From: Fibrisoma montanum
Lineage (GTDB): Bacteria > Bacteroidota > Bacteroidia > Cytophagales > Spirosomataceae
Reading direction: 5' to 3'
NCBI RefSeq assembly: GCF_003583365.1
Contig: NZ_QXED01000001.1
Location: forward strand, 868,001-932,000
DNA length: 64,000 bases
Positions 1-64,000 of this stretch are shown here, in pieces (the stretch's first letter is position 1; each line of letters opens with the position of its first letter). The notes below the pieces were generated by a model. It searched no databases and was not told where the DNA came from. It saw only the letters and a list, made by a program, of their open reading frames with translations. The position numbers and the translations under genes were made by a program.

Positions 1-819
1 TCGAAGCAGCAACTCGTAGCGGGTCGAATCGTAGTTGGTCGGTCGCGTAATGTCAATCTTATTCTTGGGGTCGTCGGTCAGGCACAGGCGGTAGTTATAC
101 GCCTGCACAGCGGCATCACCCGAGCCGTCGGGAGTCAGTTTGGTGTCGCTGATGCCGTAGAGCAATCCGCTTTCGGGTTTGCCGGGGATAACGTACGGGT
201 CCACCCCATCAGGAAACTGGTGCTTGTCGAGATACTGCACGCCGTTCCAGGTTTCGCCATACTGGCTGTTGGCTTCGCGCCCGACCGTGAAGCTAACTCC
301 GGCAAAAGCCATCAGGTCACCCTCGTAGGTGCAGTCGATGAACTGCCTGGCTTGTATGGTTCGGTTCGTTTGTTTGCGGGGCAAATCCGACTGCTCAAGT
401 TCAATGGCCAGCAGTTTACTTCCGTCTTTACGCCCCCCCGCCAGCCGGTAGTTCATTAACACCGGTACGTTGTCTTGTTTCAGATATTGCCCGAACACGT
501 TTTCGGCTACGTGCGGCTCAAACGTCCATTGCTCCAGCCGACCATAGTGTTTGCCGATCCGGCGGTAAAAATCACGCGCCAGTCCTGTTATTGCGAATTT
601 GTTGCCGATATCCGTGGCACCGAGTCCCCCCGACGACAACCCACCCAGATGCCGTCCCGGCTCGATCAGAATGACGGACTTTCCCGCTTTTTTGGCCGCG
701 TAGGCAGCCATAACGCCCGCCGACGTACCGCCGTATACACAGACATCGACCGTTTGCGCCCGCGAGACAAGCGACAACAGAAAAAGGCAACAGAAAAAGG
801 TGGGGTTACGTAGCTTCAT
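1..819 (-). CDS. Secreted FAD-dependent oxidoreductase, 3' end outside window
   Basis: The frame is open from an ATG at 819 to the window edge (273 codons), so the C-terminus is missing. The first 21 or so residues form a signal peptide ending SRAQ. Next comes a dinucleotide-binding fold: DVCVYGGTSAGVMAAYAAKK, then an acidic turn (LIEPGRHLGG) and a GGLSSGGLG loop. A second conserved stretch, FIDCTYEGDLMAFAGV, is typical of the FAD_oxidored family (PF12831), often annotated as xanthan-lyase-like FAD oxidoreductases in Bacteroidota and usually linked to glycan breakdown. Substrate unknown. It starts 36 bases after the HAD gene on the same strand, so the two may be co-transcribed. Family call is firm; role is inference. 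Confidence 0.85.
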   Translation of the reverse strand, partial: MKLRNPTFFCCLFLLSLVSRAQTVDVCVYGGTSAGVMAAYAAKKAGKSVILIEPGRHLGGLSSGGLGATDIGNKFAITGLARDFYRRIGKHYGRLEQWTFEPHVAENVFGQYLKQDNVPVLMNYRLAGGRKDGSKLLAIELEQSDLPRKQTNRTIQARQFIDCTYEGDLMAFAGVSFTVGREANSQYGETWNGVQYLDKHQFPDGVDPYVIPGKPESGLLYGISDTKLTPDGSGDAAVQAYNYRLCLTDDPKNKIDITRPTNYDSTRYELLLR

Positions 820-855
820 GCCTGCAAAAGTCGTGTGGGTATCGCTCTTACTGAC

Positions 856-1545
856 TCACAGAATAGCCATCAGTTCTTTCCAGTGCTGAATGGTGTACGT
901 CGGCGGATCGGGCACAATCTGACCCCGGGTGTTGTAAAATACGGTATCCATACCCACCGCCTTAGCGCCGAGAATATCCGCTTCGTAGTTGTCGCCGATC
1001 ATCAGGCTCTCTTCCAGGGCCGCCCCGCTGACCGACAGCGCGTACTGAAAAATAAGCGGATCAGGTTTCTTGGCGTTCGCTTCCTGATTGGTTACTACGT
1101 AGGTGAAATAGTGGGCAATTTCGGCGCTATCGAGCTTTACGGCCTGAATTTCAGCAAATCCGTTGGTAATGATGTGCAGGGTATAGCGGCCGGTCAGGTA
1201 GTCCAGCACTTCCCGGGCCGAGTCGAGCAGGTGTGGCTTACGGGGCAGCAACCGCAGGTATTCATCGTTCAGATCCGCGCAGCAAGTTGTATCGGCAATG
1301 CCCAGCGCCTGAAACACGAGCGGAAAGCGGTTCTCGCGGATATACGAATGAGTAATTATGTTCTTATCGTAATCGGCCCAGAGCTTGTGGTTGATTTCAA
1401 TGAAGTGACGACTAAATTCCTCGGCTGAACTAACTCCGAGCTTAACTAACCCAAATGAATCATAGATTTCCGCGATCGATTCGGCCGAGTTACGGTCAAA
1501 ATCCCACAGCGTATGATCCAGATCGAAAAAAAGATGTTTATACAT
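856..1545 (-). CDS. YjjG-family HAD hydrolase (noncanonical pyrimidine nucleotidase)
   Basis: A 229-residue cytoplasmic HAD phosphatase. Motif I is FFDLDHTLWDF near residue 5 with both catalytic aspartates, the motif III lysine lies in NAKKPDPLIF, and motif IV is MIGDNYEADILGAKAVGMD. The helical cap between motifs I and II and the DHTLWDF wording match YjjG-type nucleotidases, which remove phosphate from noncanonical pyrimidine nucleotides such as dUMP and 5-substituted UMP. I chose the ATG at 1545, which puts motif I at the usual distance from the N-terminus; the 25 codons upstream read through a hairpin region and look non-coding. It could act on another phosphomonoester, since HAD substrate prediction is weak. 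Confidence 0.85.
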   Translation of the reverse strand: MYKHLFFDLDHTLWDFDRNSAESIAEIYDSFGLVKLGVSSAEEFSRHFIEINHKLWADYDKNIITHSYIRENRFPLVFQALGIADTTCCADLNDEYLRLLPRKPHLLDSAREVLDYLTGRYTLHIITNGFAEIQAVKLDSAEIAHYFTYVVTNQEANAKKPDPLIFQYALSVSGAALEESLMIGDNYEADILGAKAVGMDTVFYNTRGQIVPDPPTYTIQHWKELMAIL

Positions 1546-1570
1546 ACCGTTACGACCTAGGACATTAATT

Positions 1571-1627
1571 GTTCCAGGTATCAAGTCCGGAGCGGCTGGA
1601 CTTTGGCGCAGACCTGACACCTGGAAC
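1571..1627. terminator. Nested hairpin between ferredoxin and HAD genes
   Basis: Outer arms GTTCCAGGT (1571-1579) and ACCTGGAAC (1619-1627) are perfectly complementary, and inner arms AAGTCC (1583-1588) and GGACTT (1598-1603) form a second stem inside. It lies just after the ferredoxin stop on the minus strand and just before the HAD start. It may be a terminator or a structured leader; no clear T-run follows, so the terminator call is uncertain. Confidence 0.4.
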
Positions 1628-1642
1628 CTGAACTTTCTACAC

Positions 1643-1948
1643 TTAAACCGGCAGCTTCAACCGCTCCACCGGCTGATCATTCACCAGGTGACTTTCGACA
1701 ATTTCCTCTACGTCCGACAATTGTACATTGCCGTAATAAGTCCCCTCAGGATACACCACCAGGGCCGGCCCAAACGCACAGGCATCGAGGCATCCGGTCC
1801 GTTGGGCGCGAATCTCAATTTGCAACCCCCGGTCTTTCAGGGCTTGCTTGAAGGCTTCAACCAATTGCAGACCATGCTCTTCCCCGCAGGACTTTTTAGG
1901 GGCCGGTTTCTGGTTTGTACAGATAAAAACGTGCTTTTTGAACTTCAT
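1643..1948 (-). CDS. Thioredoxin-like [2Fe-2S] ferredoxin
   Basis: A 101-residue soluble protein with four cysteines in the pattern of the thioredoxin-fold ferredoxins (NuoE-like, COG3411): C10 in VFICTNQ, C21 in KKSCGEEHG, then C53 and C57 in RTGCLDACAFGP. These ligate one [2Fe-2S] cluster. VVYPEGTYYGNVQLSDVEEI near the C-terminus is the usual end of the fold. Such small proteins are stand-alone electron carriers; the partner is not visible here. The start ATG at 1948 gives the expected length with no alternative. It lies between the histidine kinase and the HAD gene on the same strand. Confidence 0.88.
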   Translation of the reverse strand: MKFKKHVFICTNQKPAPKKSCGEEHGLQLVEAFKQALKDRGLQIEIRAQRTGCLDACAFGPALVVYPEGTYYGNVQLSDVEEIVESHLVNDQPVERLKLPV

Positions 1949-1989
1949 GACAACGGATTGAATTCAGGGCCAAAGGTAACACCGCCCCG

Positions 1990-4167
1990 TTAAACCGTTG
2001 CCATATCCGAAGAGGTAGGCAGGATAAAAATAAAGGTCGTTCCTTCGCCAGCGCCCGAATGCACTTCGTAGCGTCCATTCATGGCTTCTGTGCGGGCCTG
2101 AATGTTCCGCAGCCCCATACCCGATGCATCGACCCGCTCCAGTCCCCGCCCATTATCCTTGACGATCATGTTCAGTTCACCGTTGAAACGTCGGAACAGG
2201 ATGTCGGCCTCTGTGGCTTCTGAATGGCGCAGAATGTTGCTACACAGTTCGATACAGATTGAATAGAGGTTGAATTCGGTTAGTTTATCCAGGCGTGTCA
2301 GTTCGGTTGTATCGAGCCGGAACGTAATCTGCTGCATCAAATTTAACTTGTCGGTGAGCCGAACGAGTGCTTCTGACAAACCCTGCTTCTCCAGCTCGTC
2401 AGGCTGCAGGTTATGAGACAGGTAGCGAATTTCGGCAAAAGCTTCTTTGGTCATCAGTTGGAGATTCTGATAAATCCGCTGCTCCGACTCCGACAGCCGG
2501 GTGGGATTCAGCGCCGACAAACTCCCCCGAATGGCGCTCAGCAACCCTCCCAGACTATCGTGCAGGTCGGCCGCCATCCGCTTTCGCTCCAGCGTCTGCC
2601 CGCGTAGCAACGCTTCCTGAATCTCACGGTTTTTGGCCCGGAGCTGATCGTTAGCCAGTTGCAGCTCCGCCGTCCGGATGGCGACTTTATCCTCCAGGCC
2701 CCGGTTCAGTTCTTCAATCTGCTGTTTCTGGCGGGCAATCAGCCGGCTCTTACGGAAGTAAACGATGGCGAAAATCAGGAACATCACCAACCCCATGGTC
2801 AGGAAAGTTCGCATCAGCGATTCCCGCTCAATATCCCGGCTCAGGGTATCGATCCGCGCCCGGTGTTCAATCCGGCTCTTTTCGGCTTCGGCCCGAAGCC
2901 GTTCAGTTTCAATACGTTGCTGCAGCTGGCTCATGCGGGCTTCACCAGCCAGTTGTTCTCGCTCCGCTTCGGCCCGCAACCGCGCAATTTCAGCCTGGCG
3001 CCGAATATTAATCAGTTGTTTCTGCTGGATAAGCTCCCGTTTTTCGGCTTCATCCCGAACCTTACTGATCGCATACTGATTTTGCATAGCCAGTATCTCC
3101 TCGATCCGTTTCTGCCGGTTCAGACTATCCTTAACCATGTTAAAATCTTCAAATTGAGCGAGTGCCTTTTCGGTTTGTCCATCGGCCCGATACGCCCGGT
3201 AGAGCGCCTGGCTGGCCATTTGCCGGATCCTCAGGTTTTCGCGCTCCCGGGCAACCGCCATCGCCTTTTCACCGTAGCTGATGGCCAGAGCAGGCTGCCC
3301 CGTCTGGGCGTAACACTCAGCCAGACGCGCCCACACCGACGCTTCGCCCACCACGTTATTCAGCCGTTTCCAGACGGCCAGCGCATTGTCGTAATAAGGA
3401 ACGGCTCTGGTAAACTGCTGGCGAGCTATGTAAAAATCACCGAGCCGCTCTTCAGCATACGCAATGTTGGTCTGCGACGTCGTCTCGCGGGTAATACGCC
3501 GGCTTTCCTCAAACTGGGCCTGAGCGGCATCGTAGCGCTGTTGCCGTTCAAACACCTCCCCAATCTGGCTGGTAGCCTGCGCCAGCAGTAATCGTCGATT
3601 CTGCTTCGATACGAGCGTATTCTGGGGCAGTAGCGTCAGCACCGCCCGGTAGCTGTGCAGCGCGTTTGGGTAATCTTTCAGCAACGCATAAATGTCGCCC
3701 ATGTTCATTTTCACCTGCCACAGGGGCGACGTAGCATGGGGAAGCGTTGCAGCCAGCGCAGACGCCTGCTGGTTAATTTGCAGTGCCTTGGGAAAATCGT
3801 TTTTCCGAATGCGGAAGTAGAACTCCTCCAGCATCAGCCCGCGCACCTGGTACAATACATGACCAGCCTGCTGAGCCTGCTGAACCAGCCGGTGGGCGTA
3901 GTGATAACTGCTGTCATTTGGATTAGCCCCCCACTGTTTGAAGACGACGGCCAGGTAGCGCAGGCCTTCCAGCTGCAGCGTATCCCGACGACGCCGGGGC
4001 GTAGCCGATTCGGTAGATCGCAAATATTGATGCCCCAGTGTTCGCAGGCTATCCATGTAGTGATGATCACCCCGGCGGTCGAAGTTCACTTCGGGCAATA
4101 CTGAGCGCTGTGCAAAACAAGTTGTGCACCACATCAGCAAACCAATCCAAAGCGCCAGTGATCTCAT
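1990..4167 (-). CDS. TPR-containing sensor histidine kinase (HisKA_3 / NarL-partner type)
   Basis: A 725-residue membrane kinase. It begins with a signal peptide ending TTCFAQ, followed by roughly 370 residues of tetratricopeptide repeats, a charged coiled coil rich in arginine, glutamate and alanine, one transmembrane helix (TFLTMGLVMFLIFAIVYF), a second coiled coil, then the HisKA_3 dimerisation motif RKRMAADLHDSLGGLLSAIR with the phospho-acceptor His, and an HATPase_c domain (ELCSNILRHSEA, VKDNGRGLE, GMGLRNIQAR, GAGEGTTF). The TPR region is probably periplasmic and the catalytic part cytoplasmic. I chose ATG 4167 because the longer reading starts with GTG and adds residues before the signal peptide. 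No response regulator lies beside it, so the partner is unknown. Confidence 0.9.
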   Translation of the reverse strand: MRSLALWIGLLMWCTTCFAQRSVLPEVNFDRRGDHHYMDSLRTLGHQYLRSTESATPRRRRDTLQLEGLRYLAVVFKQWGANPNDSSYHYAHRLVQQAQQAGHVLYQVRGLMLEEFYFRIRKNDFPKALQINQQASALAATLPHATSPLWQVKMNMGDIYALLKDYPNALHSYRAVLTLLPQNTLVSKQNRRLLLAQATSQIGEVFERQQRYDAAQAQFEESRRITRETTSQTNIAYAEERLGDFYIARQQFTRAVPYYDNALAVWKRLNNVVGEASVWARLAECYAQTGQPALAISYGEKAMAVARERENLRIRQMASQALYRAYRADGQTEKALAQFEDFNMVKDSLNRQKRIEEILAMQNQYAISKVRDEAEKRELIQQKQLINIRRQAEIARLRAEAEREQLAGEARMSQLQQRIETERLRAEAEKSRIEHRARIDTLSRDIERESLMRTFLTMGLVMFLIFAIVYFRKSRLIARQKQQIEELNRGLEDKVAIRTAELQLANDQLRAKNREIQEALLRGQTLERKRMAADLHDSLGGLLSAIRGSLSALNPTRLSESEQRIYQNLQLMTKEAFAEIRYLSHNLQPDELEKQGLSEALVRLTDKLNLMQQITFRLDTTELTRLDKLTEFNLYSICIELCSNILRHSEATEADILFRRFNGELNMIVKDNGRGLERVDASGMGLRNIQARTEAMNGRYEVHSGAGEGTTFIFILPTSSDMATV

Positions 4168-4254
4168 CAGGTTACGTATTGAACGATAGTCGTTAATACG
4201 AAGCTTAAAAGTAAACACTGTAGTCAGATTATCAATTGTTTAACGGTCAAAATC

Positions 4255-4284
4255 TTTGGTTATCCGAATGAATTGTTAGTTTTG
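4255..4284 (+). promoter_or_regulatory. Candidate distal promoter upstream of the sigma factor
   Basis: TTTG at 4255-4258 and TAGTTTTG at 4277-4284 match the Bacteroidota -33 (TTTG) and -7 (TAnnTTTG) elements with an 18-base gap. Transcription from here would leave about 350 bases before the sigma factor start, either a long leader or a separate small RNA. Confidence 0.5.
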
Positions 4285-4517
4285 CCGTATGAACTGCGCA
4301 CCAGTAGTGACGAATCGTCTGCCAACCGTTCAAAAAATTTTTCAAGCAATTTAAACGATTACCGATTATTTAGAATCTATACTAACGAATAAGCCGTAAA
4401 TAGAACAATTCAGCGAAAAAACTTGGCTATTCCAAAATACCTCATTTTAATGCTGTTTTGCGTGATCGACAATTTATTTTTCGGTAGTATTGCATTTTTT
4501 GGCAAATATTTTGCCTA

Positions 4518-4525
4518 TAGGTTTG
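4518..4525 (+). promoter_or_regulatory. Candidate proximal -7 element for the ECF sigma operon
   Basis: TATAGGTTTG contains an exact TAnnTTTG at 4518-4525. The nearest TTTG upstream (4498-4501) is 16 bases away, shorter than the usual 19 to 21, so the -33 match is poor. It would give a leader of roughly 110 bases. Confidence 0.4.
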
Positions 4526-4642
4526 CAAATGAGGCATTAAATCTCTTATTTTTATAGCCCGGATTACCACGATTGGAAAAAACTTAACCCCATCACACAC
4601 TATCGAAGCAAAGCTCTACGTTACCTAATTGTCTTACTGAAA

Positions 4643-5242
4643 ATGGAAAAAGCCCAGGTAAACGACAGTGAGCTGATTTCCCTGTACATCCGTGGTAATG
4701 AAAAGGCCTTTGCAAAGTTGTTGCAACGGCACAAGTCGAAGATTTACACGACTATTTATTTGATTGTTAAAGATCAGTACGTAGCCGAAGATTTGATGCA
4801 GGACACGTTCATAAAAGCGGTCGAAACCATCAAGTCTGGTAAATACAACGAAGAAGGCAAGTTTCTGCCCTGGATTATTCGGATCGCCCACAACTTGGCC
4901 ATTGACTATTTCCGAAAAGATAAACGCTACCCCAATGTGGTGTTTGAAGACGGAAGCAGTGTGTTCAACACGCTCGAATTTGCAGAAGATTCAGTAGAAT
5001 CACTTCAGATCAGGCAGGAGACACACGAGCATTTGCGCGAGTTGATCCAGCGGTTGCCGGAGCAACAGCGGCAGGTGCTTATCATGCGGCACTATGAGGA
5101 AATGAGTTTCCAGGAAATTGCCGACGCGACCGGTGTAAGTATCAACACGGCTTTGGGACGTATGCGTTATGCGCTGATTAATCTGCGCAAGCAACTTAGC
5201 AAACGTTCGCCGAGCTATGATAAAAACTTTTACCCAAGATGA
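4643..5242 (+). CDS. ECF-type RNA polymerase sigma-70 factor
   Basis: A 199-residue group 4 sigma factor. Region 2 is visible as LLQRHKSKIYTTIYLIVKDQ, VAEDLMQDTFIKA and FLPWIIRIAHNLAIDYFR; region 4 as LPEQQRQVLIMRHYEEMSFQ, EIADATGVSINTALGRMRYA, the helix-turn-helix that contacts -35 DNA. A linker of about 45 residues joins them. The last 26 bases overlap the next gene in another frame, which suggests translational coupling. No conventional membrane anti-sigma factor (FecR-like) follows, so it is not a TonB-linked FecI/FecR pair. Stimulus and regulon are unknown. Confidence 0.93.
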   Translation: MEKAQVNDSELISLYIRGNEKAFAKLLQRHKSKIYTTIYLIVKDQYVAEDLMQDTFIKAVETIKSGKYNEEGKFLPWIIRIAHNLAIDYFRKDKRYPNVVFEDGSSVFNTLEFAEDSVESLQIRQETHEHLRELIQRLPEQQRQVLIMRHYEEMSFQEIADATGVSINTALGRMRYALINLRKQLSKRSPSYDKNFYPR

Positions 5243-5465
5243 TGTAATCCGGTACGTCTATGAGGAAACCTCAGTAGAGGAAAACGTACTCATCGAAGAC
5301 GCTCTGATGTCAGAACCGGAGTTAATGACCTTCTTCCTGGACGCCCTCGAACTTCGGGCGCTGATGAACAAGATTGAACGCCAGCCACGCGCCAGCACGG
5401 TTGAGTCCATTCTTGCCTATTCCCGGAATTATCCGCCAAACCCAGCAGCGAAGCTACAGTCGTAG
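5217..5465 (+). CDS. Small acidic protein overlapping the sigma factor gene
   Basis: An 82-residue cytoplasmic protein whose ATG lies inside the sigma factor coding region, 26 bases before its end, in a different frame. It has no signal peptide or membrane segment. The N-terminal half is acidic and helical (DDVIRYVYEETSVEENVLIE, then DALMSEPELMTFFLDALELR), and the C-terminal half is basic and proline-containing. No zinc-binding cysteines are present, so it is not a ZAS-type anti-sigma factor. Position and overlap suggest it modulates the sigma factor or is made in fixed ratio with it; that is inference. I do not recognise the family. Confidence 0.7.
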   Translation: MIKTFTQDDVIRYVYEETSVEENVLIEDALMSEPELMTFFLDALELRALMNKIERQPRASTVESILAYSRNYPPNPAAKLQS

Positions 5466-5490
5466 CAAGCCGTTGGGTTTTGTTTTCCCA

Positions 5491-5552
5491 GACGTTAAAC
5501 ACTGGAACTGGACTTATTCAGTATTGAAAGTCCGGTTCCAGCGTTTGGCGTC
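5491..5552 (+). terminator. Long imperfect hairpin ending nine bases before nth
   Basis: Two 25-base arms (5491-5515 and 5528-5552) pair around a 12-base loop with only four non-Watson-Crick positions, three of them G-U. The tail CGTTTTGTT leads directly into the nth ATG at 5562. It should end sigma-operon transcripts, but it also occupies the whole leader of nth. Confidence 0.75.
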
Positions 5553-5561
5553 CGTTTTGTT

Positions 5562-6257
5562 ATGCAGAAAAAAGAACGATTCCGCCGTTTTCTTGACTAC
5601 TTCACCCAGCACTTTCCGGAACCGAAAACGGAGTTGACCTTCAGCAATCCTTACGAGTTGCTGGTCGCGGTGATTCTGTCGGCTCAGTGTACCGACAAAC
5701 GTATCAATCAGGTAACTCCGGCTCTGTTTGCCCGTTTTCCGGAGCCTGAATCACTGGCCGCGGCTTCGGTTGAAGAGGTATTCAGCTACATCAGAAGTGT
5801 CTCGTATCCCAACAATAAAGCCAAACACCTGGTCGGTATGGCCCGGATGCTGATGGAACGGTTTGGCGGGGAGATTCCGTCGACGGTTGAAGCACTACAG
5901 ACACTACCGGGCGTTGGTCGAAAAACGGCCCACGTAATTTTATCAATCGTGTACAACCAGCCGACGATGGCGGTCGATACGCACGTATTCCGGGTATCGC
6001 ACCGGTTGGGCCTGGCCCCCTTAACAGCAACGACGCCACTGGCCGTTGAGAAAGCCCTCGTTGCTCATATTCCCAGAGAATACGTCTACAAATCGCACCA
6101 CTGGCTGATTCTGCACGGCCGGTACGTCTGCCTGGCCCGGTCGCCGAAGTGTGAGGTATGCGACCTGCGGGATTTCTGTAAGTATTACGAAAAAAGAGTA
6201 AAGCCTGTAGTTGGAGGTTCAACGGCTGAACTACCCAGCAGGGTTGAACAGCAGTGA
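5562..6257 (+). CDS. nth: Endonuclease III (DNA glycosylase/AP lyase)
   Basis: A 231-residue base-excision repair enzyme that removes oxidised pyrimidines and nicks abasic sites. The helix-hairpin-helix LPGVGRKTAHVILSIV carries the catalytic lysine, VDTHVFRVSHRLGL carries the catalytic aspartate, and a C-terminal C-x6-C-x2-C-x5-C cluster (CLARSPKCEVCDLRDFC) binds [4Fe-4S]. Early SAQCTDKRINQVTPALFARF is diagnostic of Nth. About 20 extra residues follow the cluster. The start at 5562 (MQKKERFRRF) sits just after a terminator-like stem, leaving almost no room for a normal leader. Confidence 0.96.
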   Translation: MQKKERFRRFLDYFTQHFPEPKTELTFSNPYELLVAVILSAQCTDKRINQVTPALFARFPEPESLAAASVEEVFSYIRSVSYPNNKAKHLVGMARMLMERFGGEIPSTVEALQTLPGVGRKTAHVILSIVYNQPTMAVDTHVFRVSHRLGLAPLTATTPLAVEKALVAHIPREYVYKSHHWLILHGRYVCLARSPKCEVCDLRDFCKYYEKRVKPVVGGSTAELPSRVEQQ

Positions 6258-6284
6258 ATCCCGAACAACAGGCTTTATACGAGG

Positions 6285-6704
6285 TTAGTACTTCTCTAAA
6301 CCTGAGAAGAAGAAATTCCCTTCAATCTCGGCGTTCTCGTCTGAGTCGGAGCCGTGAATCGCGTTGGCTTCAATCGATTTTGCGTACAGCTTGCGAATTG
6401 TGCCTTCTTCCGCATTGGCGGGGTTCGTGGCTCCGATCAGTTTACGGAAGTCGGCTACTGCGTTCTCTTTTTCCAGAATCATCGGAACGATGGCTCCGGA
6501 CGACATATATGTACGCAGGTCATTGTAGAAAGGACGCTCACGGTGAACCGCATAAAACTGACCGGCCCGCTCGCTTGTTAGCTGGGTTTTCTTCATTGCT
6601 ACGATCCGAAATCCCGCTTCTTCAATCATTTTTATAATTGCACCGGTGTACCCTGCCTCTACGGCATCGGGCTTAATCATGGTAAACGTACGGTTAGTCG
6701 CCAT
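6285..6704 (-). CDS. ndk: Nucleoside diphosphate kinase
   Basis: A 139-residue enzyme that moves the gamma phosphate from ATP to other nucleoside diphosphates. The start [20 protein letters not shown] and the active-site motif [12 protein letters not shown], whose histidine is phosphorylated, identify it clearly; length is standard. I took the ATG at 6704; eleven further codons upstream are in frame but would add a non-conserved, hydrophobic start. It converges with nth, with 27 bases between the stops. Confidence 0.97.
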
Positions 6705-6734
6705 TAGGGGTATAATCCAAATTTTATTTGGGTG

Positions 6735-6742
6735 CAAAGCTA
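6735..6742 (-). promoter_or_regulatory. Candidate -7 element for ndk
   Basis: The minus strand reads TAGCTTTG, an exact TAnnTTTG, 31 bases upstream of the ndk start. A TTTG at 6757-6760 is only 14 bases away, so the -33 box is not convincing. Confidence 0.4.
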
Positions 6743-6848
6743 CTAACTTTCAGCTACAAAGCCACGTGTGCAGCCGATGGCGCCCTTCCTGGCACCTAAC
6801 CTCTGCCCGACTGTTCAGCTTTACCCGCTTGATATCCAAATTATTCGT

Positions 6849-6856
6849 ATTTTTGA
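6849..6856 (+). promoter_or_regulatory. Candidate -7 element for the DHH phosphoesterase
   Basis: TATTTTTG matches TAnnTTTG and lies 31 bases before the ATG at 6888. CTTG at 6828-6831, 17 bases upstream, may be a weak -33 box. Confidence 0.45.
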
Positions 6857-6887
6857 ATTTTGATTACAGCCGGGTGGCTGTTTATGT

Positions 6888-7904
6888 ATGCAGGATATTG
6901 AAGCGATTGGCGCGTTGATTGATCAGCCGCAAACGGTGCTGATTACAACGCATCAAAACCCCGACGCCGACGCGATGGGATCGTCGCTGGGCCTGGCTGG
7001 TTACCTCCGGAAACGGGGCCACCGGGTAACCGTTGTTACGCCGACCGATTATTCACTGAGTTTGCAATGGATGTCTGGTAATGATAAAGTCATTGCCTTT
7101 GATGAAAAGGTGCGTGTTACCGTTGCCCGCCTGTTCGAAGAAGCTGACGTTATTTTTTGCCTGGATTTTTCGAGCCTCGACCGCATTCGTGAACTTAGCC
7201 CTATGGTCCGGCAAAGCCGCGCCCGTAAGGTGTTGATTGACCATCATCTCGAACCCGAATCCTTTGCTGATCTGGCGTTGTGGGACTCAACGGCGGCTGC
7301 AACGGCTGAACTCGTTTTCCGGCTGATCGTTCAGTTGGGCGACAAAGACGAAATCGACGTTCCGATTGCCGAATGTCTGTATGCCGGCCTCATGACGGAC
7401 ACGGGTTCGTTTCGGCACCCAACTACCACAGGCAACGTACACCGGATGGCTGCCGAACTGGTCGATCTCCGTATTGATGTCAGCAGCATTCACCGGCGTA
7501 TTTTCGACAACGTTTCGCTCGATAAACTTCGCCTGCTGGGCTACGTACTGAACGAGAAACTGAACGTATTGCCTCAGTACAAATTTGCCTACATCACCCT
7601 GACGGACAGCGAACTGAAACGATACCGGTCCAAAACCGGCGATACAGAAGGCATGGTCAACTATGCCCTTTCGGTCGAAGGTGTGGTCATGGCGGCTATT
7701 CTGATCGATCGGGGTGATGAAGTCCGGTTGTCGTTCCGGTCGGTGGGTGATTTTTCGGTTCGCGAACTGGCCAGTAGTCATTTTGAGGGCGGTGGCCACA
7801 AAAACGCGGCTGGTGGCCGTTCCAGACAGTCGCTCGCAGAAACCGAACGTCGGCTGCTGGCCGTACTGCCGCAGTATCAGCAACAGCTACTGGAAATGGT
7901 GTAA
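6888..7904 (+). CDS. DHH/DHHA1 phosphoesterase, NrnA-like (nanoRNase / pAp phosphatase)
   Basis: A 338-residue cytoplasmic phosphoesterase. The DHH domain shows TTHQNPDADAMGSSLGLAGY, VIFCLDFSS, KVLIDHHLEP and MTDTGSFRHPTT, which supply the metal-binding Asp and His residues. The C-terminal DHHA1 domain ends with HFEGGGHKNAAGGRSRQS, the substrate-binding GGGH motif. This architecture and length fit NrnA, which degrades 2- to 5-mer RNAs and dephosphorylates 3'-phosphoadenosine 5'-phosphate. A c-di-AMP or pGpG phosphodiesterase (DhhP-like) is an alternative. It has its own promoter region divergent from ndk. Confidence 0.9.
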   Translation: MQDIEAIGALIDQPQTVLITTHQNPDADAMGSSLGLAGYLRKRGHRVTVVTPTDYSLSLQWMSGNDKVIAFDEKVRVTVARLFEEADVIFCLDFSSLDRIRELSPMVRQSRARKVLIDHHLEPESFADLALWDSTAAATAELVFRLIVQLGDKDEIDVPIAECLYAGLMTDTGSFRHPTTTGNVHRMAAELVDLRIDVSSIHRRIFDNVSLDKLRLLGYVLNEKLNVLPQYKFAYITLTDSELKRYRSKTGDTEGMVNYALSVEGVVMAAILIDRGDEVRLSFRSVGDFSVRELASSHFEGGGHKNAAGGRSRQSLAETERRLLAVLPQYQQQLLEMV

Positions 7905-7998
7905 GCGATTGCTATTGAACTTAAATCCTTGTCGGTCTGTACCTTTACTGTATGTTCTGACGTTTTTTAGATTAGTGTTATAACCCAGTAACTCTCTC

Positions 7999-8886
7999 AT
8001 GTTTTTCAAAAATTTCGGGAAAGCCGCCCTTTTAGTCGCCGTAGTAGCTGCTTGCGGGAAAAACCGCGTCGAGGTGACGCAAAATGGCTTAAAATACCAG
8101 ATTCACGAGCAAAATGAAGGTGGCCGCAAAGGAAAAGTCGGCGACATTATGACCATGCACCTGACCCTGCTGAACAGCAAGGATTCGGTGTTGCGGGATA
8201 CGCACAAAGAAGGTGCTCCGTTCCAGATGCTGCTCCAGGTTCCGCCGTTTAAGGGCAGCTATGAAGAAGGTCTGACCATGCTCACCAAAGGCGACAGCGC
8301 TACGTTCTACGTCAGTGCCGATTCGCTCTTTACGCGGGCTATGCAACCACTGCCCCCGGGCGTTCAGAAAGGTACGGACATCGGTATCGCCGTAAAAGTG
8401 GTTGATATCCAATCGCAGGAAGAATACCAGAAAGCGCAGGCCAGTGCTTTTGAGAAACAGAAAGGCATTGATGCGAAAACCATCGCCGACTACATCGCCA
8501 AGCAGAACCTGGGCGACAAAGCTCAGAAAACAGATTCCGGTGTCTACTACGTCGTGACGCAGCCGGGTTCAGGCCCAACGCCGTCGCGGGGTGACATCGT
8601 GCAGGTTCATTACACGGGTAAGCTCCTGAATGGTAAAGTTTTCGACAGCTCACGTACGAACCCGCAGGCGCAGGGCAAACCAGCTCAGTTTCCGATTGGT
8701 GTAGGCCAGGTGATTCCGGGCTGGGAAGAAGGCGTGATGAAAATGCACAAAGGCGAGAAGGCAACCCTGATCATTCCGTCGACACTGGCATATGGTCCGC
8801 AGGGCAACCAGAGCATTCCGCCAAACTCGGTGCTGCTGTTCGACATTGAACTGATCGACATTCAGAAAAACCCAACGGCTAACTAA
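7999..8886 (+). CDS. FKBP-type peptidyl-prolyl isomerase lipoprotein (two domains)
   Basis: A 295-residue lipoprotein: the signal sequence ends with lipobox VVAAC, so it should be anchored in a membrane facing the periplasm. The first FKBP-like domain (about 30-135) is degenerate; the second (about 185-290) is canonical with VQVHYTGKLLNGKVFDSS, GVGQVIPGWEEGVMKMHKGE and STLAYGP. It catalyses proline isomerisation during folding of exported proteins. Related lipoproteins in gliding Bacteroidota include GldI, but this one has an extra domain and I cannot assign that role. A similar gene follows directly, probably a tandem duplicate that has diverged. Confidence 0.92.
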   Translation: MFFKNFGKAALLVAVVAACGKNRVEVTQNGLKYQIHEQNEGGRKGKVGDIMTMHLTLLNSKDSVLRDTHKEGAPFQMLLQVPPFKGSYEEGLTMLTKGDSATFYVSADSLFTRAMQPLPPGVQKGTDIGIAVKVVDIQSQEEYQKAQASAFEKQKGIDAKTIADYIAKQNLGDKAQKTDSGVYYVVTQPGSGPTPSRGDIVQVHYTGKLLNGKVFDSSRTNPQAQGKPAQFPIGVGQVIPGWEEGVMKMHKGEKATLIIPSTLAYGPQGNQSIPPNSVLLFDIELIDIQKNPTAN

Positions 8887-8933
8887 TCTGTTGGCTCGTT
8901 CCGGGCACCTGAATTCCTATTTTTTCGTTATCT

Positions 8934-8963
8934 CAAAGCGGGCGATACGTATCGCCCGCTTTG
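8934..8963 (+). terminator. Perfect 30-base palindromic terminator between the FKBP genes
   Basis: Positions 8934-8963 form an uninterrupted perfect palindrome whose half is CAAAGCGGGCGATAC. It follows a T-rich stretch and lies 29 bases before the next start, and should separate the two FKBP genes transcriptionally. Confidence 0.7.
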
Positions 8964-8991
8964 GTAAACAAGCATTTAGCAGCGTAAGACA

Positions 8992-9900
8992 ATGCGATTA
9001 AATTCTCTGCAGACATTATCGGTTTTATTTTTGGGTTCGTCCATTCTGGTAAGTTCCTGCCAGCAGCCCGGCGAAGCCCTGATCGACCGCAAACAGCGCG
9101 AAAACGAAGCGGAGATTCAACAGTATCTCACGCAGAATAACCTGAACGCAGAAAAAACAGCCGAGGGCATTTACTTTGTCAAAACCAAGACCGTGCCGAA
9201 CGGTCAGGAGCCCAAAGTAGGCGATCAGGTGAAGTATCACTACATTGCCCGTCGGCTGGATAATGTGATTGTCGATAGCACCGACATTGCTGCGAATAAT
9301 CCCAGAACGGTGGCGTTGGCCGGTGCTAACACCGTTGGTATCACGCTCGGCCTGTACGCTGGTGTTTTGAAACTACGCGCCGGTGAAGAAGCTACGTTGC
9401 TGGTGCCATCAGCGCAGGACGGCAACCGTGAAGGAACACTTTTATTACCTCAATACGCACCAGTACGGTATGATTTGCGTATTGTCAGCGTGCGGACCGA
9501 AGAACAACGGATTGAAGAATACATTAGTACGAATAAGATCAACGTCACTCAGAAGACGGACGATGGACTTCGGGTAGCCGTCACGCAATCGCGCCCGGAT
9601 TCAGTGCAGGTAACGACGGGTAAAACTGTTTTTGTTAATTACACGGGTAAGCGCCCTGATGGGACTGTTTTTGACTCCAGATCGGATGGATCCTTTTCGT
9701 TTCAGGTAGGTACCCGAGCTGTGGTTCCGGGGTTTGAGAATGGCGTGACAAAACTGCGGGTTGGTGAAAAAGCGACCCTGATTTTCCCATCGGCGCTTGG
9801 TTATGGCGCTACAGGTAGCTTTGATCAAACAACTAATACGTATAGAATTTTACCCTATACACCCTTGATATTTGAAATCACAGTTGTTAGAATTCAATAA
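8992..9900 (+). CDS. FKBP-type peptidyl-prolyl isomerase lipoprotein (second copy)
   Basis: A 302-residue lipoprotein with lipobox LVSSC near residue 23. Like its upstream neighbour it has a degenerate N-terminal FKBP-like domain (about 65-170) and a better-conserved C-terminal one (about 205-302) with VFVNYTGKRPDGTVFDSR, TRAVVPGFENGVTKLRVGE and SALGYGATGS. The second domain carries an insert before the final strand and a Phe where many FKBPs have Trp, so activity may be reduced. Likely a periplasmic folding helper. Closest family neighbours are the GldI/FkpA-type lipoproteins. Confidence 0.9.
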   Translation: MRLNSLQTLSVLFLGSSILVSSCQQPGEALIDRKQRENEAEIQQYLTQNNLNAEKTAEGIYFVKTKTVPNGQEPKVGDQVKYHYIARRLDNVIVDSTDIAANNPRTVALAGANTVGITLGLYAGVLKLRAGEEATLLVPSAQDGNREGTLLLPQYAPVRYDLRIVSVRTEEQRIEEYISTNKINVTQKTDDGLRVAVTQSRPDSVQVTTGKTVFVNYTGKRPDGTVFDSRSDGSFSFQVGTRAVVPGFENGVTKLRVGEKATLIFPSALGYGATGSFDQTTNTYRILPYTPLIFEITVVRIQ

Positions 9901-9917
9901 GATTTAATTGTTCTTTT

Positions 9918-9948
9918 AAGCCGTTCGTAGTTTTACTATGAACGGCTT
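9918..9948 (+). terminator. Hairpin terminator after FKBP gene, just before rdgB
   Basis: AAGCCGTTCGTAG (9918-9930) pairs with CTATGAACGGCTT (9936-9948) with one G-U, loop TTTTA, followed by a T-rich run. It ends 13 bases before the rdgB start. The loop region contains TAGTTTTA, one base from a -7 box, so the rdgB promoter may overlap this terminator. Confidence 0.8.
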
Positions 9949-9961
9949 TTTTATTTGCTCT

Positions 9962-10546
9962 ATGGAACTCTGCTTTGCCACCAACAACACGAACAAGCTA
10001 AAGGAAGTAACGGCTCGCCTGGGTGATGCCTTTACGTTGAAAACACTGGCCGATATTGGCTGTACGGATGAACTACCGGAAACCAGTGGAACCATTGCCG
10101 GCAACTCACGCCAGAAGGCTGAATACGTATGGGTTAATTTCGGTATTTCCTGCTTCGCCGACGATTCGGGCCTAGAGGTCGACGTACTCGACGGCGAACC
10201 GGGCGTCGACTCGGCTTTTTATTCGGGAACACGCGATGCCGCCAAAAACATCGAAAAGCTGCTGGAAAACCTGGCTGGTCAGCTTTTTCAGAACCGCAAG
10301 GCCCGTTTCAAAACGATTTTTACCCTGATTCTGCATGGCGTTGAACACCAGTTTGAAGGCACCATCGAGGGGCATATCCTGACGGAGCCACGCGGTACGG
10401 GCGGTTTTGGTTACGACCCGGTGTTTCAACCAGAAGGCTACGACCGGAGCTTTGCCGAGATGAACCTGGACGAAAAGAATGAGATCAGCCACCGGTCGCG
10501 GGCGCTGGCGAAGATGGTCGCGTACCTGAAGGAACAGGTCAAATAG
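9962..10546 (+). CDS. rdgB: RdgB/HAM1 noncanonical purine NTP pyrophosphatase
   Basis: A 194-residue enzyme that hydrolyses dITP, XTP and ITP to monophosphates, cleaning the nucleotide pool. Diagnostic motifs are LCFATNNTNKLKEV at the start, FADDSGLEVDVLDGEPGVDS in the middle and GTGGFGYDPVF plus EISHRSRALAK at the end. An in-frame ATG at 9938 lies inside the preceding terminator stem and would add eight non-conserved residues, so I prefer 9962. Length is standard. Confidence 0.96.
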   Translation: MELCFATNNTNKLKEVTARLGDAFTLKTLADIGCTDELPETSGTIAGNSRQKAEYVWVNFGISCFADDSGLEVDVLDGEPGVDSAFYSGTRDAAKNIEKLLENLAGQLFQNRKARFKTIFTLILHGVEHQFEGTIEGHILTEPRGTGGFGYDPVFQPEGYDRSFAEMNLDEKNEISHRSRALAKMVAYLKEQVK

Positions 10547-10547
10547 C

Positions 10548-10594
10548 AGAATCCCCGCTGGGTTTGCCAAAATGGCAAACCCAGCGGGGATTCT
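10548..10594. terminator. Perfect 22-bp bidirectional terminator
   Basis: Arms 10548-10569 and 10573-10594 are perfectly complementary around a three-base loop; the core is CCCCGCTGGGTTTGCCA. It lies between the convergent rdgB and foldase genes and can serve both. Confidence 0.88.
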
Positions 10595-10611
10595 TACATT
10601 ACGTTATATGC

Positions 10612-12729
10612 TTAATAAAACCTTGCCCGGCGATCTTCGATCTTAGCGGCCTCTTTAATCGCTTCGTTGATGTAGAAGCTCGTCCGTGCCGATGTGTTCT
10701 GCTGAATCTGATTTTTATACAGTGCGTAGTCAGCAACCGGAGGAGCTGGCGTTAGCTTAGACGTTTCTACGATTAACACACCACCATCGCCAGCGAATGG
10801 CTTCGACCGTTTGCCCGGTTTCAGACCGAAGGCTTTACCCAACGCAACCGGATCAACACCAGCGCTGCGCAGGAAGCCCGTAGCCAGGTTAACATCCGTT
10901 ACGGTTTCGACCAGAGCGCCCGCACCGTACTTCTGTGCAATAGTTTCCAGTGAGCCGCTGGCATTACCCAGTTTGTTCAGAATCTGCTCGGCCTTTAGTT
11001 CGTTGCGAACTTTGGTCGTCAGCTCACTGCGATAGTCGTCTACTTTCACATCGTCCTCATCCGTCTTGTTAGTCAGGACCGCAATCACGTACTGGTCACC
11101 CACCTCGAACGGCTCGGATACGCTGTTCAGATCAGTTTTATCGTCAAATGCCCAACGTACTACCTGACGCACTTCTGAGCCGGTCAGGGCGTTGATCTGG
11201 TTAGCACCTTCCGGAATCCGCTCGGCCGTAGCAACGACCAGCGATTTATCTTCCTTCACTTTGGCATCAAACTCTTCCTTTGTCTGTACGCTGGCCGCGA
11301 ACTCATCCGCTTTCCGCAGGGCTTCGTCGCGGGTAGTCTGACTCGGGGCGATGGTTTTACCAATAGCTGCAATGCGGTACAGTACGTTCGTTTTCGGCTC
11401 AGTTACTTTGATGATGTGGTAGCCGAAATCCGTTTCAACAATCCGCGGAATAAGACCGGCGCTGGTAGCTCCAAACACCGCCGATTCAAATGGTTTCACC
11501 ATCTGGCCGTTGTCTTTGAAATAGCCGAGATCGCCACCGTTCTGGGCTGACCCATCCGCACTGTTGGTTTGCGCCAGGGCTTCGAAACTGGCACCGCCCT
11601 GAATCTGTTGCAACAAGGCCTCGGCCCGCCGACGAGCATCGGCTTTCGCAGAATCGGTCTGCGCCGTCGGGCGAATCAGGATGTGGCTGGCCCGGGCCGT
11701 AAAGTTGGTGTCACGCTTGGTACCACCGTATTTGTAAATAAAATACGTATTGCCTTCGCGGAACGGACCGTAGATACCACCCGCCGAGAACGTCGGGATC
11801 GATGCGCGGAGCTGTTCCGGCATTTCGCCAGCTGTCAGATAAAGCGGTACACGAACGTCGCTGTTCTGCAAAGCAAAAGTCGAATCATTCTTTGCGGCCC
11901 CCAGACCCCGTGCAAGGGTTTTAATTTCATTATACAGGCCAGCACTGTCTTCTTTTGACGGCGCAACCGAGAACGTTACGTATTGGATGGTGCGGGTATT
12001 GGCACCCACGTATTCATCCTTGTGCTTGTTCAGATAGTCCTGAAGCTGCGAATCCGTCACCTTCACAGTTGTGTCGTTGATGGTATAATACGGCACGAAC
12101 AGAAACTTGATGTCAGCTTTTGAATTCTGAGCCTGGTATTCTTTCTGCGCTTCGGCGGTCGTTGCGAACACCGACAGGCGCATCAGGTTTTCGTATTTCT
12201 CCCGCAGGCGATCCTGCTTAAGATTAGCCTCGAAGTTAGCCCAGGCGGCCTGTTGCTGCGGAGGCAGATTCCGGAGTCCCTTGAGGTAATTGATGATGGC
12301 GCTCTTGTCGAAAACACCTGTCTGCGGATTTGTGAAGGCTTGCCGAACGGCGGGGCTGATGTTGTTACCCTGCACCATGTCAACCAGTTCCTGCTCCGAC
12401 ACCTCCAGACCGAGCTTATCAAACTGCTCCTGATAGGCAATTTCGAATACGAACTGATTCCAGGCCTGTTCACGAAGCTGAGCCAGGTCCTGCTCAGACG
12501 GAGCGCGTCCGGTCTGCTGCTCAAACTGCGCCCGAAGTTCATCGACTTTGGCGTTGAAATCCTGGTAATTGATCGACTGGCCGGCAATCTCGCCAACCTC
12601 CTGATTATTACCACCAAACAGGCTACGGCTACCCAGCAGATCGCCCCCCACAATGAACAGAATCAAGCTGACAGCGATAACACCGACAGCCCAGCCTGAA
12701 CGTTCTCTGATTTTGTTAATGACAGACAT
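10612..12729 (-). CDS. PpiD/SurA-like membrane-anchored peptidyl-prolyl isomerase
   Basis: A 705-residue periplasmic foldase anchored by an N-terminal helix (SGWAVGVIAVSLILFIVGGD). A SurA-N-like chaperone region (residues about 50-300) precedes a parvulin domain: ARASHILIRPTAQTDSAK, SADGSAQNGGDLGYF, MVKPFESAVFGA and ETDFGYHIIKVTEPK. A further C-terminal helical region follows. This is the PpiD arrangement, helping outer-membrane and secreted proteins fold as they leave the translocon. I use ATG 12729 (MSVINKIRERSG), which gives the short cytoplasmic tail usual for the family. It is transcribed towards rdgB. Confidence 0.93.
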   Translation of the reverse strand: MSVINKIRERSGWAVGVIAVSLILFIVGGDLLGSRSLFGGNNQEVGEIAGQSINYQDFNAKVDELRAQFEQQTGRAPSEQDLAQLREQAWNQFVFEIAYQEQFDKLGLEVSEQELVDMVQGNNISPAVRQAFTNPQTGVFDKSAIINYLKGLRNLPPQQQAAWANFEANLKQDRLREKYENLMRLSVFATTAEAQKEYQAQNSKADIKFLFVPYYTINDTTVKVTDSQLQDYLNKHKDEYVGANTRTIQYVTFSVAPSKEDSAGLYNEIKTLARGLGAAKNDSTFALQNSDVRVPLYLTAGEMPEQLRASIPTFSAGGIYGPFREGNTYFIYKYGGTKRDTNFTARASHILIRPTAQTDSAKADARRRAEALLQQIQGGASFEALAQTNSADGSAQNGGDLGYFKDNGQMVKPFESAVFGATSAGLIPRIVETDFGYHIIKVTEPKTNVLYRIAAIGKTIAPSQTTRDEALRKADEFAASVQTKEEFDAKVKEDKSLVVATAERIPEGANQINALTGSEVRQVVRWAFDDKTDLNSVSEPFEVGDQYVIAVLTNKTDEDDVKVDDYRSELTTKVRNELKAEQILNKLGNASGSLETIAQKYGAGALVETVTDVNLATGFLRSAGVDPVALGKAFGLKPGKRSKPFAGDGGVLIVETSKLTPAPPVADYALYKNQIQQNTSARTSFYINEAIKEAAKIEDRRARFY

Positions 12730-12967
12730 TTCGCTTTTTGCGCAATATTTAGCCCGCAAAATAACAATTTTTCCTGCTGGATTACAAGTGGAAAATCAGA
12801 GAACGCAACTGATACAGAGGTCTTCTCCGGAATTACCTTTGCTACGTACAGGCGACCCAATTGAAAGCCGGCGTTTGAATAATCTGTAAGCAATTGACAG
12901 CCAAAAGTTTGGCAAAGCAGAGTTAGTTTAGCTTCGTCCTTGACATACTGTCTATATAATCGTGTAT

Positions 12968-15082
12968 TTAAGATGATTTAACACGACCGGAACGATGCCC
13001 CGGTGCATACGTTCGGACGGCTTTGCGCATGACCTCGGCCCGGTTCAGCGTCATGGTCTTAGTTCGGCGTTGCACATATAGGTTCATCTGGTCGGTATAG
13101 TGGGGGCTGCCGGGATTGTTGCTGTTGCCATACGCCTGTGATGTTTCGAGCGAAACACCGGTTGGGCCGAACGACACGAACATCACGAACCCGTCGCCCT
13201 GAACCGGCGTAAACACGCCGTCTTTCCCCGGCATAGGCGTAACAGCCGCCAGCACATCGGGATAGCCGAACAGGGGCAGATCAACGGAGCCACGCCGGTA
13301 GCGGAGCAATTCGCCCATCGGGACGGACGGTTTGCGGAAATGCCGGTTCAGGTACGCTTTCGTGAACCGCAGGCCGCTCAGGTAGGTGTCGGTATCGTAG
13401 CGATTGAGCCGGGAAAAGTTCGACAGCCCTTTCTGGCTGTAAAAGTACCATGTCAGCACCAACAGACTCCCGGCGGCTTCGCTTTCGGCTACGCACCGGC
13501 GGTCCCACCCCCGCAGCTGGCGAATCAGGTCGGCGACGTCGGGATAGTCGCTCTCGCTAAGCTGGGCGATGTCGTCCAGAAACGCCATAGACGGGCTATC
13601 GGGCGGGAGTTGTACGTCGTATTTGAGCCGGCGAAAGGCCTCGTCCGACAGCGTAGGGCCAGATTCGTGCATCAGCCGTTCGAGCCGCAGCGCCCGGTTG
13701 TTCTGAACCGTATGGCGCTCGCCGAAATAGGCCGGGTAGTGCCGGGGTTGCCGGTTTTCGGTTGAGTCGGTAGCCCGAAAGGCCGTATTGTTGGTGTTGT
13801 ACAGATAACCGGCCCGGGGGTTGAGGTACCAGACCAGGTCGTCGATGGCATGAAAATCCGTCCAGAGCGTGGCCGAGGTATCGCCGGGCAGCGTCGCCCG
13901 CCACGCGTAGGCGGGGTTACGCCGGGGCACCAGCCCATTGTTGACCAGGAAGATGGTGTCGCTTTTATCGGCGTAAACAAAGTTCTCGAACGGAAACTGG
14001 TTGGCCGCCCGCTTGAACTCAGAGAAATTGCGGGCTTTGTTCATGCGGTATAACTGCTCGGCAATGCCGATGCGCATGGCTCCTCCGCAACGGAGAGCAA
14101 ACAGACCCGTTTTGGTGCGAAACGCCGGGCCGTATACACTCTGGTAAATGGTCCGTTTGAGGTTGATCTTCAGAAACTTCCAGATCTTGGTCTTTACCCG
14201 GATGCGTTCGGGCTGCAGCTCACGCCAGGCTCCGTCGAACCAGTACTGACGGGCATTGGCCGGGTTGACCCGAAGCTGGTACACATCCACAAAATCGAGG
14301 CCGTTGGTGGTGGTCATCAGGGCCAGGTGTTCGTTGGCGAAGGTTCCGGCGTTCATCGACCCGTGCCACAGGCCGCCGTGTACGTTCAGCCCTTCATCGC
14401 TGCACAGGTGTACCTCATAAACGGAACCTGTTCCCGATAAGGGCTGGTGCGGGTTAATTAACAGCCGGGTGGTCTGCCCGTCGGTTGACCATTTCCGGGC
14501 CAGCGCCAGTCCGTTCGAGCCCCGTCCCGGCAGATTGGCAGGCTGGTTTCGTACCGTGTCGAACCCGGCGCCGAACACCCGCCCTACCTGACCAATCAGC
14601 CCCTGCTCCTGTAAGGTAGCCATGACGTACCCTTGCAGGACATCGGCCCCGGTCATCGGGAATAGCTGTTTGTCCAGAACCTCCTTCGGGTGAGTAGCGG
14701 CATATGCGTTCAGTCCCTGGACGTAGCCATCGACGTACCGGCGAAACGCCGGCGACTGGTCTTTCTCATAGCGCTCCTGCACCAGCTGCGGTACGTGAAA
14801 AGCCTGCCGCGTGAAATCGTACAACGCCCCGCCAACACCCTGGTGGCGACCGGCCCGCCCTTTGGCAATCAGGTAAAGCTGCTGCATCGTAGCGAACCCA
14901 TCTTCGGCATTGGCCCAGGCCAGTCCGTAGGCCACTTCGGCGTCGGTTGGGGCAAAAATGTGCGCTACGCCAAACGTATCGCGCACTATCTGAATGCGGT
15001 CAGTCTGAATAGGCTGCGCCGACAGCCGCTGGGCAAACAAACTCAGCAGCAGTCCGCAAAATAGGAAGACAGGTAAACGCAT
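12968..15082 (-). CDS. Penicillin acylase family Ntn-hydrolase
   Basis: A 704-residue secreted amidohydrolase. It has a signal peptide (LPVFLFCGLLLSLFAQRLSA), an alpha subunit region containing VRDTFGVAHIFAPTDAEVAY and EDGFATMQQL, then the autoprocessing site GRGSNG near residue 189, where the Ser becomes the N-terminal nucleophile of the beta chain. Downstream NPHQPLSG, GSMNAGTFANEH and NTAFRATDS are family landmarks. Members cleave amide bonds in beta-lactams, acyl-homoserine lactones or other N-acyl compounds; which one here cannot be told. ATG 15082 places the signal peptide at the N-terminus; a longer reading adds nine residues. Confidence 0.92.
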   Translation of the reverse strand: MRLPVFLFCGLLLSLFAQRLSAQPIQTDRIQIVRDTFGVAHIFAPTDAEVAYGLAWANAEDGFATMQQLYLIAKGRAGRHQGVGGALYDFTRQAFHVPQLVQERYEKDQSPAFRRYVDGYVQGLNAYAATHPKEVLDKQLFPMTGADVLQGYVMATLQEQGLIGQVGRVFGAGFDTVRNQPANLPGRGSNGLALARKWSTDGQTTRLLINPHQPLSGTGSVYEVHLCSDEGLNVHGGLWHGSMNAGTFANEHLALMTTTNGLDFVDVYQLRVNPANARQYWFDGAWRELQPERIRVKTKIWKFLKINLKRTIYQSVYGPAFRTKTGLFALRCGGAMRIGIAEQLYRMNKARNFSEFKRAANQFPFENFVYADKSDTIFLVNNGLVPRRNPAYAWRATLPGDTSATLWTDFHAIDDLVWYLNPRAGYLYNTNNTAFRATDSTENRQPRHYPAYFGERHTVQNNRALRLERLMHESGPTLSDEAFRRLKYDVQLPPDSPSMAFLDDIAQLSESDYPDVADLIRQLRGWDRRCVAESEAAGSLLVLTWYFYSQKGLSNFSRLNRYDTDTYLSGLRFTKAYLNRHFRKPSVPMGELLRYRRGSVDLPLFGYPDVLAAVTPMPGKDGVFTPVQGDGFVMFVSFGPTGVSLETSQAYGNSNNPGSPHYTDQMNLYVQRRTKTMTLNRAEVMRKAVRTYAPGHRSGRVKSS

Positions 15083-15158
15083 ACAAGTACGGTATTGGGG
15101 TGGTTTCAAGGTACGGACAGTTCAAAACACGTGCAAACAAGTGGCTCATAGTCAAGCG

Positions 15159-15821
15159 TTACCATGTGTACCCAATGCCAATCAGAAACGTCTGCCCTAC
15201 CTTTCCGGCGTAGTTGTTCCAGGAGTGGTAATCGAGCGTCGGCCGGCGGGCGGGCGAACCGGTCGGGGCGGGGCTGGTTTGCAGCACCAGGTCCTGCCAC
15301 GCAACAGAGTAGTTCAGCAGCCCCTCAATGAACAGCCCGGTTGGCTTTCGGCCCCAGCGCGGGCTCCACCGGTAGCCGAGTTTCCAGTTGGCAATGGGTG
15401 CATTTCCAGCGTCGGTTTTAACCCTACCATCGGCTTCCGTGACGCGGAGGTTAGCCAGCGCGTACCCAACACCGCCCTGGGCAAACAGGCCGCGCCCGTT
15501 GGCATGCTGCGAAAGCCGGAGCCCCACCGTAGGCGCATACAGGTAGTAGTAGCCTTTGGAGCCGTCGGACCAGTTTTCTCGGGTATCGTCGCGGTGCAAT
15601 GTGACGGCCAAGCTGAGGTGGCGGCTCAGGCCAAAACCCAGTTCGCCGAACAGAAAAGCACCCTGCTTGAAGTCGCTCAGACCGCCCAGACTAGTGCTGA
15701 ACCGATGGACTGAATTTGTCTGGGTTCCGGTCGGCTGGGCGTACACCGTACTGAGCGACAGGACTAGCCCCAGCAGTAGTATGCTCAGCCGGGACGCTGG
15801 TAAAGTCGGTATAGTTTTCAT
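15159..15821 (-). CDS. Predicted outer-membrane beta-barrel protein
   Basis: A 220-residue exported protein with signal peptide ending STVYAQ. The mature part alternates short polar turns with amphipathic strands (FLFGELGFGLSRHLSLAVTL, YYYLYAPTVGLRLS, FAQGGVGYAL, WKLGYRWSPRWG, GLFIEGLLNYSVAW) and ends in the aromatic residue of IGIGYTW, typical of small barrels of the outer membrane protein superfamily. Function unknown. It lies between the acylase and an AT-rich gene pair on the same strand. Confidence 0.7.
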   Translation of the reverse strand: MKTIPTLPASRLSILLLGLVLSLSTVYAQPTGTQTNSVHRFSTSLGGLSDFKQGAFLFGELGFGLSRHLSLAVTLHRDDTRENWSDGSKGYYYLYAPTVGLRLSQHANGRGLFAQGGVGYALANLRVTEADGRVKTDAGNAPIANWKLGYRWSPRWGRKPTGLFIEGLLNYSVAWQDLVLQTSPAPTGSPARRPTLDYHSWNNYAGKVGQTFLIGIGYTW

Positions 15822-15833
15822 CGTAGGAAATGT

Positions 15834-16421
15834 TTATTTTCTGGAGTTCAGTCGGTAGCCAACGCCCATCATCAAAGAGTGCCGGGCTTCAATAAAATTT
15901 TTCAAAGGTGTTAAAACGAAATACAATTGCGTCGAATAATAGAATCGTTTTCTGCCGACTTTCAGGTTGTACATCAGACCTAACTCGGGCGAAACTGTCC
16001 TGGTCACAAGCGATTTCTGGTTGAAATCAGATTCGTCTAATGTCAGCGTTGTGCGGTAAACTCTGCCTCCTCCGAGTACATACAAGCCATGGTTGAATCG
16101 GCCGTTGCCAATGGTTCTGCCGATACCCAACGATTGCAGGAAAAGAAATTCGCTGGCGTTATAATTAAGTTTTGGGACGCTGAACGATTGGTGTAGAATT
16201 TCCGAATATATAATTGCCGAGAACCCTCCTTTCAGGTTTTGTTGATACACTACATTGATCGGAATTTTATACAATTGGGGAGGATACCCAAACCCAATAC
16301 CCGTTTTAAGTTCGATACTTCTAAAAGACCTGGACTTGAATGTTTGCAGGCTGTCCTGTGCCTGTACGCGAAAACTCACCAACAGAAGAAAAGCAATCAG
16401 TATTGAATAATATTTTTTCAT
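15834..16421 (-). CDS. Small exported protein, probable barrel, AT-rich
   Basis: A 195-residue protein with signal peptide MKKYYSILIAFLLLVSFRVQ. Strand-like segments (SIELKTGIGFGYPPQLYKIP, GGFSAIIYSEIL, HGLYVLGGGRVYRTTLTL, YYSTQLYFVLTPL) and the ending LMMGVGYRLNSRK suggest an outer-membrane barrel. Codon and base use are clearly more AT-rich than the neighbouring acylase and hydrolase genes, as for the next gene upstream, so the two probably arrived together. The longer reading from 16475 overlaps the end of the esterase gene and is less likely. Function unknown. Confidence 0.65.
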   Translation of the reverse strand: MKKYYSILIAFLLLVSFRVQAQDSLQTFKSRSFRSIELKTGIGFGYPPQLYKIPINVVYQQNLKGGFSAIIYSEILHQSFSVPKLNYNASEFLFLQSLGIGRTIGNGRFNHGLYVLGGGRVYRTTLTLDESDFNQKSLVTRTVSPELGLMYNLKVGRKRFYYSTQLYFVLTPLKNFIEARHSLMMGVGYRLNSRK

Positions 16422-16425
16422 GAGT

Positions 16426-17235
16426 TCAAGGTTTATTTTTAAAAAAAAAGTCAAGTCCTGCTTCAGCATTGCCAAGAGCCGAAGGTACGTGGCCCAGTTT
16501 GGGGAGTATCTGCAAATCGTGTTTACAGTTCGGATAAAATGTAGTGAGCCTGTAATTCCATTCTATTGCCGTAAGCGCATTTAGAGGGTCCAGTTCGCCA
16601 CAACCAAGAAAAACCAGGTTATTTTTTTGCCTATTTGCTGCCCTTGTCTGCTCTTCATACTTGAAGAAAATGTAGTTGTCCCACCAAAAAGAAGGCCCTA
16701 ATGTCAGATAGTTGTTGAATACGTCAGGATGCTTGGTGAAAAAATAACCTGTTAATAACCCTCCTTTTGAATGACCAATAAGTACCCTGCTTTTTGCCGT
16801 GGTATTAGCTGAATACTCCTTCTCAATTTTTGGAATTAGCTCAAATTCGATGAAGCGGGTATAGCTTTCACTGCCTCCTCCTTCGCTCTCGTATATGGTT
16901 GGTGTAAAATCCCTTTCTCTGTCATTTTTGGAGCTTATACCTACAACTATGACATTTTGCTTGTTGTATTTTGCGCTTATTTTATCAGTTAATTTTGCAA
17001 TTTTATCCGTATTCAGGTAAAACGAATTGCCATCTAGTACATACACAGTTTCATAAAGTGAACTAGCATTGTACGCATTCGGTAACACGACCGATATGTC
17101 ATAGTTTGTCCCTGTGTTTGTCGACCGGATAGAAAACTTTTTAATTCGATCAGGTTCAACATCGGAACTACAGGCGTTGAGCAAAAACAGAAACGCAACG
17201 GCAACTAGTAAATAGATTATTCTATTCGGTTTCAT
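16426..17235 (-). CDS. Esterase-family alpha/beta hydrolase lipoprotein
   Basis: A 269-residue lipoprotein (lipobox LLNAC) of the putative esterase (esterase D / Fes-like) family. YETVYVLDGNSFY starts the hydrolase core, the nucleophile elbow is LIGHSKGGLL, an acidic triad candidate sits in CGELDPLN, and the histidine is in LGHVPSALGN. Such enzymes hydrolyse ester bonds in substrates such as siderophores, acylated sugars or S-formylglutathione; the substrate here is unknown. The coding DNA is strikingly AT-rich. It ends four bases before the small barrel gene start, so the two form an operon. Confidence 0.82.
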   Translation of the reverse strand: MKPNRIIYLLVAVAFLFLLNACSSDVEPDRIKKFSIRSTNTGTNYDISVVLPNAYNASSLYETVYVLDGNSFYLNTDKIAKLTDKISAKYNKQNVIVVGISSKNDRERDFTPTIYESEGGGSESYTRFIEFELIPKIEKEYSANTTAKSRVLIGHSKGGLLTGYFFTKHPDVFNNYLTLGPSFWWDNYIFFKYEEQTRAANRQKNNLVFLGCGELDPLNALTAIEWNYRLTTFYPNCKHDLQILPKLGHVPSALGNAEAGLDFFFKNKP

Positions 17236-17284
17236 ATCATTAGGTTAATAAAAAGTTCGGTTAATGTCTGGTGATTTATTCGGT

Positions 17285-18418
17285 TCAGTATGTTTCAACG
17301 AGATGCAGAATCTGCAGTCCGATTGTGGATAGTTCCGGCGTAATACCAGCGTTGGCGATGATAATGACCCCTGTTTTCTGCTGCTCGTTGAAGCACATGA
17401 ACGATGAGAAACCGTAGGTGCCACCGGAGTGGTTGTAGATGCTCTCGTTTTTGCCATTGAGTACTATCCCCCAGGCCAGCCCCGCACTCAGGTCGTGGTA
17501 CGGGTGACCATTTACGGACTGGTCGCCCTGTTTAATCAGAAAGGTGGGTTTCTTGGTCAGATTCAAAGCCTCACCGAGGGCGTTCCGGGGCGGGTTGGTC
17601 AGGAATTTGAGGTACGTGAGCATGTCGTGAACGTTCGATTTGATGTACCCCACCGACTCATAAGGCTCCGCCAGGGTCCAGTAGTCGAACGGCTTGCGTC
17701 CCATGTACCCCTGAGCCACGTTTGAGGCTGGGGCCTTGGCCAGATTGGTGTAGCTCATGGTCATGCCCAGCGGCCCGAAAATACGATCGTCGTACAGTTT
17801 TGTAATGCGCTCACCGGCCAGTTGACGGACAATGATACCGGCCAGGGCCATGCCAATATTCGAGTAAACCCAGGTCGAACCTGGCACCGATTTGAGGGAA
17901 GTACGTTTCAGGAAAGCGGCCAGTCGGCTTTCTGAATACTCGGCAAAGGGCTGGGCTAATTTGTTCGGGCTAATCGGAATGTCGTCCGGGTCAGTGACCA
18001 GTCCGGAGGTGTGATTCAGGAGGTGCAGCACCGTAACTTCTTTACCGTCTTTGGCCGGAATCTGCAACGAAGCTGGCAGATACTGATTGGCCGGGGCCGA
18101 CAGCGACAGGCGATTCTGGTTAACGAGCTCGGCGGCCAATATAGCCGTCATGGTCTTAGAAATAGAGCCAATTTCACCAATTGTGTACTCGTCGAAGGGT
18201 TTGCCGGTCGACAGGTTCTGCACGCCTACACTGTAGAAAGTGGTCTGGCCGTTTTTCAGCACCCCGATGGCCATGCCGGGGGCCTGACTGAAAACGATGC
18301 TGGCTTTTGCTACGCGCTCAATTTCGGCGTCGAGGGTACTGCCCCGGTCGGGGGAAATGGCTTTTTCGGTGCAACCTACCAAAGCCCAAATGCTCAGGAG
18401 TGAAAGAAACAGTTTCAT
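17285..18418 (-). CDS. Class C beta-lactamase family serine hydrolase (lipoprotein)
   Basis: A 377-residue exported hydrolase with a lipobox-like LVGC near residue 16. Active-site motifs of the serine beta-lactamase/penicillin-binding-like family are all present: S85-x-x-K88 in GSISKTM, Y185-S-N in WVYSNIGMA, and HSGG in IYNHSGGTYGFSSF near residue 340. Members include DD-peptidases, esterases and AmpC enzymes; the loose similarity and context (next to acylase and esterase genes) do not prove beta-lactamase activity. Likely periplasmic. The start is the only ATG giving a complete signal sequence. Confidence 0.9.
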   Translation of the reverse strand: MKLFLSLLSIWALVGCTEKAISPDRGSTLDAEIERVAKASIVFSQAPGMAIGVLKNGQTTFYSVGVQNLSTGKPFDEYTIGEIGSISKTMTAILAAELVNQNRLSLSAPANQYLPASLQIPAKDGKEVTVLHLLNHTSGLVTDPDDIPISPNKLAQPFAEYSESRLAAFLKRTSLKSVPGSTWVYSNIGMALAGIIVRQLAGERITKLYDDRIFGPLGMTMSYTNLAKAPASNVAQGYMGRKPFDYWTLAEPYESVGYIKSNVHDMLTYLKFLTNPPRNALGEALNLTKKPTFLIKQGDQSVNGHPYHDLSAGLAWGIVLNGKNESIYNHSGGTYGFSSFMCFNEQQKTGVIIIANAGITPELSTIGLQILHLVETY

Positions 18419-18451
18419 AGTCTGGTAGTCGTTGATTCGTTAGCTGGGTAC

Positions 18452-19093
18452 TTATTTGAGAAACGTGGATGCGGTGAGCCGAAAAGCCGGCACGATAAAC
18501 TGGGTAGTCCGCGCCGATGACTGAGCTGATACATTCTGACTGACACTTACGAACGACTGTACCCCCACGAGAAGGTTACTGCCAATGGTCGTTTTCAGGC
18601 CAACACCCAGCGGCAGACTCAGGACGGTTTTCCGGAAGTAGCTGCTGACCGGCTCCGACTGGCCGCTGACAGTGTTTTTCAGCCTGGCCCCCAGCCGTAC
18701 GTTGTAGTCAATGCCCGTGAATACATCGACCATTACCTGGTTTGTATGTCGGCTGCTGTAGCCGATCAGGAAAGAATTTTTGAGGTAATTGACGTTGGTA
18801 AACTGCTGATTGGAGCCGTTCCCCTCCGGCGAAAATGACAGGTGATACTCGGTGAAGAGATGACCGGTAGCGTAGTAACGCAGCCCTATTCCCAGGCCCT
18901 GCCGCCAGCGATACGCCTGCCTGACGTACAGCAGCGAAGTAGGCGTCGGGGCCGCAAACGGGCGTTGCATGGTGTAACTGAACCGGAGTTCGACCCGGTG
19001 GCGGGCCAAATCATTTTCCTGCGCAAACACCGGCAAAGCCGCCCCGTAGAGCAGCGCGGCAATCAGCGTTACGAGTAAGAGAATTCTTTTCAT
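18452..19093 (-). CDS. Predicted outer-membrane barrel protein
   Basis: A 213-residue exported protein with signal peptide ending ALPVFAQ. The mature chain shows alternating strands (HRVELRFSYTMQ, GLGIGLRYYATGHLFTEYHL, NSFLIGYSSRHTNQVMVDVF, TVLSLPLGVGLKTTIGSNLL) and ends with an aromatic-containing strand FRLTASTFLK, consistent with a small beta-barrel. Function unknown. It lies 33 bases upstream of the serine hydrolase on the same strand and downstream of an AraC regulator, so it may be under that regulator; a perfect inverted repeat lies in its upstream region. Confidence 0.65.
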   Translation of the reverse strand: MKRILLLVTLIAALLYGAALPVFAQENDLARHRVELRFSYTMQRPFAAPTPTSLLYVRQAYRWRQGLGIGLRYYATGHLFTEYHLSFSPEGNGSNQQFTNVNYLKNSFLIGYSSRHTNQVMVDVFTGIDYNVRLGARLKNTVSGQSEPVSSYFRKTVLSLPLGVGLKTTIGSNLLVGVQSFVSVSQNVSAQSSARTTQFIVPAFRLTASTFLK

Positions 19094-19155
19094 GACATTG
19101 CAGACGTTTGTGTTAAAAGCTGCTGCAATGTTCGGGCAGGGTGCCCAATGCTGGA

Positions 19156-19217
19156 TTCGGATTTATCCAGATGAACAACTAGAGCGGAAGAAGGACGTTC
19201 GGATGGATAAATCCGAA
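19156..19217. promoter_or_regulatory. Perfect 14-bp inverted repeat, operator or terminator
   Basis: TTCGGATTTATCCA (19156-19169) is repeated in inverse as TGGATAAATCCGAA (19204-19217) with 34 bases between. It sits between the AraC gene stop and the barrel gene start, both on the minus strand. The wide spacing and lack of a T-run favour a protein-binding site over a terminator. Confidence 0.5.
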
Positions 19218-19230
19218 CGACAGGGGCGTA

Positions 19231-20376
19231 TCAGGCCAGGGCCAGCCACTGGCTACGGTACCCGGATGGGGACTGACCGGTTGCTTTCCGGAACGACGTA
19301 TTGAATACCGTCTTAGAATTGAATCCCGCTTCGTACGCAATGCCTTCGATACTGAGGTGACCCATTTTGGGATCGGTCAGCAACCGTTTCGCTTCTTCAA
19401 TCCGGTAGCCGTTGACAAACTGATAAAAATTCAGGCCCAGATCGCTGTTGAGCAGAAACGACAGCTTGTGAATACTGAGCTGCGTCACCTCGGCCAGTTT
19501 CGGCAGCGTCAGCTCATTGTCGAGGTAAAGCTTATCAACCACCATCGACGCAATGAGCCGGGCTTTTGCCTCCTGTAGTTCAGCCGGGGTCAGCAGGGCC
19601 TTTCTGGGTTCATCCTCAGCGGGCAGTGGGCTGTTTACTTCCTCAATTACCTCAGCAATGGCCGTTTTATCGGCTTCGGAGAACGGAAAAACATCCGGCT
19701 GATTCAGCGCATAATAAGCTACGTAATAAACACTCGCAAAATAAAAAACCGTAGTGTATGGGTCGATCTTCGGAAAAATCAGGATAAATACCCAAACTAC
19801 AACCATGAAGAACACGCAGTAAACCAGATACTTCAGCCACGACAGATCGACTGAATCAGGCGACGAGGCAAACAGGGCGATCGTCCGCTGGTGCCGGTTG
19901 ATGAGATGGAGCGAAAAAAAACAGTACGCAATGAGCTGGCTAATGTTCAGAATGATAATCACGGCGCCAATCAGGGCCGTATTGGTCTTACGAAGCTGCT
20001 GCTTCAGGGCGTTAAGTTGCTCTTCGCTGAGAAGCATCAGCACCAAGGCGATGGCCAGAAACAGCAGAAACGGAAGAAAGTGGAGCAAACTGGCCCGCAG
20101 CCCATTCGGCTGCGGGTGGGTATATGCGTAAACGCTTAGGTAATAGGCCGGCCCCACAGCCAGGATACACACCCCCAGTACATCATTTATGCCGGGCAGC
20201 TCCTGGTTAAGTTCCAGAATAGTCAGGGTTTCATCCATAAAGATGAGGCACAGGATAAACAGAAAAACGGCCATCCAGCGGTTGGCGACCCGGTTGCTGT
20301 TGCCGGGCCGGGTAAACAGCAGAAAAGCGGTCAGCAACAGGCTGCCTGCGGTGAATAGATGGAGGAGACTGGCCAT
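19231..20376 (-). CDS. AraC-family regulator with membrane-spanning N-terminus
   Basis: A 381-residue protein. The N-terminal part (about 1-225) has seven hydrophobic helices, for example LLHLFTAGSLLLTAFLLF, WMAVFLFILCLIF and YLVYCVFFMVVVWVFILIF. The C-terminal 100 residues are an AraC DNA-binding domain: LTLPKLAEVTQLSIHKLSFL, NFYQFVNGYRIEEAKRLL and IEGIAYEAGFNSKTVFNTSF. It probably senses a signal at the membrane and regulates nearby genes. I chose ATG 20376 over an upstream TTG because a -7 promoter element (20403-20410) lies inside the extended reading. No sensor ligand can be inferred. Confidence 0.92.
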   Translation of the reverse strand: MASLLHLFTAGSLLLTAFLLFTRPGNSNRVANRWMAVFLFILCLIFMDETLTILELNQELPGINDVLGVCILAVGPAYYLSVYAYTHPQPNGLRASLLHFLPFLLFLAIALVLMLLSEEQLNALKQQLRKTNTALIGAVIIILNISQLIAYCFFSLHLINRHQRTIALFASSPDSVDLSWLKYLVYCVFFMVVVWVFILIFPKIDPYTTVFYFASVYYVAYYALNQPDVFPFSEADKTAIAEVIEEVNSPLPAEDEPRKALLTPAELQEAKARLIASMVVDKLYLDNELTLPKLAEVTQLSIHKLSFLLNSDLGLNFYQFVNGYRIEEAKRLLTDPKMGHLSIEGIAYEAGFNSKTVFNTSFRKATGQSPSGYRSQWLALA

Positions 20377-20402
20377 TGAAACGGCGGAATGTTCCGGATC
20401 GC

Positions 20403-20410
20403 CAAAAGTA
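20403..20410 (-). promoter_or_regulatory. Candidate -7 element for the membrane AraC gene
   Basis: The minus strand reads TACTTTTG, an exact TAnnTTTG, 27 bases before the ATG at 20376. No clear -33 box. It helps decide the start of the gene. Confidence 0.4.
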
Positions 20411-20468
20411 CTCAACTGTCCGTAAACTTACTGGCTTTCAATATTATATCTGAATGTGCCAGTTGAAG

Positions 20469-21152
20469 TTATGCCGGTAGCTGACCGTCGATGCGTAATA
20501 CGCTGAAGCGGGCAAATAGCTCTTCGCTGTACCAGCGTCGCTGGCGCGTTAACCGCACGACCTCTTTATGGCCGCTTTGCCGGTACGCATACTGATCGAC
20601 AGCCGCCGGATTACGCCAGACACTAATCGTACACTGTTGCACAAGGGGCACTTCACCAACGCCAATTCCGAACACCAGATCGTTGCGGTGGTCGTTCAGG
20701 CGCTGCCGGGCCTGGGGTACGTGTCGCCAGAAATCAGGCAGGGCACGCGGCCGGATGGTGGCTCGGGTCAACACCGCAACCGGAGCCGTGGGATCGGGTG
20801 ATGAAGCGGCTTCCGGCTTCGTAGTCATGAACGGATTTTGTCCATCCCAAAGACCATGGGAACGCTGGGGTTGCAGATAAAGCGTTCCGACCTGCGTTGT
20901 GCCGCGCTGTAAATCCCGATACCCGTCAGATTGGAAGAAATGCCGGGCGGCAGCCTGTTCTTCCCAGACGCCTAAAAATACGTACGTTGAAAAATCGGGA
21001 ACGAGGCCAAAGTTAAGACCACTGCCAAGCAGCTTCTGAAACCGCAGCCCATCGGCCTGAATGGGCTTCATCAGAAAGCGGCCCATGTTTGCGAACGCCC
21101 GAAAGCGGGCCAGGGCAGCGTAGTGTAGAATCGTAACCGTTACAAGGGGCAT
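20469..21152 (-). CDS. CrtA-like spheroidene monooxygenase family protein
   Basis: A 227-residue protein resembling spheroidene monooxygenases, heme-dependent carotenoid ketolases. Two similar halves of ferredoxin-like character are seen: FRAFANMGRFLMKPIQADGL and FQKLLGSGLNFGLVPDFSTY with VFLGVWEEQAAARHFFQSD; then VAVLTRATIRPRALPDFWRH, VFGIGVGEVPLVQQCTISVW and AYRQSGHKEVVRLTRQRRW. The last stretch is the most family-specific. No carotenoid biosynthesis gene lies beside it, so pathway membership is inference; Spirosoma-type bacteria are usually pigmented. A generic heme-dependent monooxygenase on another substrate is possible. Confidence 0.78.
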   Translation of the reverse strand: MPLVTVTILHYAALARFRAFANMGRFLMKPIQADGLRFQKLLGSGLNFGLVPDFSTYVFLGVWEEQAAARHFFQSDGYRDLQRGTTQVGTLYLQPQRSHGLWDGQNPFMTTKPEAASSPDPTAPVAVLTRATIRPRALPDFWRHVPQARQRLNDHRNDLVFGIGVGEVPLVQQCTISVWRNPAAVDQYAYRQSGHKEVVRLTRQRRWYSEELFARFSVLRIDGQLPA

Positions 21153-21353
21153 GATACGTATAAACAGGCCGACAAACGCCTTGTTCTATCAGCACGTAAA
21201 TTTGTTCGTTTGTTCAGTGCCCGAACGCTTTTATCAGAGCCATAAACATCTTTCAGAAATTTTTCTTTTTCTGTTTTTCCTGCAGTTACTACCTAAACGT
21301 TGTGTGCATTTATTAGTATGACATCGTGGAAAATCCACCACAGCTTTCCACAA

Positions 21354-21385
21354 AAAACGCCGACCACAAATTGGGTCGGCGTTTT
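21354..21385. terminator. Terminator downstream of the coiled-coil lipoprotein gene
   Basis: AAAACGCCGACC (21354-21365) pairs perfectly with GGTCGGCGTTTT (21374-21385) around an eight-base loop. The A/T ends make it usable from both sides; the minus-strand gene at 21410 ends 24 bases before it. Confidence 0.85.
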
Positions 21386-21409
21386 AACACCACTAAAGGG
21401 TAATCGGTA

Positions 21410-21952
21410 TTATTTATTATCGTTATCGAGCTTGTCGCCGGCCCGGTCGAAGGCATTGCCTAATTCTTTACCAGCCCGTTTAAAACCCGCTTTTACGTCT
21501 TTCCATGCAGCGGCCGTAGCGTTCTGAGCTTCGCGAAGATCGTCGCCCAGTTCTTTCCGCTCGGCTTCCAGCTCAGCAAGTTCTTCTTTCGTTTCGGCCT
21601 TAGCCTGAGCGCCTTCACGTTTGATATCAGCACGTAACTCATCAATGCGGGTATCCAGTTTGCGCTGTTGCTCTTTGATATTAGCTACCGCCTTATCGCG
21701 CTCCTCGCGGAAATCGGCAGCGGCCTCATCGGCGGTTGCTTCAGCTTTATCACCAGCCTGGTCAAGGTCTTCGCGGGCTTCGGCCGAAGCATCTTTCGCA
21801 TCAGCCTCAATCGCATCACCGGTGTTTTCCAGGGCGTCTTCAGTCCGGGACTCATTCTTATTATCAGAACCACAAGCCTGCAACAGAGCCAGTGAGGCTA
21901 CGAGCATTGTTGTACCAGCAACTTTCTGCAGTAATAAGGTGATCTTTTTCAT
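21410..21952 (-). CDS. Alanine/glutamate-rich coiled-coil lipoprotein
   Basis: A 180-residue lipoprotein: signal sequence with lipobox LLQAC followed by GSDNKNES. The rest is almost entirely charged helix, dominated by A, E, D, K and R with an 11-residue-like periodicity (DALENTGDAIEADAKDASAE, ADEAAADFREERDKAVANIK, GAQAKAETKEELAELEAERK). The composition resembles LEA-type or apolipoprotein-type amphipathic helices and bacterial stress proteins such as YtxH. It lacks cysteine after the lipid anchor. Likely an envelope stress or spacer protein; this is inference and no specific family is recognised. Confidence 0.75.
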   Translation of the reverse strand: MKKITLLLQKVAGTTMLVASLALLQACGSDNKNESRTEDALENTGDAIEADAKDASAEAREDLDQAGDKAEATADEAAADFREERDKAVANIKEQQRKLDTRIDELRADIKREGAQAKAETKEELAELEAERKELGDDLREAQNATAAAWKDVKAGFKRAGKELGNAFDRAGDKLDNDNK

Positions 21953-22038
21953 AGCGTTTCGTGTGTAGTTTGTTTCTGGGAAGCGCTTGGCAAACGCCGT
22001 GCCAACCTACACACACCTGAGTACTGACAATAGGTATC

Positions 22039-22683
22039 TTACAGTCCCTTCCACTTAATCATGCAGCCAATAGGCCTGGTAACCGGTGTCTGAACCGGGC
22101 GACCAGCCAGCAGATTCCCGACGGCCTCTTCTACATACCGGCGCTGCACACTACCAGCGTCCTGTGGACTGTCGTCAATTGTCCCCATGTACTGTAGCGT
22201 GAACTGCCCGTTTGTCTGCTTCAGCACAAAAATCTGTGGGGTCCGTGTAGCACCGAACGCATGAGCCACCGCCTGGGTTTCGTCAATGGCGTAAGCAAAC
22301 GTGTACCCCTTATCACGGGCGCGGGTTTTCATTCGGTCGAACGAATCATCCTCATACGCGGCCGGGTCGTTCGGCATAATAGCCAGCACAGGGTAGCCCT
22401 GAGAAGCAAATCGTCGGTCAAGTGCCAGAACCCGATCCTCATACGCTTTGGAAAAAGGGCAATGGTTGCTCGTGAACACAAGGATAAGACCCTTCTGGCT
22501 CCGGTAATCGCCCAGCCCGATACTACGATCATCCGTGGTCTTAAGCCGAAAGTCAGCCACAGGATCACCGATGGCATACCCTTTAGGCGACTGGGCATGA
22601 AGCAATGGAGCAACGAGCCAGCCTATAAGGGCCAGTAGAGTTGCACCAGTTGCCAGCGAGTTTATGCGTAGTAGCTTTTGCAT
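22039..22683 (-). CDS. Periplasmic thioredoxin-like redoxin
   Basis: A 214-residue exported redoxin with signal peptide ending LLHAQ. The AhpC/TSA-type fold is visible in GDPVADFRLKTTDDRSIGLG, LILVFTSNHCPFSKAYEDRV (a single active-site Cys followed by Pro-Phe-Ser rather than CxxC), VLAIMPNDPAAYEDDSFDRM and GATRTPQIFVLK with the cis-proline. A second Cys lies near the C-terminus in RPIGCMIKWKG, which is conserved in this subfamily as far as I recall and may form the resolving disulfide. Role in thiol redox or peroxide handling is inference. Confidence 0.85.
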   Translation of the reverse strand: MQKLLRINSLATGATLLALIGWLVAPLLHAQSPKGYAIGDPVADFRLKTTDDRSIGLGDYRSQKGLILVFTSNHCPFSKAYEDRVLALDRRFASQGYPVLAIMPNDPAAYEDDSFDRMKTRARDKGYTFAYAIDETQAVAHAFGATRTPQIFVLKQTNGQFTLQYMGTIDDSPQDAGSVQRRYVEEAVGNLLAGRPVQTPVTRPIGCMIKWKGL

Positions 22684-22896
22684 GTATTACTTAGATAACG
22701 AATATACCGGAAAGATTAATCAGTTGTACAAAGACTTGATACGTATCGCCGTGAATACCCACCGAGTCAGCCAACACCTTTATTTTCAAATCTAAAAGTC
22801 GTTTGTCAGGTATAAATCGAATAACTAACCAGATTCTCATTTTAAAGCTCACAACTACCGTTTAATCAATTATCAGACTCTATTTATAAACACCTC

Positions 22897-22926
22897 TTGC
22901 AAACTAAACACTGTTCAGTATATTTG
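22897..22926 (+). promoter_or_regulatory. tetR promoter: -33 and -7 elements 19 bases apart
   Basis: TTG at 22897-22899 and TATATTTG at 22919-22926 match the Bacteroidota -33 and -7 boxes with 19 bases between. The expected start of transcription is about 12 bases before the tetR ATG. The operator at 22903-22917 occupies the spacer, so repressor and polymerase would exclude each other. Confidence 0.75.
22903..22917. promoter_or_regulatory. TetR operator, copy 1 (autoregulation)
   Basis: ACTAAACACTGTTCA occurs here and again, identically, at 23584-23598 before the efflux genes. The inner 13 bases TAAACACTGTTCA are a near-palindrome with one mismatched pair, the size of a typical TetR-family half-site dyad. 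It lies between the -33 and -7 boxes of tetR. Confidence 0.75.
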
Positions 22927-22944
22927 TACTGTTAACTTTGAGTC

Positions 22945-23556
22945 ATGGGAATTGTAGAACGGAAGGAACGGGAACGAGAGGAGATGCGGAAGCTCATTCT
23001 GGGAGCAGCCCAGAGGCTATTCATCGCCAACGGCTACGAAAAAGTAAGTATCCGAAACATTGCCGATGAAATTGAATACAGCCCGGCTACGATCTACCTT
23101 TATTTTAAGGACAAGAACGAACTGTTATACGCCCTGCACCGGCTGGGATTTCAAAAAATGGTTGACGAGTTTCAGCCTATTCTGACGCTTACAGATCCGT
23201 TTGAGAAGCTGGTCGCCATGGGTCGGGCTTATATACAGTTTGCAATAGACAACCCGGAGTTGTTCGATCTTATGTTTATCATGACGGCTCCGATGGAAAC
23301 GCTGGAAAAACAAGACTGGGAAGAAGGGGATCGGGCTTTCAACCTGCTGATGCTGGTGGTTCAGGAGTGTATTGATGCCAACGTTTTTCGTAAGCAGGAT
23401 CCGCAGGTGGCTGCTATGATGATCTGGAGCAGCATTCATGGGTATACAGCTCTGTTTCTGCGCAAACGGATGCACATGTTTCCCGAGTGTGACCGTCAGC
23501 AGATCATGGAGGATGCCTTTCAGCTTTTTTGCGATACAATACGTCGTGGCCTCTGA
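22945..23556 (+). CDS. TetR-family repressor of the adjacent RND efflux operon
   Basis: A 203-residue regulator. The N-terminal helix-turn-helix is typical: MRKLILGAAQRLFIANGYEK, VSIRNIADEIEYSPATIYLY and FKDKNELLYALHR. The remaining helices form the ligand-binding and dimer domain. It precedes TolC, adaptor and RND pump genes on the same strand, and an identical 15-base near-palindrome lies before it and before tolC, so it should repress both itself and the pump until an inducer binds. Inducer unknown. A terminator overlaps the end of the gene. Confidence 0.94.
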   Translation: MGIVERKEREREEMRKLILGAAQRLFIANGYEKVSIRNIADEIEYSPATIYLYFKDKNELLYALHRLGFQKMVDEFQPILTLTDPFEKLVAMGRAYIQFAIDNPELFDLMFIMTAPMETLEKQDWEEGDRAFNLLMLVVQECIDANVFRKQDPQVAAMMIWSSIHGYTALFLRKRMHMFPECDRQQIMEDAFQLFCDTIRRGL

Positions 23557-23575
23557 GGAGGGGCCACTTTTTTTT
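23546..23575 (+). terminator. Terminator overlapping the end of tetR
   Basis: GTGGCC (23546-23551) pairs with GGCCAC (23562-23567) and eight T residues follow (23568-23575). The tetR stop codon TGA is inside the loop. It should limit read-through into tolC, which then needs its own promoter. Confidence 0.7.
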
Positions 23576-23583
23576 ACCACATC

Positions 23584-23598
23584 ACTAAACACTGTTCA
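23584..23598. promoter_or_regulatory. TetR operator, copy 2 (upstream of tolC-like gene)
   Basis: Identical 15-base copy of ACTAAACACTGTTCA, 17 bases before the tolC-like start and just after the tetR terminator. It implies direct control of the efflux operon by the neighbouring repressor. I could not recognise a clean -7 box nearby. Confidence 0.75.
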
Positions 23599-23615
23599 TA
23601 AACTAATAAACGATC

Positions 23616-24998
23616 ATGAAAACAGTCTTAACAATTGTTCATTGGCTGGGTTTCGTTTTTCTGCTGGTCCTGATCGCTCAGGCCAGTTTTGCTCAGCCCC
23701 GGTCAGCTATTTTAGATCGCTACATTGGCGAAGGCCTTTCGAATAACCTGGCCCTCCGGCAGGAGAAACTGGAGATCAGTCGCGTATCCGAGTCGTTAAA
23801 TCAAGCCCGGTCGCTGTTTTATCCCCGCGTAGCCTTTAATCCAACGTACTCGGTGGCCGCCGGGGGTCGGCGGCTCGAATTTCCGGTCGGCGATCTGCTG
23901 AATCCGGCCTACCGCACCCTGAATCAGTTAACCGGCGTTGATCGCTTTCCGACAAACATTGCGAACGTCAACGAGTTGCTGGCTCCGCACAATTTTCATG
24001 ATACGAAGGTTTCTGTCTCCTACGCTATTTTCAACACGGATATTCAATACAACTACCTAATCAACAAACAACTGGTATCAGCCCAGGAAGCTCGCAGGCG
24101 CGTGGTCGAGAATGAGCTGCGGTACAACATCGCTACGGCCTATTACCAGTACCTTCAAACGCTCGACGCCATCCGAGTCTTTGACAATTCGCGAAAAGTG
24201 CTCAGCGAACTGACCCGGCTCAACGAAAAACTGGTCAACAACAACGTAGCGACGAAAGAGGTCGTTACGTCGGCCCGGTACGAGGTCAGCAAGCTGGATC
24301 AGCAACTGGCCGTAGCGGAGAAAAATCGCGAAACGGCCCGGGCTTATTTCAATTTTCTGCTCAACCGCGACCTGACCAACAGCATCGACGTTGACTCATC
24401 GCTGACGCGCATTCTGCCCGAGTCGAAGGAAAACCTCACCGACTTACAGCAAACGGCCCTCCGCGGGCGGCAGGAACTGGCCCAATTGGGCGGTTCGCTG
24501 CGGGCGGCTCAAACGGCGGTCAAACTGAACGAAGCGAACGCCAGAATTCCGAATCTGTACGTAGGCGGCTCCATGGGTTTCCAGGGCTTTGGGTATTCAT
24601 TAGCGAATCAGGCCTATGTCGTAGCGCAGATTGGTTTGCAGTGGGATCTGTTTCGGGGTTACGAAAAACGCTCAAAAATTCAGCAGGCTAAAATTCAGAC
24701 CGATGTCCTGCAAACCCGGCTGGCAGAGGTTCAGCGCCAGATCCAGCTTCAGGTGCTGCAAGCCTACTACGACCTCGACGCGGCTACCGAAAGCCTGGCA
24801 GCTACGCAAAGTGGCCTGGTCAATGCCGATCAGACATTCCGGACGATCGACAGTAAATACCGCAACGGGCAGGCGCTGCTGATCGAGTTCCTGCGCTACC
24901 AGAACGACCGGCTGACGGCCGAACTGCAGCTGTCGCTGGCCCGCATGGACGTACTGGTGAAACGGGCCGCCCTCGACCGCGCCGTGGCCGTGCAATAA
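23616..24998 (+). CDS. TolC-family outer-membrane efflux protein
   Basis: A 460-residue outer-membrane factor with signal peptide ending ASFAQ. The two repeated coiled-coil halves of the OEP family are visible: NNLALRQEKLEISRVSESLN, NQARSLFYPRV and RYNIATAYYQYLQTLDAIRV in the first; RGRQELAQLGGSLRAAQTAV, KLNEANARIPNLYVGGSMGF and QLQVLQAYYDLDAATESLA in the second. It forms the exit channel for the adaptor and RND pump that follow. First gene of the three-gene pump operon; 48 bases to the next. Confidence 0.93.
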   Translation: MKTVLTIVHWLGFVFLLVLIAQASFAQPRSAILDRYIGEGLSNNLALRQEKLEISRVSESLNQARSLFYPRVAFNPTYSVAAGGRRLEFPVGDLLNPAYRTLNQLTGVDRFPTNIANVNELLAPHNFHDTKVSVSYAIFNTDIQYNYLINKQLVSAQEARRRVVENELRYNIATAYYQYLQTLDAIRVFDNSRKVLSELTRLNEKLVNNNVATKEVVTSARYEVSKLDQQLAVAEKNRETARAYFNFLLNRDLTNSIDVDSSLTRILPESKENLTDLQQTALRGRQELAQLGGSLRAAQTAVKLNEANARIPNLYVGGSMGFQGFGYSLANQAYVVAQIGLQWDLFRGYEKRSKIQQAKIQTDVLQTRLAEVQRQIQLQVLQAYYDLDAATESLAATQSGLVNADQTFRTIDSKYRNGQALLIEFLRYQNDRLTAELQLSLARMDVLVKRAALDRAVAVQ

Positions 24999-25046
24999 GC
25001 CACGCCAATCAATTTTTGACATTCCTCATTAATCAACTTTTCAACC

Positions 25047-26111
25047 ATGAAATTAAAACACATGTTTGCCTCCCTCCTGCTGGCCGTTGTTGTATGGGCC
25101 TGCAGCAGCAAAGCCGAGTCCGAACGGGGCTCAGCAAACCAATCCACTACGGCCGATGAATCGGTCATCCCCGTGAAACTCACGAAAGTAACTACTGTGG
25201 TGCGGGCAGAACCCGTAACGGCTTCTGGTCTTGTTTCGTCGGCCGAAGAAGCGCGTCTGTCGTTCAAGGTTGGCGGCATTATCAACAAGCTGTACGTCGA
25301 CGAAGGGCAGTTTGTCCGCAAAGGGCAGTTGCTGGCTACGCTCGACCTCACCGAAATTAACGCGCAGGTAAGTCAGGCCCAACTGGCTACCGAAAAAGCG
25401 GAGCGTGACCTCGACCGCGTAAAAGCTCTTTACGCCGACACGGCCGCTACACTCGAACAACTCCAGAACGCTACCACCGGCCAGAACGTAGCCACCCAAA
25501 ACCTGACCATTGCGCAGTTCAACCGGTCCTACGCCCAGATTCGCTCGACGGTCGACGGTACCGTAATACGTAAACTCATGAACGAAGGCGAGTTTGCCTC
25601 AGCAGGAGCGGGCGTTTTCCAGATTTCGTCGAACCGCCCCGGCGACTGGGTCGTTCGGGTCGGCGTGTCGGACAAGGACTGGGCGCGGCTGCGGCTGGGC
25701 AACCGCGCCAGTATCATCCTCGATGCTTACCCCGATCACACGTTTACGGGCACTATCAGTGAACTGGCGCAGGCAGCCGATCCGATGAACAAGCTGTATG
25801 AAGTGGAGGTACGCATCAATCCGGGACGCGTGAAGATGGCTCCGAGTTTATTTGCCAAAGTAACGCTGCAGCCTGCTCAGAGCCGGTCGTACGCAGTGAT
25901 ACCAGTCGAAGCGATTGTGGAAGGCAACGGTAAAGACGGCTTTGTATATACCCTCGCCGACGACCGGAAGCACGTCCGGAAGATACCCGTACAGATTGGT
26001 TTCCTCGACGGCGGCAAGGTATTGCTGACCAACGGCCTGAGCAACGTAACGGAAATCGTTACGGCCGGGTCGGCTTTTCTGACTGAGCAATCGACCGTCA
26101 TTCTCAACTAA
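25047..26111 (+). CDS. RND efflux periplasmic adaptor (membrane fusion lipoprotein)
   Basis: A 354-residue lipoprotein with lipobox VVVWAC. The order of domains is that of HlyD/AcrA-type adaptors: barrel-sandwich start RLSFKVGGIINKLYVDEGQF, an alpha-hairpin of about 60 residues (QVSQAQLATEKAERDLDRVK), lipoyl return YAQIRSTVDGTVIRKLMNEG, beta-barrel DWVVRVGVSDKDWARLRLGN and the membrane-proximal domain. It links the inner-membrane pump with the TolC-like channel. Anchoring by lipid rather than helix is common in this group. Confidence 0.93.
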   Translation: MKLKHMFASLLLAVVVWACSSKAESERGSANQSTTADESVIPVKLTKVTTVVRAEPVTASGLVSSAEEARLSFKVGGIINKLYVDEGQFVRKGQLLATLDLTEINAQVSQAQLATEKAERDLDRVKALYADTAATLEQLQNATTGQNVATQNLTIAQFNRSYAQIRSTVDGTVIRKLMNEGEFASAGAGVFQISSNRPGDWVVRVGVSDKDWARLRLGNRASIILDAYPDHTFTGTISELAQAADPMNKLYEVEVRINPGRVKMAPSLFAKVTLQPAQSRSYAVIPVEAIVEGNGKDGFVYTLADDRKHVRKIPVQIGFLDGGKVLLTNGLSNVTEIVTAGSAFLTEQSTVILN

Positions 26112-26215
26112 TTGTCGCTGAATGCGCAGATTGACCCAGTTTGGTTTACTAAGTCAGTAAATTTTAGTAAGCCAACGGTACTGATTTGTGTGATCGGTGG
26201 CTATCCCTTACAGCC

Positions 26216-29200
26216 ATGAACCTCTCCGAATTTTCCGTTAAAAACTGGCAGTTTATGCTGGTGCTGTTTATCGGCGTCGCTGCGCTGGGCATCAACTCGC
26301 TGCTGAATATGCCCCGGGGCGAAGACCCTGAATTTACGGCTCCTCAGTTTGCTGTCGTTTTTGTTTATCCCGGCACCGACGCGCTGGATATGGAAGAACT
26401 GGTCGTTGACCCGGCCGAAAAACGCTTTAACGAGCTCGACAACGTTAAACACCTCATTACCGACATCAACGACGGCGTGGCGGTGCTCCAGGTTGAATAC
26501 GAATACAGCCAGGACCCGGACGAGAAGTATCAGGAAGTGGTCCGGGAGGTCAACGCCCTTCGGAATGAACTACCGCAGGACATCTTCAACATCGAAATCC
26601 GGAAGTTTTCGCCCTCGGATGTGAACATCGTTCAGGTTGCTTTGCAATCGGAAGTGGCGTCGGATAAGGAACTCGGCAACTACGCCGAATCGCTGAAGGA
26701 ACGGCTGGAGAAAGTGACCAGTCTCAAGAACGTAAAAGACTGGGGCTATCCGGCGGGCATTGTGCGGGTGTCGCTGAACATCGAGAAAATGGCGCAGGAA
26801 GGCATCCCGACCAATCGCGTCATCGGTGCACTGCAAGCCGAAAACCTGAATATTCCCGGTGGCAGCATCCAGGCGGGCAGTCGAAAATTTAACGTCAAAA
26901 CCTCCGGCGACTACCAATCGCTCGATGAAATCCGTAACACCATCGTTTCGACCAACGGTCAGAAAATTGTCTACCTCCGCGACATTGCCGACGTGGATTT
27001 CAACCTCGAAGATGAAACGCACATCACCCGGCTCGACGGTCACCGGTCGGTACTGATTACGGCCGGGCAGAAAATGGGCGAGAACATCGATAAGGTTGGT
27101 CAGCAGATAAACCCAATTATTGACGACTTCGCCAAAAAACTGCCGCCCCACATCAAACTCGTTAAAAACTTCGACCAGGCCGCCAGCGTTGGTAAGCGGC
27201 TGTCGCGGTTTGCCAAGGACTTCGGGATCGCCATCCTGCTGGTATCGCTGACCTTGCTGCCGCTGGGTTTCCGGGCGGCTGTGGTCGTCATGATTTCCAT
27301 TCCGCTGTCGCTGGCCATTGGTCTTACCCTCCTCAACTTCGCCGGTTTCAGCATCAATCAGTTAAGTATCGTGGGCCTGATTGTCGCGCTGGGAATTCTG
27401 GTCGACGACTCCATTGTAGTGGTCGAAAATATTGAGCGATACCTGCGCGAAGGGTATTCAAAACGCGAAGCCGCCATCAAAGCCACCCGGCAAATCACCC
27501 TGGCCGTCATTGGCTGTACTACAGCACTCGTTCTGGCTTTTTTGCCGCTGCTGTTCCTGCCCGAGGGCTCCGGCGATTTCATTCGTTCGCTGCCGATGGG
27601 CGTCGTACTCACCGTACTGGCCTCGCTTGTCGTATCGCTCACCATCGTGCCGTTCCTGTCGTCGCGGCTGCTGAAAGAAGAGCACAACCCCCAGGGCAAT
27701 ATTTTCATGCGTGCCCTGAAGCGGCTCATCAGTGGGTCGTATAGCCGCCTGCTCAATACCGCCCTGCAACGGCCGGTCGTTGCTCTGCTGGTAGCCGGTG
27801 CTATCTTCGCAGGTGCGCTGTCGCTGGTGCCGCAGGTTGGCTTTGGCCTCTTCCCGGCTTCCGAAAAACCGCAGTTTCTGATCAACATCGAAACACCCGA
27901 AGGTAGCAGCCTGCAGGAAACCAACCGCGTTGCGCGCTACGTCGAAGGCGAACTGAAGCGCGAACCAGCCATCAGGCACTTCACCACCAACGTTGGCAAA
28001 GGAAACCCGCGTATCTACTACAACATCATCCAACGAAGCGAATCGGCCAATTTCTCGCAGTTTTTTGTGCAGCTGGCAGATATGTCCCCCGTTGAGAAAC
28101 GCGCCCTGATCGACAAATACCGGGAGCGGTTCAGATATTACCCCAACGCCAGAATTGAGGTGAAAGACTTTGAACAGGGGCCGGCTCAGGAGGCCCCGAT
28201 TGCCATCCGGATTTTCGGCGAAAACCTCGATACGCTCCGGACAGTGGCCGCCCGAGTTGAAACGGTACTGAAGCAGACACCCGGCCTGATCTACGTCAAT
28301 AACCCGCTCGCGAACCGAAAAACCGATCTGCGCATCAAGATCAACAAAGAAAAGGCCGGGCTACTGGGTTTATCGATTGCCGATGTTAACCGCACTATCC
28401 GGCTGGCCGTGGCTGGGCTGAACGTTGGTACGTTCAAGAACGACGCTGAAGACGACGATTACGCGATCAACGTAACGTTGCCTAAGGGCCGCGTATCGGA
28501 TCAGTCTGTACTGAATAACCTGTACGTCAATACCGTAACGGGCGGGGCCGTACCCCTACGACAGGTTGCCGACATCCAGTTTGAAACCGGCACCAGCCTG
28601 ATCCGGCACTACGACAAAGACCGGTACGTCAGCGTGACGGGCTTTGTCAAAACCGGCTACCTGGTCGATAACGTGTACAACGACGTTCTGAAGCAACTCG
28701 ACGCCATGAAGTTTCCGGCTGGTTTCCGCTACAAAGCGGCCGGTGAACTGGAAAGCCGGGAGCAGTCGTTCGGGGGGTTGGGGACCATCATCATGATTAC
28801 GGTGTTCGGCTTCCTGGCGGTGCTGATTCTGGAGTTTGGTACGATTAAGAGTACGCTGATTGTCTTGTCGGTTATTCCGCTGGGTATCATCGGAGCCATT
28901 GTTGCCCTGCTCCTGACGGGTAATCCCTTCTCGTTCGTAGCGGTTATCGGCCTGATTGCACTCATCGGTATTGAAGTCAAAAACTCCATCCTGCTGGTTG
29001 ATTTTACAAACCAGCTTCGCGAACAGGGTATGCCGCTGGTTGATGCGATCAAAGAAGCTGGAGAGGTCCGATTCGTTCCCATTGTCCTGACGTCTCTTAC
29101 GGCCATTGGCGGCCTGATTCCGCTGGCTGTTGAAGGCAATCCACTGTATTCCCCATTAGCGTGGGTGTTGATTGGCGGACTGATTTCGAGCACAATCCTT

Positions 29201-29296
29201 TCCCGGATCGTAACGCCGGTGTTGTACAAGCTGCTGCCTCCCCGGGTGGAGGTAAAAGCCCCGGCCGAAGAAGAAATCGAGCCGGCGCTAGCTTAG
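26216..29296 (+). CDS. RND-family efflux permease
   Basis: A 1026-residue inner-membrane pump of the AcrB/HAE superfamily. Landmarks include the first helix (FMLVLFIGVAALGINSLLNM), LGILVDDSIVVVENIERYLR (the TM4 proton-relay aspartates), the central loop FGLFPASEKPQFLINIETPE, and in the second half GTIIMITVFGFLAVLILEFG and LIALIGIEVKNSILLVDFTN. Length is normal. I chose ATG 26216 because family members begin with a short amphipathic segment (MNLSEFSVKN) before TM1; the longer reading starts 10 codons earlier without support. The exported substrate, drug or lipid-like, cannot be predicted. A 104-base gap separates it from the adaptor. Confidence 0.95.
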   Translation: MNLSEFSVKNWQFMLVLFIGVAALGINSLLNMPRGEDPEFTAPQFAVVFVYPGTDALDMEELVVDPAEKRFNELDNVKHLITDINDGVAVLQVEYEYSQDPDEKYQEVVREVNALRNELPQDIFNIEIRKFSPSDVNIVQVALQSEVASDKELGNYAESLKERLEKVTSLKNVKDWGYPAGIVRVSLNIEKMAQEGIPTNRVIGALQAENLNIPGGSIQAGSRKFNVKTSGDYQSLDEIRNTIVSTNGQKIVYLRDIADVDFNLEDETHITRLDGHRSVLITAGQKMGENIDKVGQQINPIIDDFAKKLPPHIKLVKNFDQAASVGKRLSRFAKDFGIAILLVSLTLLPLGFRAAVVVMISIPLSLAIGLTLLNFAGFSINQLSIVGLIVALGILVDDSIVVVENIERYLREGYSKREAAIKATRQITLAVIGCTTALVLAFLPLLFLPEGSGDFIRSLPMGVVLTVLASLVVSLTIVPFLSSRLLKEEHNPQGNIFMRALKRLISGSYSRLLNTALQRPVVALLVAGAIFAGALSLVPQVGFGLFPASEKPQFLINIETPEGSSLQETNRVARYVEGELKREPAIRHFTTNVGKGNPRIYYNIIQRSESANFSQFFVQLADMSPVEKRALIDKYRERFRYYPNARIEVKDFEQGPAQEAPIAIRIFGENLDTLRTVAARVETVLKQTPGLIYVNNPLANRKTDLRIKINKEKAGLLGLSIADVNRTIRLAVAGLNVGTFKNDAEDDDYAINVTLPKGRVSDQSVLNNLYVNTVTGGAVPLRQVADIQFETGTSLIRHYDKDRYVSVTGFVKTGYLVDNVYNDVLKQLDAMKFPAGFRYKAAGELESREQSFGGLGTIIMITVFGFLAVLILEFGTIKSTLIVLSVIPLGIIGAIVALLLTGNPFSFVAVIGLIALIGIEVKNSILLVDFTNQLREQGMPLVDAIKEAGEVRFVPIVLTSLTAIGGLIPLAVEGNPLYSPLAWVLIGGLISSTILSRIVTPVLYKLLPPRVEVKAPAEEEIEPALA

Positions 29297-29322
29297 TGTT
29301 ACTTTAGCATAGCTGTATCCTC

Positions 29323-29404
29323 ACCCCAAATCCCTGAAGGGACTTGGCGCTGCTGAGCCAAGCATTTGAAATGGCGGAGCTAAGCCTCTTCAGGGAGTTA
29401 GGGT
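29323..29404. repeat. Degenerate inverted repeat in the gap after the RND gene
   Basis: Arms of 23 bases (29323-29345 and 29382-29404) pair with four mismatches around a 36-base centre. Both contain TCCCTGAAG or its complement CTTCAGGGA. It looks like a small palindromic intergenic element, possibly a MITE relic; its second arm is followed by no T-run. Confidence 0.45.
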
Positions 29405-29448
29405 AAAGCGCAGTAGTAAATTGAAGCTAGCTTAGGCCCAAACGTCAA

Positions 29449-29486
29449 CAGCCCCGGTTTGCAAGTTGTGTTGCAAACCGGGGCTG
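29449..29486. terminator. Bidirectional terminator between RND and T9SS cargo genes
   Basis: CAGCCCCGGTTTGCAA (29449-29464) pairs perfectly with 29471-29486 around GTTGTG. It is followed by TCAATTTTG. The minus-strand gene ends 18 bases away and the RND gene ends upstream, so it may serve both. Confidence 0.82.
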
Positions 29487-29503
29487 TCAATTTTGTAATC
29501 GCG

Positions 29504-30787
29504 TTATCGCACTACGACCTTTCGAACCAGCCGGGTAGCGCCCTGCTGGGCACGAAGCAGATAAACACCGGGCGCTAATCCTTGTGCAGGCGTCAACAAC
29601 AACGATTGATCGGCCTGCGGCTCTGCCCGAACGGCCAGTTCCTGCCCGGTCAGGGTGGTGAGATGATATATAGCGTTTGTCAGATTTCGCGATACCAGTT
29701 GAATCGCGTTACGATCGACCGGATTACCCCTCAGCTCAAAAGAAGGCGTTTCATCATCCATGACGGCCGCTACAATCTTACTGTACTGCATAGACCCGTC
29801 GGTATCAACTTGCCTGAGCCGGTAGTAATTGTTTCCGGTGAGGGGCGATTCATCGGTTAGCCCGTAATACTGCCGCTGGTCGGTGGTTCCTTTGGCAGCG
29901 ACCTCCCCGACCGTTGTATATTCCTTCAGATCACTGCTACGTTCAACAACGAACCGAGCGGCATCACGCTCGGAGGTTGTAGACCAGGCCAGTTGCACGT
30001 GTTTTCCGGCCGGCTTAGCCGTAAACGAGACGAGTTCGACAGGGAGCGTTCCGGAGATGTCGCGCATAAGCAGGGTACCGATCTGCACAACACCAATACC
30101 GTTGTTGATTCTGAATTTGAAATTATTGATGTTTTGGGTAGGTGTTATAACAGGCTGGTCATTAAAAACTTTTGTAGTGCCAACCCAAACATCATACGTA
30201 TCGTCGGCTAGGGATTCCATTGCCCCCGTGGGCGAAACATACTTGACATTATTGCTTCCTGTATTGTTCATGGCAAACGTAATGGTCTGCCGACCCGAGA
30301 AAGAAGCGCTATTGGTGCCCCCACCCCCGGCGGGTATCGTCCGTACCTGAAACTGTCCTGATGTGGTGCTTGAAAAATTAAAGCCTATGCGGGCATACGT
30401 TTCGGCGTTACTAGGATTCTGAGGCCCCGAATTAAAGGCGCTCCCAACGTAGAAAATGACAGCGCTGGTACCAGTTGCGGTTAAGTCGTTCGAAATCACT
30501 TCGAAACTAAACTGGACATGCAACGAAGTAGGTGGCCCGGCGAAATTGGTTGATCGGGACATATGCCCGGTTCCGCTGTCCGTTGGCCGGGTAAACTGCA
30601 CAGCGTTATTTGTAATGGTAGCGCTCAGTCCTGCTAATCCGTTAAACTGACCCGTGTTGGGCGACGTACTAACGTAATCGCTGGTATTGCCTCCAGCAGA
30701 AAAGTTTTGCTGGAAGTAGGTTGTCTGCGCTTTTGACAAGCAAAAGGTACTTGTAACGAATGCAATGAAGAGGTACAGCTTTTTCAT
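29504..30787 (-). CDS. Secreted protein with T9SS C-terminal sorting domain
   Basis: A 427-residue exported protein: signal peptide ending CLSKAQ, then about 220 residues of beta-rich sequence (FQQNFSAGGNTSDYVSTSPN, LHVQFSFEVISND) with no recognised catalytic motif. A linker beginning LPVELVSFTAKPAGKHVQLA and a fibronectin-III-like stretch (WSTTSERDAARFVVERSSDL) precede the C-terminal sorting domain, ending GVYLLRAQQGATRLVRKVVV. This is the common Bacteroidota layout for cell-surface or released proteins delivered by the type IX system. Function unknown. Confidence 0.85.
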   Translation of the reverse strand: MKKLYLFIAFVTSTFCLSKAQTTYFQQNFSAGGNTSDYVSTSPNTGQFNGLAGLSATITNNAVQFTRPTDSGTGHMSRSTNFAGPPTSLHVQFSFEVISNDLTATGTSAVIFYVGSAFNSGPQNPSNAETYARIGFNFSSTTSGQFQVRTIPAGGGGTNSASFSGRQTITFAMNNTGSNNVKYVSPTGAMESLADDTYDVWVGTTKVFNDQPVITPTQNINNFKFRINNGIGVVQIGTLLMRDISGTLPVELVSFTAKPAGKHVQLAWSTTSERDAARFVVERSSDLKEYTTVGEVAAKGTTDQRQYYGLTDESPLTGNNYYRLRQVDTDGSMQYSKIVAAVMDDETPSFELRGNPVDRNAIQLVSRNLTNAIYHLTTLTGQELAVRAEPQADQSLLLTPAQGLAPGVYLLRAQQGATRLVRKVVVR

Positions 30788-30847
30788 CGGTGGGGCGTTT
30801 TCTATTTCGCCCGCAAGCTACGGTTTCATGAAAGGCCCTTCATTAAA

Positions 30848-32014
30848 TCAAAATGAAAATGTGCCCATTTCACTTTCTATAGTTACCCGCTTCCCTTCGT
30901 AGGCTTCGACGTGGCCAATTACCTGCGCTTCAATAGAGAATGAGCCGGCAATCTCAATGACACGCTGAGCATACGCTTCGGGCAGGTAAATTTCCAGCCG
31001 GTGTCCCATGTTGAAGACTTTGTACATTTCCTGCCAGCTTGTTCCGCTCTCCTGCTGAATAAGCCGGAACAGGGGCGGTACCGGAAACAGATTGTTCTTG
31101 ATCACGTGCAGGTCGTCGATGAAGTGCAGCACTTTTGTTTGCGCCCCGCCCGAGCAATGTACCATCCCATGAATGTGTGGCCGAAGCTCATCCAGCAGCA
31201 CTTTGGCAACGGGCGCATACGTCCGCGTGGGCGACAGCACCAGTTGACCTACGTTCAGGCCGGTACCCTCCACCGGATCAGTCAGCTGTTTTGACCCACT
31301 GTAGATCAGAGAACGGTCGACAGCCGGATCGAAGCTCTCGGCATATTTCTCGGCCAGGTAATGCGCCAGTACGTCGTGGCGGGCCGAGGTAAGGCCGTTG
31401 CTGCCCATCCCGCCGTTGTATCTGGTTTCGTAGGTCGCCTGCCCGAACGACGCCAGTCCAACCACCACATCGCCGGCCTGAATCCGGTCGTTGCTGATGA
31501 CCTGATCGCGACGCATCCGGGCAATCACGGTGCTGTCGACAATCACCGTCCGCACCAGATCACCGACATCGGCGGTTTCGCCACCCGTGCTGTAGATAGC
31601 AATACCGTGTTCCCGGAGCATGGCCAGTACGTCTTCCGTTCCAGCGATAATTTCGCCGATAACTTCGCCAGGAACGAGCCCCTTGTTTCGTCCGATGGTC
31701 GACGAGAGCAGCATCGGGCCGGTAGCGCCTACGCAGATCAGGTCATCGGTATTCATCACAACCGCATCCTGCGCAATGCCCCGCCAGACCGACAGATCGC
31801 CCGTTTCGCGCCAGTATAGGTAAGCCAGCGACGATTTGGTACCGGCTCCATCGGCGTGCATGATCGTGCAGAAATCAGGATCACCCGCCAGCGTATCGGG
31901 AACAATCTTGCAGAAGGCTTTGGGGAAAAGGCCTTTATCGAGTTGGGCAATGGCACGGTGAACGTCTTCTTTCTGCGACGAAACTCCGCGCTGGGCATAG
32001 CGGTCAGTCATCAT
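30848..32014 (-). CDS. purM: AIR synthase (phosphoribosylformylglycinamidine cyclo-ligase)
   Basis: A 388-residue purine biosynthesis enzyme that closes the imidazole ring of FGAM using ATP. AIRS N-terminal landmarks are MHADGAGTKSSLAYLYW, AQDAVVMNTDDLICVGATGP and YSTGGETADVGDLVRTVIVD; the C-terminal domain has GQLVLSPTRTYAPV, GMVHCSGGAQTKVL and FNMGHRLEIYLPE. It is longer than E. coli PurM and belongs to the Bacteroidota-type variant. I chose ATG 32014 because a -7 promoter element at 32050-32057 lies just upstream and the 42 further codons are not family-like. The stop of the upstream oxidoreductase gene is 82 bases away. Confidence 0.9.
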   Translation of the reverse strand: MMTDRYAQRGVSSQKEDVHRAIAQLDKGLFPKAFCKIVPDTLAGDPDFCTIMHADGAGTKSSLAYLYWRETGDLSVWRGIAQDAVVMNTDDLICVGATGPMLLSSTIGRNKGLVPGEVIGEIIAGTEDVLAMLREHGIAIYSTGGETADVGDLVRTVIVDSTVIARMRRDQVISNDRIQAGDVVVGLASFGQATYETRYNGGMGSNGLTSARHDVLAHYLAEKYAESFDPAVDRSLIYSGSKQLTDPVEGTGLNVGQLVLSPTRTYAPVAKVLLDELRPHIHGMVHCSGGAQTKVLHFIDDLHVIKNNLFPVPPLFRLIQQESGTSWQEMYKVFNMGHRLEIYLPEAYAQRVIEIAGSFSIEAQVIGHVEAYEGKRVTIESEMGTFSF

Positions 32015-32049
32015 CCGGGAACGGGCGGGGCCCGTATGGTTAAAAGCCA

Positions 32050-32057
32050 CAAAAGTA
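32050..32057 (-). promoter_or_regulatory. Candidate -7 element for purM
   Basis: The minus strand reads TACTTTTG, an exact TAnnTTTG, 35 bases before ATG 32014. TTTG at 32072-32075 is only 14 bases away, so the -33 box is uncertain. Confidence 0.4.
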
Positions 32058-32096
32058 GGGATTGTCCTCGCCAAACGATAACCCCGGCTGCTATTT

Positions 32097-33089
32097 CTAT
32101 TGGTACTCGTACGTAATACCGGCCTCAGCGCGGGCGGCATCGAGCAGTTCCATCAGGTTCAGGCTATCTTCGAGCGACCAGACTGGACTTTCCGTCAGGC
32201 CGTCGCGCAGGCAGTCAACAACGTGCTGTGCTTCGTAGGCGTAGCCGAATGTATTGCGGTCGAAGGTCAGCGTGCGGGGCTCTTCCTCTCCGCTTTTGAC
32301 AGTCACGCTTCGCGTATCCTGAAAACGGCTGTGCAGTTTAATATATCCGTTATCGCCGTAGATCACGGCCGCCGTTTCGGTTTGGGCAATCAGGGTGCTA
32401 TCCAGCAGGGCAAGTTGCCCCTCCGGGTATGTCAACACCATGCCACACTGCTCATCAACGCCGGTTGTTCCAAACGTTGCCGATGCTTTCAACGTAGCGG
32501 GTTTTCCCAAAACAAGGTACGCCAGAAACAGTGGGTAGATGCCGATATCCAGCAGGGCGCCACCACCCAGCGCCTTGTTAAACAGCCGTCGTTCGGGCAG
32601 GAACGGTGCTTTGAACCCAAAGTCGGCCTTCACGGACGTGACCTTGCCGATAGCACCCGATTCAATCAGTTCCAGTGCCGACACGATGCCCGGCATAAAA
32701 CGGCTCCACAGGGCTTCCATCAGGAATACCTTTCGGGAACGCGCCGTGTCGACCATATCACGTACCTGCGCCAGATTCATCGCAAACGGTTTTTCGCCCA
32801 GCACGGCAATGCCGCCATGAAGGCACATCAGCGCGTTTTCGTGGTGCTGCACGTGCGGAGTGGCAATGTACACAACGTCCAGGTCGGGCAGACTCAGCAG
32901 GCCATCGTACGTACTGAACTGATGCGGAATGGCGTACTGCGCGGCAAATTCAGCGGCTCGTTCTGCCGAAGTCGATGCAACGGCATACAGCTCCACTTCG
33001 CCCGTCGTTATTCCCGGCAGCGTCAGCAAATCCTGCACAAACTTATGGGCAATCCGACCGGCCCCTAAAATACCCCAGCGAATAGGCAT
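32097..33089 (-). CDS. Gfo/Idh/MocA-family NAD(P)-dependent oxidoreductase
   Basis: A 330-residue cytoplasmic dehydrogenase. The N-terminal Rossmann fold has IRWGILGAGRIAHKFVQDLL; then LPDLDVVYIATPHVQHHENA and VLGEKPFAMNLAQVRDMV, where EKP carries the conserved lysine. The C-terminal domain includes KADFGFKAPFLPERRLFNKA and GGGALLDIGIYPLFLAYLVL. The pattern matches trans-1,2-dihydrobenzene-1,2-diol dehydrogenase and glucose-fructose oxidoreductase-like members, which act on sugars or polyols. Exact substrate not predictable. It lies upstream of purM on the same strand but with a separate promoter between. Confidence 0.92.
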   Translation of the reverse strand: MPIRWGILGAGRIAHKFVQDLLTLPGITTGEVELYAVASTSAERAAEFAAQYAIPHQFSTYDGLLSLPDLDVVYIATPHVQHHENALMCLHGGIAVLGEKPFAMNLAQVRDMVDTARSRKVFLMEALWSRFMPGIVSALELIESGAIGKVTSVKADFGFKAPFLPERRLFNKALGGGALLDIGIYPLFLAYLVLGKPATLKASATFGTTGVDEQCGMVLTYPEGQLALLDSTLIAQTETAAVIYGDNGYIKLHSRFQDTRSVTVKSGEEEPRTLTFDRNTFGYAYEAQHVVDCLRDGLTESPVWSLEDSLNLMELLDAARAEAGITYEYQ

Positions 33090-33183
33090 GATCCTGAGTG
33101 GTTAGTATGTCTGCTTACTATGCGGGTGGCAACTTACGGCATTTTTCCCCTATTTGCCAGCCAGTATCCGTTAGCAGTACGTT

Positions 33184-33993
33184 ATGAAGGTTCTTTCGTT
33201 TTTACTTTGTCTCTGGTGCTTTGTGCATGTCGCTTCGGCTCAGATTGTTGAACAGCCGGACCCATTGCGTCCCTCTACCCCTACCCCCGACAGCACAGCC
33301 ACCGATTCGCTTACCAATCCCGCAGTTGCGCCGGTGACGCCTATTTTTCGGTACCGCCTGACCGCCGACGGTACCGTTACGGCCGGGAACGTAACACGTA
33401 CCCTGCTGCAACTCAGCAGCGCCATCGACTACGAACTCAGCCGCCAGATTAAGCTGTCGACTACGCCCTCGTTTGTGTTTGGCAAGCAGAACGGAATCCT
33501 GGCCGAACGCGAATGGCTCGGCGACCTGCGGTCTACGTTCCGGTACGAAGACCGGCTCTACTACCTGGCGTTCGGGTCGTTTGAGCGGAGTAACCTGCGC
33601 CGGATTCTGAAACGGTGGACGGCCGCGGCCGGGGTTGGCTACAAGCTGATTAACCGCAAACGGGCTTACCTGTCCATCACGAACGTTATTTTGCAGGAAC
33701 GTACCGACTTTGCGGAGTTGAACGACATCAACATTTTCCGGAATTCGGCCCGACTATTTGGGGAATATACCTTTGGCGGAGACCGCTGGACAGTTACCCA
33801 CACGGCGTTTTATCAGCCCGCTCTGGGCCGGCGCAACATCCGCTGGAATGCTACGCTGAGCGTTCAGGTAAAGCTGTCGGCGCTACTGAGCCTGCGTTCT
33901 ACCGTGGCCAATGCCTACGAGAGCGTAGTCGTACCGGGCCGGAAAAACAATGATTTTCGGCTCACCGGCGGATTTGTTTTTGAGAAGAAATAG
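33184..33993 (+). CDS. DUF481-like exported barrel protein
   Basis: A 269-residue exported protein: signal peptide ending HVASAQ, a Pro/Ser/Thr-rich linker (PDPLRPSTPTPDSTATDSLT), then a region of amphipathic strands (YRLTADGTVTAGNVTRTLLQ, FRYEDRLYYLAFGSFERSNL, AAAGVGYKLINRKRAYLSIT, ARLFGEYTFGGDRWTVTHTA) ending FRLTGGFVFEKK. The motif order resembles DUF481 salt-induced outer-membrane proteins. Function unknown. It faces away from the Gfo/Idh gene and runs into the LysM gene, stops nine bases apart. Confidence 0.7.
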   Translation: MKVLSFLLCLWCFVHVASAQIVEQPDPLRPSTPTPDSTATDSLTNPAVAPVTPIFRYRLTADGTVTAGNVTRTLLQLSSAIDYELSRQIKLSTTPSFVFGKQNGILAEREWLGDLRSTFRYEDRLYYLAFGSFERSNLRRILKRWTAAAGVGYKLINRKRAYLSITNVILQERTDFAELNDINIFRNSARLFGEYTFGGDRWTVTHTAFYQPALGRRNIRWNATLSVQVKLSALLSLRSTVANAYESVVVPGRKNNDFRLTGGFVFEKK

Positions 33994-34002
33994 CCCGGGC
34001 GA

Positions 34003-34803
34003 TTATTGCTTGTCGGGGTAGGGAATGATCAGCTTTTCGCCCCGGGCTGCGAAGTCCTTGGTTTTGCCGTTGGCCCGCATCAGGGCTTCCTTGCTGACCC
34101 CGTACTTCTGCGCCACTACCCGCAGTACGTCGCCAGGCCCAACGGTATGAACAGCCATTGCCTTAACCTTGAGCCTCGTCACGCCTGCTTTCACATCCGT
34201 TTCCGATACGTTCGGATTCAGTTCTTTCAGCGTGCTGACTTTCATATTGTATCGACTGGCTACCCCGTAAAAAGTTTCGCCGGCACCAACCGTGTGCGAC
34301 GTAGCGACACCACCGGGTTTGATCTTCGGCTTCTCGGCAACCGGCTCCTCTTTCTTCTCGGCGGGTTTCTCCGCTTTTGGTTTCTCTTCTTTCGGTCGCT
34401 CCTCGGTTTTTTCGGCCTTGGGCTTTTCGTCGGGCTTCACCGTTGCAGCCGCCTTTGCGGTGGTGGTTTCACGGTTGGCTTCGGCGATGTCTTCGGCTGT
34501 GGCTACCGGCGCTTCGGCGGGTGGTTCGGCTTGCGACAGATCGACCGGAACCGGCTGCGACGACGTATCGACTTCTTCGGGTGCCATCAGCATTTCCTGC
34601 TCATTCTGCATAGCCAGGGGCTGCTGCGTGGTATCGAGCGCTACGTTGGTTAGCTCTTCGGAGCCGTTTGTATCATCGGCAATGTACTCATAGCCAATGT
34701 ACAGCAAAGCCGCAATCAGGCCAACCAGCACAACCAGCGTAATAGCGGGCAGCGTTGATGTTCCGGTTGAACGTGAGTCAGAAGTTCGTTTTTCGGCTTC
34801 CAT
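34003..34803 (-). CDS. Membrane protein with two LysM domains
   Basis: A 266-residue protein. After a short cytoplasmic start a single helix (ITLVVLVGLIAALLYIGYEY) anchors it, followed by a low-complexity Lys/Glu/Pro/Ala linker (KPDEKPKAEKTEERPKEEKP), then two LysM domains: about 168-213 (SHTVGAGETFYGVASRYNMK) and about 215-262 (HTVGPGDVLRVVAQKYGVSK). LysM binds N-acetylglucosamine in peptidoglycan, so the protein may tie the inner membrane to the wall. No catalytic domain. It begins six bases after the purE stop, so the two are probably one transcript, an odd functional pairing. Confidence 0.9.
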   Translation of the reverse strand: MEAEKRTSDSRSTGTSTLPAITLVVLVGLIAALLYIGYEYIADDTNGSEELTNVALDTTQQPLAMQNEQEMLMAPEEVDTSSQPVPVDLSQAEPPAEAPVATAEDIAEANRETTTAKAAATVKPDEKPKAEKTEERPKEEKPKAEKPAEKKEEPVAEKPKIKPGGVATSHTVGAGETFYGVASRYNMKVSTLKELNPNVSETDVKAGVTRLKVKAMAVHTVGPGDVLRVVAQKYGVSKEALMRANGKTKDFAARGEKLIIPYPDKQ

Positions 34804-34808
34804 GTAGT

Positions 34809-35300
34809 TTATAGGTTAGGGGTAGCAGTTAGCTGACGACTCATCTCCGCTACTTTATCTTTAAGCTCTTCCTTGTATTGCAGTAGTTTCCGGGCCACGG
34901 CTTCGTCAGACGTGCCAACGATCTGAGCGGCCAGAATACCGGCATTACGTGCCCCATTCAACGCAACCGTAGCGACGGGTACACCGGCCGGCATTTGCAG
35001 AATAGACAGCACCGAATCCCAGCCATCGATGGAGTTGCTTGATTTGACCGGTACACCGATCACGGGCAGGATTGTCAGGGACGCCACCATACCCGGCAGA
35101 TGAGCCGCCCCACCCGCCCCGGCGATGATAACTTTGAGGCCCCGGTCGCGAGCTGACTTGCCGTAATCGACCATTTTTTCGGGCGTGCGATGCGCAGAAA
35201 CTATATCCATTTCCCAGGCTACGCCCAGCTCGGTCAGGATGTCGGCGGCCTCCTGCATGACGCTGCGGTCGGAGAGGCTACCCATGATAATGCCTACCAT
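34809..35300 (-). CDS. purE: N5-carboxyaminoimidazole ribonucleotide mutase
   Basis: A 163-residue enzyme of purine synthesis converting N5-CAIR to CAIR. The signature is VGIIMGSLSDRSVMQEAADI at the start, SAHRTPEKM with the catalytic His, and IAGAGGAAHLPGMVASLTIL and GVPVKSSNSIDGWDSVLSIL. Class I PurE by length and motifs. PurK is not adjacent. Second purine gene in the window after purM about 3 kb away. Confidence 0.96.
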   Translation of the reverse strand: MVGIIMGSLSDRSVMQEAADILTELGVAWEMDIVSAHRTPEKMVDYGKSARDRGLKVIIAGAGGAAHLPGMVASLTILPVIGVPVKSSNSIDGWDSVLSILQMPAGVPVATVALNGARNAGILAAQIVGTSDEAVARKLLQYKEELKDKVAEMSRQLTATPNL

Positions 35301-35553
35301 TCGATCTGGTAACTATGACTATATGCGAAATAACGCAGTTTACCGCATAGTTTGGTGGAGGTACCCCAAAAATTATTCAAAAAAACCGGAATTGAACCCT
35401 ACTCAAACGCCAGAGTTACTGCTTTTTTAGCAACGGTCGTCTAACTGACCAGACCCGTCGCTAATTGCCTGACTTTTATCGCCCAATCAGCTATTTATCT
35501 GGCTCATTTCGTACATTCGTTGTCGGGTTAGAATCCAACCTGCCCTCTGTATT

Positions 35554-38500
35554 ATGCAACGATGTGTACCCTTATTCATTGGTCTGCTTCTAGGGCTTCC
35601 GGCTGCACTCAACGCGCAGCCCCTGCCGCAGTACAGCGCCCGTGAAAAAGCGCAGATAAACACGCTTCAACAAACAATTCAACGGTATCGGAACGCAAAC
35701 TACCAGCGGGCAGTTGAACTGGCCCGGCAACGAAACCGCCTGATCGAAGAACGTCGCCCCGATGGTACCACGCTGAAACTGAGGGGCGTCAGTCCCCACG
35801 GCGAACTCCTCTACGACGCTACGCACAGCACAACCCGGGCGGGCCAGAGCACCCGGACATCAGCCCTGTACGAAGGTGGTACGTTAGGCGTCGCTTTATC
35901 GGGCAAAACCCTCGCCGGCAAACTGGGCATCTGGGACGGCGGTAAGGTGCTGGATACGCACGTTGAGTTCAACGACAGTGAATCAGGCAGCCGCGTAGCG
36001 CAGGCCGATAATGCCAGCAGCAGCGACGTTCACGCCACCCACGTGGCCGGTATCCTGATAGCCGCCGGTAAAAATACGCAGGTGAAAGGTATGGCTTTCG
36101 GGGCCGATCTCAGGGCGTATGACTTCAACAACGACGATGCTGAGATGGTAGCGGCCGCCCCTAACCTGCTGGTCTCAAACCATTCGTATGGCGCTCAAGC
36201 CGGCTGGATTTTCAACTCAAGCCGGTTGGGAGCGGCTCAGTGGGAATGGTGGGGCGACACGGCTATCAGCGCTACGGACGATTACAAATTTGGCTTCTAC
36301 AACGAAGACGCCCGAAGCTGGGATCAGATCGCTCAAAATGCCCCCTACTACCTGATTGTCAAGTCGGCCGGCAACAGCCACGGCAGCAATGGCCCCGTTT
36401 CGGGCCAGCCGCATTACCTCGTCAGCCGACGGACGATCAGCTACAATCCGCGAAAAGACCAGGACGGTTACGACCAGATCAGTACGTATGGCTGTGCTAA
36501 AAATATCCTGACCGTCGGAGCCATCAGCACGCTGTCGTTTGGATACAATCAGCCGTCGGATGTGGCTATTTCATCGTTCAGCAGTTGGGGCCCAACCGAC
36601 GACGGCCGGATCAAGCCGGATATTGTCGGCGTTGGGGTAAGCGTACTGTCGACGAGCGCCAATGGCAATTCGGCCTACACAACCCTGAGCGGTACGTCCA
36701 TGTCGTCGCCGAACGTAGCAGGGTCGCTGTTTCTGCTTCAGGAGCTGTTTTCGCAGCGGAACAACGGTCGGTTCATGCGCTCGTCTACCCTGAAAGCACT
36801 GGCTATCCACACGGCCGACGAAGCCGGTGATGCCCCCGGCCCGGATTACCGCAACGGCTGGGGCCTGCTCAACGACGAAAAAGCGGGTCGGGTCATTCTG
36901 AACACGGATGCCAGCCACCTGATTGATGAACGGACGCTGAATCAGGGCGAGACGTATACGTTGCCGGTGGTGGCTTCGGGCCGTGGACCGCTGGTTGTAA
37001 CGATCTGCTGGACCGACCCGGCCGGGACGGTCGCTTCTGCCACATTGAACGACCGGACAATTAAACTGGTCAACGATCTCGACATCCGCGTCAGCGATGG
37101 CAAACAGCCCATTCTGCCCTGGATACTGAATCCTGAGCAGCCAAACCAGGCCGCGACCCGTGGCGACAATATCCGCGATAACGTAGAGCAGATTATCATC
37201 GACAATCCAACGCCAGGAAAAAGTTATACCCTTACCATTGGTCACAAAGGTACGTTGCAGGGCGGCAAACAGGACCTTGCGCTGCTCGTTAGCGGCATCG
37301 GCGGCAAAGCCTATTGCGCAGTCGCCCCCAACGCGACCGGTAGCCGGATTGACCGGGTTCAATTCAGCAACGTAGATCAGCGAGGGCCGGAAAACTGCAC
37401 AACTTACGGTGATTTTCTGCAAACCATAGCCAGTGTTCAGGCCGGTCAGCAACTACCCCTTTCTCTGACGCTCGGTACTTGCGGTCAAGCCCGAAACGTT
37501 GTTGTAAAAGCTTTTGCCGACTGGAATCTGGACGGCGATTTTGACGACGCCGACGAAACTCTGGCAACATCGGGGGTCCTGAACGGTTCGGCTCCGTTCA
37601 CGAGTGCAGTAACCGTTCCATCGTCGGTGCAAACCGGGCAGTTTATCCGGCTTCGTTTAGTATCTGCCGATACCGACAACCCGGGTGCCGTAAGCGCCTG
37701 CGGTTCAGTGGCCAGCGGGCAGATTCAGGAGTATCTGTTGCGGGTAGTACAAACCGCCAACGACGTAGGCGCTGTGGCGCTGGTTTCGCCCGAAGCCAGT
37801 TTTTGCGGCCAGACAAACTCTGACGTATCAGTTGCCGTGCGAATCCGGAATTTTGGAACGGCCGAACAGCGGAATGTTCCCGTTACGGTTCGCATCACCA
37901 ACGCCCAGAATACCGAAGTGACCAGCCTGACGGGTACGGTTGGATCGGTGGCCGCCTTTCGTGAGAGCGTCCTGACCCTGAGAGTTCCGGCCACCACTCC
38001 CCTGGTTGCCGGGCAGACGTACCGGTTTACGGTTACAACCAGCCTTAGTCCCGACCAGAACAACACCAATAATACGTTCACTGACATCCGGACTACCGCA
38101 GCAGCTCCCAGCAACGGTCAGTTTACGGTAACCCGCTGCGGCAGCGACACGGCCTTCGTGCTCAGCAACACCGGCGGAGGTACGGCTTTCTGGTACGATG
38201 CCGCTACAGGCAGTAATTTACTCGGGGCCGGCAATCGGGTCGGGATTCGGCAGCTACCGGCCAGCGGGCAGTTTTATGCCGTGCTGAACGACTTTGGCGG
38301 AACAATTGGCCCGGTCGACAAAAAGGCGTTCGGGGGTGGTTCGTACGCCGGCAACTTTGGCCCGGCTCCTCTCCTCTCGACGCAGGTACCGCTCCTGCTT
38401 GAAAGTGCCCGCCTGTACATCGGATCGGCCGGCCGCCTGACGTTTACGGTCCGTCGCTATGACGAAACGGTGGTGTCGAGCGTTACGCTGGACGTGGTGC

Positions 38501-39585
38501 CTACGCGCAACCAAAGTTTGACGGCCACCTCCAACGGGCAGTTGGTCGATGATCCCGACGACCCAGGTGCTGAGTACCCGCTCAACCTACGGATTCCGTC
38601 GGCTGGAGAGTATAAAATTACGGTTGACTACGAAGCGGGTGCATCCATTTTCCGTAGCAACGTGGGCGTCAATGGGTTTCCGTACCGCCTGACTACCAGC
38701 AACGGTACCCCAATCGTGACCATAAAAGGCGCGTTGTTCAATACCGGCACGGGCATCGATACGCTCAAGAGCGCCTGGTACTATTTCTATAACCTGCGGG
38801 TTCGCTCGCTTGATTGCCCGGCACCTCAGCGCGTAGCCGTAGCCGTCGGCCAGGGTGCGTTGACAACCGCGTCAATCACGGCCAACGGTTCAACAACCAT
38901 CTGTCAGGGAGCCAACGTAACCCTTCAGGCCAACACCGGCGAAGGCCTGTCCTACCAGTGGCTTCGTGAAGGACGGGCCATATCGGGAGCTACCGGCAGC
39001 ACGCTGCGAGCCACTACGTCGGGCAGCTATGCTGTACAGGTAGCCGGCAGTTGTTTGCCTGTTACGTCCACAGCCGTAGCGGTGTCGGTACGTACACCCC
39101 AGACGCCCACCATTACGGTCGATGGCTTCACACTGGTATCTAACGCTACGGTGGGCAATCAGTGGTTCCTAGATGGGGTTCCTATTCCGGGGGCAACCGC
39201 TCAAACCTACGTAGTTGTGCAGACAGGACGTTATTCCGTTCGGGGTAATGTCAATGGATGTGGCGAAAGCATTTCCAACGAAGTGTACCTGGCGATTCTG
39301 GCAACGGAACCCGATGCCGAAAGCGGCTCCCTGACGGTGTATCCAAACCCAGCCACCAATCAGGTGACCGTAACGTTTTCAACCCCAACCGTCCTGAAAC
39401 AGCCACCCACACTCCAACTGATTGACAGCCGGGGCAGCCTGATCCGAACCGCGCCCCTGCAACGGGATGGTACAGTTTACGCCACCCAGCTATCGGTAGC
39501 TGACTTACCCGGCGGTACCTTCTTCGTGACCGTACAAACGGCACCAGATCAGCCTGTTCAGGTGAAGCGCCTTCGGAAACAGTAG
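35554..39585 (+). CDS. Large T9SS-secreted subtilisin-like serine peptidase
   Basis: A 1343-residue exported protease. After a signal peptide (LFIGLLLGLPAALNAQ) the S8 domain shows the catalytic Asp in GKLGIWDGGKVLDTHVEF, His in DVHATHVAGILIA and Ser in LSGTSMSSPNVAGSL near residue 388. A C-terminal P-like domain follows, then a GEVED-type domain (CTTYGDFLQTIASVQAGQQL), a CARDB-like domain (DVGAVALVSPEASFCGQTNS), Ig-like repeats (TICQGANVTLQANTGEGLSY) and a T9SS sorting domain beginning LTVYPNPATNQVTVTF. It probably digests extracellular proteins. No propeptide-only gene or inhibitor is adjacent. Confidence 0.93.
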   Translation: MQRCVPLFIGLLLGLPAALNAQPLPQYSAREKAQINTLQQTIQRYRNANYQRAVELARQRNRLIEERRPDGTTLKLRGVSPHGELLYDATHSTTRAGQSTRTSALYEGGTLGVALSGKTLAGKLGIWDGGKVLDTHVEFNDSESGSRVAQADNASSSDVHATHVAGILIAAGKNTQVKGMAFGADLRAYDFNNDDAEMVAAAPNLLVSNHSYGAQAGWIFNSSRLGAAQWEWWGDTAISATDDYKFGFYNEDARSWDQIAQNAPYYLIVKSAGNSHGSNGPVSGQPHYLVSRRTISYNPRKDQDGYDQISTYGCAKNILTVGAISTLSFGYNQPSDVAISSFSSWGPTDDGRIKPDIVGVGVSVLSTSANGNSAYTTLSGTSMSSPNVAGSLFLLQELFSQRNNGRFMRSSTLKALAIHTADEAGDAPGPDYRNGWGLLNDEKAGRVILNTDASHLIDERTLNQGETYTLPVVASGRGPLVVTICWTDPAGTVASATLNDRTIKLVNDLDIRVSDGKQPILPWILNPEQPNQAATRGDNIRDNVEQIIIDNPTPGKSYTLTIGHKGTLQGGKQDLALLVSGIGGKAYCAVAPNATGSRIDRVQFSNVDQRGPENCTTYGDFLQTIASVQAGQQLPLSLTLGTCGQARNVVVKAFADWNLDGDFDDADETLATSGVLNGSAPFTSAVTVPSSVQTGQFIRLRLVSADTDNPGAVSACGSVASGQIQEYLLRVVQTANDVGAVALVSPEASFCGQTNSDVSVAVRIRNFGTAEQRNVPVTVRITNAQNTEVTSLTGTVGSVAAFRESVLTLRVPATTPLVAGQTYRFTVTTSLSPDQNNTNNTFTDIRTTAAAPSNGQFTVTRCGSDTAFVLSNTGGGTAFWYDAATGSNLLGAGNRVGIRQLPASGQFYAVLNDFGGTIGPVDKKAFGGGSYAGNFGPAPLLSTQVPLLLESARLYIGSAGRLTFTVRRYDETVVSSVTLDVVPTRNQSLTATSNGQLVDDPDDPGAEYPLNLRIPSAGEYKITVDYEAGASIFRSNVGVNGFPYRLTTSNGTPIVTIKGALFNTGTGIDTLKSAWYYFYNLRVRSLDCPAPQRVAVAVGQGALTTASITANGSTTICQGANVTLQANTGEGLSYQWLREGRAISGATGSTLRATTSGSYAVQVAGSCLPVTSTAVAVSVRTPQTPTITVDGFTLVSNATVGNQWFLDGVPIPGATAQTYVVVQTGRYSVRGNVNGCGESISNEVYLAILATEPDAESGSLTVYPNPATNQVTVTFSTPTVLKQPPTLQLIDSRGSLIRTAPLQRDGTVYATQLSVADLPGGTFFVTVQTAPDQPVQVKRLRKQ

Positions 39586-40048
39586 CCGTTTCAGTCAAAT
39601 ACGGCACAGGCTTACAGGTGGTCGTTTAACGTGGGTTACAAATGGTAAGCAATCAGCCTGGTAGTGAGTTATGAGTAACTCGCGTCAGAATTAACAATTA
39701 TCAGTAATTGACTTTAGTTTATACGATCAGGCCCGGCACTTCCACCAAATGGCAGTGCCGGGCTTTCAGTTTCCCTAAAAACAAAACAACCCACCATCAG
39801 TGATGGGGGCTGTCTGATTTACTCAACGTTATGAAAAATCTTATATCGTGTTTTGGCTACTGGTAAACGGTGGGACCGGAAAGCCTACTACTAAATCGAT
39901 CGTTATTGGTCTAAAACCTTATTACAAAGATATAGCTGCTTTCCCCACCAGAGATTGAAAATATATTAAAAAAGTGACAGGAAAAATTAAAACTAGCTAA
40001 AAATAATTGTTTAACCAAACGCGTAAGCCGGTATCGCCGGTCAGGTCT
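39586..40048. other. Intergenic region after the subtilase gene
   Basis: About 460 bases with no supported gene. It holds one clear terminator at 39731-39763. Beyond that it becomes AT-rich, with no TAnnTTTG box and no tRNA-like or conserved motif that I recognise. Both flanking genes point into it, so a promoter is not expected. Confidence 0.5.
39731..39763 (+). terminator. Terminator downstream of the subtilase gene
   Basis: GCCCGGCACT (39731-39740) pairs perfectly with AGTGCCGGGC (39754-39763), followed by TTTCAGTTT. It lies about 145 bases after the stop, so the mRNA has a long 3' end. Confidence 0.75.
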
Positions 40049-40852
40049 TTATTGCCTGGCTTGCTGAACCCTTATGAATTCAGCGACGTCGACCATCGGG
40101 GCTATCCAAATATCTTTTTCGTGCTGCTTCAGATAAGTCAGCAATTGGCGATGCGCGGGCAGCGAAACGTTTAGGCTGTGCCCACCTCCTACGCCGTGAA
40201 ACAGAAATACCAATACGCCCTGCTTCGCTTCGGCCTGCTTAACCTGCGCAATCAGTTCCTCACCCGATTGGCCGTTTACCATGAAGCTATTGATGTTGTA
40301 GAGGTCAACTTTGTCGGCACCGGTTATCGCTGGAGATACACCTCTTGCGCCAACAAACGAGTTTTTCATTCCGTCGATATAGGGAACCCCGCCGATTTTG
40401 GTATCTCCGCAGGGATAAGCAAAGGTTCGCCTGGTTTTTCCATCAATGGCCGTCAGCACCGTATTCATTGTCCGGATATCATCGGTTATTCGGCGCAGCG
40501 TGTACTTTGTCAAATCATAGTCCGGTTTCACAAACTCGCGGCCGGGCCGACCACCTTCGCAGGGGTGTGTCATCGTGTGGTTGCCTAACTCGTGGCCGGT
40601 TGCGGCCGCTGACCGCCAGGCCGGAATCTGCGCCTGTAGACCACCAAAATCAGTAATGTAGAACGTTGCCTTCAGGCCAAGTACGTTCAGGGCCGGAATG
40701 GCCTTGGTGATGTGCTCAGTCAACGCATCGTCGTAGGTCAGCACAACCGCACACTTCCTGCCCTTCCAGGGCGTGTTGTTTTGTGCTGTAGCCGTAATGA
40801 CAAGAGTAATAAACAGGCCTAGCAGCAACGTTCCGTTCTTCAAGATAGTCAT
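40049..40852 (-). CDS. Polysaccharide deacetylase (NodB-type)
   Basis: A 267-residue exported enzyme with signal peptide ending ATAQ. The NodB motifs are CAVVLTYDDALTEH (metal-binding DD), GHELGNHTMTHPC (the two metal-binding His) and RTFAYPCGD; a later FLFHGVGGGHSLNV provides another His. It removes acetyl or similar groups from polysaccharides, for example chitin oligomers, peptidoglycan or exopolysaccharide. The specific polymer is unknown. Single-gene unit, divergent from the small secreted protein gene. Confidence 0.93.
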   Translation of the reverse strand: MTILKNGTLLLGLFITLVITATAQNNTPWKGRKCAVVLTYDDALTEHITKAIPALNVLGLKATFYITDFGGLQAQIPAWRSAAATGHELGNHTMTHPCEGGRPGREFVKPDYDLTKYTLRRITDDIRTMNTVLTAIDGKTRRTFAYPCGDTKIGGVPYIDGMKNSFVGARGVSPAITGADKVDLYNINSFMVNGQSGEELIAQVKQAEAKQGVLVFLFHGVGGGHSLNVSLPAHRQLLTYLKQHEKDIWIAPMVDVAEFIRVQQARQ

Positions 40853-41026
40853 ACTCTGTCAAAAGCTCTTAAACGTCATAATCTCATCTTTATGCCCTGA
40901 ACAGGGGTTGTAACTACTCCCACCCCAGGCTTCTACATCCAAATCCACTATTTTGATAATCAATACGCAACGGTTTATGCATTTATAGAATCCTTACCAT
41001 CATACAGATAAAACCTTACCTGATTT

Positions 41027-41362
41027 ATGAAGACATTCGGTATACTGCTCCTCTGTCTGACTCTACGTTGCGGTCTGGCAAACGCTCAGTCAGTAAGGCC
41101 CACGCCGAGGCAACCAACCCTGTCCGACTCGACGCGTCGCCCTCAACCACCGATATTACCCATGGGTACGGAGTTCTACCGAAACGCGGGAGATCCTGCC
41201 AACGTAGTCCGGGCTGAACTGGATAATATGCCCATTAAAACTCCGGATCTGTCCCAGCAGTACAAAATGCCGAATCCGTACAACCGGCACCCCAGTCTGC
41301 CGGGCGATCAGAAGGACTTACTGCCAAAAAATTTACAAATACCGTCTCCCAAACGAAGATAA
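41027..41362 (+). CDS. Small secreted protein, function unknown
   Basis: A 111-residue protein with signal peptide ending LANAQ. The mature part is about 90 residues, rich in proline, arginine and polar residues (RPTPRQPTLSDSTRRPQPPI, MPNPYNRHPSLPGDQKDLLP), with no cysteine and little predicted structure. I recognise no family. It lies between the deacetylase and prfA, with its own terminator. Confidence 0.65.
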   Translation: MKTFGILLLCLTLRCGLANAQSVRPTPRQPTLSDSTRRPQPPILPMGTEFYRNAGDPANVVRAELDNMPIKTPDLSQQYKMPNPYNRHPSLPGDQKDLLPKNLQIPSPKRR

Positions 41363-41388
41363 CTTTACCCATCAACGTCATACAAGCG

Positions 41389-41421
41389 CAACGCCCGGCT
41401 TTATTACAAGACCGGGCGTTG
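41389..41421. terminator. Terminator between small secreted protein gene and prfA
   Basis: CAACGCCCGG (41389-41398) pairs perfectly with CCGGGCGTTG (41412-41421), followed by TTCG. It lies between convergent genes and can serve both. Confidence 0.8.
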
Positions 41422-41444
41422 TTCGTAATGTATAACTAGGTTGA

Positions 41445-42518
41445 TCAAGCCGTCGCGCCTTCTTTCAGGCGTTCGGCGTTTTCGGCAATACGCAGCTGTT
41501 CAATAAATTCGTCGATGTCGCCATCCATGACGGCCGACAGGTTGTAGACCGTCAGGCCAATCCGGTGATCGGTTACGCGGCTCTGCGGGTAGTTGTACGT
41601 CCGGATCTTGTCGGACCGGTCGCCACTGCCCACCATCGTTTTGCGTTGCGAGGCAATGGCGTCGTTGTGTTTCTGCAATTCAATCTCGTAGAGCCGGGAA
41701 CGGAGTACCGTCAGGGCTTTGTCGAAATTTTTCAACTGCGAGCGTTCATCCTGACACTGCACAACCAGCCCCGTCGGAATGTGGGTAAGCCGAACGGCCG
41801 AGTACGTCGTGTTAACCGACTGTCCACCGGCCCCGGACGAGCAGAACGTATCCTTCCGAATGTCGTTCATATTCAGTTCTACGTCTACTTCCTCGGCTTC
41901 GGGCAGGACTGCCACACTGGCTGCCGACGTATGAATCCGGCCCTGGGTTTCGGTGGCGGGCACGCGCTGCACCCGGTGAACACCTGACTCAAACTTCAGT
42001 TTGCCATACACGTCTTCTCCCTCCACCTCAGCAATGATTTCTTTGTAGCCGCCCGACGTCCCTTCGGTATAATCCACCAGCGACATCCGCCAGCCCATCC
42101 GGTCGCAGAAACGCTGGTACATCCGGAACAGATCACCGGCAAAAATGGCCGCTTCGTCGCCCCCGGTACCGCCCCGAATTTCGAGGATGACGTTCTTGCT
42201 GTCGTTCGGGTCTTTCGGAATGAGCATCTCCTTGAGCGCTTCCTCCAGCGTTTCCCGGCGGGGCATCAACTCGTCCAGTTCCGCTTTGGCCAGTTCGCGA
42301 AAATCCTCGTCTTTCTCCGTTGCAATGATTTTTTTGGCATTATCGATCTCTTCCAGCAGTTGGGTAAAGGCCCGGTACTGAACAACGATCTTTTCTAAAT
42401 CTTTATATTCTTTGCTCAACTTCATGAACCGCTTCTGGTCGGATACGACCTCAGGCTGCACAATCTGCTGCGCAACCTCATCGAAGCGTTCACGAATGGC
42501 TTCTAACTGATCAAGCAT
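41445..42518 (-). CDS. prfA: Peptide chain release factor 1
   Basis: A 357-residue release factor that reads UAA and UAG. The codon-recognition motif PAT is in HRVQRVPATETQGRIHTS, and the peptidyl-transfer motif GGQ in SSGAGGQSVNTTYSAVRLTH, the region modified by PrmC. Length is standard and the start has no alternative. prmC is not next to it. A -7 element lies about 72 bases upstream. Confidence 0.97.
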   Translation of the reverse strand: MLDQLEAIRERFDEVAQQIVQPEVVSDQKRFMKLSKEYKDLEKIVVQYRAFTQLLEEIDNAKKIIATEKDEDFRELAKAELDELMPRRETLEEALKEMLIPKDPNDSKNVILEIRGGTGGDEAAIFAGDLFRMYQRFCDRMGWRMSLVDYTEGTSGGYKEIIAEVEGEDVYGKLKFESGVHRVQRVPATETQGRIHTSAASVAVLPEAEEVDVELNMNDIRKDTFCSSGAGGQSVNTTYSAVRLTHIPTGLVVQCQDERSQLKNFDKALTVLRSRLYEIELQKHNDAIASQRKTMVGSGDRSDKIRTYNYPQSRVTDHRIGLTVYNLSAVMDGDIDEFIEQLRIAENAERLKEGATA

Positions 42519-42589
42519 AATTGTAGGGACGTTAGATACTGGACGTTAGAACCGCTTAACGTAAAAACAAGCCTACCGCCACGTAAAAG

Positions 42590-42597
42590 CAAAATTA
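42590..42597 (-). promoter_or_regulatory. Candidate -7 element for prfA
   Basis: The minus strand reads TAATTTTG, an exact TAnnTTTG, 72 bases before the prfA start. No clear -33 box. The gap also holds the start region of the divergent lipoprotein gene. Confidence 0.4.
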
Positions 42598-42702
42598 CGA
42601 AATTTCGGCCAGTTGGCAGTTTCCTTGTCGAATGTGCAACCAAGCGGCAGACCCAACTGTTTTTCACCTAACAACCCATCTTCAGCCATCAGGCTTTCAG
42701 GT

Positions 42703-43284
42703 ATGAATCGTTTTGGTTTGCTTTCCTTATTTCTTGTATTTGTCGGTTTGTCGTGCAATCCCGAGCGGGTGCAGTATACGAAAGAGTTAAAGCAGGAAAT
42801 GGCCGACATGAAAATAAAGCGGGTCACGAACGCCGACCTGGTATCGACGGTCGATAACCTGGGGGCTAAAATCACCGCTGTAGCCCAGCGTGAACTGGCC
42901 GATCAACTGGCAAAAACAACCGATCCGGCCAGGCAGGCAGCATTCTGTGCGTTGCAGAACCTGCCAAAAACACAGGCAATCGCCAAGAACTACGGGCTAA
43001 CTATTCAGTTGCTGGGCGAGGCAGATGTGCAGAACAAGGCCCTGAGTCCGAAGGAGCGCGAGGTTCTGGATGCGTATCTGTACAATGCCGAACAGAACCT
43101 GCCCCAAATTTCCAACATCCAGAAGATCAACGATACGTTGTTCATCTACAACAACCCCATACCGGAAAGCAATCCGATTTGTCAGACTTGCTTTGGCAAT
43201 CAGAAAGAAAAACTAGCGGTCTGGCGGCTGGCGTTCAGCAAGCGGGAGGTGATTCGCCGGATAAATTCCAAAAAGAAGACCTAG
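42703..43284 (+). CDS. DUF3365/Tll0287-like lipoprotein with altered heme motif
   Basis: A 193-residue lipoprotein with lipobox VGLSC. The middle region (AALDIGK-like helices, here TDPARQAAFCALQNLPKTQA) and the C-terminal ESNPICQTCFGNQKEKL resemble DUF3365 sensor-like proteins, in which a CxxCH motif binds heme c. Here the His is replaced by Phe (CQTCF), so covalent heme binding with normal ligation is doubtful. I chose ATG 42703 because it starts the lipoprotein signal; the longer frame has no signal. Family assignment is moderate; function unknown. Confidence 0.65.
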   Translation: MNRFGLLSLFLVFVGLSCNPERVQYTKELKQEMADMKIKRVTNADLVSTVDNLGAKITAVAQRELADQLAKTTDPARQAAFCALQNLPKTQAIAKNYGLTIQLLGEADVQNKALSPKEREVLDAYLYNAEQNLPQISNIQKINDTLFIYNNPIPESNPICQTCFGNQKEKLAVWRLAFSKREVIRRINSKKKT

Positions 43285-44331
43285 CTACCGGGCAGGTACG
43301 TCGTGTAGCTCGTTCGCCCAGGCGATGAGTCGTCCGGCCGTGTCGGCGGGGCAATCGGTCGTGACGACCTGCGGGTAAACCAGGGTCTGATCGCGCTGCG
43401 AAAGCCCATGCAGGTAGGCTTTATCGTAGTACGCCAGTGTCAGGTCGGCTACGTGTACATAGTCGCCCTGAGCGAGCGCATCGAGCGCCTGCTGCGTAGT
43501 CTGACTCCCAAGCCGTTTGCGGATGCGTTCGGTGGCCTCGACCAGCAGGTTATGGTCAATGCCCGCGTATTCCTGCACAAGCCGCTGGACGCGTACTGGT
43601 TTCGGTACGTCGACAAAAGCGACCGGCGCTTTCCGCATCTGGAGCCAGAGCGGTAAGGGTATAAAGCACGTACCGACGTTGCGGCTTTCGTCCTCAAGCC
43701 AGATCCGCCGGGCCGGATCGAGGGTGCGCCACTGCTGATAAATCAGGTTTTCGAACTGTTCGCTGCTCGGTTGAGGAGGCTGCCCAATGGCCCCGTACGA
43801 CGATCCTTTGTGATGAGCCAATCCTTCGAGATCGACCACCTGTTCGCCCTGGCGGGCCAGTTCTTTCAGGATGTCGGTTTTGCCACTGCCGGTTTTGCCA
43901 CCGAGGATAATCAGTTGCCGCGGTTCGGTTAGGGCGTCCAGCACCGCATTCCGGTACGTTTTATAGCCCCCAACCAGCGTCGAAGCCGTCAGACCGGCGG
44001 TGTCCAGCAGCCACGCAAAGCTCCCGCTCCGCATACCGCCCCGCCAGCAGTGAACGAGCACCTCGCCCGCAGGGGGCTTCAGCTTTTTTGTCTCTTTAAC
44101 AAAACCGGCCAGTTTTGGCCCTACCAGATCGAGACCCAGCAGCACGGCCGCATCTTTCCCCGCCTGCTTGTAGCGGGTGCCGACCAGCGCCCGCTCGTCG
44201 TTATCAAACAGCGGAATATTGACCGCCCCCGGAATGTGGGCATGGGCAAACTCGCCCGGCGACCGTACGTCGATGACCGGCAGCGATTGGGCCTTTCCTA
44301 AAAATTCATCTATTGTCAACTGGCGTACCAT
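43285..44331 (-). CDS. mnmH: tRNA 2-selenouridine/geranyl-2-thiouridine synthase
   Basis: A 348-residue enzyme acting on 2-thiouridine at tRNA position 34. The N-terminal rhodanese domain has DVRSPGEFAHAHIPGAVNIP and the active cysteine C95 in VLVHCWRGGMRSGSFAWLL; the C-terminal P-loop domain has IILGGKTGSGKTDILKELA. This two-domain layout is diagnostic of MnmH (SelU, YbbB). It needs selenophosphate for its main reaction, but selD is not in the window. It follows pdxJ on the same strand with 55 bases between. Confidence 0.95.
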   Translation of the reverse strand: MVRQLTIDEFLGKAQSLPVIDVRSPGEFAHAHIPGAVNIPLFDNDERALVGTRYKQAGKDAAVLLGLDLVGPKLAGFVKETKKLKPPAGEVLVHCWRGGMRSGSFAWLLDTAGLTASTLVGGYKTYRNAVLDALTEPRQLIILGGKTGSGKTDILKELARQGEQVVDLEGLAHHKGSSYGAIGQPPQPSSEQFENLIYQQWRTLDPARRIWLEDESRNVGTCFIPLPLWLQMRKAPVAFVDVPKPVRVQRLVQEYAGIDHNLLVEATERIRKRLGSQTTQQALDALAQGDYVHVADLTLAYYDKAYLHGLSQRDQTLVYPQVVTTDCPADTAGRLIAWANELHDVPAR

Positions 44332-44386
44332 GCCACGGATGTCGCGAATTAGATAATCAATTTACGCAATAAATCGGCGAAACCGG

Positions 44387-45106
44387 CTAGGCTATCATCA
44401 ATTCCCGCAAATACATCTGAATGGTGTTCTCCAGGCCGAAATACAGGGCATCGCAGATCAGCGCATGACCGATCGAGACTTCCAGCAAACCGGGAACACG
44501 CTCGGCAAAGTACCGCAGATTGTCCAGGCTCAGGTCATGGCCGGCGTTGAGGCCCAGCCCCACAGCCTGCGCCCGTTCAGCAGCCCGGATAAACGGGGCA
44601 ATGGCCCCCTCCTGATCGTCACTAAAATGAGCCGCGTAGGGCTCTGTGTACAGCTCGATCCGGTCGGTTCCCACCGCTTTGGCCCCTTCGATCATCCGCT
44701 CGTCGGCATCAACGAAGATTGATACACGAATTCCATCGGCTTTGAACGTATCGACCAGACGGCGCAGATGGTCGGCGTGCCGAATGGTGTCCCAGCCGGC
44801 GTTGGACGTAATGGCGTCGGGCGCGTCAGGAACAAGCGTTACCTGTTCCGGCCGGACGCGTCTGACCAGTTCAATGAAGCGGTCGTCGGGATTGCCCTCA
44901 ATGTTAAACTCCGTTGTAACAACCTCCTTCAGATCCAGCACATCCTGATAACGAATATGGCGCTCGTCGGGCCGGGGATGAACCGTGATGCCCTGCGCTC
45001 CGAAGCGTTCGCAGTCCTGCGCTACTTTGATCAGGTTTGGGTTGTTGCCGCCCCGGGCGTTACGGATGGTAGCCACTTTATTGATATTAACACTGAGTCG
45101 GGTCAT
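44387..45106 (-). CDS. pdxJ: Pyridoxine 5'-phosphate synthase
   Basis: A 239-residue TIM-barrel enzyme forming pyridoxine 5'-phosphate from 1-deoxyxylulose 5-phosphate and aminoacetone phosphate. Diagnostic segments are [70 protein letters not shown] and [14 protein letters not shown], ending [20 protein letters not shown]. Part of the DXP-dependent vitamin B6 pathway. Its upstream region contains a purine-rich octamer repeat. Confidence 0.97.
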
Positions 45107-45112
45107 TTTAGT

Positions 45113-45148
45113 AAAGAAAGAAAGAGCGAATGAGTGAAAGAGCGAAAG
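45113..45148 (-). repeat. Degenerate octamer tandem repeat before pdxJ
   Basis: On the plus strand this reads as octamers of the type GAGCGAAT GAGTGAAA GAGCGAAA preceded by AAAGAAAGAA. Read from the pdxJ side it is a pyrimidine-rich tract immediately before its start codon. Three similar tracts occur at 45214-45242, 46291-46320 and 46332-46355. Confidence 0.6.
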
Positions 45149-45163
45149 GCCCCGCTGGTTTCG

Positions 45164-45171
45164 TAACTTTG
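45164..45171 (+). promoter_or_regulatory. Candidate -7 element for the YqeY-like gene
   Basis: TAACTTTG is an exact TAnnTTTG, 78 bases before the start at 45250. It lies between the two octamer tracts. No -33 box recognised. Confidence 0.35.
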
Positions 45172-45213
45172 CCCAAACAACGAAGGTTCAGGGATGCGAG
45201 CCGAATATTTTTG

Positions 45214-45242
45214 CGCTTTCGCTCATTCACTATTTCTCTTTT
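45214..45242 (+). repeat. Degenerate octamer tract (inverted) before the YqeY-like gene
   Basis: CTTTCGCTCATTCACTATTT and the following CTCTTTT are the reverse-complement form of the octamer repeat seen before pdxJ. It ends in TTTTAAAATGTATG, an arrangement also found before rlmN, where the first ATG is out of frame with the gene. Confidence 0.6.
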
Positions 45243-45249
45243 AAAATGT

Positions 45250-45699
45250 ATGGCATTAAAGCAACAGATCGACGCCGATATTAAACAGGCCATGCTGGCC
45301 AAAGATCAGGACCGCCTGCGGGCACTACGGGCGCTGAAATCAATGATTCTGCTGGAAGAGACCAAGGAAGGTGGCTCCGGCGAACTGAAACCCGAAGATG
45401 AAATCAAGATTCTGACCAAAGCCGTCAAGCAGCGCAAAGATTCGGCTGATATCTACCGGCAGCAGGGCCGCGAAGACCTCCTGCACACCGAAGAAGCCGA
45501 GATTGCCGTTATCGAAACGTATTTGCCGCAGCAGCTGTCGCCAGATGAATTAAAAGCAAAAGTACAGGACATCATTACCCGCGTCGGTGCTTCGTCGCCG
45601 TCGGATATGGGGAAGGTCATGGGCGTGGCCACCAAAGAACTAGCCGGCCAGACTGATGGAAAGGCCATTTCGGCCATGGTTAAATCGTTACTAGCGTAG
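45250..45699 (+). CDS. GatB/YqeY domain protein
   Basis: A 149-residue cytoplasmic protein of the YqeY family, which resembles the tRNA-binding tail of GatB. MALKQQIDADIKQAMLAKDQ starts it, then DRLRALRALKSMILLEETK and ETYLPQQLSPDELKAKVQDI, and GVATKELAGQTDGKAISAMV ends it. Role not well established; a tRNA-linked function is proposed for the family. I chose ATG 45250: the frame continues 40 codons upstream through repeat DNA that is clearly not protein-like, and an out-of-frame ATG sits four bases before. Confidence 0.9.
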   Translation: MALKQQIDADIKQAMLAKDQDRLRALRALKSMILLEETKEGGSGELKPEDEIKILTKAVKQRKDSADIYRQQGREDLLHTEEAEIAVIETYLPQQLSPDELKAKVQDIITRVGASSPSDMGKVMGVATKELAGQTDGKAISAMVKSLLA

Positions 45700-45763
45700 G
45701 GCATGGGACTCAGGGCACAGGGGTAACCCTTTTTCCCTTCGTTCCAGCACCATGCATACTCCC

Positions 45764-46312
45764 ATGAAAACCCTTGATCTGCTCATTCTTGTACCACTCG
45801 CCTGGGGCGCTTTCAACGGGTACCGCAAGGGTCTACTGATTGAGGTCATTGCGGTGATTGCTTTTGTGGTAGCGATGATTATCGGCCTGAAATTCCTCGG
45901 ATTTGGCATTGATCTGCTCAGTCCGTACATCAGCCGCGAACTAGCCCGGAAGATTCTGCCCTGGCTGGGCTTCTCGATCATCTTCTTCCCGGTGGTGTTC
46001 ATGATCAACCAGATCGGCTATTCGTTGCGTCGCTCGCTGAAATATACGCTGCTGGGTACCTTCGACAGCGTGGCCGGAGCCGCCGTGGGTTTATTTACGT
46101 GGGTCTTTGGAATTAGTGTGCTGTTCTGGTTGTTCAGCTATATGGGAGTGAAAGTCCCCGCCCGCCAGACCGACGGTACGTTTCTCTACCCCTACATCCT
46201 CCCGGTGGCCCCGAAGGTGATGGATAAAGCGGCCGTCTGGGTGCCCAAAGGACTGGAAACCGGCAAAAAGTGGCGGGCAGAAATACTAGATAGTGAAAGA
46301 GCGACAGAATGA
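45764..46312 (+). CDS. CvpA-family membrane protein
   Basis: A 182-residue inner-membrane protein with four helices: LDLLILVPLAWGAFNGYRKG, EVIAVIAFVVAMIIGLKFLG, ILPWLGFSIIFFPVVFMINQ, and AAVGLFTWVFGISVLFWLFS. The FNGYRKGL turn and overall order are those of CvpA, linked in E. coli to colicin V production and envelope homeostasis. An ATG 12 bases upstream (45752) is also possible. The last codons run into an octamer repeat tract, so the C-terminal SERATE is probably repeat-derived. Confidence 0.85.
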   Translation: MKTLDLLILVPLAWGAFNGYRKGLLIEVIAVIAFVVAMIIGLKFLGFGIDLLSPYISRELARKILPWLGFSIIFFPVVFMINQIGYSLRRSLKYTLLGTFDSVAGAAVGLFTWVFGISVLFWLFSYMGVKVPARQTDGTFLYPYILPVAPKVMDKAAVWVPKGLETGKKWRAEILDSERATE

Positions 46313-46320
46313 CTGAGTGG
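46291..46320 (+). repeat. Degenerate octamer repeat at the end of the CvpA gene
   Basis: TAGTGAAA GAGCGACA GAATGACT GAGTGG are four degenerate copies of the GAGYGAAA octamer. The CvpA stop codon (46310-46312) lies inside the tract. A reverse-complement tract follows 11 bases later. Confidence 0.6.
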
Positions 46321-46331
46321 TTTTCCATGTG

Positions 46332-46355
46332 CTTTCTTTCCTTCTTTCACTCTTT
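46332..46355 (+). repeat. Octamer tract (inverted) before rlmN
   Basis: CTTTCTTTCCTTCTTTCACT followed by CTTT is the complement of GAGTGAAA GAAGGAAA GAAAG. It ends in TTTAAATGTATG, like the tract before the YqeY-like gene, with an out-of-frame ATG four bases ahead of the true start. Confidence 0.6.
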
Positions 46356-46361
46356 AAATGT

Positions 46362-47429
46362 ATGAAACAGGATATTCGTAAACTGACTGCAGCGCAGTTG
46401 ATGGACTGGCTCGTCCAGCACGGTGAGCCAGGTTTTCGGGCGAAGCAGATACAGGAGTGGCTCTGGAAAAAATCGGCGCTGTCGTTCGATCAGATGACGA
46501 ATCTGTCGTTGTCGATGCGTGAGCTGCTCAACAGCCATTTTGAGATTCGACCGCTGAACGTTGCGACGCAGCAGCGCAGCAGCGACGGTACCATCAAGTC
46601 GTCGTTCCGGTTGTTCGACGGCAATCTGGTTGAGGGCGTGTTGATTCCGGCGCTACGCAGCGACGACCGGTCCGCCGGTGCGGGACCGTCTGACCGGATG
46701 ACGGCCTGCGTATCGAGTCAGGTGGGCTGTTCCCTGACGTGTAAATTCTGCGCGACGGGCTACATGGACCGCAAGCGTAACCTGGATGCCGCCGAAATTT
46801 ACGATCAGGTCGTAGCGATCGACCGGCAGGCGAAAGAAAACTACGGCACCCCACTCTCCAACATCGTGTATATGGGTATGGGTGAGCCGCTTCTGAACTA
46901 CAAGAACGTGATGGAGTCGGTTAAGCTCATTACGTCGCCCGAGGGCCTGGGTATGTCGCCGAAGCGCATTACGGTGTCAACGGCCGGTATTGCCAAAATG
47001 ATCAGGCAACTGGGCGACGATCAGGTCAAGTTTAACCTGGCGCTTTCGCTCCACGCGGCCAACGACCAGAAGCGGGACCAGATCATGCCGATCAACGAGA
47101 GCAATACGCTGGAAGCACTGGGCGACGCACTCAACTACTTCTACAAACAAACGGGAACCCGCGTTACGTTCGAATACATCCTGTTCTACAACTTCAATGA
47201 TTCGTTGCAGGACGCCAAAGAACTCTGGACGTTTACGAAGCGGGTTCCGGCGAAGGTGAACATTATAGAATACAACCCTATCGCTGAGGCTGACTTCAGG
47301 AATACTGATCCACAAACCCTCGACAAATTTGCCGGTTTCCTTGAGAGCAAGGGCGTAACGGTAAACGTACGTCGGAGCCGGGGTAAGGACATTGACGCAG
47401 CCTGCGGCCAGTTGGCTGGCAAGCAGTAA
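46362..47429 (+). CDS. rlmN: Dual-specificity 23S rRNA/tRNA adenine C2-methyltransferase
   Basis: A 355-residue radical SAM enzyme methylating A2503 of 23S rRNA and A37 of some tRNAs. The [4Fe-4S] motif C-x3-C-x2-C is in VGCSLTCKFCATGYMDR; other landmarks are FRAKQIQEWLWKKS, NIVYMGMGEPLLNYKNVM, LALSLHAANDQKRDQIMPIN and VNVRRSRGKDIDAACGQLAG, which carries the methyl-accepting cysteine. The start at 46362 (MKQDIRKLTA) fits the family; the frame upstream is repeat DNA. Confidence 0.96.
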   Translation: MKQDIRKLTAAQLMDWLVQHGEPGFRAKQIQEWLWKKSALSFDQMTNLSLSMRELLNSHFEIRPLNVATQQRSSDGTIKSSFRLFDGNLVEGVLIPALRSDDRSAGAGPSDRMTACVSSQVGCSLTCKFCATGYMDRKRNLDAAEIYDQVVAIDRQAKENYGTPLSNIVYMGMGEPLLNYKNVMESVKLITSPEGLGMSPKRITVSTAGIAKMIRQLGDDQVKFNLALSLHAANDQKRDQIMPINESNTLEALGDALNYFYKQTGTRVTFEYILFYNFNDSLQDAKELWTFTKRVPAKVNIIEYNPIAEADFRNTDPQTLDKFAGFLESKGVTVNVRRSRGKDIDAACGQLAGKQ

Positions 47430-47514
47430 GTTAATTTATCAGAGTGCCCTTGTTAGCAATACACGCCCGTTTCCTCTTAACAATTCCGTAACAATCCGCT
47501 ACGAAAGTTTGCTG

Positions 47515-47522
47515 TACTTTTG
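47515..47522 (+). promoter_or_regulatory. Candidate -7 element for the phosphate permease
   Basis: TACTTTTG is an exact TAnnTTTG, 59 bases before the start. No TTTG-like -33 box at the usual distance. Confidence 0.4.
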
Positions 47523-47580
47523 TGGCCAAAGGTGACGTACGACCTTACGTACGAGCTATATCACAGAAGATCACCCACCT

Positions 47581-49002
47581 ATGTTTGGTTTAGAAACGGA
47601 TGTTTTTCTCCTGCTTTTTCTAAGTTTATTTGCCGCTTGTGCTTTTGAATTTGTCAACGGTTTCCACGACACCGCCAATGCAGTGGCAACTGTTATCTAT
47701 ACAAACTCCCTAAAACCCACCGTTGCCGTTGTCTGGTCGGGCATCTGCAATTTTGCCGGTGTTCTGCTCGGTGGCATTGGCGTCGCAATGGGTATTGTCA
47801 ACCTCCTGCCGGTTGAACTCCTCGTCGATCAGAACGTTTACCACAGCATAGCCATGGTGCTGGCATTGCTCATCAGTGCTATCATCTGGAATTTAGGAAC
47901 TTGGTATTTTGGCCTTCCCAGCTCCAGTTCCCATACCCTGATTGGCTCTATTCTGGGGGTTGGGCTGGCGTTCTCAACCCTGCCGGAAAATACGGAGGGA
48001 TCAGCGGTTAACTGGGAAAAAGCCATCGAAACGGGGCAGGCGTTGCTACTGTCGCCCCTGCTGGGATTCAGCTTAGCCATTGTGCTGATGTTTCTGCTGC
48101 GCCGGAGCGTACCGGAAGAAGCCAAAGATCAGCTGTTCAAGGAACCCAAGAAGCACATGCTTCCGCCGTCGTGGATTCGGGGAATTCTGATTACGACCTG
48201 TTCGCTGGTCAGCTTCTTTCACGGCAGCAACGACGGCCAGAAAGGCGTGGGCCTGGTAATGCTGATTCTGATTGGTATTGTGCCGTTCCAGTTTGCCGTT
48301 AAATCGGATGTTGATCCCCGGTCCATGCAGACCAACATCGCCGGAATTGAGCAGACCATTGGCGCACTGAACCCAAGTCAACTGTCGCCTGCCAACCAGA
48401 CCCGCCTGGCGCACACCCGCACGGAACTGGCAGAACTCAGGTCGATGCTAAGCGGCAACCTGCCCGACAACCAGATTCCGCAGGAACAGCGGATGCAGGT
48501 TCGTCGCGATCTGCTGCTGATCAACAGCAACATGAACAAGATTGCCGAAGATGAGGGTGCCAATCTGAGTTCGAATCAATTATCGGTACTGAAAACAAGC
48601 CTGAGTGAAGAGAATGGCCTGCGCCGGTTTACGGACTACGCCCCGTTCTGGGTCATTCTGATGATTGCCCTGTCGCTGGGTCTTGGTACAATGATCGGCT
48701 GGCGTCGGATCGTAGTAACGGTTGGGGAGAAAATCGGGAAGCAGCACCTCACCTACGCCCAGGGCGCTTCGGCGGAGCTGGTCGCGGCCAGCATGATTGG
48801 TCTGGCTTCGTGGGCCAAGCTGCCGGTCAGTACAACCCACGTCCTGTCGTCGGGTATTGCGGGAAGTATGGTAGCCAATCGGGGTATCAAAAACCTGCAG
48901 GCCGGAACGGTACGCAACATTGCCCTGGCCTGGGTGCTGACCCTCCCGGTGTCGATCTTGCTGTCGTTTACATTGTATATTTTCTTCCGCTGGCTCCTGT
49001 AG
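47581..49002 (+). CDS. PiT-family inorganic phosphate permease
   Basis: A 473-residue inner-membrane transporter. PiT signatures occur in both halves: FVNGFHDTANAVATVIYTN in the first and LVSFFHGSNDGQKGVGLVML in the second, with hydrophobic helices throughout and SWAKLPVSTTHVLSSGIAGS near the end. A hydrophilic loop of about 110 residues (around 240-350) with helical, Gln/Asn-rich sequence interrupts the second half, longer than in E. coli PitA. It imports phosphate with a cation. No PhoU-like gene is adjacent. Confidence 0.92.
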   Translation: MFGLETDVFLLLFLSLFAACAFEFVNGFHDTANAVATVIYTNSLKPTVAVVWSGICNFAGVLLGGIGVAMGIVNLLPVELLVDQNVYHSIAMVLALLISAIIWNLGTWYFGLPSSSSHTLIGSILGVGLAFSTLPENTEGSAVNWEKAIETGQALLLSPLLGFSLAIVLMFLLRRSVPEEAKDQLFKEPKKHMLPPSWIRGILITTCSLVSFFHGSNDGQKGVGLVMLILIGIVPFQFAVKSDVDPRSMQTNIAGIEQTIGALNPSQLSPANQTRLAHTRTELAELRSMLSGNLPDNQIPQEQRMQVRRDLLLINSNMNKIAEDEGANLSSNQLSVLKTSLSEENGLRRFTDYAPFWVILMIALSLGLGTMIGWRRIVVTVGEKIGKQHLTYAQGASAELVAASMIGLASWAKLPVSTTHVLSSGIAGSMVANRGIKNLQAGTVRNIALAWVLTLPVSILLSFTLYIFFRWLL

Positions 49003-49041
49003 CCCTGACCGTACGAGTGGTCTGGTTCAGCCAGGCCGTAG

Positions 49042-49065
49042 TAGCCCGACTTCCGAGCCGGGCTA
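49042..49065. terminator. Terminator between permease and acyltransferase
   Basis: TAGCCCG (49042-49048) pairs with CGGGCTA (49059-49065), followed on the plus strand by TTCTTGTTTT. It overlaps the stop codon of the minus-strand acyltransferase. Confidence 0.6.
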
Positions 49066-49872
49066 TTCTTGTTTTACCCAGGCCGGTACGTCCTGCTCAA
49101 TGGCACGGCGGACTTTAGCAACCAGATCGTCGACGGTATCGTCGGGGCTTACTTGAAGCGGCTCCTTAAAGCGGATGGTCAGCAACGTGTTCCGTTTCTT
49201 AAAGCGCAGGCCTTTCTTGTCAAACGCCCGCCGGAATCCGTTGATCACCACGGGAATCACGATTGGATCATTGTTTTTAATGAGGTAGCCCGTTCCTTTA
49301 CGGATGGGTGCGTAGGGACTCGTTGTACCCTGCGGAAAACTCACAACCCAGCCGTGGGCAAGCGCACTGGCGATTTTGTCGTTCGCCGATGTATCCACCT
49401 CCCGCTTTACTTCCCGGCCATCGGCCCGCCACGACCGCTCGATGGTGAGGGCGCCGGCCTGCGCCAGCACCCGGGGCACAAACCCTTTCTTCATGGTTTC
49501 GGAAGCGGCTACGTAGTACTGCCGGGCCCGGGGGCCAAACAGATACATAGGGGGCAGCAACGTATTCTTAAAGCCCCACTTCACCGCGCAGAAAACGTGG
49601 AAGAACGCAATAACGTCGGCAAAGTACGTCTGGTGATTCGATAAGAACAGGACGTTATTGATTGGCAGGTTTTCCAGATGCTCGGTACCCTCAATCTGAA
49701 TGCGGTTCACAACGGTGTAGCGGGCGTAGGTCAGCCAGCCGACAATGCCGATCAGCATACGTCGGATCAGGAGCGAATTGCCGAAGGGGTCGCATTCAAA
49801 CAGGCCGAGTACATCCAGTGGTGCCAGGAATTTTGGCAGATAACTGTATTTAGTTGGTTGAATGTATTTCAT
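49063..49872 (-). CDS. 1-acyl-sn-glycerol-3-phosphate acyltransferase family protein
   Basis: A 269-residue PlsC-type acyltransferase. The catalytic NHx4D motif is in VLFLSNHQTYFADVIAFFHV, and the second block FPQGTTS corresponds to the EGTR substrate motif with Gln in place of Glu. GYLIKNNDPIVIPVVINGF is the third conserved block. It transfers an acyl chain in membrane lipid synthesis, probably to a lysophospholipid or similar acceptor. I took ATG 49872; 15 further codons upstream lack a family match. Separate from the neighbouring genes by terminators. Confidence 0.88.
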   Translation of the reverse strand: MKYIQPTKYSYLPKFLAPLDVLGLFECDPFGNSLLIRRMLIGIVGWLTYARYTVVNRIQIEGTEHLENLPINNVLFLSNHQTYFADVIAFFHVFCAVKWGFKNTLLPPMYLFGPRARQYYVAASETMKKGFVPRVLAQAGALTIERSWRADGREVKREVDTSANDKIASALAHGWVVSFPQGTTSPYAPIRKGTGYLIKNNDPIVIPVVINGFRRAFDKKGLRFKKRNTLLTIRFKEPLQVSPDDTVDDLVAKVRRAIEQDVPAWVKQE

Positions 49873-49959
49873 CACGGTTAGGGTCGCGCAACCAGTAAAG
49901 CTACAAAACCGCTTCAATGTTTTCGGGAAAAAATCCTACAGACAAGAGCGCAAATAAAA

Positions 49960-49990
49960 TACCCGAGCCTGCTGTTTGCAAACTCGGGTA
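49960..49990 (-). terminator. Terminator downstream of the DUF3050 gene
   Basis: TACCCGAG (49960-49967) pairs with CTCGGGTA (49983-49990); on the minus strand a T-run precedes it and TTTTATTTG follows. It lies 24 bases after the DUF3050 stop. Confidence 0.65.
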
Positions 49991-50013
49991 CAAAAAAGCT
50001 GATTTCCAAGCCA

Positions 50014-50814
50014 TCAGACCATTTCCGGCGTTGGTATGGTGATTTGCTGATGGACGCTATCCCACAGCGCGATACGGGTGCGCAAGGCAGCTTCCACCGC
50101 CTGAGCGGCTTCTTCCCAGCGTTGTGGATCCTGCCCGCAAAGTTCGGCCGTCATGGCTTTGGCCAGGTGCGAGTGGTGGTCGCCATCCACTTCAATATGG
50201 CGTTCGAGGTAGTACGTAAACAGCGCCAGTTGTTCGGGCGATTGTTCGCGGAGCTGCCGGACCAGCGCGATGAACATGTCCGGAATCAGGTCTTCCCGGC
50301 CGAACGTGAACACGGCTGCAATCTCGTGCAGCTTTCCATGGCCGAGCAGATCGAACGTAAAGCCTACAAAAGCGCGGCTACCTTCGGGCAGTTCGGCGTT
50401 GTCCAGCGCATCCTGCACCGAGCGTCTGTCCGTAAGCTCGTCGATAAAGCGCTGAATGGCCCCCGTACCGGCTCCGGCCTGCCGCATGGCCTTCAGATAC
50501 AATTCGAAGTGGCTTAACCGATTGCCATCAGGGTCTACGTCGCTTTCTTCGCCGACTACAATCTCGTTGATCAGGTAGCGAGTTTCCGGATTGCCGACCG
50601 GCAGCCAGGGCACATCTATGCAGGTCAGGTCACGCTGAAGTTTTTTCAGGAGCGACATGAAGTCCCAGACAGCCCAGACGTGCGACTCCATGAAGACGCG
50701 CAAGCCGGACAAATCCCGGACAGATTCATATAGTGGGTGAGCTACAAGCTGCTGCCGCAGGGGCTCAATTCGTTCTGAAAGCCTGATTAACTGCTCGTTA
50801 TGAGTGGGTTGCAT
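50014..50814 (-). CDS. DUF3050 protein (possible heme-oxygenase-like metalloenzyme)
   Basis: A 266-residue cytoplasmic protein recognised as DUF3050 by HPLYESVRDLSGLRVFMESH, VWAVWDFMSLLKKLQRDLTC and YLINEIVVGEESDVDP. It is all helical. Conserved acidic and histidine residues (EEsD, SHFELY, ERHIEVDGDHH) are spaced like the metal ligands of heme-oxygenase-like diiron proteins. No function is established that I know of. The start is ATG 50814; the longer reading begins with TTG. Single gene with its own terminator. Confidence 0.85.
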   Translation of the reverse strand: MQPTHNEQLIRLSERIEPLRQQLVAHPLYESVRDLSGLRVFMESHVWAVWDFMSLLKKLQRDLTCIDVPWLPVGNPETRYLINEIVVGEESDVDPDGNRLSHFELYLKAMRQAGAGTGAIQRFIDELTDRRSVQDALDNAELPEGSRAFVGFTFDLLGHGKLHEIAAVFTFGREDLIPDMFIALVRQLREQSPEQLALFTYYLERHIEVDGDHHSHLAKAMTAELCGQDPQRWEEAAQAVEAALRTRIALWDSVHQQITIPTPEMV

Positions 50815-50940
50815 ATTTTTTTTGATGTTGGTTAATCTTTTCAAGTAACGCCATGTCTAACTAACAAGTTTGCACAAAAAGACCAGTTGACTGCCTATTG
50901 CCGACGTTCTACGCTCCCACTATCGGGTTTTAACAACTAA

Positions 50941-51648
50941 ATGAATACAACCAACACCATGAAACGAATTTTGCTTGCTGGAGCCGTCGCGTTTGGTTTA
51001 TTGACTGCTCAAACGTCTTTTGCTCAGGTGCAGATCGGCATCCGGGGCGGTGCGAACTGGGGCTTTGCCTCAAAACCGGAGTTCCTTGGCAATCTGACCC
51101 CTACGCTGCATCCCTCACCCGGACCGATGGGAGCCCTGTTCCTGGACATTCCGGTGAGTGAGCGGGTATCGTTCCGTCCGGAGATCGGCTACGTACAGAA
51201 AGGCTTTGTCGTGAAAGAAGGCCTCGACCTCAACCTGGGTGGTTTTGAACTGCCGATTGGCGCTCGTATCTCGTACCAGTCGCGGAACCTCGACGTACCA
51301 CTGCTGTTGAAAGTGAACCTGAGCGACGGCGCAGTTCAGCCTTACCTGATTGCCGGCCCATCGGTAGGTTACGCCCTGAACGGACGCGTCCGGACGCGGG
51401 CAACGGCGCTGTTTACCACGAAGCCATTCGACGTGGATATAAATTACGGCGGAGGCATGAACCGCTGGGACATTAGTGGTGTCGGCGGACTTGGTCTGGC
51501 TTTTGATGCCGGGGCGGGTAAGTTTTTTGTCGAAGGACGTTACACCCACGGTTTCACCCGGCAGGTACAGACGCCGGTCGTGAACGTAAACGTCCGGAAC
51601 CGGGGCATTGGCGTATCGCTGGGCTACTCGTTCCCAATCGGTTATTAA
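50941..51648 (+). CDS. Outer-membrane beta-barrel protein (porin family)
   Basis: A 235-residue exported protein; signal peptide ends TSFAQ (an ATG at 50959 is equally good). The mature chain is strand-rich with alternating hydrophobics: VQIGIRGGANWGFASKPEFL, VSFRPEIGYVQKGFVVKEGL, ARISYQSRNLDVPLLLKVNL, QPYLIAGPSVGYALNG and KFFVEGRYTHGFTRQ, ending GIGVSLGYSFPIGY. This fits the outer-membrane barrel superfamily PF13568, common in Bacteroidota. Function unknown. Confidence 0.78.
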   Translation: MNTTNTMKRILLAGAVAFGLLTAQTSFAQVQIGIRGGANWGFASKPEFLGNLTPTLHPSPGPMGALFLDIPVSERVSFRPEIGYVQKGFVVKEGLDLNLGGFELPIGARISYQSRNLDVPLLLKVNLSDGAVQPYLIAGPSVGYALNGRVRTRATALFTTKPFDVDINYGGGMNRWDISGVGGLGLAFDAGAGKFFVEGRYTHGFTRQVQTPVVNVNVRNRGIGVSLGYSFPIGY

Positions 51649-51762
51649 AACGCATTGTCAACGAAAATGGGGTGTTTAATTTGAAAGTTGACTGACAGTA
51701 CCCACCGTTTCTTTACTACCCCATCATTCACTCATACATTGTTGAATCAACCTGAATATAGT

Positions 51763-51790
51763 AAAAGCGGAGCCGCCTGGCTCCGCTTTT
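51763..51790 (+). terminator. Terminator after the barrel gene
   Basis: AAAAGCGGAGCC (51763-51774) pairs perfectly with GGCTCCGCTTTT (51779-51790), loop GCCT, followed by CTTTTTG. Confidence 0.88.
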
Positions 51791-51911
51791 CTTTTTGTTG
51801 CCCGACCGCTAATATTGTAGAGATACGTTTTGCGCGAATCATACAAATCAAAATTTTTGGTTACTTTTACTGTCCTTTGCCTACGTAAAATTTAGCGTAC
51901 ACGACATCTGT

Positions 51912-52946
51912 ATGAACCGGTTGACCAACTTTGTCTATTCTACGGCATCCGAACCTCACCGCATCCGGACCCGCCAAATCCTGAAAGCTCACCCCGACTT
52001 AAAAAAACTGATTGGCCAGAAAAACCCCACTACGTTCTGGGTCATTCTGGGTTGTGTATCCCTGATGGTGGCGATGGCCTACCTCGTGCGCGATCAGTCG
52101 TGGTGGGTTGTCGTGGCCGCGGCCTGGTTTATCGGTGCTTTTCCGGCGCATACACTGTTTGTCTGCATTCACGAAGCCGCCCACAACCTGATTTTCCGGA
52201 TACCGTCGCATAACACCTGGGCGGGCATTTTCGCAAACCTGCCGACTGTATTCCCTACGGCTATCTCGTTTAAAAACTTCCACCTCAAGCACCACTCGTT
52301 CCAGGGTATTCATGAACTGGATGCCGATCTGCCCGACTGGTACGAAGCTCGGCTGATCAACAACTACGCAATCGGGAAGGCCATCTGGCTGCTGCTGTTC
52401 CCAATCTTTCAGGGCATTCGGACGATCCGGTGCCGCGAACTGGCCGTAATCGACAAATGGGTCATTGCCAATCTGGTGGTTCAACTGGTATTCGATGTCC
52501 TGGTGGTCGCGCTGCTGGGCTGGAAAGCTCTGGCTTTCCTGACGCTCTGCCTGTTTTTTTCGGTGGGTTTGCATCCGCTGGGTGCCCGCTGGATTCAGGA
52601 GCATTATCTGACGCTCGATCCGAATCAGGAAACGTACAGTTATTACGGTCAGTTGAATGGGGTTAACCTGAACGTCGGCTACCACAACGAACACCATGAT
52701 TTTCCGTCTATTCCTTGGAATAAGCTTCCGGAAATCAAAGCCAAAGCCCCTGAGTTTTATGATACGTTGAAGTACCACACGTCGTACGTCCGGCTGTTCT
52801 TCCGCTTCTTGTTCGACCAGGAGATTTCGCTGTTTTCGCGCATTGTTCGGAAAGACCGGGGCCGTGTATCGCTCATCGACGAGTCGAAGCCGGATCTGGA
52901 ACTTGTGCAATCGCAGGCCATTCACTCGAATACCGCAGCGGTCTAG
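51912..52946 (+). CDS. Fatty acid desaturase resembling sphingolipid delta-4 desaturases (DEGS)
   Basis: A 344-residue membrane desaturase. Three histidine boxes are present: CIHEAAHNLIF (H87, H91), FHLKHHSF (124-128) and YHNEHHDFP (258-262). Beyond the boxes the sequence follows the eukaryotic dihydroceramide delta-4 desaturase pattern: an early HPDLKKLIGQ, FANLPTVFPTAISFKNFHLK, ADLPDW, GLHPLGARWIQEHY, ETYSYYGQLNGVNLNVGYHN. Four or more hydrophobic segments are visible. It should insert a double bond in a ceramide or similar chain using a diiron centre. The substrate is inferred from resemblance. It has its own promoter region and a strong terminator, with no operon partner. Confidence 0.88.
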   Translation: MNRLTNFVYSTASEPHRIRTRQILKAHPDLKKLIGQKNPTTFWVILGCVSLMVAMAYLVRDQSWWVVVAAAWFIGAFPAHTLFVCIHEAAHNLIFRIPSHNTWAGIFANLPTVFPTAISFKNFHLKHHSFQGIHELDADLPDWYEARLINNYAIGKAIWLLLFPIFQGIRTIRCRELAVIDKWVIANLVVQLVFDVLVVALLGWKALAFLTLCLFFSVGLHPLGARWIQEHYLTLDPNQETYSYYGQLNGVNLNVGYHNEHHDFPSIPWNKLPEIKAKAPEFYDTLKYHTSYVRLFFRFLFDQEISLFSRIVRKDRGRVSLIDESKPDLELVQSQAIHSNTAAV

Positions 52947-52952
52947 TACAGC

Positions 52953-53004
52953 ATCAGTCACAAAAAAAGACCCCGGAACGCCGGGGTCTTTTTTTGTGAC
53001 TGAT
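52953..53004. terminator. Perfect 24-bp bidirectional terminator
   Basis: Arms 52953-52976 and 52981-53004 are perfectly complementary with loop AACG; the arms include a run of seven A or T and CCCCGG at the tip. It lies between the convergent desaturase and dsbD genes. Confidence 0.9.
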
Positions 53005-53012
53005 ACTGTCAA

Positions 53013-55121
53013 TTAACCTTTAAACTTTGTTTTGCCCTCATCGAGAAACTGCACGAAGCTGTCGATGCTGCGGTCGTAGTTTTTGGGTGCTACCAGCAGC
53101 TTCCCGTCGTGGTCGACGAGGCAGTAGTGCGGCTGGGCATTGTTGTTGTATTTGACAATCTGCAAGTCGGCGTTCTGCGCACCGATCGTCTTCTTTACCT
53201 TATCGTCGTAGGTTGAGGTATACCAGTCGCTTTGCGGCAGCTCGGTCTTGTCGTCGACGTAGAGCGCCACCACAACGTAGTCGTTCTGGAGTCGCTGAAG
53301 GACGGCCGGATCAGACCAGACGCGGGCTTCCATCTCGCGACAGTTCACGCAGCCGTGGCCGGTGAAGTCGATAAATACCGGTTTGTTGACCTGTTTGGCG
53401 TAGTTGAGTGCCTGCTGATACTCAAAGAAACCCTGCAGGCCGTGAGGCAAACGGAACAGATTACCGTACTTAGGTGTCACCGACAAGGGATCAGATGCCG
53501 AGGTTGCGGCAGTCTGCCGGTTTGTGAGGTTAAAATCCTGCGAGGTTTCGGGAGGCAGATACCCTGACAGTGCTTTCAGGGGTGCGCCCCACAACCCCGG
53601 AATCATGTACACCACAAACGCGAACGTCAGTATGGCCATCAGCAGACGCGGTACGCTCACCGTCTTGGTTTCGCTGTCGTGCGGCAACCGGATTTTACCC
53701 AGAAAGTAGAAACCGATCAGGGCGAAGATCACAATCCAGAACGATAGAAAAATTTCGCGGTCGAGCAGGCCCCAGTGATAAACCTGATCGGCAATGCTCA
53801 GGAATTTGAGTGCCAGCGCCAGCTCCAGGAAACCGAGCACGACTTTTACCGAGTTCAGCCAGCCACCCGACTTAGGCAAACTCTTGAGCCACTGAGGGAA
53901 AGCGGCAAACAACGTAAACGGTACGGCAAAGGCCGACGAAAAAGCCATCATACCCACAATCGGCTTCACTACTTCGCCCCCCGCCGAGGCAACAAGCAAA
54001 CTACCCACAATCGGACCCGTGCAGGAGAACGACACCAGCACGAGCGTAAAGGCCATGAAGAAGATACCGAGCAGACCACCGCGTTCCGATCTCGCGTCGG
54101 CCTGGTTGACCAGCGAAGTGGGTAATACAATCTCGAACAATCCTAAAAACGACAGGCCAAAAACAAAGAAAATGGCAAAGAACAGGACGTTTGGCAGCCA
54201 GTGGGTACTGACGAAATTAGCAAAAGCCGGACCGTTGATCCGCGACACCAGCGTACCGATCAGAACATAGATGGCGATAATCGACACGCCGTACAGGATG
54301 GCTTTCCACCGCCCACCCGGCTGGTTCGTAAAGAAACTGACCGTCATCGGGATAATTGGGAAGACGCAGGGGGTCAGCAAGGCCAGCAAACCCGACAAAA
54401 AAGCCGCGACGATGAATCCGGCCATAGAGCCATCACTCGTATTGGCTGGTGTATTGGTTGAATTGGCCAGAATTTCTTCCGGTGCTTTAACCGCTTCCTT
54501 GACAGTCGGTGCCTCCTGCGCAACGGCCTCGGTGGCTGTTAAAGCGGGGGCCTGAGTCGTGGCAACGGCGGTTTCAGGAGTTGGTTTTGTTGCAGTGGAT
54601 GTGGCCTGAGGTGATGAAGTTGTAGCCGCCGTTTTGTCCGGTGTGCCAGTCGCTGTAATGTCGAATGTAAAATCTTCATTACCAGGTATACATTGCCCGT
54701 CTATATCCGTACAGATTTGATAATCAACGGTGCCGGAAAGAACGGGATTCTCTTTCAGGATCTTTACTTTCTGCACGAACTGGGCTCGCCCGCGCATCTC
54801 GTAAACGTCGCCCTCAAAGATTTCTTCATACTTGGTTTCGACCTTACTAACAGGTTTTACTTTTCCGACCAGCTCGTAAGTAGCATTCGGGGTAAGTTTA
54901 ATTTCCGTTGGCAGGGGCCCAACCTCAATCTTGGGGTTGACATTTGAGGAAAAAATGTGATAGCCATCCTGAATATTGGCCGTGAAACGCAGTTCAACAA
55001 CATCTCCTACCTTAACCGACGACTGGGCCGGTTTGAATGACCAGGAAGCTGGTTTCAAAATTTGGGCGAACGTTGCAAACGGCAGCAACAGCAACGCAAC
55101 GAGCGCGAAAAATGATTTCAT
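53013..55121 (-). CDS. dsbD: Thiol:disulfide interchange protein DsbD
   Basis: A 702-residue protein that carries electrons from cytoplasmic thioredoxin to the periplasm. After a signal peptide the N-terminal alpha domain has YQICTDIDGQCIPG with its reactive cysteines; a Thr/Ala-rich linker follows, then eight helices of the core (PCVFPIIPMTVSFF and SCTGPIVGSLL carry the two membrane cysteines), and a C-terminal thioredoxin domain with FTGHGCVNCREMEARVW. All six redox cysteines are visible. Length and layout are standard. The only clear -33/-7 promoter pair on this side lies about 50 bases upstream. Confidence 0.95.
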   Translation of the reverse strand: MKSFFALVALLLLPFATFAQILKPASWSFKPAQSSVKVGDVVELRFTANIQDGYHIFSSNVNPKIEVGPLPTEIKLTPNATYELVGKVKPVSKVETKYEEIFEGDVYEMRGRAQFVQKVKILKENPVLSGTVDYQICTDIDGQCIPGNEDFTFDITATGTPDKTAATTSSPQATSTATKPTPETAVATTQAPALTATEAVAQEAPTVKEAVKAPEEILANSTNTPANTSDGSMAGFIVAAFLSGLLALLTPCVFPIIPMTVSFFTNQPGGRWKAILYGVSIIAIYVLIGTLVSRINGPAFANFVSTHWLPNVLFFAIFFVFGLSFLGLFEIVLPTSLVNQADARSERGGLLGIFFMAFTLVLVSFSCTGPIVGSLLVASAGGEVVKPIVGMMAFSSAFAVPFTLFAAFPQWLKSLPKSGGWLNSVKVVLGFLELALALKFLSIADQVYHWGLLDREIFLSFWIVIFALIGFYFLGKIRLPHDSETKTVSVPRLLMAILTFAFVVYMIPGLWGAPLKALSGYLPPETSQDFNLTNRQTAATSASDPLSVTPKYGNLFRLPHGLQGFFEYQQALNYAKQVNKPVFIDFTGHGCVNCREMEARVWSDPAVLQRLQNDYVVVALYVDDKTELPQSDWYTSTYDDKVKKTIGAQNADLQIVKYNNNAQPHYCLVDHDGKLLVAPKNYDRSIDSFVQFLDEGKTKFKG

Positions 55122-55166
55122 ACCGCGTGGGGTAGTTTGGTAGTCACTGATACAACAGTTTTCCTA

Positions 55167-55198
55167 CAAAAATATTTCCATTCAGCGCGGTAAACAAA
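55167..55198 (-). promoter_or_regulatory. dsbD promoter with -33 and -7 boxes
   Basis: On the minus strand TTTG (55195-55198) and TATTTTTG (55167-55174) match both Bacteroidota elements with 20 bases between. The expected start of transcription lies about 40 bases before the ATG at 55121. Confidence 0.7.
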
Positions 55199-55216
55199 AA
55201 GAAGCGTACAAGGACC

Positions 55217-55274
55217 GCCGGTCAGACGTAGCGTCAGGCCGAAACACCCAGGTCTGACGCTACGTCTGACCGGC
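55217..55274. repeat. Palindromic repeat unit 1
   Basis: Arms of 24 bases (55217-55240, 55251-55274) pair with one mismatch around a 10-base loop. The arm core is GGTCAGACGTAGCGTCAG. It is the variant with AG in the centre of the arm. Confidence 0.7.
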
Positions 55275-55329
55275 TCAACAACCAGCCAAGAATAGATCAT
55301 TATGTACAAGAACGTACAAAGCTACGTTC

Positions 55330-55383
55330 GGTCAGACGTACCGTCAGACCTAGTGCGTTTCAGGTCTGACGGTACGTCTGACC
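55330..55383. repeat. Palindromic repeat unit 2
   Basis: Perfect 22-base arms (55330-55351, 55362-55383) around a 10-base loop. The arm core is GGTCAGACGTACCGTCAGAC. Closest to a consensus of the three. Confidence 0.75.
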
Positions 55384-55444
55384 AAATGCAACACTCTATT
55401 TTCTTTTATACACAATTCGCATCCAGCCTGTTGTTAGGTCAGTC

Positions 55445-55496
55445 GGTCAGAGGTACCGTCAGACCTGGGTATTTCGGTCTGACGTACCGTCAGACC
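55445..55496. repeat. Palindromic repeat unit 3 (rearranged)
   Basis: Left arm 55445-55465 and right arm 55476-55496 again stand 10 bases apart, but the right arm GGTCTGACGTACCGTCAGAC is not the full complement of the left: it is itself palindromic around TAC, as if half of it were inverted. Only nine inner bases pair across the loop. Confidence 0.65.
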
Positions 55497-55531
55497 AGCA
55501 GTCCTTGCCTTTTATCACCGACTCAACACGT

Positions 55532-56365
55532 CTAATAACTAAACAGCACCGGATTCAACTCACTTTCTGGTTTGCCGCCGATGGGGAAGCTGTCAAGCCA
55601 CTTGGCGTGGTCGGCCTGCTGGTAGCTGTTACGCGGGGTCATAATGGTCTGGTCCTTGTCCATATAAATCATGGTCATGACCTTACGGGGCTTATCCGAT
55701 ACGTTCGGACCAGCGCGGTGGAACGTCCAGCCGGCGTGATAACTCACTTCTCCGAGTTCAAAGGGCGTATCGTTGACGGCAAAGTTTTTCTTCTGCAACT
55801 CATCCGACAGAATCTGCTCGCTTTCGTCGCTGATCTCGATGTCGCGGCCAATACTAACCGTCTGGCTTTTCTCGGCGAAGGCCAGCGGTCCCATATTCAT
55901 TGGCGTTTCCTGCAACGGAATCCAGACCGTTACGGTATTCGGCGACGCCAGCGGCCAGTAGAACTGATCGGCATGCCAGGGCGTGATGCCGCCTGATGGT
56001 TCTTTGTACAACGCCTGGTCGTGGTATAGCCGAACGCCCTCAACGCCCATCAGGTCAGTAGCGATCCTGGCCAGACGCTTCGAAAAGACGAACTCACGGG
56101 CCGACTCGTCTTCCCGCCAGAGGTTCATAATTTGCAGGAACGCCCGCTCGTAGGTTGTGCGCTCCTCCATCGGCTTGATCAGCGTGTTCAGCTTAAACAC
56201 CAGATCGGTGATGATGTCGCCGTAGTACGACAGCACAGCCGGACTCAACACCTGCTTCAATTTTACGTACCCGTTTTCCCGGTAAAACGCAATCGCTTCC
56301 GGACTGACGGTATAAGGGCTTTCTAACTCATCGAGCAACTGATCTTTATCAATAAGCGCTTCCAT
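55532..56365 (-). CDS. Phytanoyl-CoA dioxygenase (PhyH) family oxygenase
   Basis: A 277-residue Fe(II)/2-oxoglutarate-dependent enzyme. The facial triad is visible: H131-x-D133 in GGITPWHADQFYW and H216 in SYHAGWTFHRAGPNVSDKPR, where the Arg binds 2-oxoglutarate. Early AIAFYRENGYVKLKQVLSP is typical of PhyH proteins. Family members hydroxylate lipids, ectoine, and many small compounds. The divergent AraC gene suggests a substrate-induced catabolic role; the substrate is unknown. The repeats lie just downstream of its stop. Confidence 0.9.
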   Translation of the reverse strand: MEALIDKDQLLDELESPYTVSPEAIAFYRENGYVKLKQVLSPAVLSYYGDIITDLVFKLNTLIKPMEERTTYERAFLQIMNLWREDESAREFVFSKRLARIATDLMGVEGVRLYHDQALYKEPSGGITPWHADQFYWPLASPNTVTVWIPLQETPMNMGPLAFAEKSQTVSIGRDIEISDESEQILSDELQKKNFAVNDTPFELGEVSYHAGWTFHRAGPNVSDKPRKVMTMIYMDKDQTIMTPRNSYQQADHAKWLDSFPIGGKPESELNPVLFSY

Positions 56366-56414
56366 TGGCTGAGGTCGATACTGGTTTAACTGAGTTTAGT
56401 ACGAATCATCATGA

Positions 56415-56422
56415 CAAAAGTA
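56415..56422 (-). promoter_or_regulatory. Candidate -7 element for phyH
   Basis: The minus strand reads TACTTTTG, an exact TAnnTTTG, 49 bases before the phyH start. No clear -33 box. Confidence 0.4.
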
Positions 56423-56487
56423 GTGCACCACACGTAGCTGAAAGTCAGAATATTTCACCAATTTATAGACAATTTTGATCAATATAC

Positions 56488-56495
56488 TACTTTTG
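56488..56495 (+). promoter_or_regulatory. Candidate -7 element for the AraC gene
   Basis: TACTTTTG, an exact TAnnTTTG, 30 bases before the AraC start. Together with the opposite element at 56415-56422 it suggests face-to-face promoters in 160 bases, where one regulator site could control both. Confidence 0.4.
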
Positions 56496-56525
56496 AGGGC
56501 ACCATCCAGTTAAGAAACCGCACAG

Positions 56526-57395
56526 ATGAAAGCTTTATTCGAAAAAGTAGCCATTGCCGAACAAAGCTCGCTGCTGGTCCGGCGTTTCAAACTACCCTAC
56601 TTTGACGCTCCCTGGCATTTTCATCCCGAATACGAACTCACCTACATCGCAGCGGGCTATGGCCGTCGATTTGTGGGCGATAGCGTTGAACCGTTTCAGG
56701 CCGGTGATCTGGTTCTGATTGGGCCGAACATGCCCCATTTCTGGCGTAGTGACGATGATTTTTACCGCATTGACCGCCCGTATCCGGCGGAGTCCATTGC
56801 CATTCAGTTTCCAATCGGCTTCGAGCAACGTGGTCTGGCAGCCCTGCCCGAAGCCGAGCCGGTACAGCAACTGCTGCACCGAGCCCGCTACGGCCTGCGT
56901 TTCAGTCCGGCCGCCAGCCGACAGGTAGCCGATGACCTGAACCGGCTGGTGACTCGTTCGGGCTTTGACCAACTGCTGGCTTTTCTGGGTATTCTGAATC
57001 AGTTGACCCGCGACATGGCTGTTGAACTGCTTGCCAGCGAAGGCTACCAACTCGCTCCGAGCGAAGCCGAAACCGAGCGCATGAAACGTGTGCTGGAGTA
57101 CGTTCTGGCTCATTTCAAGGAGGATGTCCGGATTGAGCAGATTGCGTCAGTAGCCGGGATGGCTCCGGCCGCTTTCTGCCGGTATTTCAGAAAACGTACC
57201 CGAAAGTCCTTCGTTGAGTATTTGAACGAACTTCGCGTCAACCACGCTCGTAAACTTCTGGCTACGGGCGACGTTAGTGTGAGTCAGGTAGGTCTGGAGT
57301 GCGGTTTCAACACCATTTCTCATTTCCACCGGCTCTTCAAGCTGCATACCGGCCTGACTCCCTTAAATTATCAGACGGTTCAGCGCCGGAAGTGA
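56526..57395 (+). CDS. AraC-family regulator with N-terminal cupin domain
   Basis: A 289-residue regulator. The cupin-like sensor is in residues 20-95 (FDAPWHFHPEYELTYIAAGY, FQAGDLVLIGPNMPHFW), and the C-terminal DNA-binding domain has VRIEQIASVAGMAPAAFCRY and VSQVGLECGFNTISHFHRLF. The layout matches RhaS/XylS-type activators of sugar or small-molecule catabolism. It is divergent from the phyH gene and probably controls it. Confidence 0.93.
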   Translation: MKALFEKVAIAEQSSLLVRRFKLPYFDAPWHFHPEYELTYIAAGYGRRFVGDSVEPFQAGDLVLIGPNMPHFWRSDDDFYRIDRPYPAESIAIQFPIGFEQRGLAALPEAEPVQQLLHRARYGLRFSPAASRQVADDLNRLVTRSGFDQLLAFLGILNQLTRDMAVELLASEGYQLAPSEAETERMKRVLEYVLAHFKEDVRIEQIASVAGMAPAAFCRYFRKRTRKSFVEYLNELRVNHARKLLATGDVSVSQVGLECGFNTISHFHRLFKLHTGLTPLNYQTVQRRK

Positions 57396-57429
57396 TTAAG
57401 ATTGGCGGTTTGCGCGAATAAGTGAATTG

Positions 57430-58785
57430 ATGAACATACTGACTACTTATTCCATACCCTTCCCGACACGGCCATTCAACCGGTTTGGTTCATTTCTATA
57501 TCTGCTGCTCGTACCATTGCTGGTTACCTGCCGCCCGAAAAAGCAGGAGATTACGCCATCGGACGAACCGCGCATTCTGGAGGTTACCATCCCGGGTTTT
57601 CCACCCGGGAACATCACCATTGACAACGCAAAGCAGGAAATTAGTTTGACTCTCCCCGAGACATTAACGAAAGTCGATTACGAAGCTACGTCGTTTAAAC
57701 TGGCGCCGGGTTGTTCAATCTGGCAGCAGCAGGACTCGTATCGCATCCAGGTCTGTGACAACGACCCATCCGTAGGGGGTGTGTACGTACTTGGCAGTAC
57801 CGGTAAACTGAGAATTTTCAGGTTTACGGTAAGGCAGCCAAGACCGCTGAAGATCGGGTTTATTGACAACCAGACAAGGGCTACCATTGGTCGCCCGCTC
57901 TACGTACGTATTGACAACTTCGTCGACGGCGTACCGGAAGGCAATGTTATTCTGACCCGAACCGATACAGGGGAGCGAGATACCCTTAACGCTCATTGTG
58001 CGTATGGAAATGAGTTACCTATGAATCAGTTCGACTTACAAGTGCCGCAACGCGTTCGGCCGGGAGAGTACACGGTCGAAATCCAAAAAGGAAACGGTCG
58101 GCGGGCCGTAGCGCAGCAGAAACTGCTGTTCCTAAAAGGAAAGCCTTCGTTAACACGACTCTCTTTTTTCGACCGGCTCACGGTAGCAGCCGGTAAAAAC
58201 AGTGTCCTCCGGGGCGAAAACCTGTTTGCCGACGACAACCCGGAGCTGCTTTTTAGTAAAGCAACCGGCGAGACGTTTCGACTGAAACCCACCGCCGTTT
58301 CTCCCTACGGCTGGACAGTAACCTTTGACCTGCCTGGTAACGTAACCGCCGGTTATTATGACGTTCAGCTACTTGTTCAGGGCCGGCCTGTCGACGATCG
58401 TTTTCGCTACCCAATCGTCGGACACATTAACCAGCCCGCTTTGGTTACGCTGGGTCCATGGCCGGGCGGAACGGGCACGAATTTGCTGGAACCAATAACC
58501 GCAAACCCGCTGGTTTTACAACGAAATAAGGGGTACAGAGCTATTGTCCGGCCAGATTACGGCGACGGGGCGCTTATTAAGTTCAGACTTACGGCGGCCA
58601 GCCACGCAAGCGAGTCTATCATAATCGCCCAGTTCTCGGGCATTTATAATAGTGATTATCCATCCACGATACGTATGCCGGACTTGGTAAAGCCAGGGCG
58701 ATACGTGCTGTCGGTGTTTGTCGAGTACCCCGACGGCCGCATCATTGAAGGCGAACCGCTGGAACGGCTGATTGAGGTGCAGTAA
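57430..58785 (+). CDS. Lipoprotein of unknown function, IPT/Ig-like
   Basis: A 451-residue protein with a hydrophobic N-terminus and lipobox LLVTC near residue 34. The rest is strand-rich, with possible repeats of Ig-like or IPT/TIG-like character: ILEVTIPGFPPGNITIDNAK, SFFDRLTVAAGKNSVLRGEN, TVTFDLPGNVTAGYYDVQLL and MPDLVKPGRYVLSVFVEYPD. No catalytic motif is visible. Probably surface-exposed. It follows the AraC gene by 34 bases on the same strand but the relation is unclear. The ATG at 57430 is used; a TTG lies three bases ahead. Confidence 0.7.
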   Translation: MNILTTYSIPFPTRPFNRFGSFLYLLLVPLLVTCRPKKQEITPSDEPRILEVTIPGFPPGNITIDNAKQEISLTLPETLTKVDYEATSFKLAPGCSIWQQQDSYRIQVCDNDPSVGGVYVLGSTGKLRIFRFTVRQPRPLKIGFIDNQTRATIGRPLYVRIDNFVDGVPEGNVILTRTDTGERDTLNAHCAYGNELPMNQFDLQVPQRVRPGEYTVEIQKGNGRRAVAQQKLLFLKGKPSLTRLSFFDRLTVAAGKNSVLRGENLFADDNPELLFSKATGETFRLKPTAVSPYGWTVTFDLPGNVTAGYYDVQLLVQGRPVDDRFRYPIVGHINQPALVTLGPWPGGTGTNLLEPITANPLVLQRNKGYRAIVRPDYGDGALIKFRLTAASHASESIIIAQFSGIYNSDYPSTIRMPDLVKPGRYVLSVFVEYPDGRIIEGEPLERLIEVQ

Positions 58786-58832
58786 GCATCCGGACGTCGT
58801 CAAAAATCTACGCGTCTTATGCAATTTAGCCG

Positions 58833-58840
58833 TACTTTTG
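58833..58840 (+). promoter_or_regulatory. Candidate -7 element for glyA
   Basis: TACTTTTG, an exact TAnnTTTG, 32 bases before the glyA ATG. No clear -33 box. Confidence 0.45.
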
Positions 58841-58871
58841 TACAGCGAAAATTGCTTTTAGCCAATTGACT

Positions 58872-60161
58872 ATGACGACTGCAACAACCACCGCCCGCGA
58901 CACCAAGGTGTTTGACTTAATTGCCAAAGAACAACACCGCCAGGAGTCGGGTATTGAACTTATTGCTTCCGAAAACTTCGTGTCACCGCAAGTGATGGAA
59001 GCCGCCGGAAGCGTACTGACCAATAAATACGCCGAGGGCCTGCCCGGCAAGCGTTACTACGGCGGTTGCGAGGTAGTGGACCAGATCGAGCAGTTGGCGA
59101 TCGATCGCATCAAGGAACTGTTCGGTGCGTCGTGGGCGAACGTCCAGCCGCACTCAGGTGCGCAGGCCAACACGGCCGTTTTCCTGGCCTGCCTGCAACC
59201 GGGCGACACCATTCTTGGTTTTGATCTGTCGCACGGCGGTCACCTGACACACGGCTCCCCCGTCAATATCTCCGGCAAATACTTCCGTCCGACGTTCTAC
59301 GGTGTTGAGAAGGAAACGGGCGTTATCAACTACGATGTTGTTGAAGAAACCGCCAAGCGCGAGCGCCCCAAGCTGCTGATCTGTGGTGCGTCGGCCTACA
59401 GCCGCGACTGGGATTACGTTCGGCTGCGGGCCATTGCTGATGAAATCGGTGCGTTGCTGCTGGCCGACATCTCCCACCCGGCCGGCCTGATCGCCAAAGG
59501 GCTGCTGAACGATCCGCTCGAACATTGCCACATCGTGACGACGACAACGCACAAAACGCTGCGTGGTCCGCGGGGGGGTCTGATTATGATGCGGAACGAC
59601 TTCCAGAACCCATTCGGTATCAAAACGCCGAAAGGTGAAGTGCGGCTGATGTCGTCGCTGCTCGATTCGGGCGTATTCCCGGGCACGCAGGGCGGTCCGC
59701 TGGAGCACGTTATCGCGGCCAAGGCCGTAGCTTTCGGCGAAGCGTTGAGTGAGGATTTCTACGACTATGCCGTGCAGGTGAAAGCCAACGCACAGGCGAT
59801 GGCAAAAGCGTTCGTTGACCGGGGCTACCAGATCATTTCGGGCGGTACGGACAACCACCTGATGCTGATCGATCTGCGCTCAAAAGGCCTAACGGGTAAA
59901 CTGGCCGAAAACACGCTGATCAAAGCCGATATTACCATCAATAAAAACATGGTACCGTTTGACGACAAGTCGCCGATGGTTACCTCGGGGATGCGCGTCG
60001 GTACGGCGGCCATGACAACCCGCGGCATGAAGGAATCGGACATGGAGCAGATCGTCGTATATATTGACCGCGTACTGATGAATCACGACAACGAAAGTGA
60101 GCTGGCGACCGTTAAAGAAGAAATCAACGAATGGATGAAGGCATTTCCGCTGTACGCGTAG
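58872..60161 (+). CDS. glyA: Serine hydroxymethyltransferase
   Basis: A 429-residue PLP enzyme converting serine and tetrahydrofolate to glycine and methylene-THF. Landmarks are [67 protein letters not shown] and the PLP lysine in [19 protein letters not shown]. Length is standard. ATG 58872 is used; a TTG two codons upstream is less likely. It is a source of one-carbon units for the purine genes in the window. Confidence 0.97.
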
Positions 60162-60187
60162 GTTTTTTGTTTTAGAATAAAATAATA

Positions 60188-60263
60188 GAACGCAGTTTCG
60201 CTGATTAGACAAGTCAATACTGATACACCAGTAACCAGTTTTTAATCAGCGTCATCTGCGTTC
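60188..60263 (+). terminator. Large imperfect hairpin between glyA and tatC
   Basis: GAACGCAG (60188-60195) and CGCTGATTA (60199-60207) pair with TAATCAGCG (60243-60251) and CTGCGTTC (60256-60263), with a small internal bulge, then a T/C-rich tail TCTTTTCCTTT. It ends 18 bases before tatC. Confidence 0.55.
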
Positions 60264-60281
60264 TCTTTTCCTTTAGAAGTT

Positions 60282-61163
60282 ATGCCATTAGATCAGGATT
60301 TCTACGAAGAGCAGGACGAGGAGCAGGACATTGACAATGAAGAAGGGAAAGAGATGACCTTTCTGGAGCATCTTGAAGAGCTTCGGTGGCATATCATTCG
60401 TGCGGTCGGGTCAATTTTTGTGTTTGCGATAATTGCCTTCATTTTTATTCAGGATATATTCGACAAAGTTATACTTGCTCCAAAACGCCCCGATTTCTGG
60501 ACGTACCGGATGATGTGTAAGCTGGCCGATGCAACGGGCTACGACGACTTGTGTGTAAAGGAATTGAATTTTCAGTTGCAGGCACTTGGTATGGCTGATC
60601 CATTTACCATGGCGCTAACTTCGTCACTGATCATTGGGTTAAGTTTTGCATTTCCTTACGCGTTTTGGGAGCTGTGGCGCTTCATCAAGCCGGGTCTGCG
60701 CTCTGTTGAAAAGCGGGCCGCCCGAGGAGCGGTATTCTACGTCTCGTTGCTGTTTCTGATGGGATTGCTTTTTGGTTACTTCATCGTTTCCCCACTGGCG
60801 ATCAACTTCCTGGCCAATTATCAAATCTCGCCCGAGATCAAAAACCAGTTCGATATAACGTCGTATGTCGGTACGCTGGCAACGCTTTCGCTTGGTTGCG
60901 CACTTGTGTTCCAGATGCCCATGGTAGCCTTTGTATTGTCGAAGGTAGGCCTTCTGACGCCGGCCTTTATGAAGACGTACCGCAAACATGCCTGGATTGT
61001 GATTCTGGTGGTAGCCGGTATCATCACGCCATCGCCTGATATTTACAGCCAGGTTCTGGTGGCGCTGCCGCTGGCTGCTCTCTACGAAGTCAGTATTCTG
61101 GTATCACGCTCCATCGAGCGGGCCCGGCTGAAGGAAGAACGAGCCCTGACAACCCGCGATTAA
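60282..61163 (+). CDS. tatC: Sec-independent protein translocase TatC
   Basis: A 293-residue membrane protein with six helices. MTFLEHLEELRWHIIRAVGS is the conserved N-terminal signature, followed by FVFAIIAFIF, LSFAFPYAFWELWRFIKPGL, FYVSLLFLMGLLFGYFIVSP, ALVFQMPMVAFVLSKVGLL and RKHAWIVILVVAGIITPSPD. It binds twin-arginine signal peptides. A 24-residue acidic N-terminal extension (DEEQDIDNEEGKE) precedes the signature. tatA is not adjacent. Confidence 0.95.
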   Translation: MPLDQDFYEEQDEEQDIDNEEGKEMTFLEHLEELRWHIIRAVGSIFVFAIIAFIFIQDIFDKVILAPKRPDFWTYRMMCKLADATGYDDLCVKELNFQLQALGMADPFTMALTSSLIIGLSFAFPYAFWELWRFIKPGLRSVEKRAARGAVFYVSLLFLMGLLFGYFIVSPLAINFLANYQISPEIKNQFDITSYVGTLATLSLGCALVFQMPMVAFVLSKVGLLTPAFMKTYRKHAWIVILVVAGIITPSPDIYSQVLVALPLAALYEVSILVSRSIERARLKEERALTTRD

Positions 61164-61198
61164 TCCTCTGCCTGGCTTAAAACGGCCCGGCACAGTAC

Positions 61199-61235
61199 CC
61201 GAAGCGGTGAAGTTTAAGTAACTTCACCGCTTCGG
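61199..61235 (+). terminator. Terminator after tatC, just before the M1 peptidase gene
   Basis: GAAGCGGTGAAGTT (61201-61214) pairs with AACTTCACCGCTTC (61220-61233); two C-G pairs extend it to 61199 and 61235. TGTTTTT follows and the next ATG is at 61243. Confidence 0.85.
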
Positions 61236-61251
61236 TGTTTTTATGGATTGT

Positions 61252-62901
61252 ATGAAGAATACGTTAATGGGCTTTTTAGCCTTTCTGATCCTGTCAGGGT
61301 CTGCATCGGCGCAGCAGTATGTGTTCACGCATGACGATACCCTCCGGGGTTCAATCACTCCGGAACGAGCCTGGTGGGACCTTGCCTTTTATCACCTTCA
61401 GGTGAAGGTCAACCCGACCGACAGTACCCTGAGCGGCAGCACGACCATCCGCTACCGGGTGCTCAAACCGGGGCAAACCTTACAGGTTGATCTACAGCGG
61501 CCACTGCGAATTGTCTCCGTCGTACAGGACGGCCAGAAGCTTACCGTCCGGCAGGATGGCAACGCCTACTTCGTTACGTTACCCAAACTGCAACAACCCG
61601 GCCAGACCGAAACCATAACGGTGCAGTACGCCGGAAAGCCCCGCGTGGCCAAGCTCCCCCCCTGGCAGGGCGGCTTCGTCTGGTCGCGCGACCGGGCCGG
61701 GCAGTGGTTCATCGCTACGGCCTGCCAGGGGCTGGGGGCCAGTTCGTGGTGGCCCTGCAAAGACCACATGTACGACGAACCGGACAGCATGCTCATCAGC
61801 GTAACGGTACCAAAACCGCTGACCGACGTATCGAACGGGCGGCTCCGCCGGGTGGTCGACAACAACGACGGCACACGTACGTTCGACTGGTTTGTGACCA
61901 ATCCGATCAATAACTACGGCGTCAACCTCAACATTGCCAACTATGAGACGTGGTCCGAAACGTACCAGGGCGCTAAGGGTCCGCTTTCCCTGACGTATTA
62001 CGCGCTTCCCGAGCACCTGGACTCGGCCCGGCAGCAGTTTCAGCAGGTCAAGCCGATGCTGAAAGCCTTCGAACACTGGTTTGGGCCGTATCCCTTCTAC
62101 GAAGATGGGTACAAGCTGGTCGAAACGCCGTATCTGGGTATGGAGCACCAGAGTTCGGTCACCTATGGCAACGGCTTTCGGAATGGCTACCGGGGGCGCG
62201 ATTTATCCAGTACGGGCTGGGGGCTGCTCTGGGACTTTATCATCATCCACGAATCCGGCCACGAATGGTTTGCCAATAACATCACCTATAAGGACGTAGC
62301 AGATATGTGGGTCCACGAAAGTTTCACCAACTATTCCGAAAACCTGTTCATCGAGTATCACTATGGCAAAGACGCCGGTGCCACCTACGTAGTTGGTTGT
62401 CGGCAGGCAATCCGCAACGACAAACCGATCATCGGCACGTACAACGTGAACCATAGTGGCTCAGGCGATATGTACTACAAAGGTGGGAACATGCTACATA
62501 CCATCCGGCAATTGGTGAACGACGATACGCGCTGGCGAAACATCTTGCGCGGCCTGAACGAAACCTTTTACCACCACACCGTAGAGGGATGGCAGATTGA
62601 ACGATACATCATCGAACACGCAGGCGTAAAGGCAAATCTGCAAAAAGTGTTTGATCAGTACCTGCGCGATACCCGCATACCGGTTCTGGAATACCAGATT
62701 GTAAATAGTCAGTTGCACTATCGCTGGGCAAACTGCGTACCCGGGTTCGATATGCCGGTGCAGATCTGCGCCAATGAAACCGGCCCCTCGCCGGTGATCC
62801 GGCCAACGACCCGCTGGCAAAGCATGCCGGCGAAGGGAATCAGGACGCTGACGATCGACCCCGATTATTACGTTTACATTCGGCAGGTGATGCCGCAATG
62901 A
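61252..62901 (+). CDS. M1-family metallopeptidase
   Basis: A 549-residue exported aminopeptidase-like enzyme; signal peptide ends SASAQ. The N-terminal beta domain has WDLAFYHLQVKVNPTDSTLS, the exopeptidase-type motif is LGMEHQSS, the zinc motif is HESGHEWFANN with the third ligand in WVHESFTNYSENLFIEY. Length is shorter than classical aminopeptidase N because the C-terminal helical domain is absent. It probably trims peptides in the periplasm or at the surface. ATG 61243 (three codons earlier) abuts the terminator tail, so I prefer 61252. Confidence 0.9.
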   Translation: MKNTLMGFLAFLILSGSASAQQYVFTHDDTLRGSITPERAWWDLAFYHLQVKVNPTDSTLSGSTTIRYRVLKPGQTLQVDLQRPLRIVSVVQDGQKLTVRQDGNAYFVTLPKLQQPGQTETITVQYAGKPRVAKLPPWQGGFVWSRDRAGQWFIATACQGLGASSWWPCKDHMYDEPDSMLISVTVPKPLTDVSNGRLRRVVDNNDGTRTFDWFVTNPINNYGVNLNIANYETWSETYQGAKGPLSLTYYALPEHLDSARQQFQQVKPMLKAFEHWFGPYPFYEDGYKLVETPYLGMEHQSSVTYGNGFRNGYRGRDLSSTGWGLLWDFIIIHESGHEWFANNITYKDVADMWVHESFTNYSENLFIEYHYGKDAGATYVVGCRQAIRNDKPIIGTYNVNHSGSGDMYYKGGNMLHTIRQLVNDDTRWRNILRGLNETFYHHTVEGWQIERYIIEHAGVKANLQKVFDQYLRDTRIPVLEYQIVNSQLHYRWANCVPGFDMPVQICANETGPSPVIRPTTRWQSMPAKGIRTLTIDPDYYVYIRQVMPQ

Positions 62902-62967
62902 CGTGTTTCTATACGTACAATGTTGTTTCTTTATTAGCTCAAACCGACCGCTTAAACCTCTCTCAGC

Positions 62968-63888
62968 ATGACGTTCACGTTCCAGGGCGTATTTCCGGCG
63001 CTGACGACCAAGTTCACCGCCGACGACCAGTTAGACATTCCGATGTTCCGGACCAATCTGCAAGCCCAGCTCGACGCGGGCGTGGATGGCGTTATTCTGG
63101 GCGGATCGCTCGGAGAAGCCAGTACGCTGACGACTGAGGAAAAGGAAACCCTGGTCCGGACGGCCGTCGAGCACATTGATGGACAAGTGCCCGTGGTCTT
63201 AAACATTGCCGAAGGTGCCACCCGCGACGCCATTCGGATTGCCGAAAGAGCGGCCGATCTGGGCGCCAGCGGCCTGATGGCACTGCCTCCGATGCGCTAC
63301 AAAGCCGACGACCGCGAAACAACGGCCTACTTCAAAGCCATCGCGCAGTCAACCGATCTGCCGATCATGATCTACAACAACCCGGTTGATTATAAAATTG
63401 ACGTGACCCTCGACATGTTTGCCGAATTGCTGGCGTTCCCGAACATACAGGCCGTGAAGGAGTCGACCCGCGATGTATCGAACGTAACGCGGCTGCGCAA
63501 CCGCTTTGGCGACCGAATCAAAATTCTGTGTGGTGTTGATACGCTGGCGATGGAAGAGCTGGTGATGGGTGCCGATGGCTGGGTGGCCGGTCTGGTGTGC
63601 GCATTCCCCCGCGAGACAGTCGCCGTGTATCGTCTGGTGAAGGCCGGTCGCTTCGACGAAGCCCGGGCTATTTACCGCTGGTTTCTGCCGTTGCTCGAAC
63701 TGGACATTCACCCTAAACTGGTACAATACATCAAGCTCGCTGAAACGGCCACCGGCATCGGTACCGAACACGTCCGGGCGCCCCGGCTTCCGCTCATCGA
63801 TCCCGAGCGGCAACGGATACTCAGCCTTATTGAAGACGGCCTGGCTAACCGTCCTGCGTTACCGGAGGAACTGGTGCTGGCCAATTAA
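62968..63888 (+). CDS. DHDPS-family lyase, probable hydroxyproline-pathway deaminase
   Basis: A 306-residue TIM-barrel enzyme of the dihydrodipicolinate synthase/NAL family. The Schiff-base lysine K164 is in QAVKESTRDVSN and the tyrosine Y136 in IMIYNNPVDYKI; the carboxylate loop is GGSLGEAS (residues 45-52), unlike the GTTGES of true DapA. The next gene begins a proline-racemase-family protein, which is the classic neighbour of 1-pyrroline-4-hydroxy-2-carboxylate deaminase in trans-4-hydroxyproline breakdown. That role is inferred from context; other aldolase activities remain possible. Confidence 0.85.
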   Translation: MTFTFQGVFPALTTKFTADDQLDIPMFRTNLQAQLDAGVDGVILGGSLGEASTLTTEEKETLVRTAVEHIDGQVPVVLNIAEGATRDAIRIAERAADLGASGLMALPPMRYKADDRETTAYFKAIAQSTDLPIMIYNNPVDYKIDVTLDMFAELLAFPNIQAVKESTRDVSNVTRLRNRFGDRIKILCGVDTLAMEELVMGADGWVAGLVCAFPRETVAVYRLVKAGRFDEARAIYRWFLPLLELDIHPKLVQYIKLAETATGIGTEHVRAPRLPLIDPERQRILSLIEDGLANRPALPEELVLAN

Positions 63889-63899
63889 TCGGTTGTCTG

Positions 63900-64000
63900 A
63901 TGTCGTTCAGTTCTTTTTTCTGCATTGACGCCCATACCTGCGGCAATCCCGTTCGCGTCGTGACGGGCGGCAGTATCCCGCACCTTCAGGGCGCTACGAT
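63900..64000 (+). CDS. Proline racemase family protein, start only
   Basis: The last 101 bases open with ATG at 63900 and read MSFSSFFCIDAHTCGNPVRV to the window end. DAHTCGNPVRVV is the conserved N-terminal signature of the proline racemase superfamily (proline racemase, 4-hydroxyproline 2-epimerase, trans-3-hydroxyproline dehydratase). The catalytic cysteines lie beyond the window, so the subtype cannot be told; the preceding gene favours 4-hydroxyproline epimerase. It starts 12 bases after the preceding stop codon, so it is in the same operon. Confidence 0.8.
   Translation, partial: MSFSSFFCIDAHTCGNPVRVVTGGSIPHLQGAT

Follow-up and report, generated by a model that had tools for sequence, protein, structure and literature searches.

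The desaturase gene analysed here, in a 64,000-nucleotide stretch of the Fibrisoma montanum genome (the window), encodes, by curated profile, a member of the DEGS (sphingolipid delta-4 desaturase) family, and its most likely role in this organism, to which we give about an even chance, is the desaturation of N-acyl-capnine to a delta-4-unsaturated sulfonolipid. We infer the catalytic activity, the position of the bond and the sulfonolipid substrate from sequence, and N-acyl-capnine is preferred as substrate because the genome yielded no match for the enzyme that opens the ceramide route; unsaturated ceramides are less likely in F. montanum than unsaturated sulfonolipids. The gene and the elements of its product, all on the forward strand, are as follows:

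51912..52946, forward strand: gene of the DEGS-family desaturase, 344 amino acids, ATG start (open reading frame, Pfam)
51924..52019, forward strand: Lipid_DES (PF08557) N-terminal region, residues 5-36 (Pfam, 41.7 bits, cut-off 23)
52170..52184, forward strand: histidine box 1, HEAAH, residues 87-91 (alignment)
52281..52295, forward strand: histidine box 2, HLKHH, residues 124-128 (alignment)
52683..52697, forward strand: histidine box 3, HNEHH, residues 258-262 (alignment)

The open reading frame is intact, and its product combines an FA_desaturase domain (PF00487, 94 bits against a cut-off of 29.7) with Lipid_DES, which marks the N-terminus of sphingolipid delta-4 desaturases. When the query was aligned with 19 bacterial relatives, the histidines of all three boxes were invariant in all 20 sequences, and both domain features taken to mark the DEGS family, PF08557 above its cut-off and PF00487 with three histidine boxes, are present. 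The NCBIfam profiles returned just two matches to the desaturase, both far under their cut-offs (CrtW, 28.6 against 350; GntB, 21.2 against 380). Alignment with human DEGS1, for which an unverified sequence was used, covered 318 residues with 37% identity (216 bits). An earlier note on this DNA had claimed a DEGS-type match running the length of the protein, and the match is real, being borne out by both Pfam domains, the three boxes and the collinear alignment; the four phrases it quoted were located in the translation at residues 27, 107, 219 and 240. The query shares these features with eukaryotic DEGS1/DES1 but is bacterial, does not have the N-terminal MG, and comes from a genome with a cysteate fatty acyltransferase (CFAT) in which serine palmitoyltransferase (SPT) was not found; in eukaryotic DEGS1 the N-terminal MG is the myristoylation site. 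Five FA_desaturase matches, one of them the query, are present in the genome of F. montanum; the query aligned with none of the four other PF00487 proteins at more than 30 bits. Because of this dissimilarity and of the PF08557 match, an ordinary bacterial acyl desaturase was set aside as the simplest reading of the gene.

PF08557 was found in at least 40 of the 395 sampled genomes of the phylum Bacteroidota (own genome counted; a lower bound, many genomes having been scored with 18 first-look candidates only) and in none of 14 well-known control genomes in the same search, so that the match in the query exceeds chance. Among near relatives it was present in 11 of 39 genomes, that of F. montanum included. 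By this profile the DEGS family is not rare in Bacteroidota, at least one genome in ten of those sampled having it. Scanning named genomes gave at least 596 matching stretches, of which at least 581 are relatives; the best 80 of these 581 or more include Fibrisoma, Spirosoma, Fibrella, Arcicella, Pseudarcicella and Aquirufa, as well as Hymenobacter, Mucilaginibacter, Chitinophaga, Ferruginibacter and Saprospiraceae MAGs, and the closest among the matches listed is Fibrisoma limi (97%).

In a quick tree of 67 rows, with the four other desaturases of F. montanum as outgroup and the unverified human sequence as the single eukaryotic one, the query fell inside a 33-row group (98 SH-aLRT). Nested within this group was a further one (98 SH-aLRT), formed by L094 and the desaturases of six relatives in which the gene lies in an operon with SPT. 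This human sequence, the one eukaryote in the tree, joined four bacterial f37 sequences (99 SH-aLRT, with a long-branch warning), and it is 48-49% identical to L016. The eukaryotic enzyme may branch within bacterial DEGS diversity, as one part of a joint reading with bacterial delta-4 ceramides and sulfonolipids; a transfer between bacteria and eukaryotes, a further guess of the earlier note, may have run in either direction. The desaturase of L130, a record titled Thermoanaerobaculia, clustered with the Bacteroidota operon sequences; the same genome carries a second desaturase of the family (L195:685-1680, reverse strand), whose Lipid_DES match is stronger, at 62.4 bits.

A PDB sequence search with the desaturase gave no match at a threshold of 0.001. 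Its predicted structure (mean pLDDT 81.2, pTM 0.83) had two PDB fold matches at E <0.001, both chains of FtsHi motor complexes, followed by AlkB and stearoyl-CoA desaturase at E 0.025-0.17; six viral fold matches below 0.001 were mostly to named desaturases of giant viruses, with 12-15% identity. These fold matches to a predicted model support superfamily membership only. An origin from a mobile element or phage was considered and rejected, there being no match among phages or plasmids and no relative among 25 viral-contig pattern matches.

Pathway genes were searched for around 85 desaturase loci (the best 80 of at least 581 relatives, and five more) by blastp on open reading frames and, for five pathway genes, by tblastn at E 1e-20. 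Both methods detected SPT in the flank at the same six loci (L088, L089, L090, L096, L099 and L130), whose desaturases are 63-70% identical to the query. In all six, an FA_hydroxylase, SPT, a GNAT protein, an epimerase-type reductase and the desaturase are encoded on one strand; in L089 and L130 the desaturase comes before the reductase, in the other four operons after it. In L089 adjacent operon genes overlap by a few bases, the four partners of the desaturase match PF04116, PF00155, PF00583 and PF01370, and the SPT, at 647, clears the NCBIfam equivalog cut-off of 640. The operon is followed by a myo-inositol-phosphate synthase gene in L099 and by a PgpA-like gene in L089 (both by Pfam), and open reading frames in L088, L090, L096 and L130 resemble the L099 synthase by their starts alone; genes of these two kinds are described as part of the inositol-sphingolipid cluster of B. 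thetaiotaomicron (PMC9246714). From their place in the operon and from two Caulobacter genes described in PMC11324152, the GNAT protein is a putative N-acyltransferase and the epimerase-type protein a putative ketoreductase. The family reads as one of ceramide-type C4 desaturases because a block with the predicted make-up of a ceramide pathway surrounds the gene in these six relatives, and the block supports such a function. At the other 79 of the 85 loci none of the five pathway genes was found in the flank by tblastn at E 1e-20 (17 of the 85 loci span less than 15 kb), and at the same threshold CFAT was found in none of the 85 flanks. Because CFAT is absent from all these flanks and 79 of them are without pathway genes, the link of the desaturase to sulfonolipids is one of co-presence only. 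The Bacteroidota SPT-GNAT-epimerase block, which holds the desaturase in the six relatives, also occurs without desaturase or hydroxylase, in L203 (Mucilaginibacter), L204 (Chitinophaga) and L201 (from the family of the query); in F. montanum the desaturase gene lies separately, and no SPT was detected.

The genome of F. montanum, given as 99.98% complete, encodes an SPT-like enzyme (L041) that matches structure 7u7h with 591.6 bits and 28eh, a structure named cysteate-C-fatty acyltransferase, with 576.8 bits, against 230.8 bits to the SPT structure 3a2b. We infer that 7u7h is SulA from two mentions of 7U7H in PMC9304779 and from the residue numbering. L041 carries the equivalent of SulA Lys281 (YAKALPM), a residue whose role is described in the same article, whereas the four Bacteroidota SPTs compared show FSASMTP at this position. 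With both its best match to solved CFATs and the Lys281 equivalent in place, L041 is, by sequence, a CFAT, the starter enzyme of sulfonolipid (capnine) synthesis. A search of the own genome with an SPT query at E 1e-80 returned nothing (five of eight candidates scored), and with a second SPT query at E 1e-60, all ten candidates being scored, the sole match was the CFAT (241.5 bits). PF00155 matches number 22 in the genome; a locus is available for 20, and three that are alpha-oxoamine-synthase-like were followed. An SPT hidden among the 20 aminotransferases with a locus was rejected, since L041 is the CFAT, L040 is BioF-like and adjoins a BioA-like gene, and L047 is weak. This last (L158:7916-8983, reverse strand) is a short, divergent alpha-oxoamine-synthase-like protein with 69 bits to SPT. 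Also encoded is a GNAT protein (G000:C11:1327920-1329026; L202:6876-8090) that is 27% identical to the ceramide-operon GNAT protein; a match to the operon type at E 1e-20 was present in 35 of 39 relatives, and the protein is a possible capnine N-acyltransferase. The earlier note had proposed to look for SPT and had named missing sphingolipid synthesis genes as evidence against its reading, and this is largely what was found: no SPT was detected in a 99.98%-complete genome, and the SPT-like gene is a CFAT. Its suggestion of unsaturated ceramides gains from the relatives with ceramide operons and loses in the own genome, where only CFAT was detected.

Within the family of the query, CFAT was found in all 25 genomes and SPT (>530 bits) in two (G023 and G024), both without the desaturase; SPT was found in none of the 11 desaturase-bearing genomes. 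Of fifty desaturase-bearing genomes drawn from the best 80 of at least 581 relatives, thirty show no SPT (23 of the Spirosoma/Arcicella group and 7 of Hymenobacter), their highest score on the SPT profile being 355 where 640 is required; CFAT is present in every one of the 30. Among the remaining 20, the SPT cut-off is exceeded in 16, and four have an SPT-like gene with a lower score: three reach 639.3, 633.7 and 606.1, the 606.1 match being confined to part of the profile, and Xanthocytophaga has 472. CFAT is missing from two of the 50 (L094 and L118), both with SPT, many of the 50 being MAGs without stated completeness. In the phylum sample, the class of the query (counts that take in its family and order) includes 15 desaturase-bearing genomes, all with CFAT and eight also with SPT. 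Viewed from the side of the pathways, the desaturase is carried by 8 of the 10 class genomes that have SPT as well as CFAT (five of these eight belonging to one genus), by 7 of 81 with CFAT and without SPT, and by none of 7 with SPT and without CFAT. The 50-genome and class counts therefore show that the desaturase accompanies either pathway, and its higher frequency where SPT accompanies CFAT favours a link to ceramides. Beyond the class, CFAT together with an SPT-like enzyme was found in eight genomes that carry the desaturase (f37), and an SPT-like enzyme but no CFAT in another 17 (f30, f48 and f56), absences in the phylum sample being softer than those in the family and the 50 genomes, as many genomes had only part of their first-look candidates scored. 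SPT-like matches outside the class scored 370-425 bits; four of the sequences were inspected, and for one of them the best NCBIfam family was SPT (500.6, under the cut-off of 640). Since a match to CFAT or of SPT-like type turned up in 381 of the 395 genomes, co-occurrence across the phylum as a whole is uninformative. On a tree of 62 rows, 43 of which were labelled, the SPT versus CFAT-only state requires three changes.

A glycosphingolipid has been reported from Flectobacillus major (PMC5155239), yet a search of one Flectobacillus MAG and three Arcicella genomes gave no SPT; sphingoid lipids may therefore be made by another route in genomes without a recognisable SPT. It is rather unlikely, in our estimate, that the enzyme of F. 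montanum too is a dihydroceramide delta-4 desaturase, its ceramides coming from a relaxed CFAT, an unrecognised SPT or uptake from outside. The six relatives with ceramide operons, the class counts (8 of 10 against 7 of 81), the Flectobacillus lipid and the extra protein L047 speak for it, but the characterised CFAT, SulA, is described in PMC9304779 as cysteate-specific. Nor was SPT found in the own genome.

DEGS enzymes bind a di-iron centre through their histidine boxes and, with O2 and donor-supplied electrons, strip hydrogens from the C4 and C5 positions of N-acyl sphinganine. The query would likewise be a membrane di-iron desaturase of this family, whose substrates in Bacteroidota would be 2-amino-3-hydroxy lipids with an N-acyl group and whose reaction would give the long-chain base a C4=C5 double bond. 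The substrate would be dihydroceramide in SPT-bearing lineages and, in F. montanum, N-acyl-capnine, the sulfonate analogue of ceramide. In capnine a sulfonate replaces the C1 hydroxyl (PMC5591296, PMC9304779, PMC3463246), and because the backbone is otherwise alike, the same C4/C5 chemistry on N-acyl-capnine is plausible by analogy. For the family as a whole we tentatively propose that it makes true delta-4 ceramides via complete operons in some Bacteroidota lineages and delta-4 sulfonolipids in SPT-free ones, with the eukaryotic enzyme perhaps branching within it.

Members of the DEGS family hydroxylate as well as desaturate, DEGS2 being in part a C4-hydroxylase. An enzyme of this kind, which would form phyto-type bases on a ceramide or a capnine backbone, would agree with the sequence features examined, since these do not separate the two activities, but no analysis that was run gave positive evidence for it, and we regard it as improbable. 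The same low standing is given to the desaturation of an acyl chain in an ordinary glycerolipid or ornithine-type lipid, the likeness to DEGS being then merely ancestral. The 79 of 85 loci without the searched ceramide or sulfonolipid genes in the flank would suit such a role, as would a PlsC-like acyltransferase encoded upstream, with two genes between, and syntenic in 14 loci; against it stand the Lipid_DES match, the nesting of the ceramide-operon relatives in the clade of the query, and the distance of the four other desaturases of the genome. The PlsC-like acyltransferase (49066-49917, reverse strand) and an outer-membrane beta-barrel protein (50941-51645, forward strand) lie near the desaturase gene and are kept in 14 Spirosoma, Fibrella and Fibrisoma loci (L055-L068, among the best 80 of at least 581 compared), which may be plain synteny. 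A DUF3050 protein is encoded nearby as well (50017-50844, reverse strand); in the same best 80 of at least 581, it recurs at six other loci (L081, L084, L085, L086, L091 and L093) and, among the Spirosoma-group loci L055-L068, at L055 only. Hydroxylation of an amide-linked fatty acid, the step for which the predicted DesA-family desaturase/hydroxylase CC_0202 of Caulobacter is described as responsible (PMC11324152), is very improbable here, as PF08557 was found in none of the 14 controls, Caulobacter vibrioides included, and the six operons have a separate hydroxylase (PF04116 tested in L089 only).

Desaturation of N-acyl-capnine would add a step to the known sulfonolipid pathway, CapA/CapB (SulA, CFAT)/CapC, with which the genome of F. 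montanum has CFAT in common; no desaturase step is described in the available portions of PMC9304779, PMC11211663 and PMC10191378. No paper on a bacterial DEGS was found in the open-licence literature searched. According to PMC12724326, bacterial sphingolipids are generally simple, largely for want of the glycosyltransferases and desaturases needed for higher-order forms, while the same source mentions a d18:1/24:1 ceramide in Sphingobacterium detergens. A DEGS family present in at least one tenth of the sampled phylum, sometimes in putative ceramide operons, runs counter to the view that such desaturases are absent and supplies a candidate gene; it also offers bacterial enzymes for a family without a PDB sequence match at a threshold of 0.001. 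The family occurs in more genomes, and its reading as a ceramide-type one has more support, than the earlier note could know, but its substrate in F. montanum is probably a sulfonolipid. Delta-4-unsaturated sulfonolipids, if the reading is true, would be a so far undescribed lipid class. Lipids of the capnine type signal to eukaryotes, RIF-1 inducing rosettes in choanoflagellates (PMC3463246), and an unsaturated capnine series would, if true, widen the known chemistry of such signals.
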